A stretch of 33,272 nt of DNA from a virus: the IMG/VR virus record IMGVR_UViG_3300046517_001043, positions 1 through 33,272 of that record, one strand, 5' to 3'. The translations under genes were made by a program, and so were the position numbers. Of this stretch, positions 1-33,272 are shown piece by piece (position 1 is the stretch's first letter; each line of letters starts with the position of its first letter). Under the pieces are notes generated by a model. The model was not told where the DNA came from, did not search any database, and saw nothing but the letters and a program-made list of their open reading frames with translations.

Positions 1-1
1 C

Positions 2-217
2 AACCCCAACCCAGAAGTTTTCCCGCTGCGGGACCATGCCCGCGCGAAGGACGACGCGCCGGCTGCCGCCGAATGTCGCGAGCGTGCCCTCTTGCAGGGC
101 GCGAGGCTGGCGCAGGATCCGCCCACGTCCGAAGAGCCGCACGAGCAGCTCCGCGGCGCCGCCTATTACGGGCGCACGCGGGTCCAGATTTGCCTGCTGA
201 TAAATCCGATCCCCTAG
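2..217 (+). CDS. Possible C-terminal end of a gene cut by the left edge
   Basis: A frame open from the first bases runs 71 codons to a TAG at 215-217. It has no in-frame ATG or GTG, so if real it starts outside the window. The product is charged and Ala/Arg-rich, ends in a short hydrophobic stretch (VQICLLINPI), and shows no recognised domain. If the genome is circular and the window ends join, the frame continues back only to a TAG near the right end and again lacks a good start. That weakens the case. High GC lengthens random frames, so this may be spurious. Confidence 0.25.
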   Translation, partial: NPNPEVFPLRDHARAKDDAPAAAECRERALLQGARLAQDPPTSEEPHEQLRGAAYYGRTRVQICLLINPIP

Positions 218-307
218 CCGTTCCACCGATTCCCCGTGTTCGAGCATCCGGCGATCTTACCCGATCGCCCTGCACGTGTGGCCAGTTGGGGCGTCCAAGT
301 TTCCCGC

Positions 308-336
308 TTGACATGTTAAGTAGACTTAGTTAAAGT
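308..336 (+). promoter_or_regulatory. Early promoter, probably leaderless
   Basis: A perfect -35 TTGACA (308-313) is followed by a 17-base spacer and the -10 TAAAGT (331-336, 4 of 6 matches to consensus). The ATG of the first early gene is at 344, only 7 bases after the -10. Transcription should therefore start at or next to the start codon, giving a leaderless message. No Shine-Dalgarno sequence precedes the ATG. It should drive the operon from 344 to the integrase. Confidence 0.72.
317..328. promoter_or_regulatory. Palindromic operator inside the early promoter
   Basis: TAAGT-AG-ACTTA is a perfect 12-bp palindrome in an AT-rich patch, placed wholly between the -35 and -10 boxes. This is a classic repressor position. 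Its sequence is unrelated to the GTGAAC-N4-GTTCAC sites at the late promoters, so a different protein may read it. Confidence 0.5.
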
Positions 337-343
337 CGCTGTC

Positions 344-529
344 ATGGTTCCCACCGCCCCGAACACCCCGGCCGCCGCGCCCGCCTGGTGCCCGGCCCGC
401 ATCCGCCTGTCCCCTCCGCCCGAGCCGACGGCGCCCTGCATGCTCCACGCGGGGCACCCCGGGCCGCACTCGGCGAGCGCTGCGGTCGTCGAGGACTACG
501 CCGCGAAGCCCCGGAAGGTGGCGAAGTGA
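344..529 (+). CDS. Small Cys/His protein, putative zinc-binding
   Basis: A 61-residue protein, first in the early operon. It has a WC near residue 16 and a downstream C-x3-H-x3-P-x-H block (CMLHAGHPGPH). This resembles the small Cys/His modules common in phages and plasmids of high-GC bacteria, which are thought to bind one zinc ion; the role here is unknown. The start is chosen because the ATG lies 7 bases after the -10 box. The stop overlaps the next GTG start (GTGA), so the two are translationally coupled. Confidence 0.6.
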   Translation: MVPTAPNTPAAAPAWCPARIRLSPPPEPTAPCMLHAGHPGPHSASAAVVEDYAAKPRKVAK

Positions 530-786
530 AGCGGCGCGGGTTTATAGAAGCGACGCAAGGCCTGCCACGAGGCCTAAGCGGGGACGCATTCGATCTCTTC
601 CTCGAAGACTTCTGCAAGATGAGCCGCTTCAAGCGGCGTGCCCTGCTGGTTGATCTGCGACGGGTAGGAGAATCCGAACTAGCGCAATTCGCAGAGGACT
701 ATGCCAGGGCGACGAACCTCCTTTCGGAGGCCGAACGCAACCTCATTAATGTCGAGCAGGGCATCGACGACCAGGAGGCTATGTGA
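526..786 (+). CDS. Small early protein of unknown function
   Basis: An 86-residue charged, mostly helical protein beginning VKRRGFIEATQGLPRG. The GTG start lies in a GTGA overlap with the preceding gene, and its own stop overlaps the next GTG start the same way. The C-terminal half (SEAERNLINVEQGID) looks like amphipathic helix. Base usage is less GC-extreme than in its neighbours, with ttatag and attaat runs, hinting at a separate origin. I recognise no family. Confidence 0.6.
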   Translation: MKRRGFIEATQGLPRGLSGDAFDLFLEDFCKMSRFKRRALLVDLRRVGESELAQFAEDYARATNLLSEAERNLINVEQGIDDQEAM

Positions 787-1121
787 GCGCCCCCGGCCTC
801 CGCTTCGTGTCCGACGAAGAGCGTACGTCCTTCGGACAGGCGATCGCCGACGACGAGACAACGCCCCGCCGCGGCTACGCTGACGAGCGCGCGGTGTTCG
901 CCGGGGCTCTCGCCGCCGCTCGACGTGCCGAGCCCGAGACGCTAGCTGGCCTGTCCGAGCTCGTCGAGCTGCACTCGCACGCCGCGGCGCATGGGCATGT
1001 CGGCGACTGCGCGGTGAGGACTTGGATGCTGGCGGTGAGGGAGATCCCGCTGGGCAAACCGCCGACGAGGCTGCGCGCGGGGATGGGCCGGCTCGCGCGG
1101 CTGGCGCGGGGGCCGTGGTGA
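783..1121 (+). CDS. Early protein of unknown function
   Basis: A 112-residue protein in the early operon. GTG start (783) in a GTGA overlap with the gene before; its stop overlaps the next GTG start. The centre contains a His-rich stretch (LVELHSHAAAHGH), followed by a helical segment and a basic C-terminus. The His cluster could bind metal, but there is no partner Cys pattern. No family recognised. The coupling on both sides makes it very likely to be translated. Confidence 0.6.
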   Translation: MSAPGLRFVSDEERTSFGQAIADDETTPRRGYADERAVFAGALAAARRAEPETLAGLSELVELHSHAAAHGHVGDCAVRTWMLAVREIPLGKPPTRLRAGMGRLARLARGPW

Positions 1122-1303
1122 ACGACAACGGTGGACAGCCCGAGGCCGATCTCCTCGTCGCCGAACTCGGCCTCTCGGTGGCGTTCTACGCCTCTCGCGG
1201 CCGGCCGGTGCGCGACGTGGTCGGCGAGGTGGCGGCAGCGCATGCCGCGGCGTCCAAGGCCTTCGAGGACATGACCACCGCGTGGGGGGACTGGACGACA
1301 TGA
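1118..1303 (+). CDS. Small early protein of unknown function
   Basis: A 61-residue acidic protein beginning VNDNGGQPEADLLVAELGL. The GTG start sits in a GTGA overlap with the gene before, and the stop overlaps the nuclease ATG (ATGA). It is predicted helical and ends in a Trp/Thr-rich tail (MTTAWGDWTT). Its place directly before the recombination genes suggests an accessory role, but nothing in the sequence gives a function. Confidence 0.6.
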   Translation: MNDNGGQPEADLLVAELGLSVAFYASRGRPVRDVVGEVAAAHAAASKAFEDMTTAWGDWTT

Positions 1304-2262
1304 AGTCCCTTCCCGTGCTCACGAACTCCCACGTTTCGGCGTGGCGCTCGTGCCCCCGGCTCGAGCGGCTCCGCTACGCCGAGGGATACCGGCCTCGAGC
1401 GACGGCGGGGGCGCTCTCCTTCGGGACGGCGATCCACGCCGCGCTGGCGATCTGGCTGCTGTCCCACGACCTGCTCGACGCCCTCGCGGTTCTCTCGGCG
1501 ATCGTTGATCTGTACGAGCGCGCCCGCGCCGAGGCGATGATCGTGGGCTATCACCACCGGTGGGGAGCTTCGCCGCTCTCTATGCTTGGTGTCGAGCAGC
1601 CGTTCCGCGCACCGCTCCGGAACCCCGACACGGGACGGGCTTCGAAGCTCTGGACGGTGGGCGGGAAGCTCGACGGGGTGGTTGCTGACGAGGGAGCCCG
1701 CGTGTTCCTCATGGAGCACAAGACGAGCTCAGAGGACATCTCGCCGGGCTCTGACTACTGGGTGCGGCTCCGCCTCGATTCGCAGGCGTCGACGTACCTC
1801 GCGGGTGCGCGAGCGATCGGGATACGTCCGCTCGGCATCATCTACGATCTGCTGCGGAAACCCGACCTCGAGCCGAGGAAGGCGACGCCCGTCGAGCTGC
1901 GCAAGTACCGCAAGAAGGACGGCGGCCTCTACGAGAACCAGCGCGAGACAGACGAGACCGTGGACGAGTATCGCGATCGGATCCTCGACACGATCGCCGA
2001 GGCCCCCGAGAAGTACTACCAGCGCGCCGAGGTGGTGCGCACCGAGGCCGAGGAGCTCGAGGCCGCCCGCGATCTCTGGGAGCACGCGCACGCGATCTCG
2101 GAGGCTCGCAAGAGCGGGAGAAGTCCAAGGAACCCCGGTGCGTGCCTGTCGTGGGGGAGGTCCTGCGAGTTCGTCCCGATCTGCGGAGGCACCGAGGATC
2201 TCGAAACGTCAACCCGCTTCCGGCGCCTTCCGCCGGACACGAACGAGGAGCTTGAATCGTGA
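1300..2262 (+). CDS. PD-(D/E)XK nuclease, Cas4/RecB type with likely Fe-S cluster
   Basis: A 320-residue exonuclease-type protein. The PDDEXK_1 motifs appear in order: a GTAIHAAL helix (His46), Asp125 in GGKLDGV, Glu139 and Lys141 in MEHKTS, and the Q-x3-Y helix (Gln162, Tyr166). One Cys near the N-terminus (SCPR, Cys18) and three near the C-terminus (about 282, 289 and 295) match the four-Cys iron-sulfur staple of Cas4 and AddB. Start is the ATG in an ATGA overlap with the preceding gene; a longer frame beginning at 1282 is not needed. With the Sak4-like and SSB-like genes directly downstream it should supply single-stranded ends for phage recombination. It is not a Cas system, since no cas genes or repeats are near. 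Confidence 0.88.
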   Translation: MKSLPVLTNSHVSAWRSCPRLERLRYAEGYRPRATAGALSFGTAIHAALAIWLLSHDLLDALAVLSAIVDLYERARAEAMIVGYHHRWGASPLSMLGVEQPFRAPLRNPDTGRASKLWTVGGKLDGVVADEGARVFLMEHKTSSEDISPGSDYWVRLRLDSQASTYLAGARAIGIRPLGIIYDLLRKPDLEPRKATPVELRKYRKKDGGLYENQRETDETVDEYRDRILDTIAEAPEKYYQRAEVVRTEAEELEAARDLWEHAHAISEARKSGRSPRNPGACLSWGRSCEFVPICGGTEDLETSTRFRRLPPDTNEELES

Positions 2263-3101
2263 CCGCCAGAGCACCATCCCGTCCCGTTGCGCCCGCCCCT
2301 GTCATGCCGAGCCCCTCGGGGCGCATGGCCCTGTCCAAGCTCGTACGAGGACGGCAATCGTCGCCGCTTCGCGTCCTGCTGTATGGCGTCGAAGGTGTCG
2401 GGAAATCGACCTTCGCAGCCGGCGCCCCCGATCCGATCTTCCTCTGCGCCGAGGACGGCACCGGGCACCTCGACGTCGCCCGCTTCGCCCCGCCCCGCAC
2501 CTGGTTGGAGGTTCTCGAGGCGGTCGACGTGCTGCGCACCGAGCAGCACGATCGGCGAACGCTGGTGATCGACACGCTCGACTGGCTCGAGCCCCTGTGC
2601 TGGGCGCACGTGTGCGAGCAGGGTGGGGAGAAGTCGATCGAGGGCTTCGGCTACGGCAAGGGTTACGTCGCCGCGCTCGACGCGTGGCGCGTGCTGATCG
2701 CACGCCTCGACGGGCTTCGGGCCGCCAAGGGGATGCACGTGATCGCGTTGGCCCACTCGGTGATCCGCCCTTTCAAAAACCCCGACGCGAGCGTGGGGGA
2801 CTTCGACCGCTACGAGTTGAAGCTCCACACGAAGGCGGCCGGGCTGTGGAAGGAGTGGTGTGATTGCGTGTTCTTCGCGCAGTTCGAGACCTTCTCGAAG
2901 AAGGACAAGGACGGCAAGATCAAGGGGATCTCGAGCGGGGAGCGGACCATCCATTCTGAGCGGACCGCAGCCTTCGACGCGAAGGCGCGGATCGTCGGGC
3001 TCGCGACGGAGTTCCCACTCTCCTGGCAGGCGTTCAGCGAGGCTGCGAAGGCGGCTAGCGCAACAAGCAGTGAACCGACGAAAGAGGAGTCGACGACATG
3101 A
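2259..3101 (+). CDS. Sak4-like RecA-fold ATPase (phage recombinase, AAA_24)
   Basis: A 280-residue P-loop ATPase. Walker A GVEGVGKST lies at about 43-51 and a Walker B-like LVIDT at about 102-106. A further strand, HVIALAHS, fits a RecA-type sensor. It matches the phage nucleotide-binding family that includes Sak4, a RecA relative that promotes single-strand annealing with its cognate SSB. The GTG start is in a GTGA overlap with the nuclease, and the stop overlaps the ATG of the SSB-like gene. The nuclease-annealase-SSB order supports a recombination or replication-restart role. The C-terminus is a low-complexity Ser/Thr/Glu tail. The exact annealing activity is inferred from the family. Confidence 0.85.
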   Translation: MTARAPSRPVAPAPVMPSPSGRMALSKLVRGRQSSPLRVLLYGVEGVGKSTFAAGAPDPIFLCAEDGTGHLDVARFAPPRTWLEVLEAVDVLRTEQHDRRTLVIDTLDWLEPLCWAHVCEQGGEKSIEGFGYGKGYVAALDAWRVLIARLDGLRAAKGMHVIALAHSVIRPFKNPDASVGDFDRYELKLHTKAAGLWKEWCDCVFFAQFETFSKKDKDGKIKGISSGERTIHSERTAAFDAKARIVGLATEFPLSWQAFSEAAKAASATSSEPTKEESTT

Positions 3102-3655
3102 TCGCAGAGGGTACGTACCGCGCGCGCGCGGTGGATGCGGAGTTCGGAAACAGCAGCCAGAAGGGCACGCCCTTCGTGCGGGTGCGCTTCGAGGTGCAAG
3201 GCCCGGAGGGCGCCGAGGTGCTCCCGTTCACCGGGTGGTTCACCGACACCGTGGGCAAGGACGGGCGCACTCCCACGGACCGCGCGATTGAGCAGCTCAA
3301 GATCGCTGGGTGCACGTTCCCCAGCGACGAGATCACGAACACCGCAGGGCTCGGCGATACCGAGGTATCGGTCTCGGTGAAGCACGAGCAGTGGGAGGAC
3401 AAGGACGGCAAGGTGCACACCTCGGCCGTCGTCGCGTTCGTCAACGCTGTCGGCCAGGGCGGCAAGGTGCGCGACGAAGACAAGATGGACGCCTCGAAGA
3501 AGACGGCCTTCGCGCGTTCGATGAAGGGGCACCTCGTGGCCTCGCGGGGGAAGCGCCAGGCCGCCGCCCCGAAGGCGGCGCCGAAGAACGGGAAGAAGCC
3601 GACCGCGGAGCCGAACCCGATCGACGGCGGCAACGACGAAGAAATCCCGTTCTGA
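3098..3655 (+). CDS. SSB-like single-strand DNA-binding protein (DUF669-like)
   Basis: A 185-residue protein. Residues 1 to about 130 are strand-rich and resemble an OB-fold (GTYRARAVDAEFG, then FVRVRFEVQG and VSVSVKHEQWEDKDGKVH). A basic Lys/Ala linker follows, and the chain ends in an acidic tip, NDEEIPF. This closely resembles the C-terminal tip of bacterial SSB (DDDIPF), which recruits repair proteins. Coupling by ATGA to the Sak4-like gene fits the known cooperation between Sak4 and its SSB. Family assignment rests on the tip, the strand pattern and the neighbours. Confidence 0.8.
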   Translation: MIAEGTYRARAVDAEFGNSSQKGTPFVRVRFEVQGPEGAEVLPFTGWFTDTVGKDGRTPTDRAIEQLKIAGCTFPSDEITNTAGLGDTEVSVSVKHEQWEDKDGKVHTSAVVAFVNAVGQGGKVRDEDKMDASKKTAFARSMKGHLVASRGKRQAAAPKAAPKNGKKPTAEPNPIDGGNDEEIPF

Positions 3656-3918
3656 TGATCCCTTCTCCTGGTGTCGGCGAATGGTGGGAGCACCCGCCCA
3701 CCGGGTGGGTCGGCTGCGTTGAGCGTGTCGAAGAGGCCGTTGCGGGCCTCCTCATGGCCCGGCTCGTCGGCGAGGACGGCTCGACGCAGTACGTCGGCAC
3801 CGGGACCATGCTCTGCACGTGGCGGCGCAAGACGGACACGCTGCGGGCCGCGGCGGAGCGGGGCGGGTGGATCTACTACGACTCGCTCGACGATGCCGTT
3901 GCGAGGCGGCGAACGTGA
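3655..3918 (+). CDS. Small early protein of unknown function
   Basis: An 87-residue protein starting at an ATG that shares one base with the SSB-like stop (TGATG). It is Trp/Gly-rich at the start (GVGEWWEHPPTGWVGCVERV) and looks like a small beta-barrel with a C-terminal helix. No known motif. Its stop overlaps the excisionase-like GTG start, so it belongs to the operon. Only this frame from 3655 is taken as coding; the frame is open further upstream inside the SSB-like gene but that part is a shadow. Confidence 0.6.
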   Translation: MIPSPGVGEWWEHPPTGWVGCVERVEEAVAGLLMARLVGEDGSTQYVGTGTMLCTWRRKTDTLRAAAERGGWIYYDSLDDAVARRRT

Positions 3919-4322
3919 ACGACATCCTTACCCCCGAGCAGGCGGCTGAGCTCCTCCAGGTCCCCGTGCGGACGGTGGTCGAGCTCTGCCGCACGGGGCG
4001 CATCCCAGGCGCGGCGAAGATCGGCCGGCGCTGGCGGATGTCCCGCGTGGCCGTCGCGGCGCTGGTCACGCCCACCGAACCGAGCGAGGATCGAACGCAT
4101 GCCGGTCTACAAGGGCAGGCGCCCGGGCACGTGGCGCGTGGTGATCTGGGCGGCGGGCCGCTCGAACGAGTGGCTCGTGGAGGGGACGCGGAAGGAAGCC
4201 ACCACGTTCGAGGCCCGCAAGCGCGTCGAGCTCGGGGAGCGCGGCCCGGTGACCCGGGGGAGTCCAAGCTTTCGCGACTTCTGCGAGAAGACCTACGAAC
4301 CCCACGCCGAAGCGCATCTTAG
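3915..4322 (+). CDS. Excisionase-like HTH protein with long overlapping tail
   Basis: Residues 1 to about 52 form a HTH_17/MerR-like DNA-binding domain (LTPEQAAELLQVPVRTVVELCRTGRIPGAAKIGRRWRM, given here in part as LTPEQAAELLQ and RIPGAAKIGRRW) typical of excisionases that set the direction of tyrosine recombinases. The GTG start is in a GTGA overlap. The frame does not stop near the domain end. It continues to 4322, overlapping the integrase gene by 224 bases in another frame. The tail of about 80 residues is Arg/Gly-rich and looks like an accident of reading integrase DNA. Full length 135 residues is about twice the usual size. Confidence 0.72.
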   Translation: MNDILTPEQAAELLQVPVRTVVELCRTGRIPGAAKIGRRWRMSRVAVAALVTPTEPSEDRTHAGLQGQAPGHVARGDLGGGPLERVARGGDAEGSHHVRGPQARRARGARPGDPGESKLSRLLREDLRTPRRSAS

Positions 4323-5193
4323 GGCGAGCACGTGGAAAACCGTCCGCGTCTACCAGATCGCCACCCTCTGCCGGCACCTTGGCGACCTCCGGCTGTCGGA
4401 GATCCAGACCAAGCACGTCGAGGCGTTCAAGATCGCCCGCATGCGGGAGGTGCGCCCCTCGAGCGCGAACAACGAACTCCGCGTGCTGCGGACCGTCCTC
4501 GGCTACGCGAAGACGCTCGGATACTCGGTCGCGGCGCCGACAATCAAGAAGCTCCCGACGCCCGGCGGAGGGCGGGTAAAGCTCTGGACGGCGGACCAGA
4601 TCGACCGGCTCTTCGAGGCTGCCCGTGTCGAGGCGCCGGAGATCCTGCCGCTGCTCATCTTCCTGGCGAACACCGGCTGCCGGAAGGGGGAGGGGATCGC
4701 CGCCGAGTGGTCGTGGATCGACTGGGAGCGCGACCTGGTCTCGATCCCCGTCAACGAGGTATGGCGCCCGAAGTCGGGGCGCCCGCGCGAGGTGCCCCTG
4801 TCCCGGGCCGTCAAGGCCGCCCTGGCCGGTCCTCGAGCGCACGAGCGGTGGCTCTTCCCGAGCCGGCAGGGTGGGCGCTACGCGTGCTTCCCGGAGGAGC
4901 TCTGGCGACGGGTGCGCGACGCCGCGAAGCTCGAGGGCGGACCCCACCAACTTCGGCACACGTACGCCTCGCACTTCCTGGCCGCGGTGCCGGACATGTT
5001 CCTTCTCGCCCAGGTCCTGGGCCATTCGCACACCCGGATCAGCGAGCTCTACTCGCACCTGTTGCCAGGACACCTCGAGCGTGCGAAGAACGCCGTCGAT
5101 CTCGCTCCCCGGGTTGTCCTCGCCACGGTCGGGACCGGGACCATGGCGGAGACCATGGCGGCGGGATCGAAAAGCAGCAAAAAGTCCGGGTAA
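4099..5193 (+). CDS. int: Tyrosine integrase
   Basis: A 364-residue phage integrase. An N-terminal arm-binding-like domain (about 1-50, beginning MPVYKGRRPGTWRVVI) precedes a SAM-like core-binding domain (about 58-150) and the catalytic domain. Catalytic residues are visible: Arg195 in NTGCRKGE, a Lys near 225 before the beta-hairpin, His283 and Arg286 in HQLRHTYASH, His309 in LGHSHTRI and nucleophile Tyr318 in ELYSHL. It catalyses site-specific integration and, with an excisionase, excision. The last 20 or so codons (TMAETMAAGSKSSKK) are encoded by one copy of the direct repeats that make up the likely attP left arm. The ATG lies inside the excisionase-like frame. Confidence 0.95.
   Translation: MPVYKGRRPGTWRVVIWAAGRSNEWLVEGTRKEATTFEARKRVELGERGPVTRGSPSFRDFCEKTYEPHAEAHLRASTWKTVRVYQIATLCRHLGDLRLSEIQTKHVEAFKIARMREVRPSSANNELRVLRTVLGYAKTLGYSVAAPTIKKLPTPGGGRVKLWTADQIDRLFEAARVEAPEILPLLIFLANTGCRKGEGIAAEWSWIDWERDLVSIPVNEVWRPKSGRPREVPLSRAVKAALAGPRAHERWLFPSRQGGRYACFPEELWRRVRDAAKLEGGPHQLRHTYASHFLAAVPDMFLLAQVLGHSHTRISELYSHLLPGHLERAKNAVDLAPRVVLATVGTGTMAETMAAGSKSSKKSG
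5137..5161 (+). repeat. Outer arm repeat, copy 1
   Basis: Contains ACCATGGCGG at 5140-5149 and again at 5152-5161, spaced 12 bases. It lies in the last codons of the integrase gene. It matches the copy at 5300-5323 except for one missing base there. Confidence 0.8.
5173..5183 (+). repeat. Inner arm repeat, copy 1
   Basis: AGCAGCAAAAA, identical to 5274-5284. It lies within the integrase end, between the outer repeat and the tRNA-like core. Confidence 0.65.
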
Positions 5194-5202
5194 AACCGGC
5201 AT

Positions 5203-5224
5203 GCGCCACTAGCTCAGCTGGATT
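5203..5224 (+). other. tRNA-like core, candidate att crossover site
   Basis: GCGCCAC followed by TAGCTCAGCTGGATT matches the acceptor strand, the position 8-9 TA and the D-arm of many bacterial tRNA genes. The D-stem partner GAGC and everything after it are absent, so it is not a tRNA gene. A phage core copied from a host tRNA is the simplest reading. Use of the 5' half is less common than use of the 3' half. Confidence 0.45.
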
Positions 5225-5273
5225 GCCTGCCGGCGACAGACACGGCAAAACAAGGCGATTCGCAGCGGGTAGC

Positions 5274-5284
5274 AGCAGCAAAAA
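5274..5284 (+). repeat. Inner arm repeat, copy 2
   Basis: AGCAGCAAAAA, identical to 5173-5183. It lies between the tRNA-like core and the right outer repeat, completing the mirrored order outer-inner-core-inner-outer. Confidence 0.65.
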
Positions 5285-5299
5285 CGGGCCGAATCCGAT

Positions 5300-5323
5300 G
5301 GGACCATGGCGGAACCATGGCGG
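5300..5323 (+). repeat. Outer arm repeat, copy 2
   Basis: Contains ACCATGGCGG at 5303-5312 and again at 5314-5323, spaced 11 bases, in non-coding DNA. It has the same orientation as copy 1, as expected of arm-type recombinase sites. Confidence 0.8.
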
Positions 5324-5402
5324 CCCCGAGGGGTCGGGTTGGAATGTTCTCGGGCTTGACGTCGCGGCGGACGATGCCGCCGCCGAGGGGTAGGATCGGG
5401 AC

Positions 5403-5630
5403 GTGGACCCTAACGCCTTCACCCGCGTGGAGTGGATCGCCCTGGTGCCTGGCATCGTGGAGCTCGAGCATGCCGAAGGCCCGACCGTCCTGGCCCGGGC
5501 GATCGCCTTCTGGGAGGCCGACCTAGACAAGTACGGGGGCCCGACCTCGGGAGCCGTAGGGGCCTCGAGCGCCCGCGAAGCTCTCAAGGCCCTTCGCGCC
5601 ATCGACTCGGCCGATCCTCGACTTCGGTAG
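5403..5630 (+). CDS. Small protein of unknown function
   Basis: A 75-residue acidic, mostly helical protein beginning at GTG 5403 (VDPNAFTRVEWIALVPGI) behind a purine-rich stretch (gaggggtaggatcggga) that can serve as a ribosome site. It follows the attP region. No family recognised. A regular hydrophobic pattern (VELEHAEGPTVLARAIAFWEADLDKYG in outline) supports coding. Confidence 0.5.
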   Translation: MDPNAFTRVEWIALVPGIVELEHAEGPTVLARAIAFWEADLDKYGGPTSGAVGASSAREALKALRAIDSADPRLR

Positions 5631-5663
5631 CAACTCCCGCCCCGCCCGCGTCGACAGCGGGAC

Positions 5664-5849
5664 ATGAGGTGGATCCAGGTAGCTCCCGAGGTGTGGCGCG
5701 CGCGGCGAGGCCGGCGGGTGCTCGAGCTCGTCGAGGGCGAGGGCGGCGCGTGGGGGTTCGTGGTCGGCCAGGGCCGCCGAGGGCTGCTTTTCGCGCCTCC
5801 CGAACAAATCGACACGTCGCCCGGAAAAAGTTCTTGCGCTCTAGAATAA
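5664..5849 (+). CDS. Small beta-rich protein of unknown function
   Basis: A 61-residue protein beginning MRWIQVAPEVWRARRGRRV. Alternating hydrophobic residues (VLELVEGEGG, WGFVVGQGRR) suggest a small beta-sheet domain. It stops at TAA 5847-5849, inside the promoter of the next gene. A shared promoter with the gene at 5403 is possible. No function can be assigned. Confidence 0.45.
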   Translation: MRWIQVAPEVWRARRGRRVLELVEGEGGAWGFVVGQGRRGLLFAPPEQIDTSPGKSSCALE

Positions 5850-5862
5850 GAAGCCGTAGTCT
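5834..5862 (+). promoter_or_regulatory. Putative promoter, probably leaderless
   Basis: TTGCGC (5834-5839), a 17-base spacer and TAGTCT (5857-5862) lie so that the -10 ends 7 bases before the ATG at 5870. This is the same spacing as at the early promoter. An inverted repeat, TAAGA-N8-TCTTA, lies across the spacer and -10 and could be an operator. The boxes are weaker than at 308-336. Confidence 0.4.
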
Positions 5863-5869
5863 TACTCCC

Positions 5870-6028
5870 ATGAGCAAGACGACGACGGGCGCGGCGGCGA
5901 AATGGGAGCAGCTCTGGAGCGACCACCTCCAGGCGAAGAACGAGGGCCGGGACACGACGGAGACGAAGAAAGCAATCCGAGAGTGGCACCAGGCGAAGGG
6001 ATGGCGGGTCCCGAGCTGGGCGGAGTGA
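5870..6028 (+). CDS. Small protein of unknown function
   Basis: A 52-residue charged helical protein (MSKTTTGAAAKWEQLWSDH at the start, KGWRVPSWAE at the end). The ATG lies 7 bases after a putative -10 box and has no Shine-Dalgarno sequence. It ends just before a strong GC hairpin. No family recognised. The Trp-rich ends suggest a short helical hairpin. Confidence 0.5.
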   Translation: MSKTTTGAAAKWEQLWSDHLQAKNEGRDTTETKKAIREWHQAKGWRVPSWAE

Positions 6029-6047
6029 GGGAGGGCCGGGGGGCCCT

Positions 6048-6074
6048 GGCCCGGTTCCCGAAAGGGGCCGGGCC
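6048..6074 (+). terminator. GC-rich hairpin, possible weak terminator
   Basis: GGCCCGG pairs with CCGGGCC, and the stem continues with three C-G pairs closed by a GAAA loop, giving about 10-11 bp. Only TTT follows, so as an intrinsic terminator it would be weak. It lies between the 5870 gene and the RHH gene and could reduce read-through into the latter. Confidence 0.4.
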
Positions 6075-6083
6075 TTTCGCGTC

Positions 6084-6275
6084 ATGACGACCACGAAGAC
6101 GGCGAAGCGCCCGCGAGGACGGAACTGGGGCGAGAGCTACGAGCCCGGTGAGCGCGTCGAGCTCCGCCTGCAGCGCGCCGACCTCGAGCGCCTCGACGAG
6201 CTCCGCCGCGGCACCGGGGAGACTCGCGCCGCGGTGCTCCGGCGGGCGCTGCTCGAACTGCTCGCCCGGGTCTAG
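6084..6275 (+). CDS. Ribbon-helix-helix (RHH) DNA-binding protein
   Basis: A 63-residue protein. A basic N-terminal arm (TTTKTAKRPRGRNW) precedes the RHH pattern: a strand with alternating residues (ERVELRLQ), helix 1 (ADLERLDELRRG) and helix 2 (TRAAVLRRALLELLARV). This matches the CopG/Arc/MetJ fold, which binds DNA as dimers on short palindromes. It is one of only two clear DNA-binding regulators in the window, the other being the excisionase-like protein. It is thus a candidate for the palindromic operators at the phage promoters, though nothing here proves it. Its TAG stop overlaps the stop of the opposing gene in a shared CTAG. Confidence 0.68.
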   Translation: MTTTKTAKRPRGRNWGESYEPGERVELRLQRADLERLDELRRGTGETRAAVLRRALLELLARV

Positions 6276-6454
6276 GAGCCCGCCAGGAGCGCCGCAGCGG
6301 CCCTGTACGCCGCCGCCTGGCGCGCCATGGCCTGCACGTCGAGCCGCAGCTCCCCGGCGCGCACAAGTTCGCGCTCGAGGCCTGCCGCGGCGTCGCGCAG
6401 CTCGTCGACGACTCGGGAGCGCTCGAGGGCGCCGACGTCGGCCCAGCGGTTCAT
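6272..6454 (-). CDS. Small coiled-coil-like protein after the endolysin
   Basis: A 60-residue Ala/Arg-rich, fully helical protein, last in the late - strand operon. The ATG is in an ATGA overlap with the endolysin stop, which strongly supports translation. It has no signal peptide or membrane segment. A lysis accessory role is suggested only by position. Its stop is interleaved with that of the convergent RHH gene. Confidence 0.6.
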   Translation of the reverse strand: MNRWADVGALERSRVVDELRDAAAGLERELVRAGELRLDVQAMARQAAAYRAAAALLAGS

Positions 6455-7137
6455 GCGTCCTGGTGAACCGCGGCAATGGCGGTGGCGAGCGCGGCTCGCG
6501 TCTTCGGGCCCGGCACGCCGTCAGCGGTGAGACCGTGCGCGGCCTGAAATGCCACGAGGGCGGCCTTCGTGTGCGCGCCGAATGCGCCGTCGACGGAAAG
6601 CCGCGGCGAGGCGCCGAGGGCGTTCAGAATGCGTTGCAGGCCCTGCGTGGTCGAGAGGTCCCACGGGTGCGGCTCGGCCGGGGTCTCCCCGTCTGGCGTG
6701 AGAAACAGAGTCTCCTCACGCTTGCGGCGGGCGAGTAGAAGCGCGTCCTCGACGCCGGCCGAGTGGTCGAATAGCTCAAGCTCCTTCGCGGCGCCCGCGT
6801 AGTCCCCCGCGTTCAGAATCCGGACCACCGAATGGTGATCGGTAACGTCGTCGGACCCGCAGTTGAATCCAAAGTCGCAGAGGGCGTCGTACTGGTTCTG
6901 GGTGAGCGATACGCGTACGGATGCCGCGAGAGCCCGTTCGACTTCGGCGAGATCCGACGCGAGGAACGCGTCGGCCTGCGCTTGGGTGATCGGTGTGCCC
7001 ACCGGGCCGAGGCCGTCCCCGGCGCGGACAAGGTGCCCGACGCCCGCGGTCGGGAAGTTGTGGTTGTCGAGGTAGACGCGCAGAACGCAGCCTTCCTCGC
7101 GTTCGATCATCCGGAGCCCATTCGCTGAAATCTTCAC
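6451..7137 (-). CDS. Endolysin: T4-type lysozyme (GH24) plus peptidoglycan-binding domain
   Basis: A 228-residue muramidase that cuts the glycan chain of peptidoglycan to release phage. The catalytic triad spacing of T4 lysozyme is kept: Glu15 (EREEG), Asp24 (VYLD) and Thr30 (PTAGVGH). Residues about 1-145 form the GH24 domain. Residues about 165-220 (LQRILNALG, then VDGAFGAHTKAALVAFQ and DGVPGPKTRAAL) form a PG_binding_1 domain. The GTG start is in a GTGA overlap with the zinc-ribbon gene. No signal peptide or SAR segment is seen, so it should need a holin. Confidence 0.93.
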   Translation of the reverse strand: MKISANGLRMIEREEGCVLRVYLDNHNFPTAGVGHLVRAGDGLGPVGTPITQAQADAFLASDLAEVERALAASVRVSLTQNQYDALCDFGFNCGSDDVTDHHSVVRILNAGDYAGAAKELELFDHSAGVEDALLLARRKREETLFLTPDGETPAEPHPWDLSTTQGLQRILNALGASPRLSVDGAFGAHTKAALVAFQAAHGLTADGVPGPKTRAALATAIAAVHQDA

Positions 7138-7439
7138 TTAGTTCTCCACTCCCCCACCGCCCGCGCCCAAATCATCATCCTGTCGAACGCCAAGCGCCTC
7201 TCGAGCGGGCCGAGGTCGGCCCACCGCGCAACCATCTCGGCGAGGTCGCGGCCTTCGACGCGCAGCACATGCGGCGCCGTGTCGTCGAGCTTCGCGCGGT
7301 TCTCGGCGACCACCGATTCCACGAGGCGCATTTGCCCCGTGGAGCGCTGCGCAGGCCCGAGTGCTGCGCCGCACGCCGGACAGAAGTTCGCCGCGCCCGT
7401 CACGCCTGCCCCGCACCCCTGGCAGACGATCGGAGTCAC
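7134..7439 (-). CDS. Zinc-ribbon protein of unknown function
   Basis: A 101-residue protein with an N-terminal zinc ribbon: CQGC, ten residues, then CPAC (Cys6, 9, 20 and 23). A helical, charged C-terminal part follows (LVESVVAENRAKL, then RDLAEMVARWADLG). GTG start in a GTGA overlap with the papain-like gene; its own stop overlaps the endolysin GTG. A cytosolic zinc ribbon inside a lysis operon is unexpected. It may be a regulator or virion component. The larger open frame running upstream is a shadow of the papain-like gene. Confidence 0.72.
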   Translation of the reverse strand: MTPIVCQGCGAGVTGAANFCPACGAALGPAQRSTGQMRLVESVVAENRAKLDDTAPHVLRVEGRDLAEMVARWADLGPLERRLAFDRMMIWARAVGEWRTK

Positions 7440-8323
7440 GGCGCCGGCCACCCCGGCAGGGCCGCAAGGGCAGCCTGTGCTTGGGCCAGCGTCACGGCCG
7501 CCGGCTTCGGCGGCAGCGGGGACGGAGCCGGCGCGGGAGCAGGGACGTGCCCGCCCATGGCGTCGAAGTCGGCCACGAGGTCGGACCACGCGAACCCGTT
7601 GGGGGCCTTGCTCTGCCCCGCAGCGAGCATGTCGGGCGTGAGAAGCGCGAACAGCTGCCCGCCGCTCGAGGGCGCGCAGTACTTCGCCACGGCGCCCCAG
7701 GTGACGGTGCCGATCAGGCCCCACGTATCGATCTGGACGCCGGCCGCGTTGTAGCCAACACCCAGGAAGGCGTGCCCGTTGTTGTCGTCCGCCGGGCCGT
7801 GAACGGGCCACGTGAAGCCGGAGGCCTCGGGGAAGGGGGTGATCCAGGCGTCCGGGAGCCCAACACCGAAGAACACCGACTCGAAGAGCCAGAGCGCCTG
7901 CTTGACCTCGTTCTCGTTCGTCGGGTCGATCGCGATCCAGCCGGCGAGCTTCGACTTGTCGGCGAACCCGTGACCCGCCCAGTAGGCGAACGCGTCCTCC
8001 TCATTGCACCCCTGATCGGTCTCGGGCCGGCCGGGGACGTAGCCGCCGATCGATGAGTAGTCGGCAAGCACCTGGGCCTTCGACGCGACGAACGGCTTCC
8101 CGCTCGCGTTGCCCGTGGCCAGGCCGAGGAGGTGCATTCCCGCCGCGATCACGCAATCGCCCAGCTGGTCGTTCAGGTACACGAGACCGAGGGCGCTTGA
8201 GGCCTTCGGAGTCCAATCGATCGCTGCAGGCGGCGCGGGAAGCGCGGCGGCATAGTTCGCGAACCGCAGACGGGGACGAGGAGAGGCCGCGCGACGGCGG
8301 CCGAATTTGACGGGGTGGATCAC
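7436..8323 (-). CDS. Papain-like (C1 family) cysteine peptidase-fold protein
   Basis: A 295-residue protein. A basic N-terminus leads to IDWTPKASSALG and the active-site motif LNDQLGDCVIAAGMH (Cys57). His184 follows in NNGHAFLGVGYN, and IDTWG (200-202) stands where papain has its Asn-Trp pair. The C-terminal 45 residues are a Pro/Ala linker and a short helix. The fold and Cys/His pair are clear. Whether it cuts protein, acts on peptidoglycan peptides or is a virion part is unknown. GTG start (8323) in a GTGA overlap with the membrane protein gene. Position between a holin-like gene and the endolysin favours a lysis or entry role. Confidence 0.75.
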   Translation of the reverse strand: MIHPVKFGRRRAASPRPRLRFANYAAALPAPPAAIDWTPKASSALGLVYLNDQLGDCVIAAGMHLLGLATGNASGKPFVASKAQVLADYSSIGGYVPGRPETDQGCNEEDAFAYWAGHGFADKSKLAGWIAIDPTNENEVKQALWLFESVFFGVGLPDAWITPFPEASGFTWPVHGPADDNNGHAFLGVGYNAAGVQIDTWGLIGTVTWGAVAKYCAPSSGGQLFALLTPDMLAAGQSKAPNGFAWSDLVADFDAMGGHVPAPAPAPSPLPPKPAAVTLAQAQAALAALPGWPAP

Positions 8324-8874
8324 GGGCGGTGCCCTCCTTGGCGGCGGGCAAGCACCCGCCGGTGAACTGCAGTACGAGTAGCCGGCTGGCCCTCGTGGAC
8401 GAGCTCGGCCACCGCGTCGACGATCTCGGGGAGCTCGGCGCAGAGCGGCTCGAGCTCGGGAGCTTCGGCGAGCGCCATCCCGGCCATGCACGCGGGCACG
8501 GCCGCTTTGGCCGCAGAGTCGGCCGCCTTGCGTTCGCCCGGCGTGCAAGCAATGACCGCGGCGCCGATGGCGAAGATCACCAGGATCGGCAGCGCAGGCG
8601 GCTCGCGAGGCGTTCGCGGGGTGGGGGGCGCCGTCTCTCGCGGCCCGGGGGCGAGGCCGCCGGCGGCGAGCCCAGCGATCGACAGCATGGCCACGTGCTC
8701 GAGCGTGTCGGCAAGCGGGGCGCCCGCTGCCAGGCCGTGCACGGTGGCGCCGAGGGCGCCCGCGAGCGTCGAAGCAGGCTTGACCCACTTCGGCGGGAGC
8801 ACGTCCCGGAAGGCGATAAGGAGAACGACGAGCCCCGCGAGAACAGCCAGAGCGAGCTTTGGGTCTCGGATCAT
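8320..8874 (-). CDS. Holin-like membrane protein with lipoprotein-like second half
   Basis: A 184-residue protein. The first 70 residues hold a hydrophobic N-terminal segment (LALAVLAGLVVLLIAF) and further weakly hydrophobic segments, resembling small phage holins. A Pro-rich linker follows, then another hydrophobic stretch ending in a lipobox-like VIAC (about residue 110) and a small Ala/Cys-rich domain like those of short phage lipoproteins. This could be a fusion of holin-like and lipoprotein-like parts. The ATG is 6 bases upstream of the end of the preceding gene region and close to a purine-rich site. Being next to the endolysin supports a lysis role. Confidence 0.55.
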   Translation of the reverse strand: MIRDPKLALAVLAGLVVLLIAFRDVLPPKWVKPASTLAGALGATVHGLAAGAPLADTLEHVAMLSIAGLAAGGLAPGPRETAPPTPRTPREPPALPILVIFAIGAAVIACTPGERKAADSAAKAAVPACMAGMALAEAPELEPLCAELPEIVDAVAELVHEGQPATRTAVHRRVLARRQGGHRP

Positions 8875-8882
8875 TGGATACC

Positions 8883-10940
8883 TCACACCACCAGGGACCG
8901 ATAGAGCTTCGCGGTGCCGTCGTCGCCGACCCAGAGCACGCCGAAGCAGTCCTTGAGAGCGACGAGGGACACCACGTCCCCGCCCGTCCAAGGGACTTGG
9001 ACGACTTGCCAAGTCAGGCCCTGGTCACCGGACCATGCCAGTTTGTCGACGCCGGCAAACGTCCCCTTGACGAGCCAGCTTCCGCCTAGGATCGCCATGT
9101 GCTGGATCGTGAGCCCGGCCGTCCCGGGGTTCTGCCAGACGACGCCGCCGCTCGAGGTGAAAATGTTGCCGCTGTGGGTCGCCATCACGAACAGGCTGTC
9201 CGTCGGCGACCATTCGAGAGCCACGCACGTCTGCCCGGTCAGAGGGCTCGGCGTCCCGTGCTCGGTGTACACGTCCCCGAAGCCGCTCGCCGTCCATGTT
9301 GACGTGACCGAACCGTCTACGGATACGAAGACCACGGCAGTGGGCGATACAGCTACGAAAGCAGCATCCGTCGTGTAACTCGAGGCGTTGGGCAACGTCT
9401 CCTCATTCGAGGCCGGCGCGGCCGTGTTGCTAGGTGTGAGATACCAGAGCGAGGGATGCGGAGTGCCCACGCTGGTGATGCCGGCCGCGCCGAACTTGGT
9501 ACCGTTGCCGTCTGCGATGATCCGGTAGAATTTGTAGGCCTCGTCGATCGCTGGGCTCGGCCCGATGATGTCGCCGTATGCATGACCCCCGCTCGCGCTC
9601 GGGCCGAAGCGGTAGAGCAGAGTTCCCGAGGCATTGAACAGCAACCCACCGAGAGAGTCGACGGCGACGCTCGAGCCGTCGCCGCCGAAATGCGCTGTAC
9701 CAGTCGCCGCGTCCGATGCGTTCGTGACCGCGGAGACGTTCGCGTTCGGCGTGAGGATTGTCGTGATGGTACCGCTCGCAGCCTCGACGGGCCCGTAGTA
9801 GGCCGGCGATCCCGGAGAGTAGATCGTGGCCGCATAGGGGCCCTTCGAGCCGCTTCCGCTCCAGCTGTGCCCGCCGTCCAATGTCCATACATGCGTTCCG
9901 TCGGAGTACGCGTCGCCTGCGGTGACGCTCCCGCTAGCCGTAGCGGTGAGCGTCAGGTTCACCGTGCTACGCGTCGGCGCATCGAGACCACCCATGTCGG
10001 ACCATTGGCGGCCGTCCGACGATTCGACCGGTGCCGTCACGCGGTCACGCACGAGTACCGCGAAGAGCGACTTGGTGACAGGGTTCCATGTCACGGCCTT
10101 CGAGGCATACGTAGGAAAGTAGAGCGCCGGGGGGTCCGCATAGACGGTGATCGTAGCGGTATCGCGAATCGTCACGGAGACGCTCACGATCTCGATGGAC
10201 GGATCTTGGGAGTTCGTCCCCCATTCATCTTCGATCGAAATCCAGTAGTGATTGGACGACCGATCGAGTTCGATCTCGGTGCCGCTGACTCCCACAACGT
10301 GGTTCGTTTTGTAGGTGCCCACGCTACCCGTCGCGTCGTCGGCTTCGGTGACTCCACCCAGGGAAACGCCAGCACCGTTCACGTCCGCCGCGATCAGCCG
10401 GATGATCGGCATGTGCTCCGGTAGGTTCGTGTGCCCGGAGGAGCCGATGATCTTCATCGCGAACCCGGTTACGACCGTGCCGTCCGGCAATTCGAGAGGG
10501 AAATGCACCGTCGAGCCGGTGCCGCCGTCGTCCGACTTGTGCCCCTTCCACTTCGGCGTCGCGAACGCGCTCGCTGAATAGAACGTGAATCCGGTTCCTG
10601 CGCCTCCGGCCTCGTAGCCGGATACTCCCATGTCGGAGAGGAGAATCGTCTTCGCGGTCAGCGTGCCGAAGTAGGTGCCCGCCCCGCCCTGACTGGCGAG
10701 AACGAGCCCAGCGTCCCAGTTCTTCGCCTCGATCCCGTCGAGGTAGGAGAGCCACCGATCGGTGGCGTTCAGCTTCCAACCGAGCTTCTCCGCCGGGAGG
10801 CGCTGCGAGGGTTTGAATCCCTGGGCGAGTTCGCCAGCGGAAAGCGAGACCTTGTTCGTCTGCCCGTCCCAGGGCTTGCCGGCGTCGTCGTACGTGTCGT
10901 CGGTGGCGAAGACGGGGAGAGGGCCAGCGGGGCGGGTCAT
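8883..10940 (-). CDS. Receptor-binding tail protein with BNR/propeller-like C-terminus
   Basis: A 685-residue late protein following the DUF2612-like gene, where host-recognition fibres usually lie. The N-terminus (about 1-80) looks like an attachment region. The centre is Gly/Ser/Thr-rich beta structure. The C-terminal half contains repeated blade-like units with S-x-D-x-G-x-x-W signatures (WSPTDSLFVMATHSG, then SSGGVVWQ and WSGDQGLTWQVV), typical of sialidase/BNR propellers. It should sit on the baseplate and bind a surface glycan. No enzymatic residues can be named. ATG start in an ATGA overlap. Confidence 0.68.
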   Translation of the reverse strand: MTRPAGPLPVFATDDTYDDAGKPWDGQTNKVSLSAGELAQGFKPSQRLPAEKLGWKLNATDRWLSYLDGIEAKNWDAGLVLASQGGAGTYFGTLTAKTILLSDMGVSGYEAGGAGTGFTFYSASAFATPKWKGHKSDDGGTGSTVHFPLELPDGTVVTGFAMKIIGSSGHTNLPEHMPIIRLIAADVNGAGVSLGGVTEADDATGSVGTYKTNHVVGVSGTEIELDRSSNHYWISIEDEWGTNSQDPSIEIVSVSVTIRDTATITVYADPPALYFPTYASKAVTWNPVTKSLFAVLVRDRVTAPVESSDGRQWSDMGGLDAPTRSTVNLTLTATASGSVTAGDAYSDGTHVWTLDGGHSWSGSGSKGPYAATIYSPGSPAYYGPVEAASGTITTILTPNANVSAVTNASDAATGTAHFGGDGSSVAVDSLGGLLFNASGTLLYRFGPSASGGHAYGDIIGPSPAIDEAYKFYRIIADGNGTKFGAAGITSVGTPHPSLWYLTPSNTAAPASNEETLPNASSYTTDAAFVAVSPTAVVFVSVDGSVTSTWTASGFGDVYTEHGTPSPLTGQTCVALEWSPTDSLFVMATHSGNIFTSSGGVVWQNPGTAGLTIQHMAILGGSWLVKGTFAGVDKLAWSGDQGLTWQVVQVPWTGGDVVSLVALKDCFGVLWVGDDGTAKLYRSLVV

Positions 10941-11551
10941 GCGGTCACCTGTACGGCCGCGAGGCGGCCTCCGTAGGTTGTGGGGTATTCACCGAGCCCG
11001 TGCGCGGGGTCGTACACGGCGGAGGTGTACCCTCCAGAGTCGTACTCGGCGAACAAGAAATCGTCCTCGTCCAGTGAGTACACGAGTTCGAAGCGCACGC
11101 CGGCGGCCTTCGCTTCCTCGAGCACGCCGAAGAGCACCGACACGTCGAACGCGTCCGGATCCACCGTGTCGACGAGTTCGACGATCAGGGTGGCGTTCCG
11201 TACCTCGGTGAACGTGAAGGCGTACGGACAGCAGAGGATTAGCAGTTGCTCGAGCTGCGGCGGCACACCCTCGGCGCGCAGGATCACGATCTGCGCCTTG
11301 AGCCGGATCAGGTAGAGCGCGTCGGTGAGGTTGCCCCGAGGCGCGCCCAGGATGGCCCCCAGCATGTCGAGCTGCACGCCCTCGGCCGTGTCGAGGTATC
11401 GAAGCGTCACCACCTCCCAAAGCGCGTTCTCGACGTCCTGAAACGCCGCGAGCCAGGGAGCGATCAGGCCTCGGATGCCGGGCGTCTGCGCCGAGCCGAT
11501 CAGGCGCGCGAGGCCCTGCACCACGTAGTCCGTTTTGCGAGCGGGTGTCAC
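10937..11551 (-). CDS. DUF2612-like baseplate/tail protein (tail protein I type)
   Basis: A 204-residue protein. GLARLIGSAQTPGIRGLI is followed by RYLDTAEGVQLDMLGAILG, the pattern of DUF2612 and gpI-like proteins that link the baseplate wedge to fibres. GTG start (11551) in a GTGA overlap with the baseplate J gene. The long frame upstream of the GTG reads out of frame through baseplate J and is not coding. It lies directly before the receptor-binding protein, as in related myophages. Confidence 0.8.
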   Translation of the reverse strand: MTPARKTDYVVQGLARLIGSAQTPGIRGLIAPWLAAFQDVENALWEVVTLRYLDTAEGVQLDMLGAILGAPRGNLTDALYLIRLKAQIVILRAEGVPPQLEQLLILCCPYAFTFTEVRNATLIVELVDTVDPDAFDVSVLFGVLEEAKAAGVRFELVYSLDEDDFLFAEYDSGGYTSAVYDPAHGLGEYPTTYGGRLAAVQVTA

Positions 11552-12771
11552 GTGACTACCTCCACGTCGGCGGTGTCGAGCGTCGGCATGTCCCGTGCGG
11601 CGAACACGAGGTTTACCGAAGCATACCCGCCACCCACGAATCCGAGTTCCACCGAGAGGACGTCGGCCACTCCAGTTACGCCACCGAGGGCGCCGCGATC
11701 GATCACGTCCGCGAACGCGGCGAGCTTCAGAGACCGGACCCCAGTCGAGCCGATCCGCGGGCGGACTTCGAGGAACGTCTCCCGGATGTATTCCTTCACC
11801 GCGGCATCGCCGGCGTAACTCCCGAGGACATCGAGCGTGACCCGGATCTTCACCGCTCGAAGCGTCGGACGAGTGAAAAGCACCTCGTGCTCCGCGCCAA
11901 CCGTATCCGTCGCCGTCCCGCTCGCGTTCACGCCGTAGGCCAGGATCCCCGCCGGGTGTGCGTCCCAGATCGTCTGCGCGTAGGCGTCGTCTTCGGCGGT
12001 TAGCGGAACGTCGCCGTCGTAGATCATGCACTCGAAGGAATGCGGCGGACGCCCGAGGGAGTCCGGGAAGTCGCTCGTGTTCTCGACGACGGCGGCCTCG
12101 ATGATGGGGGCGCTCCCGTCGGCGAGACGCAGCCGATCGAGCTTCGAAAGGATGGCATCGACGGTGGCGTTACCGCTCGCCCGGAGTTCGTTCTGGCGCC
12201 GCACGCGAAGTTCCGCGTCGGTGTCCTGCTCGCGGCCGAGCACCGCATCCGTGGCGTTCGTAACCGCGGAGAGCCCGCCTTGCGGCGTAACGATCACCGT
12301 CAGGGTGCCGGAGTTGCATGTCACCGGCCCGAGCTCGACAGCGCGCACGGTTACCGGGTAATCCCCAGCCGTGGTGCTCGTCACGTCCGCCGTCGAGACC
12401 CACTGGTTCGAGGGGTTTCCGTCCTGCGCGAAGACGCAGCCTGCGACGATCGTCGTGCTCGAGGCCAGCGTCACCGTCGCCGTCATGGTCGAAAACGTGG
12501 ACGCGGCGCGCAGGGTTCCCGTCAGCTGGCAGAGGGCGTCGAGTAGAAAGTTCTCCGCCGCGTTCGGATTGAAGCCGTTGTAGGCGAGCGTCACCCCCTC
12601 CCAGGCGTCACGCAGAGCGGCGCCGAGCGGCGCGTTGATCTGCCCGACAGGGGACTTCGCGCTGACATCGAGGTTCGGATCAACGGCAGCCTTCTGGCCG
12701 CCCTCGATGCCAGCAATGACGTCGGTGAAAACCGGTATCTGGAGGCCGTTCGCGGTCACGTAGGTTGACAT
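11548..12771 (-). CDS. Baseplate J-like wedge protein
   Basis: A 407-residue protein of the Baseplate_J (gp47/Mu gp47) family. Diagnostic stretches are the N-terminal LLDALCQLTGTLRAAST, the mid-protein LSAVTNATDAVLGREQDTDAELRVRR and the C-terminal RETFLEVRPRIGSTG with FADVIDRGALGGVTGV. It forms the wedges around the hub. The ATG follows the stop of the gp25-like gene directly. The order wedge, J, DUF2612, fibre is conserved in small contractile phages. Confidence 0.92.
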   Translation of the reverse strand: MSTYVTANGLQIPVFTDVIAGIEGGQKAAVDPNLDVSAKSPVGQINAPLGAALRDAWEGVTLAYNGFNPNAAENFLLDALCQLTGTLRAASTFSTMTATVTLASSTTIVAGCVFAQDGNPSNQWVSTADVTSTTAGDYPVTVRAVELGPVTCNSGTLTVIVTPQGGLSAVTNATDAVLGREQDTDAELRVRRQNELRASGNATVDAILSKLDRLRLADGSAPIIEAAVVENTSDFPDSLGRPPHSFECMIYDGDVPLTAEDDAYAQTIWDAHPAGILAYGVNASGTATDTVGAEHEVLFTRPTLRAVKIRVTLDVLGSYAGDAAVKEYIRETFLEVRPRIGSTGVRSLKLAAFADVIDRGALGGVTGVADVLSVELGFVGGGYASVNLVFAARDMPTLDTADVEVVT

Positions 12772-13266
12772 TTAGAACGAGTTCCCGTTGATGTTGCCGC
12801 TCACGATGTACGGCTGATCCGCCGTCGTGAGGATCGTGCCGTCGTCAAGCGTGGCGCTGTAGGTGGTGCGGAGGATGCGGGCCTCGCGCTCGAGGACGCT
12901 TTCCATGCGGTCGATGCTCACCGTGCCGCGCACCAGGAGGAGCGCCTTGCGGTACATCGAGTTGATCAGCGAGATCGAGCCCTGGCGCCCGGCTACCACC
13001 TGATAGAACGGCATGCCCTGGCGGAGGTCCGCGAACCACTCGCCGGCGAAGAAGTTGAGCGCCTCCCAGTGCTGTTGCGCGATGGCGGCGGGCCCGCGGA
13101 CGAGGCGAATAGGGAGCGCGAGATCGCCCGTCGACAGATCGCGCAGGAGCGTGCAGGCGTTCCCCGTGGCGCCCGCTGGCCGCGAGTTCGGTTGCGGTGC
13201 GCTCGGAGAGCCTGCGCCCCAGGAACCCGCGCCCCATGCGCCACCGCCCCAAGAGAAGGTGGGCAT
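12772..13266 (-). CDS. gp25/W-like baseplate wedge protein
   Basis: A 164-residue protein with a Gly/Trp-rich start (FSWGGGAWGAGSWGAGS). The pattern LALPIRLVRG, then FFAGEWFADLRQGMPFYQVV and MESVLEREARILRTTYSA, matches the lysozyme-like gp25 wedge fold, where D-x-R-x-G-M/x-P-F is typical. The ATG shares one base with the preceding stop (TGATG). It sits next to baseplate J, as in Mu and related phages. The Gly/Trp N-terminal extension is unusual for the family. Confidence 0.78.
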   Translation of the reverse strand: MPTFSWGGGAWGAGSWGAGSPSAPQPNSRPAGATGNACTLLRDLSTGDLALPIRLVRGPAAIAQQHWEALNFFAGEWFADLRQGMPFYQVVAGRQGSISLINSMYRKALLLVRGTVSIDRMESVLEREARILRTTYSATLDDGTILTTADQPYIVSGNINGNSF

Positions 13267-13682
13267 CAGGTCCCCGGCCTCGAGCCACGCCCGGGCCGCA
13301 CGGCGGGCTGGAATGGGCTCGACACGCCCGCGCGCGCGAGCTTGATTTCGGTCGCGACGTGAGCGCGCATGTCCTGCTCCGCACGCTCGAAGTCCTGGGC
13401 GAGGCCGACTACGAGCCCGCCGACTTCCCCCTTCACTCGGTCGACCTCCTCGCGCACGAGCTGCCGCGTCTCCGCGTGAAGTTTCTCGTCGTAGAGCTTG
13501 TGATCCGCGAAAAGGAGCGCGATTCCCTTGAGGGCCTCGGTGTGCGCCGAGAACACCTCGGAGAGCTTCCCGGCGACGCGCCACACCGCGAGAAGCAGCA
13601 CGACCACGACGAGCACCACGAGGCCCCACGGGCCGAGGGAGGCGATCGTCGACACGGTTTCGGGAATGGTGTCAGGCTTCAT
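13266..13682 (-). CDS. Single-pass membrane protein with coiled-coil tail
   Basis: A 138-residue protein. A strong transmembrane segment near residues 17-37 (GPWGLVVLVVVVLLLAVW) is followed by a long charged helix rich in heptads and a basic Pro/Gly-rich end. ATG start in an ATGA overlap with the tailspike gene. The topology fits an inner-membrane spanin, a holin-like protein or a superinfection-exclusion factor. It is far from the lysis genes and sits next to the tailspike within the baseplate genes, which suggests both came in as one cargo unit. Confidence 0.6.
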   Translation of the reverse strand: MKPDTIPETVSTIASLGPWGLVVLVVVVLLLAVWRVAGKLSEVFSAHTEALKGIALLFADHKLYDEKLHAETRQLVREEVDRVKGEVGGLVVGLAQDFERAEQDMRAHVATEIKLARAGVSSPFQPAVRPGRGSRPGT

Positions 13683-16213
13683 ACGAGCGCCACCCTGTAG
13701 TGGATCCGGTACTGGTCCGATCCCGCCACGAAGTTTGTAGCGTGTAGGGCCAGTCCAGCCCCGTCCAGGTTCGCAACCTGGATACGTGCAGAGGTAGTGG
13801 AAACGGCAATGCACTTGGCCGATGCCAGGTTTGCAGCCGCCCCGTTACCCCAGTTCGATCCAGCGTCCGACAGCGTAAGAGTCACGATCGGGAACGTCCC
13901 AGGGAGCGTCGTGGACCACACGAGATCAAATATCGTATAGGCCCCGATGCTGGTCCCTCCGGGGTTGAGTGCGATCACGCCCGCCGAGTCGTTGCCGGCG
14001 ATGGTGTAGGTACCCGTAGATCCGAGGGTCCCAGACACGTCCACGATCGTCGGAGTCGGACCGAACGTCAGCCCCGTCGAGCACACGTCGGGCGTCGCAC
14101 GGACAAGCGCGCCGGACTGGTTGACGATCCCGCTCGCGATTACGCCGTCTGTCGGCGCGTTCGGGGTGCGGCCGACCGCGAAGCCCGCGCCTGGGTCCCC
14201 GATCGCCTTGATCGTCACCGTGTACGCGCCCGTCGTATAGTTCTGGAGCGTGTACGTCTGCCCGACATACGGCGGCACCTCAATCACCGCGTTAGACACG
14301 AGCACCCCGGCGACGATGATCACGCCGCGCCCAACCTCGGTCAGCGTGGTCGTCCCGCCGGTGGTCGACACGACCTTGACCCCGGTCCCCTGCGCTGACT
14401 CGAGTCGGTTGGTTCCGTAAACGCTCGTGGGATCCATACCCGCGTTGTCGATCGCGGTGAGCGGCAGGGAGCCCGACCCGAACGACCCGGGCACGAGGTG
14501 GTAGTTCCCGCGGCTGGGCGTGTCGCTCCTCGACTGATAGACCGGCGTGGAGACCGTTCCGCCGGTGCCCGAACCGGTGCCCACCGAACCGACAAGCGAA
14601 AAGGTGGTAGGCGACAGAACAGTGACTCGCCAGAACCCGAGCGATCCGGCGTTGCCTGTGACACCTGCGACCGTGACCGCTACACCTGTCGTCAGGCCAT
14701 GCGATCCAGTGGTCGTAACCACGACAGGTGTAGCACTCGAGGCGGTTGCGATGGTGAGATCCGAGTCGGCTGCGGCCTCGAAATACCCGCTGACGACGTG
14801 GTTATCGCGCGCGCCGCCCCCGAAGGTGTAGTAGCTCGAACCCCGGTCGTAGCTCTCTGTCGTGTGGTCGCGGAAGGTGTTTTGTACCCCGGCCTCGATC
14901 CAGTTGGTCCGGCACTGCGAACTCGATCCGCCGAGGAACGTGTTCGCGTTCGCTCCGGAGCCCCCGGTGAGGTGCACCGGGAGCGTGTTGGAGTTGCGCG
15001 TATCGGTGCCGCATTGGGGTTGATAAAAGATGTTGTAGTACGGGCTCCCAGGCACGGAGCCGTCCCCGAAGATGCCGGTTCCACCGCATCCAATGAACTG
15101 CGTGAATAGCTGGTGAAACTGGCCCCACTTGGCCCCGGTGATGTCGAAGCCGACGAGCAGATTTGCCCCGCTTGTCACCACGTTCGCGCAGCCGTTCCCC
15201 GCGTCGAAGACCACGGCCATCGGCTGGCACTTCGTGAACCGGTGGAAGCTCCCACCCGTGAACGCCACCGCCGTACCCGAGAAGAACGGAAGGATCCGTG
15301 TGTGCTCGACGCCATGGGTGTGCACGTCGACCTCGTTCGAGATCGTGACCATCGAGCCGGTCGCGTAGTCGTACGGCCCGAGCGATAGGATCCCGCGCGT
15401 CGCCTGAAAAGCGTCGTTCGCTGCCTGGATCGCGGGCTGGTCGTCCGTCGAGCCATCGCCCACCGCGCCGAAGTGGTGCGGGGTAGCGCGACGCGGGCCG
15501 TTGGCGCCGAAGACCACCGAGCCGCCATCGCTCAAATCGAAGAGCGGCCGATCGTCGGGCGCGTCGTGCGAACAGTCGAGGGTCAAGACCACAGCGAAGG
15601 CCGGCTTGAACACGGTGCCCGGCTGCGTCACAAGCGCCTTTCCCGCACCGCCGATCGTCACATTGCTCGAGATCCCGAAGACCCCCGCGGCGAATGAGGC
15701 GCTGTCCGCGCTCGCCAGCGCGGCATTGATCGCCGCGCCGCGGTTCGAGCCGGGCTGCAGGAACGGCGGGAGTCCGACGGTACGCTCCGCCGCCGTCCGG
15801 ATGTAGGCGTTCGCGAGCTTGTCCGTGCCCTGGTCGGCCCGCCCGCCGAAACTGTCGTCTTGGAAGTGAGGATCGGCGCCAAGGCGGTTGAACCCTGGCG
15901 ACGGGAAGGCGTTGCCGTCGGCGTTCGGGAAGTGCAGGGCCACCCAGCAGTCCGGCTGGCCAGGGACGGCCCCGAGCTTGATCGTGTAGGTGGTGCCAGG
16001 GCGGTTCTGCGCCGGGAAGATGGTGGAGGCGTTCGTCGGGTCGGGAACGCTAGGAGCCGTCGAGAGGTCGGAAGGGTACGACTCGCAGGACCACACCCGG
16101 CCCACCGCGCCGCTCGTGTCGACGAGCTCGACGTCCTCGGTCGGGTCGAGGTCGAACACGACGACCTCACCCACCGTGCCGCCGTTCACTTGGATCGTGT
16201 TCCGCGTGGTCAT
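13679..16213 (-). CDS. Tailspike with pectate-lyase-type beta-helix
   Basis: An 844-residue protein. The N-terminal 230 residues look like a virion-anchoring region. HFGAVGDGSTDDQPAIQAAND (in part: GAVGDGSTDD) is the entry motif of Pectate_lyase_3 right-handed beta-helices, and repeated short strands follow. Near the middle is an HGLTTGVAVTVAG...FSLVG module known from phage fibres. The C-terminus is Thr/Ser-rich beta structure that may trimerise. It likely binds and perhaps degrades a host polysaccharide. Catalytic residues cannot be assigned. ATG start in an ATGA overlap with the spike gene. Its place between the spike and the wedge genes is unusual. Confidence 0.8.
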   Translation of the reverse strand: MTTRNTIQVNGGTVGEVVVFDLDPTEDVELVDTSGAVGRVWSCESYPSDLSTAPSVPDPTNASTIFPAQNRPGTTYTIKLGAVPGQPDCWVALHFPNADGNAFPSPGFNRLGADPHFQDDSFGGRADQGTDKLANAYIRTAAERTVGLPPFLQPGSNRGAAINAALASADSASFAAGVFGISSNVTIGGAGKALVTQPGTVFKPAFAVVLTLDCSHDAPDDRPLFDLSDGGSVVFGANGPRRATPHHFGAVGDGSTDDQPAIQAANDAFQATRGILSLGPYDYATGSMVTISNEVDVHTHGVEHTRILPFFSGTAVAFTGGSFHRFTKCQPMAVVFDAGNGCANVVTSGANLLVGFDITGAKWGQFHQLFTQFIGCGGTGIFGDGSVPGSPYYNIFYQPQCGTDTRNSNTLPVHLTGGSGANANTFLGGSSSQCRTNWIEAGVQNTFRDHTTESYDRGSSYYTFGGGARDNHVVSGYFEAAADSDLTIATASSATPVVVTTTGSHGLTTGVAVTVAGVTGNAGSLGFWRVTVLSPTTFSLVGSVGTGSGTGGTVSTPVYQSRSDTPSRGNYHLVPGSFGSGSLPLTAIDNAGMDPTSVYGTNRLESAQGTGVKVVSTTGGTTTLTEVGRGVIIVAGVLVSNAVIEVPPYVGQTYTLQNYTTGAYTVTIKAIGDPGAGFAVGRTPNAPTDGVIASGIVNQSGALVRATPDVCSTGLTFGPTPTIVDVSGTLGSTGTYTIAGNDSAGVIALNPGGTSIGAYTIFDLVWSTTLPGTFPIVTLTLSDAGSNWGNGAAANLASAKCIAVSTTSARIQVANLDGAGLALHATNFVAGSDQYRIHYRVALV

Positions 16214-16902
16214 GTCGCCTTCACCTTCGCCGCCGCAGTGTGCACCATGGGATCGCTCCCGCCAGGACCGAATGGGCTGGGCCCGAACGCCGTCGTGAAG
16301 GCCGTTTTCAAAGCCGCGCCCCCGTCGTTCGGAACTGGCGTCCAGCCATTGAACAGCGCGAACCAGCGGGCCAGGTTGGCATCCGCCGGCGTGGCCAGGG
16401 CAACCGGTGTTGCGGTGTCGTCCCCGATCCGCACCTCCGGCGCAAAGAGCTTCAGCATGGCCGGCGCGAAGAGCACCGCCGCGCTATCGGCGTCCGGGGT
16501 GAGCGGCGTCCGGGAGATGCAGGGAATCGCCACGGCGTGGGCCAGGTGGCACGTCCGGACGTCGGTGGGCAGGCCGGCATTCCCGGTGCGCAGCCAGTCA
16601 CGGATCGAGCGCTGTAGGCACACGACTAGGAGCCCGTCCCCGGCCGTGAGGTCGAAGGAAAGCGATACCCCGCCGCCCTGTGGGAAGAGCACCGGCACGT
16701 CCGGGAGCACGGGGGGTATCTCGGCAGCCATTGTGCCGTCCTCGCGCGGGACCGGCCTCGAGCAGACGAGCTGCACGTCGGCCGATTGCGTGTCGCGCGT
16801 CCATGCGACCACGGTGCCCACCTGGACGGTGAACACGTCGCCGAGGGCGCTCGCGATACCGCGCGCGATCACCTCGTCCCAGCGGGGCTGCGTGCCGCTC
16901 AA
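16210..16902 (-). CDS. Baseplate spike protein, Gp138-like N-terminal domain
   Basis: A 230-residue protein. The N-terminal OB-like part (FTVQVGTVVAWTRDTQSADVQLV, then PVLPDVPVLFPQGGGVSLSF and AGDGLLVVCLQRSIRDW) matches the Gp138 spike domain family. A short beta C-terminus follows. It forms the membrane-piercing tip under the hub. The start is a TTG (16902) in a TTGA overlap with the hub stop, an unusual start codon even in this GTG-rich genome. No ATG or GTG upstream fits better. Confidence 0.82.
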   Translation of the reverse strand: MSGTQPRWDEVIARGIASALGDVFTVQVGTVVAWTRDTQSADVQLVCSRPVPREDGTMAAEIPPVLPDVPVLFPQGGGVSLSFDLTAGDGLLVVCLQRSIRDWLRTGNAGLPTDVRTCHLAHAVAIPCISRTPLTPDADSAAVLFAPAMLKLFAPEVRIGDDTATPVALATPADANLARWFALFNGWTPVPNDGGAALKTAFTTAFGPSPFGPGGSDPMVHTAAAKVKAT

Positions 16903-17750
16903 AAGGGTTTTCCTTTCGCGTCCACGTACCAGTCATCCCCGCGCGTGTCGCCCGTGTAGGTGCACTCCTGGAGCACGTACTGGCCTTTCAGTTCGTGGGC
17001 CGTGACCACCGCCTTGCGCCCGGGGATCACGTCGGGCTGAATCAGCATCCGAAACGACACGGTGCCGTCCTTGTCGACGGACGGGGAACCGAGCATGCCG
17101 TGTGTCTCGTCGACCACGACGGCGAAGTCCTGGAGTGCTTCGGCGATTCCCAGGATCTGGAGCACGCCGTTCTGCACGCTCCACGTCAGTCCGACGCTTT
17201 CGAGAATGCGGCTCATTTCTCGAGCCGCCGAGCCGGAGAGCACGGTGCCCATCGAGAACGCGCCGCCGAGACCGAGGGACTGGATCTTCGCGACTGCGCT
17301 CGAGAGGTTGCCGGCGCCGACGCCGAGGGCCTTGACGAGAGCGTTGAGCACGGTGCCGACGTCGCTCCCCTTTCGGAGCGCCACGTTCACACGCGCGCTT
17401 CTCATGGCCTTCTCACCGTCGCCGGCGGAGAGCGAAGTCACCCAGTCGGGGCCCTGGCGCTGGCTGTAGGTGGTGCGGAGATCGCCCAGGAACAGCGTCG
17501 AGGTGAGGCCCACATAGCCGGCGTCGACCTGCACAAGGGCGCTCTTCGCCTGCTGGAGCGCGAGGCGGTGATCCGCGTTCAAATTGTGGATCTGTAGATC
17601 GCACGTGTTCGCCGTTGCCTTCAGATCCCGCTTGATCGTGAAGTGACACGTGAGCCCGGCTTGCGAGCCGATCGTGTTGATTCCGATCGCGCTCGAGCCG
17701 TCCACCGAGACGGCGATCTTGCACGCGCGGTTGATCATGAGGGCGCTCAC
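16899..17750 (-). CDS. Baseplate hub protein
   Basis: A 283-residue protein. INRACKIAVSVDGSSAIG, GLTCHFTIKRDLKATANTC and NLNADHRLALQQAKSALVQVDAGY match the hub family of small myophages (Pam3-type hub, Mu gpD-like). The start is taken as the GTG at 17750: it makes a GTGA overlap with the plug gene and has a GAGGAG site upstream. An ATG at 17738 is possible but lies far from that site. It sits between plug and spike, as expected of the hub. Confidence 0.8.
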   Translation of the reverse strand: MSALMINRACKIAVSVDGSSAIGINTIGSQAGLTCHFTIKRDLKATANTCDLQIHNLNADHRLALQQAKSALVQVDAGYVGLTSTLFLGDLRTTYSQRQGPDWVTSLSAGDGEKAMRSARVNVALRKGSDVGTVLNALVKALGVGAGNLSSAVAKIQSLGLGGAFSMGTVLSGSAAREMSRILESVGLTWSVQNGVLQILGIAEALQDFAVVVDETHGMLGSPSVDKDGTVSFRMLIQPDVIPGRKAVVTAHELKGQYVLQECTYTGDTRGDDWYVDAKGKPF

Positions 17751-18076
17751 AGGGCCGCGCGCTCCTCGGCGGTGTAGTAGAGCAGCGAGAACGAACGCCC
17801 GAGCGAATAGAAGCCGGGGCCGTCGTCGTTCACGGTGGCGAGCACCACAAGCAGGCCATGAGGCCTCGCTGGGTTCACGACACCGCGAAGCGTGCTCCAC
17901 CTGGGCACGAGCTTCACACCGGCGATCAGCACCTCCCCGTCCGTGGTTGCGAGCGAGAAGAAGTAGCGATCTTCGCGCGCGTGGTAGTCCAGCGTTACGA
18001 CGTAGTCGCTCCCGTCGAGCGTCACGCGGAACGTGGACACCGGCGTGTCGAGCGGCAGGGGGACGGAGAGCGGCAT
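17747..18076 (-). CDS. Baseplate plug protein (DUF6983/Pam3 gp18-like)
   Basis: A 109-residue all-beta protein. The pattern STFRVTLDGSDYVVTLDYHARED, YFFSLATTDGEVLIAGVKLV and SLLYYTAEE matches the small plug subunits first seen in cyanophage Pam3. These sit inside the baseplate hub and also occur in many siphophages as a short conserved protein. The ATG follows the Dit-like stop without a gap, and the stop overlaps the hub GTG. Confidence 0.82.
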   Translation of the reverse strand: MPLSVPLPLDTPVSTFRVTLDGSDYVVTLDYHAREDRYFFSLATTDGEVLIAGVKLVPRWSTLRGVVNPARPHGLLVVLATVNDDGPGFYSLGRSFSLLYYTAEERAAL

Positions 18077-18826
18077 TCACCCGCCCCCTGCAATCCCGCC
18101 GACTACGGCGTTCAGGCCTTGCTTCAGAATCGAGGCCTTCTCGGCGGACGACATGGGCGCCGGCGTCTGCGGGCCCGCGGCCTTCGGCGGCACCGCCGCC
18201 ACGATGAGAGGCTTCGGAGCGGCCACCGAGGCCGTGGCCACGATGTTCACGCGTTTCAGTTCGACCTTGAAAACCATGCTCCCGAGCTTGTTGCGCTCGC
18301 ACGAGACGCTGGTGATGGCCATCGAGTCGTATTGCTTCGTCGAGGCAAACACGGTGCATAGCTGCCCCGATCGCTCGATCACCGTCAGCGCGTTGTGCAC
18401 CGTCGCGATCACGTCGATGGGGCCCGGAGGCTGCAGCGTCGTGGCAATCGTGGGCGGCGTGCCGAAGAGGAGCGACCCGAGCGCCGAGACGCCGGCCGAG
18501 ATGAGACCGGTCAGGGAGAGCGGGGTAGGGCTCGGCGGAATCACCAGCGGCTGCGGGCCAAGCTGCCAGCCGGCACCCGGGTAGGTGCCCACCGCGGCGC
18601 TAACGCCCTTCGTCGGCGAGTTCGTAACGATCCCCTCGAGGGACACGCTCTCGGGGTCGTGGCGGACGTTGTCGGTGACGTCGCTCCCGATCTCGACCGG
18701 GTGCTCGGTGAGCTCGGAAGTGTTCGTGTGCGTCTCCGAAACGATCGTGTCGAAGTAGACGGCGGGGCCGGCGTCGGGCTGAATCCATGCGAACCGAGGG
18801 CCGCGGCGGGTGATGTCGATGTTCAC
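18077..18826 (-). CDS. Dit-like baseplate/tail protein
   Basis: A 249-residue protein. The N-terminal 85 residues (YFDTIVSETHTNTSELTEHPVEIGSDVTDNV, in outline, then SLEGIVTN) match the Dit-like N-terminal domain of contractile phages. The middle (IDVIATVHNALTVIERSGQLCTVF, then MAITSVSCERNKLGSMVFKVELKRV) completes the beta domain. The C-terminus is Pro/Ala-rich. GTG start in a GTGA overlap with the tape measure. It should form the ring joining tube to hub. Confidence 0.75.
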   Translation of the reverse strand: MNIDITRRGPRFAWIQPDAGPAVYFDTIVSETHTNTSELTEHPVEIGSDVTDNVRHDPESVSLEGIVTNSPTKGVSAAVGTYPGAGWQLGPQPLVIPPSPTPLSLTGLISAGVSALGSLLFGTPPTIATTLQPPGPIDVIATVHNALTVIERSGQLCTVFASTKQYDSMAITSVSCERNKLGSMVFKVELKRVNIVATASVAAPKPLIVAAVPPKAAGPQTPAPMSSAEKASILKQGLNAVVGGIAGGG

Positions 18827-20469
18827 GGCGCCACCGCCTCGAGCGCTGCGAGAGCGGCCCGCCGGTCGTCGTTCAGGATCTGCGGCAAGGCGTCGCGCAC
18901 GCCGTCCGCGCCGCCGCGCTCGCCACCTGTATTGATCGTGATCGAGTTGTTCTGCTCGACCATCGCGGTGCGAGGCCCGTAGGACGTGCTCCCCACCGTC
19001 GGCGCCCGGACCAGCGTCGCCGTCGCACCCACCGCCGGGCCTCGAGTGACCCCCTCGGCGAAGCCGGCGTTGACGTTCTCGCCGAGGTCGGCGAACACCG
19101 TCGACGGGGAGTTGATCCCGAGCTTCTTTTTGAACGCGCCCCAGAGCGAGCCGGCGAGCCCTTCGATCGCGTCCACCGTGTTCGGGATGCCTTGCGTGAT
19201 CCCGTCGACTAGCCCCTTGATGATGCCGGCCGCGGCGTCACGCGCCGTCTGCGGGAGCTTCGTGGCCCAGTCGAGGAAGGCCGCGGTGATCTTCTCGTCC
19301 CATGCGGAGAACTCGGCCCACGTCTCACCGAAACCGAACTTCCAGATCCGGCCGATGTCCTCCCAGGCCTGCTGGAAGAACTCGGTGATCGTGGAGTTCT
19401 CGATGAAATCGACGAGCTCGGCGAAGGCCTTCTGCGCCTCCTTGCCGATCTCGCCGATGCCGAGCGCCTCCCCGATCGAGTTGAGGAAGTCGCCGAGGAC
19501 CGACTCGCCGCCCCGAAAGAAGGTAACGATGTCTTCGACGATCAGGAACAGCGCGATCCAAGGAGCGGCGGCACGAAGCGTATTCGCGATGAACTTGAGC
19601 ATGCCGGCGTTCATGACGGCGAGCACGGCGGCAATGGCAACGCCCGCAATCTTCCACGAACTCGAGCGAGCGGTGACCTTCGCGAAGCCTTGAATGAACC
19701 ACGCAACGGCCTTGCGCGTCGCGATGAAAACGGGAAGGAGCTGCTCGGCCAAGAGTAGCTTGATCTTCTGCCAGCCGAGCTCCTCGGACTTCTTGGCGCG
19801 ATCAAGCTTCTTGAATTGCTGAATGTTCTCTTCGGTGAACCCGCCGACGGCGTCGTACTCCTCGCCGAGCTCGCGCATGGCGTCCTTGTTCGCGAGGAAC
19901 GTCGGCACGAGCGCCGCGCCGTTGCGCCCGAAGATCGCCATGCTTGCGGCCACACGATCCGACGGGCTTTCGAGACCAGCAATCGCCTCGCCCGTAGCGG
20001 TGAAGATCTCGACCGGCGTCTTGTTCTTGAGATCCTCAGCGGAGATCCCGAGCGCCTTGAATGCTTCCTGGGCCTTCTTCCCTCCGCCGGGCAGGCCGGC
20101 CATGCCCTCGTCAAGCCCCTCGAGCGCGCCCTTCCCGCCGCCCGATGCCTGCGAGATGTTCTTCTCGAGTAGCCGGAACGCGCCGCCGAGTTCGCCCGCG
20201 TCCTTGCCCGTCTGGAACATCAGGCGCTGTAGATCGTCGAGCCCAATCCCATACTGGGCGGTGACGGCTCGGAGATCTTTGCTCTGCGTGGATAGCTCAG
20301 AGAACATGTCACCGATGCCGAGACTCTCGAATTTGAAACCACCCTTGAGGTTCTCGATCGATTCCTTGACTATGCCAGTGAACGCTTTGAGCTTAGTGGT
20401 GCCCTCCTCGAGAGCCTTCGTCTCCACCTGGATCTCGAACGCGGCCAGGACTTCGCGCAGCGCGGGCAT
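18823..20469 (-). CDS. Tape measure protein
   Basis: A 548-residue protein that sets tail length and is ejected with the DNA. It is long and helical. The N-terminus resembles other tape measures (DLQRLMFQTGKDAGELGGAF, SPSDRVAASMAIFGRNGAALVP). Hydrophobic segments lie near residues 272-316 (AGVAIAAVLAVMNAGMLKFI, WIALFLIVEDIVTFF). The C-terminal GINSPSTVFADLGENVNAGFAEGV is characteristic of tape measures. The ATG overlaps by one base the stop of the frameshift product. At about 0.15 nm per residue the tail would be short, roughly 80 nm. Confidence 0.93.
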   Translation of the reverse strand: MPALREVLAAFEIQVETKALEEGTTKLKAFTGIVKESIENLKGGFKFESLGIGDMFSELSTQSKDLRAVTAQYGIGLDDLQRLMFQTGKDAGELGGAFRLLEKNISQASGGGKGALEGLDEGMAGLPGGGKKAQEAFKALGISAEDLKNKTPVEIFTATGEAIAGLESPSDRVAASMAIFGRNGAALVPTFLANKDAMRELGEEYDAVGGFTEENIQQFKKLDRAKKSEELGWQKIKLLLAEQLLPVFIATRKAVAWFIQGFAKVTARSSSWKIAGVAIAAVLAVMNAGMLKFIANTLRAAAPWIALFLIVEDIVTFFRGGESVLGDFLNSIGEALGIGEIGKEAQKAFAELVDFIENSTITEFFQQAWEDIGRIWKFGFGETWAEFSAWDEKITAAFLDWATKLPQTARDAAAGIIKGLVDGITQGIPNTVDAIEGLAGSLWGAFKKKLGINSPSTVFADLGENVNAGFAEGVTRGPAVGATATLVRAPTVGSTSYGPRTAMVEQNNSITINTGGERGGADGVRDALPQILNDDRRAALAALEAVAP

Positions 20470-21121
20470 TAGAACGCCTTCCGATCTGCGCGCCTACGCG
20501 CCTCGGCCTCGGCGTCCTCGAACGCGTCCAGGATCTCGTGCATGTCCTGCACTTCGTCGATCGACAACGAGGTACACACCTCGGTGCGCGACGCGAGGTG
20601 CGCGTGCACCGGCCGCCACGTGAACCACGAGACGCCCGGAGGGATCGCCACAGTCACCCCGTCGCTGGACGAAGGCCCCACCCGCCTTCGAGCATATCGG
20701 CTAAAAAACTTGCGACGTTCGCCCGCACGCACTGGGAGTCGAACTTGTAGCGGCGCCCAGGATGCCCGCCGAACACGGACTCAGTGCAATCCTTCAGAGG
20801 CAACCACACGACGGCGCCGTTCGCCTCGTTCTTGAGTTCCGCCGAGGCGGTGAACAGGTTTCGCATGCGGGTAAACCCCGCGCCGTCCGCGTCCGCCGGC
20901 CACGTCAACGACACGTTCGCGGCGAGCAGCTGGTCGACGAACGCCCCCGCGTCGCCCTTGCCGTCGAGCAGCGACGGAAGCGCGTTCACCAGGAGCTTCA
21001 CCACGGGCTCACTGACGCGGTTGATCAGCGCGTCGCAGACGCGCAAGGCGTCATCAGGCGCGAGCTGCTTGATCCGCACCGTGTGCGGCCCGAGGCTGAA
21101 CTCGAACGACTCGCGCGGCAT
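20469..21121 (-). CDS. Tail assembly chaperone, -1 frameshift fusion product
   Basis: A 217-residue fusion. Residues 1-140 come from the 0 frame starting at 21121. A -1 shift on TTTTTTA (20708-20702) then continues into the downstream frame for 77 residues to 20469. That frame reads SRYARRRVGPSSSDG and ends in an acidic then basic helix (MHEILDAFEDAEAEARRRAD). In tailed phages such paired products keep the tape measure soluble during tail assembly, and the long form is made by frameshifting. The downstream frame has no good start of its own. It lies exactly between tube and tape measure, as expected. Confidence 0.85.
20654..21121 (-). CDS. Tail assembly chaperone, short form
   Basis: A 155-residue product read without frameshifting. 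The N-terminus (FEFSLGPHTVRIKQLAPDDAL) is a small beta domain, and the rest is helical (VSEPVVKLLVNALPSLLD, AFVDQLLAANVSLTW). It resembles the gpG-like chaperones of contractile phages. The last 15 residues after the slippery site are unique to this form. The ATG is 3 bases after the tube gene stop. Confidence 0.85.
   Translation of the reverse strand: MPRESFEFSLGPHTVRIKQLAPDDALRVCDALINRVSEPVVKLLVNALPSLLDGKGDAGAFVDQLLAANVSLTWPADADGAGFTRMRNLFTASAELKNEANGAVVWLPLKDCTESVFGGHPGRRYKFDSQCVRANVASFLADMLEGGWGLRPATG
20670..20690 (-). other. Frameshift-stimulating hairpin
   Basis: On the - strand CGAAGGC and GCCTTCG form a perfect 7-bp stem around the 7-base loop GGGTGGG. It begins 11 bases after the slippery heptamer, slightly more than the usual 5-9. 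It is GC-rich and well placed to pause the ribosome. The G-rich loop might also pair with a downstream C-rich stretch. Confidence 0.72.
20702..20708 (-). promoter_or_regulatory. Programmed -1 frameshift slippery site U UUU UUA
   Basis: On the - strand the 0 frame reads AGT TTT TTA GCC, giving the heptamer T TTT TTA in the correct phase for a tandem -1 slip. It is the same heptamer as the HIV-1 gag-pol site. The -1 frame then reads AGC CGA TAT into the 77-codon downstream frame. The next 0-frame stop is 15 codons further on, so the shift has room to work. Confidence 0.88.
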
Positions 21122-21124
21122 GGA

Positions 21125-21562
21125 TCACGACCCGCCCGGGAAGTAGGTGGCGTCCGTGACGACGAGCTTCCATTCCTTCGTGCCGACCGTCTTGCCGACC
21201 TCGGTTTTCGGCGAGGCGACGATGCGCGCCGCCGTCCCCATCAGGAGGTCGTTGCCGAGATCGTTCTTGAACAGGAACGGGCCGAGACCGGCCAACGTGG
21301 CCTTGTCGACCGCGAGGAGCGCCGCGAGCACCGTATTGACCGGCGACGTCTGCAGGAGCTTCACGGTGACGTTGTAGGACTTGTTGCCGGTCTCGGAGAA
21401 CACCCCAGAGCCATCGGCGCCGGTGGTGAACTCGAAGTCGGGGGCCACCGGCTCGATCTCGAGGAGCCCGTCCTCGGCCGCGCCGCCCGCGTTGATGTTC
21501 GCGAACAGGGCATGGACGATCGTGAACCCTTGAACGCTGTAGGTTTTCGCGCTGTCGGACAT
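21125..21562 (-). CDS. Tail tube protein (DUF3277-like)
   Basis: A 145-residue protein. YSVQGFTIVHALFANINAGGAAEDGLLEIEP and FSETGNKSYNVTVKLLQTSPVN (shown in outline) match the DUF3277 tube family found after DUF3383 sheaths. It stacks as hexamer rings inside the sheath. Strong beta pattern throughout. The position directly after the sheath gene and before the chaperones is conserved. ATG start 7 bases after the sheath stop. Confidence 0.88.
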   Translation of the reverse strand: MSDSAKTYSVQGFTIVHALFANINAGGAAEDGLLEIEPVAPDFEFTTGADGSGVFSETGNKSYNVTVKLLQTSPVNTVLAALLAVDKATLAGLGPFLFKNDLGNDLLMGTAARIVASPKTEVGKTVGTKEWKLVVTDATYFPGGS

Positions 21563-21569
21563 GGATCCC

Positions 21570-23303
21570 TCAGTTCGTCAGGTTCCCGGTGATTACCGTT
21601 GCGTAGATCGCGCCGGCGATCTGTGCGGTGAAGGTGACCCCCGTGAGGCGACGAGCGGCCTTGTCGGCGTCGCTGACGGCGCTCGCTTTGGGCACCACGA
21701 CTGCGGGGCTACCGGGAGTCAGGAACGATGCGCCATCGGCCCCTGGCGCCGCAGCAATCAACAGGGGCGAGAGGATCGCCGCCTGGGTCAGGCCGATGCC
21801 AAAATTCGTGAAGGGCACCTTCGAGCCCTTGTCGGCTGCGGCCTTGAGGGCGCCGAACACGCTCTCCTGAATTCGCGCCTCGAGCGCGTCACGCCCGATG
21901 ATGACGTCGATCCATTCACCGCTTGCGACGCGCCCGCCCTTGACGATGCCAAGGGAGTTCTGGGTCACGTACACCGAGGCGTTCTTGCCGCTGGTTCCCT
22001 CGGTGCCGACGCCTGCGATTGCGTGGTCCTGAGAGGAGGTCAGGACGTCGGTGAACACACCGACGAGCGTCCTGTAGAACCAGGCGCCAGTCCCTGGGAA
22101 GCCAGGCGCGCCGAGCATGGCCGTGGACCACGAGACCTCCTGGTAGGCGTGGAGTTCGTTCGCCAGGAACGAGCCCGCCGAGCGGAAGTATGAGAGGGCC
22201 TTCATCTCGGCGAACACGTCCGTCGTGCTCCCGCTGTCGGCGCAGGCGCTGTCGCTCGAGGAGTAGAAGAGAACCTTCTTGTTCGCCTCGATCCAGACGG
22301 CGAGCGCTTCGACGGTGGCCTTACCGCCTTGGTCGAGCGCCACCGCGTACCAGTTCACCGGATCCGCCACGTAGATCGCCGAGATGTCGCCCACGATCCC
22401 GGGGTCGGTGGTGTTGTCCTGAACCGTCATGTCCCCGAGGAGGGGTAGCTTCGAGAGGTTGAAGATCGCGCCCGCAGCGCTCGCGGCGATCGTGATGCTC
22501 GCCTCGGTGCCGGGGATGCTGGTGCCCGTCGCGGTCGCCCCGTTCGTGAAGCCCAGATCGGTGTTTGCGGTGCCGCTGCCGAGGAGCAGCGTGCCAGTCG
22601 AGCCCACCGTAGCGCTCTCGATTCGGAGGTATGCCTTCCCCGCGGAGAGGTAGATCGAAGCCGTCGCGTGCGTCGTCGTGACCGCATTGATCTGGTCGGC
22701 GATGTCGTCCACCGTCGCGAGACCGGAGAAGGTTGTGGTGTACGGCCCGCCGGTGTTGCTGGTGACGATATACGTCTCGGTGTTCAGCGTCGTAACGTCG
22801 AGCGCCAGGAGGTCCACCGTGCCCGTCAGCGTGGCCGGAGTGACTGGCGTCAGCGTCGACATGTTCTGCGTGAACGTCATCCCGGACTTGGTACCGAGCG
22901 ACGTCATGAGGCCCGTGCAGATGTCGTCGGCCGTGTCGGCGTTCTCCACCGTGTAGGTGTGCTCCGAGACCGAACCGTCGGGGATCGTCAGCGTGAAGCT
23001 GTATTCGTATCCGACCGTCAGCTTCTGCGGCGCGATGTCCACCGTCTGCGTGAAGGCGGAGTCCCGGCGGCCGATGTAGACCTTGTCCGGCTTCGGCGTC
23101 TGGCTGAACGCCTTCGCCGCCATCCGGTACGCCGGGGAATACGTCGCGAACCCGTCGGCCACGATCTCGTCGAGCGAGGCGTAGTTCTCGAGAAGCTTCG
23201 AGCCGGTGTGGTACACGAGGAGCAGTTCGTTCGAGAACGACGCTTGCGACGGGCCCGGCCCGGACAGCGAGATCGTGACCTTGGAGATGTCGTTCAGGGG
23301 CAT
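21570..23303 (-). CDS. Tail sheath protein (DUF3383-like)
   Basis: A 577-residue contractile sheath subunit. The conserved start (PLNDISKVTISLSGPGPSQASF) and YASLDEIVADGF, AAKAFSQTPKPDKVYIGRRD match the DUF3383 sheaths of Mu-like and Pam3-like phages. The C-terminal core has WFYRTLVGVFTDVLTSSQDHAIAG and SGEWIDVIIGRDALEARIQESV (in outline). Residues about 130-270 are a Thr/Gly-rich inserted beta domain facing outward, which explains the length. The gene defines the tail as contractile. ATG start just after the preceding stop. Confidence 0.93.
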   Translation of the reverse strand: MPLNDISKVTISLSGPGPSQASFSNELLLVYHTGSKLLENYASLDEIVADGFATYSPAYRMAAKAFSQTPKPDKVYIGRRDSAFTQTVDIAPQKLTVGYEYSFTLTIPDGSVSEHTYTVENADTADDICTGLMTSLGTKSGMTFTQNMSTLTPVTPATLTGTVDLLALDVTTLNTETYIVTSNTGGPYTTTFSGLATVDDIADQINAVTTTHATASIYLSAGKAYLRIESATVGSTGTLLLGSGTANTDLGFTNGATATGTSIPGTEASITIAASAAGAIFNLSKLPLLGDMTVQDNTTDPGIVGDISAIYVADPVNWYAVALDQGGKATVEALAVWIEANKKVLFYSSSDSACADSGSTTDVFAEMKALSYFRSAGSFLANELHAYQEVSWSTAMLGAPGFPGTGAWFYRTLVGVFTDVLTSSQDHAIAGVGTEGTSGKNASVYVTQNSLGIVKGGRVASGEWIDVIIGRDALEARIQESVFGALKAAADKGSKVPFTNFGIGLTQAAILSPLLIAAAPGADGASFLTPGSPAVVVPKASAVSDADKAARRLTGVTFTAQIAGAIYATVITGNLTN

Positions 23304-23306
23304 TTG

Positions 23307-23936
23307 TCAGGGTCCTTCGATCACCATGGGTTCCGGATCGGCATCGATGATCTCGTCGGTGGCGTCGACCTCATCGATCGGGCCGTAGAAGATCGGAGCC
23401 TCGGCGCCAGGATTCGCAGGCGTGCCCGCGAACACCGAATCCGATTCGGTCACCACGAGGCCGAGAAAGACGTCGAGAGAGGCAATGCTTGACACGTGCT
23501 CGTCGACCGCGGGCGCCAAGGGCACCACAGCGCCCGTCTCCCAGAGCGCGCAATTGACGGCCTCGAGAGACGCTCGAGCGTGCTCGCTGGCGAGCCGCGT
23601 GCGGAGCGTCTCGAGGTAGCCCAACGCGTGCACACCGTCGCTCGGATCGAAGGAGATCACCTGGACGCTGAACGTCGCGCGTCGCGTGCCGATGATCGTG
23701 TCATGGAGACAGAGCGCGGGGTCCGCGTCAGAGTCGTAGGCCATGACGCGCGCGTCGGTGCCGATGGCGCTGGTGATGTTCAGCTTGCAGAAGGCGAACA
23801 CGCCCGCAGCGCTCGAGGCGAAACCGTCCTCCGCCGGCGGGATGAACGGGCGGCGCCCGTCGTCCCAGAGGGCGCGGACGCCGATGCAGCTCGTGACGAG
23901 CTGCAGAAGGGCGGGGCGAACCGCGTCGAACCTCAC
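23307..23936 (-). CDS. Neck/tail completion protein
   Basis: A 209-residue protein. It begins VRFDAVRPALLQLVTSCIGVRALWDD and continues with a beta domain (RRATFSVQVISFDPSD, YLETLRTRLASEHARASLEAV). This resembles tail terminator or neck proteins lying between a gp10-like protein and the sheath. GTG start (23936) in a GTGA overlap. An acidic C-terminal tail (about 50 residues, rich in Asp and Glu) is a variable addition. Function is inferred from position and the pattern. Confidence 0.68.
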   Translation of the reverse strand: MRFDAVRPALLQLVTSCIGVRALWDDGRRPFIPPAEDGFASSAAGVFAFCKLNITSAIGTDARVMAYDSDADPALCLHDTIIGTRRATFSVQVISFDPSDGVHALGYLETLRTRLASEHARASLEAVNCALWETGAVVPLAPAVDEHVSSIASLDVFLGLVVTESDSVFAGTPANPGAEAPIFYGPIDEVDATDEIIDADPEPMVIEGP

Positions 23937-24355
23937 CGACTCACCTCGGCGGTGATGGCGGCCTTGAGAGCGCCGGTGTCCTCGAGCGGCGTCGAACTTC
24001 CCTTGCGGGCTGCCGTTGCCGGCGAGTCGGCCGGCTCGTTGGACATCTGCGCTTGAATCTCGCCCACGAAGCGGGCGCCAAGGGCCGCGAGGCCCTCTTC
24101 CTGGGGCCGGGCCCCGGTCACGGCGTCGAGGGCCACCTGCCGGAGATCGGCGCGGTGGGCGGCCTCGAGCGCGTCGGCCCAGGGGCGGATGAACGGGCGA
24201 GGTACTTCGGTGGAGGTTCCGAACTCGGCGAACGCCGCGCGGTCCACGGCGTCGCCGGCGCTCGCGTGGACTCCCACGGTAAGCGTCGCCGGCTTCGCCA
24301 GGGCGCGGAGGCGCTCGACAAGCGCCATGGCGCCGTTGTCGCGGTCGGTCAGCAC
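23933..24355 (-). CDS. HK97 gp10-like/minor head-tail joining protein
   Basis: About 140 residues. The motif VGVHASAGDAVDRAAFAEFGTSTEVPRPFIRPW is typical of gp10-like head-tail proteins, with a hydrophobic strand, then A-x-x-x-EFGT and the P-x-R-PF-IRP signature. The likely start is GTG 24355, overlapping the connector stop by 7 bases and following GGGG. ATG 24328 is an alternative. It helps join head and tail. Confidence 0.8.
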   Translation of the reverse strand: MLTDRDNGAMALVERLRALAKPATLTVGVHASAGDAVDRAAFAEFGTSTEVPRPFIRPWADALEAAHRADLRQVALDAVTGARPQEEGLAALGARFVGEIQAQMSNEPADSPATAARKGSSTPLEDTGALKAAITAEVSR

Positions 24356-25047
24356 ACGCCCCCCATCCACTTGTCCCAGGGGCCCCGAACGAAGAACGAC
24401 TCTGCGCCGTTCTCGACGATCCCAGGGGTAGCGTCGTCGCCGATGGTCGGAAGGATCTTGCCGGCCTTCCACTCGTCGATCTGCTCTCGAGCGATCTTGT
24501 CGTTTGCGATGATCGACTCGCCGGCGGACTTGAAATAGTAGTCGGTGACGAGCGACTGGACGATCGCGATGTCGTACGCCGCCCGCTTGCAGACAACCCA
24601 CGTCAGGATTGCCGGGAACGGCGCCGGGATCGGCGTCGCGTAGTCGATCAGCGCGTTGTCAACGAGCGCGCTGTGCATGTCCAGGAAGGCCTGGATCATG
24701 GCGCCGCGCTGCTCGGTGACGCTGATCTCGCCCGCCCCTGCGTCGGTGAAATTGACGGCCGAGCCGCCCACCGTCGTCGACACCTTGAACAGCGAGTCCG
24801 AGTTCGTGATCGGGAGCGGGTAGTAGACCGTGGAGGCCGAGAGTCCGGAAGGCAGAGCCGGACTCGTCACCCCGACGGTGGCCTTCGCGGTGAACTGGAG
24901 GGCCTCGGTTCCGCTCCACCCATGGGCCGACAGGACCCCAAGCGTATCCGCCGTCGGGTCGACGACGGAGAGCACTCGGGCCTTCGACGTGATCACCTCA
25001 CGTCGAAGGCCGAGCAGCTCGAATTGCGCCAGGGTCGCGTAGGCCAT
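24349..25047 (-). CDS. Head-tail connector (DUF1320/gp36-like)
   Basis: A 232-residue protein. The ends resemble the DUF1320/Mu gp36 connector: MAYATLAQFELLGLRREV at the start, then a helical C-terminal half (AFLDMHSALVDNALIDYATP, ILTWVVCKRAAYDIAIVQSL). Residues about 35-110 are an inserted beta domain (TADTLGVLSAHGWSGTEALQF, in outline) absent from the compact family members. The ATG is 6 bases after the capsid stop. It should bind the portal at the neck. Confidence 0.78.
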   Translation of the reverse strand: MAYATLAQFELLGLRREVITSKARVLSVVDPTADTLGVLSAHGWSGTEALQFTAKATVGVTSPALPSGLSASTVYYPLPITNSDSLFKVSTTVGGSAVNFTDAGAGEISVTEQRGAMIQAFLDMHSALVDNALIDYATPIPAPFPAILTWVVCKRAAYDIAIVQSLVTDYYFKSAGESIIANDKIAREQIDEWKAGKILPTIGDDATPGIVENGAESFFVRGPWDKWMGGVC

Positions 25048-25053
25048 CGCGTA

Positions 25054-26025
25054 TCAGGTGGCCTTCATGCGGATAATCGTGTGCGGAATGGCGTACCCGC
25101 TGTTGCCGAAGAGCTTGCCGGCGTAGCGGATCGAGTTGGTCTGCGTCGCGTGCTCCGACCCGTCGCCGAGGATCTTGATGTCCGGGTCGTCCCACGCGCC
25201 GCGAGCCTGGGACTCGAACGGCCGCGCCGCGAGGTTGAGGGCGAGCGCGTACCACGTGGTGTCGCTGTCCGCGTCGAGTTCGGGAGCGATGATCGGCGTG
25301 AACGTACCGCGATGGATGTTCGACTCGGTGACGCCCGCCTGTGCCGAAGCCGTCGGGTCGATGTTGGGTAGGTACTCGGACGTCGAGAGGCGCGTGGCCA
25401 TGTCCTCGAGCGCGGTGGGAACGAGCACGTGCGTCAGGCGCAGGCCGAGCGACGTCTTCCCGTCCGGGGCCTTGTAGCCTCGGAAGAGGCTCTTCGCGTA
25501 GGCGAGGTTGGCGCGGTTGAACGGCCTGCTCGTCTTCGCGTTGTCGTAGGTGAGAGCGTTGCCGCCGCGGAAGTCGACCGGGTGGCCCGTGTCGAAGAAT
25601 CCTTGGCCGTCCCAGCAGTCGACAGCGTCACCGTTCGCGAGCAGGCCCGCGATGATTCGGTTAGGATGGATCATCGCGGCGACGCGCAGATCGTCCACCT
25701 CGTTGAGGTAGGCCGCGTACTGTCCCGAAAGAGCCACGTCGAGCGGCACGTCGATCGTCCGCTCCCACGGCTTCGACTCGATGAAGAACGAGGTGACGTC
25801 GATGTTCTTGCCGTCGCGATCACCAACCCACTCCCGAAAGCCGGGCATGGATCCGAGGCGGATCGGGAACTTGAGCAGCATTGCGTCCGTGGGCGAGAAG
25901 CCGGAAACGGTCTTCCACCACGGGTCGACCTTCGCCTGCAGAGCGTCGCGATAGCGAGCCTGGAAGGCGGTGACGAGTTCGACGACCTTGGGGTTGACGA
26001 GACCGATTGCGTTGACAGATCCCAT
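25054..26025 (-). CDS. Major capsid protein, Mu gpT-like
   Basis: A 323-residue capsid protein of the Mu T family. Key stretches are the N-terminal helix (VVELVTAFQARYRDAL), LGSMPGFREWVGDRDGKNI (gpT proteins share the x-REW-x-G-x-R signature), ESKPWERTIDVPLDVA and DGQGFFDTGHPVDFRGG. Without a delta domain it needs a separate scaffold, which is found nested in the protease gene. ATG start after a 9-base gap. Downstream genes continue with the connector series. Confidence 0.93.
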   Translation of the reverse strand: MGSVNAIGLVNPKVVELVTAFQARYRDALQAKVDPWWKTVSGFSPTDAMLLKFPIRLGSMPGFREWVGDRDGKNIDVTSFFIESKPWERTIDVPLDVALSGQYAAYLNEVDDLRVAAMIHPNRIIAGLLANGDAVDCWDGQGFFDTGHPVDFRGGNALTYDNAKTSRPFNRANLAYAKSLFRGYKAPDGKTSLGLRLTHVLVPTALEDMATRLSTSEYLPNIDPTASAQAGVTESNIHRGTFTPIIAPELDADSDTTWYALALNLAARPFESQARGAWDDPDIKILGDGSEHATQTNSIRYAGKLFGNSGYAIPHTIIRMKAT

Positions 26026-26034
26026 GGCTTCCTC

Positions 26035-26754
26035 TCAACCCACGATGAGCCAGGCGACGGTGGACGTGTCGGACGTGTCCGTGCCTGCGTTGTCGTTGAT
26101 CGACGTGATCACGATGGTCCCGGTGCTGGGCGCACCGACGACCGTGACGGCGGCCTTGTAGCCACTGGTGCCGAGCGTGCCGCCCGGGGTGACAAGCTGA
26201 ACGAACACCTGCGAACTCGAGGTGGTCGTGATGCCGGTCGAGACGGTGAGAACGCCAGTCGTGAGGGCGCCTTGTCCCGCCTGGATCCGCACACCTGTCG
26301 TCAGTTGCGTCGAGACCGCCGCAGCGGCTGCGCCGACGAGAACGCGCATGCAGCCGTTCTCCTCGTTGACGCCCATTAGGATTCCGGCCGGCGAGCGCGA
26401 GGTCGACACCTTGCCGACCGTCTGGTTGTCGACCGCGTAGACGACCGTACCGATGTCGCCGATGTGGAGGTCGTCCCCGCCGCCCGTCTTGCCGACGAGG
26501 TCGAAGACGCCCTGAAGGCAGTCGACGGTCAGATCGCCGTCGTTGAAGTCCGTGGCATCGCAGTCCTGCCAGGCGATGCCGGCCGAGGTGTAGCCGCTGG
26601 CCGCGGTCGCCTCGACGACATAGCCGTCGGAGTTTCGCATGAGGAGCCACCCCTGTTTGAACGTCTCGTCAGCCGCGACGTCACCCTTGATGCGTTCGGG
26701 CAGAGCGTCCTCGCCCTGCTTCGAAATAATCCGCCGTTCCGTTGCCGCGGTCAT
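26035..26754 (-). CDS. Head decoration protein with extra beta domain
   Basis: A 239-residue protein. Residues 1 to about 125 look like a capsid decoration fold (IISKQGEDALPERIKGD, AGIAWQDCDATDFNDGDLTV). A C-terminal Thr/Val/Gly-rich beta domain follows (VRIQAGQGALTTGVLTVS, GTIVITSINDNAG), which may be displayed on the head. ATG (26754) in an ATGA overlap with the protease stop. The longer frame upstream is a shadow of the protease. Order protease, decoration, capsid is conserved. Confidence 0.75.
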   Translation of the reverse strand: MTAATERRIISKQGEDALPERIKGDVAADETFKQGWLLMRNSDGYVVEATAASGYTSAGIAWQDCDATDFNDGDLTVDCLQGVFDLVGKTGGGDDLHIGDIGTVVYAVDNQTVGKVSTSRSPAGILMGVNEENGCMRVLVGAAAAAVSTQLTTGVRIQAGQGALTTGVLTVSTGITTTSSSQVFVQLVTPGGTLGTSGYKAAVTVVGAPSTGTIVITSINDNAGTDTSDTSTVAWLIVG

Positions 26755-27305
26755 GCCGCGCTCCCTTCCCCGGCACCGGCCGGATGTTGCGCGGACATGG
26801 CCGCAGTGATCTCGCTCTTGCCGCGGGCGTAGGCCTCGGCGGAGACGCCAAGGCGGGCCGCGCGCGCGCGGTCGATGTCGTTGGGGCCGTCGGCCATCGG
26901 CTTCGGAGCGCTTGAGCCGAGCGCCGGAGCGGTCCGGATCTTCGAGGCCATCGCGCGGAGGTTGACGATCGGCATCGAGGCCCAGTCGGCCGCCACGCCC
27001 TTCGCCTTGTTCGGAGCGCCAACCTCGTCGAGAGCCCAGGCGTTCGCCGCGTCGAGCGCGCCGCCCACCACCAGCTTCGTCACGAGCTCGACGCGTTCGC
27101 GCGCCTCGGCCTGCTCGGTGCGCGCCTTCTCGGCCGCCTCGAGTTCCTGGGCACGGGCCGCCAAGGCCCGGAGGGCCCCCAGCGACGCGAGGGCGTCCTG
27201 CGTGTTGGCAGCCCCGGTCACCGCCATTACGGCGCGCCCGAGGCCTGCGAGTTCTGCGTCCTCTTCGCGCGCCGAAAGGCCCGCCGGCTGGTTCTGTTTG
27301 GTCAT
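26751..27305 (-). CDS. Nested scaffold protein from internal start
   Basis: In-frame ATG at 27305 (codon 282 of the protease gene) is preceded by GGAGAAG with the GGAG 6 bases upstream, a better ribosome site than most in this region. The 184-residue product (MTKQNQPAGLSAREED at the start) contains the helical scaffold only. This matches lambda C/Nu3 and Mu I/Z, where the scaffold is made from an internal start in the protease gene. It would be needed to assemble the gpT-like capsid. Confidence 0.72.
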   Translation of the reverse strand: MTKQNQPAGLSAREEDAELAGLGRAVMAVTGAANTQDALASLGALRALAARAQELEAAEKARTEQAEARERVELVTKLVVGGALDAANAWALDEVGAPNKAKGVAADWASMPIVNLRAMASKIRTAPALGSSAPKPMADGPNDIDRARAARLGVSAEAYARGKSEITAAMSAQHPAGAGEGSAA

Positions 27306-28148
27306 GTTCTTCTCCGCGCGGCTCATGGCCGACGAGATTGCGTCCTCGAGACTGCCGACCCGATCGGCGAGGCCCTTTTTCACCGCCTGCTTGCCGCGCG
27401 CGGTGGCGCCCTCGAGTGCAAGCCAGTCGTCGGCGGTCTCGCCACGACTTGAGGCCACGAGAGCTGCGAAGGCCTGCGCATGCGCCTGCACGCGCGCCTG
27501 GATCACCGCGCGCCCGTCGTCGGCGAGCGGCTCGAGCGAAGAGGGAACGGCCTTTTGCGACCCGGAGCGGATGATGGTGGGCCGGATGCCAGCCTGCGCG
27601 TACGCGCCCGAAGCGTCGAAGTGAACGCAGAGGCAACCAATCGAGCCGACTTCGCCGGTCTCGGGAAGGATGATCTCGGAGGCGACGCAGGCAATCGCGT
27701 AGGCCGCACTCGCCGCAAGCTCATCGACGTAGGCGACCACCGGTTTCCCAGAGGCCGCAACGGCGGATCGCATTCGGCGGACGGCCTCGGCCATGCCGGC
27801 CGCGTCACCGCCAGGGGAGTCGATGCGCAGGACCACCGCGTCGACGTCCTCGTCCTCGAGCGCAGCACCGAGGCGCGCCTCGAGCGAGTCGTAGCCGTCC
27901 ACGAAGGCGCAGAGGCCGTCGACGTAGGCGCGCTGGGCGACGGGGCCGAACATGTCGACCACCGCAACTCTGATCTTCGGAGCGCTCGTGGCGACCTGCA
28001 TCGAGTGGAACTCGAGCTCGGGGGCCTGCGAGAGAAGCCGCACCGGCACCGAGAGGGCGCGCGCGTCGAGCGCAAGGACGTCGCTCGCGGCGACTTGCGC
28101 CAGCGTCTCCCGGGTAATCTCTGCCGTGCGGATCGTCCCTGAACGCAT
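26751..28148 (-). CDS. Prohead protease (S49/SppA-like) fused to scaffold
   Basis: A 465-residue protein. Residues about 58-275 form an S49 serine peptidase domain: VVLRIDSPGGDAAGM, nucleophile Ser147 in ELAASAAYAIAC and the likely base Lys199 in SGSQKAVPSSLEPL. From 282 to the end is a helical, Ala/Glu-rich scaffold region. It matures the prohead by cutting scaffold and possibly itself. The ATG follows promoter TTGACG-N16-TATGCT with tandem operators. There is a good internal start for the scaffold alone (separate entry). Confidence 0.92.
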   Translation of the reverse strand: MRSGTIRTAEITRETLAQVAASDVLALDARALSVPVRLLSQAPELEFHSMQVATSAPKIRVAVVDMFGPVAQRAYVDGLCAFVDGYDSLEARLGAALEDEDVDAVVLRIDSPGGDAAGMAEAVRRMRSAVAASGKPVVAYVDELAASAAYAIACVASEIILPETGEVGSIGCLCVHFDASGAYAQAGIRPTIIRSGSQKAVPSSLEPLADDGRAVIQARVQAHAQAFAALVASSRGETADDWLALEGATARGKQAVKKGLADRVGSLEDAISSAMSRAEKNMTKQNQPAGLSAREEDAELAGLGRAVMAVTGAANTQDALASLGALRALAARAQELEAAEKARTEQAEARERVELVTKLVVGGALDAANAWALDEVGAPNKAKGVAADWASMPIVNLRAMASKIRTAPALGSSAPKPMADGPNDIDRARAARLGVSAEAYARGKSEITAAMSAQHPAGAGEGSAA

Positions 28149-28160
28149 GCTCAGGGGCCT

Positions 28161-28188
28161 AGCATACGTGAACGGACGTTCACGTCAA
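28161..28188 (-). promoter_or_regulatory. Late promoter for the head/tail operon
   Basis: On the - strand TTGACG (28188-28183), a 16-base spacer and TATGCT (28166-28161). The -10 ends 12 bases before the ATG at 28148. Both boxes match sigma-70 consensus at 5 and 4 of 6. The spacer is almost exactly filled by the palindrome at 28168-28183, and the -35 overlaps the second palindrome. Repression by a protein bound there would be direct. Confidence 0.72.
28168..28183. promoter_or_regulatory. Late operator, proximal copy
   Basis: GTGAAC-GGAC-GTTCAC, a perfect 6+6 palindrome lying between the -35 and -10 of the protease promoter. It abuts the next palindrome without a gap. The core GAAC-N4-GTTC is the shape of the Gram-positive-type LexA box. 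Confidence 0.78.
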
Positions 28189-28199
28189 CAAAAGTTCAC
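28184..28199. promoter_or_regulatory. Late operator, distal copy
   Basis: GTCAAC-AAAA-GTTCAC, one mismatch from the perfect palindrome. The changed half is read on the other strand as GTTGAC and supplies the -35 box, so the mismatch is explained by promoter function. It directly abuts the proximal copy. Confidence 0.75.
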
Positions 28200-28202
28200 A
28201 CC

Positions 28203-29348
28203 TCAGCGGTCGCGGACTGTGGTAGCGACCGTCAGCGCCTGCAAATCAGCCGATTCCTCGGCGCCGGTGGCCCCGCCGAGAAGGTAGGCCGTCGCAGGCA
28301 AGGTGATGGCGCTTACAGCTACACCGGTCGTCGAGCCGCTCCCCGACGTGGCTCCGCTTACGGTGAGCGTTCGACCGCTGGCGAGATGCCGGACCCGGAC
28401 CGTCAACGCCTGGTTGCGGCTCCACGTCAGTGCAGAACTGACCACGTCGGCCCCGCCGATGCGTAGCACCACCTTGTGATCCGACTGGCGAATGAACGCG
28501 CGATCGTTCGAGCCGAAATACACCAGGTTGTGATCCGCGGCCTGCTCGGCCTGCGTGTAGTGCGGCGCTACGACGAGCGAGATGTCGAAGAATCCCCCGC
28601 GAGCGATCTGCGCCGGGGCGGCAACCGTGAGCACGTCGGCGGCACGCGCCCCCACGATGAAGCTCGATGGATAGGCCCCCACCTCGGACTGCGAGCCGAA
28701 GAGGTAGCAGGAGAAAGCCGAATTCAAGGCCACGCCGTCGTCGAGCCGGTGTTGAAGATTGGTGGCGCCATCGCCGGTCCCAGTGTTGGCGAACCGTGTC
28801 CACGTGGACGTGATGGCTGCGGCGACCTCGGTGATGTTCTGACTGCCGAACATCGCCCGCGATCCGCTCAGCAGCCGCGCCCAAAAGCTCATTGTGTACT
28901 TCGTGCCGTTGGCTGACGGGGCAAGCAATCCCTGATTGATGCGGTAGTCGTTCGCCACTCCGCTCCCGTCATATGAGAGCTTGTCCTCCACGTTGCTGCC
29001 CGCAGGATCGGCCACGTCGCCCGAGTCGGCCGCGACCGTAACCCCCGTGTTCTTGGTCCACGATCCGCCGCTGTAGACGTTCGGATTCGCCACGAGGTTC
29101 GTGCGCGCGCTCTCGACCGATAGGCCCCACGTCGAGCCGTCGACGCTGCGAGCTCGAGACGCATTCGCGCCGAAGCCCGTGCGCAGCGTGCTGGCCGACG
29201 TCTGGACCGTGCGGCCGGTCGTGGCGCACGTGATGGCGAGCCACGAGGGGAGAACGAAGACGCCTGAACTCTGCTCCGCCGTCCGGAAGTCGAGGTGATG
29301 TTGCACCCGAGTCCGCGCCGACCAGAGGCCCAGGCCGAACCCGATCAC
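28203..29348 (-). CDS. Putative head spike fibre, carbohydrate-binding
   Basis: A 381-residue protein. GLSVESARTNLVANPNV is a signature of phage carbohydrate-binding appendages, followed by a CBM-like beta sandwich (YTMSFWARLLSGSRAMFG, WTRFANTGTGDG) and a second LamG-like domain (FDISLVVAPHYTQAEQ, VVLRIGGADVVSSALTW). GTG start 4 bases after the spike-base gene. Pairing with an Rcc01079-like base protein suggests the GhsA/GhsB head spikes of the Rhodobacter gene transfer agent, which bind host capsule. The alternative is a tail fibre displaced among head genes. Confidence 0.62.
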   Translation of the reverse strand: MIGFGLGLWSARTRVQHHLDFRTAEQSSGVFVLPSWLAITCATTGRTVQTSASTLRTGFGANASRARSVDGSTWGLSVESARTNLVANPNVYSGGSWTKNTGVTVAADSGDVADPAGSNVEDKLSYDGSGVANDYRINQGLLAPSANGTKYTMSFWARLLSGSRAMFGSQNITEVAAAITSTWTRFANTGTGDGATNLQHRLDDGVALNSAFSCYLFGSQSEVGAYPSSFIVGARAADVLTVAAPAQIARGGFFDISLVVAPHYTQAEQAADHNLVYFGSNDRAFIRQSDHKVVLRIGGADVVSSALTWSRNQALTVRVRHLASGRTLTVSGATSGSGSTTGVAVSAITLPATAYLLGGATGAEESADLQALTVATTVRDR

Positions 29349-29352
29349 GCGG

Positions 29353-29643
29353 TCACCAGAAGACGATCATCGGGATCGCGCTCGTCCCCGAGTCGATGAT
29401 CTTCGTCGCCTGGATCGGAAGGTGGTCGCCGCCGAGCAACGGGGAGAGGGTCTCCGACGTCTGCCCCGGGAGCAGGTCCGCCGGCACGACGACGAGGTCG
29501 CCATCGGCAAGGACCCGGATCGCGCGGCACGGCCCGCCGCCGAGCGCCACGAGGTCAATGTCCGCCGAAACGGTGGTGATCATCTTGAACCGAGCCGACG
29601 AAAACAGCGCGTCGGGGTCGTTCGAGGCAATAGGGGCGGTCAC
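29353..29643 (-). CDS. Putative spike base protein, RCAP_Rcc01079-like
   Basis: A 96-residue beta protein. The core CRAIRVLADGDLVVV and the end LLGGDHLPIQATKIIDSGTS (in outline) plus AIPMIVFW closely follow the pattern of the Rcc01079 spike-base family (RAIYVG-x-G-DLAV, then LPVRVxRVxxTGTxAxxIVxLW). In the Rhodobacter gene transfer agent this protein anchors head spikes. The GTG start is 6 bases after the -10 box of the divergent promoter, so the message is probably leaderless. The longer upstream frame reads antisense through the portal start. Confidence 0.66.
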   Translation of the reverse strand: MTAPIASNDPDALFSSARFKMITTVSADIDLVALGGGPCRAIRVLADGDLVVVPADLLPGQTSETLSPLLGGDHLPIQATKIIDSGTSAIPMIVFW

Positions 29644-29649
29644 GCGCGT

Positions 29650-29678
29650 ATGATCCCGCGCCACTGAACGCACGTCAA
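29650..29678 (-). promoter_or_regulatory. Divergent promoter, - side (head spike genes)
   Basis: On the - strand TTGACG (29678-29673), a 17-base spacer and GATCAT (29655-29650, 4 of 6 matches). The -10 ends 6 bases before the GTG at 29643, again implying a leaderless transcript. The -35 overlaps the degenerate operator copy. Confidence 0.5.
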
Positions 29679-29679
29679 G
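29664..29679. promoter_or_regulatory. Degenerate operator copy between divergent promoters
   Basis: CTGAAC-GCAC-GTCAAG matches the GTGAAC-N4-GTTCAC palindrome at 8 of 12 positions. One half-site (TGAAC) is intact and the other half supplies a TTGACG -35 box. It lies between the portal and spike-base starts. A single weak site could give leakier or earlier expression than the tandem sites. Confidence 0.45.
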
Positions 29680-29688
29680 TGCTATCGT
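29680..29688 (+). promoter_or_regulatory. Divergent promoter, + side (portal), extended -10
   Basis: TG-C-TATCGT is an extended -10 element. Its end is 6 bases before the portal ATG at 29695, so the portal message would be leaderless. No good -35 is seen at 17 bases, as allowed for extended -10 promoters. Confidence 0.45.
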
Positions 29689-29694
29689 CCGGCC

Positions 29695-31098
29695 ATGGCC
29701 CGCCGTCGTTCCTCCTCTGCCAGTTCCGTCTCCGCCTCCTCGTCCCTTGTGGCCGGTCGTGCCTCTGCTACCGCCCCCGAACAGGCGCCCGCAGCGCCTC
29801 CCCTCTCGACGGACGCGGCCTACCTTTCGCACCCCTTCGAGCCGCTGCCGCCGCTCACACTCTCGAGCTGGGACATCAGCCGGATCCGCGAAGCGCGAGA
29901 CGCGCACGTGCTCGGCCAGTTCCAGGCAAGCGCCGTACTCGCCGACGCCCTCATGACCGACGGGCGGATCTACCAGGCGACGACGCAACGGATCGGCCCG
30001 CCGCTCGGCATCGCCCGCGAGGTGATCGGCGGCTCGCGCTGGAACGGCAAGGGCCTCACCGAGACCGTGCGGGTAGGTGTCCAGGAGATTCTCCTCGGCC
30101 CAGGCCCCGCCCCGGCACTCGGCCCTGCCACGCTGGCGCCTATCTTCCTCTCGCTCGCGGTCATGGGCGTCTGCATCCTGCAGGTGATCCGCCGTCCTCG
30201 CGCGGACGGCTCACGCATCGACGTCGAGCTGCGCCCGTGGCCGCTGCAGCAGGCCTACTGGAACGAAGCTATCCGCCGCTACGTGCTCTTTTCGACGGAC
30301 GGCCCGATCGAGGTCACGCCGAACGACGGCAAATGGATCGTGATCGAGCCGTGGGGGCCGCGCTCGTTCAAGCTCGGCGCGATCCGCGCGCTCGCGCTCC
30401 TCTGGGCCGACCGCGCGTACGCGCAGCGTGATCGAAGCAACCACAGCGCCGCGCACGGCTCGGTCAACATCGTCGGCACGCTCCCCGAGGGCGTGAAGGT
30501 GCGGAGCCCAGAGGGCGCCGCCTTCCGCGACGCCGTACGGCTCCTGCAGCAAGCACGGAGCGGAATCATCCTGCCTGACGGCTCGAAGGTCGCGCCGTTC
30601 GAGCCGCAAACGCAGGCCTCGAAGATTTTCGACAGCATCATCGACTCCGACAACGGGGACATCGCGCTCTGTTTGCTTGGAATCCTTCCGGGCGGGGACG
30701 GCACGTACAAGCCGATCCCGCAGCTCGACGGCGTGCGATACGACCTCGTGCGCCTCGACATCGGCGCGGCCGAGTCGCAGTTGCAGACTGGCCTCGTTCG
30801 GCCGGTGACGGCGTGGAATTGGGGGGACGATCCCGAACTCGTGCCTGCGTACCGCTGGCTCGTTCCGGACCCCCGCGAGATCGAACGCGTCGACGCCGAA
30901 GCGCGCCACCATGCTGCGCTTTCGACGACGCTTCAGGCCTACCGCGGCGCGGGACTGCTCGTCGACCAGCCACTCGTCAATCGCCTCGCGGCGCGCTTCG
31001 GTATTTCACCGGCGCCACTGCTCGATCCGAACCCGCCGCAACCCGCCGCTGCAGCGCCGGATCCGTTCGCGCCGCCGCCTCCGGCGCCCACCGGCTAG
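29695..31098 (+). CDS. Portal protein (DUF935/Mu gp29-like), on the strand opposite to other late genes
   Basis: A 467-residue protein. A low-complexity Ser/Ala N-terminus leads to DISRIREARDAHVLGQFQ, SAVLADALMTDGRIYQATTQRIGPPLG, FKLGAIRALALLWADRAYAQRD and QTQASKIFDSIIDSDNGDIALCLLG (in outline). This follows Mu-like DUF935 portals: a helical N-terminal part, a clip/stem in the middle and a helical wing, then a Pro-rich tail. It forms the 12-fold ring through which DNA passes. All other structural genes are on the - strand. Its stop shares CTAG with the terminase stop. No - strand frame here resembles a portal, so the inversion is real in this sequence. Confidence 0.82.
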   Translation: MARRRSSSASSVSASSSLVAGRASATAPEQAPAAPPLSTDAAYLSHPFEPLPPLTLSSWDISRIREARDAHVLGQFQASAVLADALMTDGRIYQATTQRIGPPLGIAREVIGGSRWNGKGLTETVRVGVQEILLGPGPAPALGPATLAPIFLSLAVMGVCILQVIRRPRADGSRIDVELRPWPLQQAYWNEAIRRYVLFSTDGPIEVTPNDGKWIVIEPWGPRSFKLGAIRALALLWADRAYAQRDRSNHSAAHGSVNIVGTLPEGVKVRSPEGAAFRDAVRLLQQARSGIILPDGSKVAPFEPQTQASKIFDSIIDSDNGDIALCLLGILPGGDGTYKPIPQLDGVRYDLVRLDIGAAESQLQTGLVRPVTAWNWGDDPELVPAYRWLVPDPREIERVDAEARHHAALSTTLQAYRGAGLLVDQPLVNRLAARFGISPAPLLDPNPPQPAAAAPDPFAPPPPAPTG

Positions 31099-32624
31099 AG
31101 GAATCGCCCGCCGCTCGAGTCAGCGATGAACGCCTCAGCGAACGTATCGCTCCGTTCGTAGCGCTTGTCTCCTGCGCCGACGCGCCGCTGCTCCTCGCCG
31201 GTGTCCACCGCCCACCGCTGCGCCGGGGCGTCGGCGTTGAGTTCGCGCAGGCCCGCGGCCATGTCGGGATCGCGCTCGAGAGCGTCCTCGAGGTCGGCGA
31301 GTTCGAACGCGCCCCAGACGAGCGCGTCAAGGCGGTTCGGCGACGGCCCGCCGCCGGCGGGGTCCCACTCGGTCATCTCCTGCTCGAGCTCGACGAACCG
31401 TCCGACGTGCGCCACGCGCTCACGGGCGTAGAGCGCCGCCACGGGCTCCGCGCGGGTTTCTTTCCCCCGACTCGCCCGGACAAGCGCGATGCCCAATGAC
31501 GCCCGACGAGCACGGAGGTTCGCCTGTACCAGGTCCCCGCCCCGGTTCGTCTCGGCGACAACGAGCACGCCGCCGTCCGTGCGCGGCTTCCACCGGTCGA
31601 CGGCAGCCACAACGATCGCCGCCCACTCCTCGGGCTTGTGCTTTCCCGACAGGTCCTCGAGCACCACCAGGCGCGGGTCGTCCTCCCCGTCGGGAGCGTC
31701 GACGAGCCCGAGCACCAGGACCCCCGTCTCGTCCGAGTCCCGCGACGTGGACACCGCCGGGTCGACGGCGACGACGACGCGAGCGAGCTTCGGCCACACG
31801 CCGGTTTCGATCCGTGTGCGATCGATCGTGACCTCGGAGAACATCCCGCCCGCGTCCTCGAGGAGCTCCCCCTCGAGCTCTTGGCGGCCGAGCCTCGTGC
31901 CGCCGTACTTGCGGTCCATCGCCGCGAGCCACGCCGCGTCCAGGTTCGCCGAGTTGTCGCTCGTCTTCCCGCGGAGCACGCGCACCGTAGGATCGGCGAG
32001 CAGTTCACGCAGGAGCTTGATTTTCTTCGGCGTCGTGGTGAACAGCGCCGCCGGCGGCTGCGCGCCCACGCGCCGGAGCGTCATCTCGAGGTTCGGCCAG
32101 AGGGCCTCGAGGTAGCGCCACTTCGCGAGCTCGTCACCCCAGATCGTGTCCAGGTTCGGCCCGCGCATCTCGGGCTCTTCGGCCGAGAAGATCTGCGCCG
32201 TAGCCCCAGTCCAGAACGTCACCCGCCGTTTCGACGCCTCCCACTTCGGCCGCTTGTCCGGCGGCCAGAGGTTGAGCAGCCCCTCCGCGCGCGGGCCGTA
32301 GCCGCTCGGGTCCTTTCCCTCGCCGAGCACGTCGTTTCGGATGTCCTGCAGGGTGGCTCCCACCAGCCCGATCGCGCGGGCCGTACCCGAGTCGACGCGC
32401 TCGCGGATCCACTGGGCGCCGGCCTTGGACTTCCCGAACCCGCGCCCCGCGAGCATCAGGGTGATCCGCGCCCGCCCGTCGACGATCTGCGACGGGCGCG
32501 CCCACCACCGCCAGGCGTAGAGCAGCGAGGCGCGGTCCCGCGGCCGGAGCCGGGCCAGCATCGGCGCGCGCACCTCGCGCGGCAGGCGCGCCCAGCGCTC
32601 GGCGAGCGACAGTTCACGCGGCAC
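31095..32624 (-). CDS. terL: Terminase large subunit
   Basis: A 509-residue packaging motor. Walker A lies at about 58-67 (LAGRGFGKSK), Walker B at 161-165 (IWGDE) and the coupling motif at 196-200 (TTTPK). The C-terminal nuclease has its first acidic strand at 285-292 (VVAVDPAVS), then VVAETNRGGDLVQANLR and the final NRLDALVWGAFEL. It cuts the concatemer and drives DNA into the head through the portal. GTG start (32624) overlaps the small subunit stop by 11 bases. Confidence 0.96.
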   Translation of the reverse strand: MPRELSLAERWARLPREVRAPMLARLRPRDRASLLYAWRWWARPSQIVDGRARITLMLAGRGFGKSKAGAQWIRERVDSGTARAIGLVGATLQDIRNDVLGEGKDPSGYGPRAEGLLNLWPPDKRPKWEASKRRVTFWTGATAQIFSAEEPEMRGPNLDTIWGDELAKWRYLEALWPNLEMTLRRVGAQPPAALFTTTPKKIKLLRELLADPTVRVLRGKTSDNSANLDAAWLAAMDRKYGGTRLGRQELEGELLEDAGGMFSEVTIDRTRIETGVWPKLARVVVAVDPAVSTSRDSDETGVLVLGLVDAPDGEDDPRLVVLEDLSGKHKPEEWAAIVVAAVDRWKPRTDGGVLVVAETNRGGDLVQANLRARRASLGIALVRASRGKETRAEPVAALYARERVAHVGRFVELEQEMTEWDPAGGGPSPNRLDALVWGAFELADLEDALERDPDMAAGLRELNADAPAQRWAVDTGEEQRRVGAGDKRYERSDTFAEAFIADSSGGRFL

Positions 32625-33174
32625 GTTCGGCCTCGGCGAGCGCTACGAGCCGCTCGAGCTCGACCACCAGTTCCCGGCAGGCGGCGACCGTGTTGTCCGT
32701 GGCGTCGGGGTCCACCGGCGGCGGCGGGCGCAGCAGACGCACCCGCTCGGCGAGCTCGGCGATGATTCGCGCCCGCTTCGCCCTGGCGTCGAGGGTCCCC
32801 GTCCCGCGGGCGCCGGCCCCCTCGGACATGAGGGCCTCGAGTTCCTCGTCGAGGAAGTCGGCGATCGCCTCGACGCTGGAGCTCGAACCCGGGAGGCCTG
32901 TAGAGGGCCCTGGCTGCCCCGTGGCGGGACTGGGCCGCCCAGAGGGCCCCGAAGGAGCCTCGCCCCCGTCCGGGGCCTTCCTGCGCCGCCCTCGGTGCCC
33001 GGAACGGCCAGGAGGTACGGAGCCCGAGGTGGTGATCGCCCTCGACACGGCCCCGACCGACGTCCGCACCCCCTCCACCCCGAGCTGCGCGACGATGGCC
33101 CGGACCGTCGCGCCCTCCCGAACAAGCTCGAGGATTCGCTTTCGGGCCTTCGCATCTAGGTTGGATTTACTCAT
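32614..33174 (-). CDS. terS: Terminase small subunit
   Basis: A 186-residue protein. The N-terminal 50 residues are a helix-turn-helix (DAKARKRILELVREGATVRAIVAQLGVEG in outline, followed by SVGAVSRAI) that should bind the packaging site. A Pro/Gly/Ser-rich linker of about 45 residues follows, then a helical oligomerisation region. The ATG has a good GGAGG 5 bases upstream. Being next to the large subunit gene makes the assignment firm, although the linker is longer than usual. Confidence 0.85.
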   Translation of the reverse strand: MSKSNLDAKARKRILELVREGATVRAIVAQLGVEGVRTSVGAVSRAITTSGSVPPGRSGHRGRRRKAPDGGEAPSGPSGRPSPATGQPGPSTGLPGSSSSVEAIADFLDEELEALMSEGAGARGTGTLDARAKRARIIAELAERVRLLRPPPPVDPDATDNTVAACRELVVELERLVALAEAERAA

Positions 33175-33189
33175 GAAGGCCTCCGCACT

Positions 33190-33205
33190 GTGAACAAACG
33201 TTCAC
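33190..33205. promoter_or_regulatory. Terminase operator, proximal copy
   Basis: GTGAAC-AAAC-GTTCAC, a perfect 6+6 palindrome 16 bases upstream of the small terminase ATG, just before the GGAGG ribosome site. Confidence 0.78.
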
Positions 33206-33221
33206 GTGAACGCGCGTTCAC
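33206..33221. promoter_or_regulatory. Terminase operator, distal copy
   Basis: GTGAAC-GCGC-GTTCAC, a perfect palindrome that abuts the proximal copy with no gap. The tandem 32-bp layout is the same as at 28168-28199. Confidence 0.78.
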
Positions 33222-33248
33222 ATAACAGTAGCACTGGAACTGCTCCAA
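33219..33248 (-). promoter_or_regulatory. Possible terminase promoter
   Basis: On the - strand a TTGGAG-like -35 and TATGTG -10, about 18 bases apart, lie just upstream of the tandem operators. The -10 overlaps the start of the distal palindrome, so a bound repressor would cover the transcription start. The boxes are weak and other placements are possible. Confidence 0.3.
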
Positions 33249-33272
33249 ATTCCCAAGTGATGGTGGTCGGGC

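Follow-up and report, generated by a model that had tools for sequence, protein, structure and literature searches.

How a phage balances a dozen portal subunits against hundreds of capsid subunits per head has long been asked, mostly in phages that have both genes on one shared transcript. In the uncultured small contractile-tailed phage considered here (the window, 33,272 bases long, which spans an entire IMG/VR virus record), a Mu-type portal gene runs against all other late genes. We therefore asked whether this inversion is genuine, how often it has arisen, and whether it may give the portal a timing or dosage of its own.

Identity and setting of the inverted gene

An earlier sequence-only reading had called the + strand gene at 29695-31098 (467 aa) a portal, and homology and structure both bear this out. 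The ORF matches the Pfam family PF06074 (Portal_Mu, DUF935) with E=2.7e-13 and 50.4 bits, passing the gathering cut-off of 23.9, and its predicted structure, a model of moderate confidence (mean pLDDT 74.5) for which 13 related sequences were used, finds the portals of JBD30 (E=1.8e-12) and Mu (E=6.3e-10) as its best PDB matches in Foldseek. Codon usage in this + frame correlates at 0.89 with that of the pooled late genes, and no other frame exceeds 0.60. A portal lying elsewhere, which the same reading had named as the finding that would speak against its interpretation, was searched for in the record, and this ORF was the only PF06074 match.

The conserved LGQ-TT motif is absent from the window portal, which has LGILPGGD instead, and the protein stops early, missing the C-terminal stretch of Mx4-type portals. 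Both features are common in the portal family but are not criteria of the Pfam model, and because the record holds no other portal, their loss is read here as probable divergence within the family. The same losses, together with the long branch of this portal in our tree, could also suggest that what lies on the + strand is a decayed or additional copy and that the working portal lies outside the contig. We regard this as extremely improbable, given the intact 467-aa frame, the strong codon usage, the confidently predicted core fold and an otherwise fairly complete set of head and tail genes with no second portal among them.

The - strand encodes the terminase large subunit (TerL, 31095-32624), the S49 head-maturation protease (26751-28148), the gpT-type major capsid protein (25054-26025) and the proteins of sheath, tape measure, hub and baseplate, as had been described from the letters alone. 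It also encodes the probable terminase small subunit (TerS, 32614-33174), assigned by a weak HTH match and its position. The portal keeps its place between terminase and protease, with two small - strand genes separating it from the latter. The first of these (29353-29643, 96 aa, GTG start) opens the divergent unit and matches phrog_12296 'tail fiber' (E=5.8e-7), and the second (28203-29348, 381 aa), formerly proposed to encode a head spike, has no Pfam or PHROG match. The start previously given for the inverted segment, 29644, is one base beyond the GTG start of the 96-aa gene (29643). At the other end, the letters CTAG (31095-31098) contain the stop codons of both portal (+) and TerL (-), and the two genes thus overlap tail to tail. 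The integrase and early genes are also on the + strand (1 to about 5.2 kb), but the gene map of the window has no recognised + strand gene from about 6.3 kb up to the portal, so that a local portal promoter is needed. The Mu-like head module of the window has both gpT capsid and protease, gives no match to the gpF minor head protein (PF04233), and has head genes that are not co-directional, the portal being inverted.

Rarity and origins of the inversion

Head genes had been assumed to be normally co-directional, and we examined this assumption in a survey of gpT-type heads, gathered by capsid scans and portal scans blind to orientation and scored by portal orientation against the capsid gene, each distinct capsid sequence counting once. 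The two genes were co-directional in 146 of 150 loci and opposed in the other four, namely the window, the Salinibacter phages SRUTV-1 and M8CC-19, and the IMG/VR contig 3300023283_000166 (L016); these four are not an unbiased rate because the Salinibacter and L016 cases came from following inverted matches. Co-directionality is thus usual but not a rule, as the operon of portal and TerL in phage P2 also diverges. The sequence-only reading had asked whether the inversion is conserved in relatives. It is found in SRUTV-1, M8CC-19/M8CRM-1 and L016; among the portals from a scan directed at the clade of the window itself, 64 were co-directional and none was inverted. A scan with the L016 portal matched only L016 itself, and an alignment of ten portals was too diverse to serve as a scan query. 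No paper remarking on an inverted-portal layout was found in the literature searched. The layout of the window recurs, though rarely, as a variant of the known Mu-type head module.

The isolated Salinibacter phages SRUTV-1 (Kairosalinivirus) and M8CC-19/M8CRM-1 (Kryptosalinivirus) have a PF06074 portal opposite TerL, S49 protease and gpT capsid and, like the window, divergent from the head genes. Unlike the window, they have a second co-directional gene after the portal, TerL several kb away, an adaptor gp36 that faces the portal, and portals of a separate clade. In L016, as in the window, the portal has TerL on one side and the protease side of the head genes directly on the other, and is inverted against both. 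L016 differs in having a 165-aa gene after the portal, a TerL of another family and a portal that groups with those of the Salinibacter phages. The nearest isolated relative of the window is Myxococcus phage Mx4 (capsid 30.6% and portal 26.7% identical), in which TerL, portal and capsid are all co-directional and the gpF minor head gene is present. The small co-directional gene that follows the inverted portal in the Salinibacter/L016 lineage (L016 11283-11780; L005 5579-6124; L009 10451-11074) has no family match and possibly encodes a neck or virion morphogenesis protein.

In the portal tree, the window portal groups with the Mx4/L097-type portals, all of which are co-directional, and not with those of the Salinibacter phages and L016, which make up a separate clade (support 100/99). 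A single origin of the inversion was recovered in 0% of bootstraps and was rejected by the AU test (p=0.026). Because the window portal groups apart from the Salinibacter/L016 clade, the inversion appears to have arisen at least twice independently, for which the evidence is good but not final, the long branch of the window portal weakening the tree. Besides the window, gpF gave no match in the inverted L016, SRUTV-1 and M8CC-19 or in the co-directional L097, and it was found in Mx4, Riverbug and L098. Loss of gpF may permit inversion; it would not be its cause, because the co-directional L097 is also without gpF.

These comparisons also bear on whether the portal segment was flipped during metagenome assembly, which might be suspected since the record consists of one contig from an uncultured phage and no close relative was found (single-protein scans with the window portal or TerL returned none). 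However, the inverted repeats that flank the segment are short and imperfect, none being long or well matched, which makes repeat-driven misassembly unlikely. The junctions are also tidy, with CTAG common to both stops at one end and promoter elements in the gap at the other, and the same layout is present in isolated Salinibacter phages and in L016. We thus consider an assembly error very improbable and the inversion a genuine, rare layout.

Promoter-like sites and operators

The divergent gap (29644-29694, 51 bp) contains two overlapping promoter-like sites, in agreement with the earlier proposal that the portal has its own extended -10 element facing an opposing promoter. The element TGCTATCGT (29680-29688, +) is real as sequence and well placed, ending 6 nt before the portal ATG, a placement found for 1 of the 538 ATGs in the window. 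The predicted transcription start falls on the ATG itself, which would fit a leaderless mRNA. On the opposite strand, the sigma-70-like TTGACG-17-GATCAT (29650-29678, -) has a -10 that ends 6 nt short of the GTG start (29643). Both promoters are predicted from consensus matches. The sequence TGNTANNNT has only three copies on both strands of the window, at 29680 (+, portal), at 33233 (-, upstream of TerS) and at 9497; the TerS sister of the portal -10 is TGCTACTGT, and the extended -10 form AGTGCTAYYGT is common to both promoters.

The portal start has no good Shine-Dalgarno site (-1.7 kcal/mol, compared with -9.5 for TerS). The protease site is also weak (-2.4) and weak sites occur at other late genes, so that the portal is not singled out. 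Promoter-like sites lie 6, 6 and 12 nt before the starts of the small fibre gene (29643), the portal (29695) and the protease (28148), respectively, and these three genes, all with poor Shine-Dalgarno sites, may be read as leaderless or near-leaderless late mRNAs. Because the two sites in the gap overlap, both promoters are unlikely to be occupied by polymerases at once. Antisense read-through is possible at the far end of the gene, since a search of the junction of portal and TerL gave no terminator.

A palindrome, GTGAACNNNCGTTCAC, occurs exactly at 33190, 33206 and 28168 and nearly exactly at 28184, arranged as tandem pairs with 16-bp spacing upstream of TerS (GTGAACAAACGTTCAC and GTGAACGCGCGTTCAC, 33190-33221) and in and beside the protease promoter (GTGAACGGACGTTCAC and GTCAACAAAAGTTCAC, 28168-28199). 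Shuffled sequence gave no copy of it. Its core, GAAC-N4-GTTC, resembles a LexA (SOS) box, and by this likeness LexA or a repressor of the phage may control the late genes. No significant copy was detected in the portal gap, where the best site scores 8/12, a value reached by 11% of random stretches. Separate control of the portal would be compatible with this absence.

Possible consequences for portal supply

From what the sequence shows (which gene this is, its strand, the promoter-like motifs, the stop it shares with TerL and the recurrence of the layout elsewhere), we judge it reasonably likely that a real and rare inversion has given the portal its own leaderless transcript, overlapping promoters and a low, fixed output; leaderless transcription, mutual exclusion and low dosage are what we infer from these features. 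Late transcription would thereby fall into three units. Two are on the - strand, one with TerS and TerL and the other running from the small fibre gene to protease, capsid and tail. The third is the + strand portal, which would be transcribed without a leader from its extended -10 promoter and meets TerL tail to tail. As the portal promoter and the opposing one overlap in the 51-bp gap, polymerases would probably exclude each other, which may hold portal output fixed and low.

The inversion had been taken to imply separate timing or dosage, and orientation alone is insufficient for this. In the P2 record, as in the window, the portal is transcribed divergently from the capsid operon; the P2 portal belongs to a different portal family, and unlike in the window, portal Q and TerL P are together in one operon that diverges from O/N. 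One activator site serves both divergent P2 promoters, and divergence therefore does not by itself mean separate timing. By comparison with such a bidirectional promoter, the portal gap of the window has only promoter-like sites. It is plausible, at a probability clearly below that of the favoured explanation, that the inversion is a neutral, P2-like rearrangement, in which a common late regulator or constitutive late transcription leaves timing and dosage unchanged. The divergence of Q/P from O/N under one activator site, the placement of the window's two divergent promoters in one 51-bp gap and the extended -10 form shared by portal and TerS all fit this alternative, whereas the exact tandem operators at TerS and protease, which lack a counterpart in the portal gap, do not. 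Of the sequence-only reading, what is supported is that the gene is a portal, that it is inverted and that it needs a promoter of its own. Separate timing or dosage of the portal, in favour of which speaks the portal gap without a recognisable operator, is possible but unproven.

A further reading goes beyond our preferred explanation of low, fixed output from competing promoters, and is in our opinion rather unlikely: the inversion would place the portal outside a phage-wide repressor regulon acting through the GTGAACNNNCGTTCAC operators, so that an operator-free, leaderless, competing promoter would set its supply independently of the capsid. If this were true, convergent inversions in unrelated phages would point to selection on portal dosage. 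Phages with an independently relocated portal unit may serve as natural tests of the need for operon coupling between portal and capsid.

A minor observation concerns the terminase. The TerL relatives Polewnik, ctuI7215 and LS06 were set aside after giving no match in the Mu-type portal search. TerL of the window (31095-32624) shares about 41% identity with its counterpart in Brevundimonas phages, whose heads are otherwise unlike that of the window, which seems to be a sign of module mosaicism.
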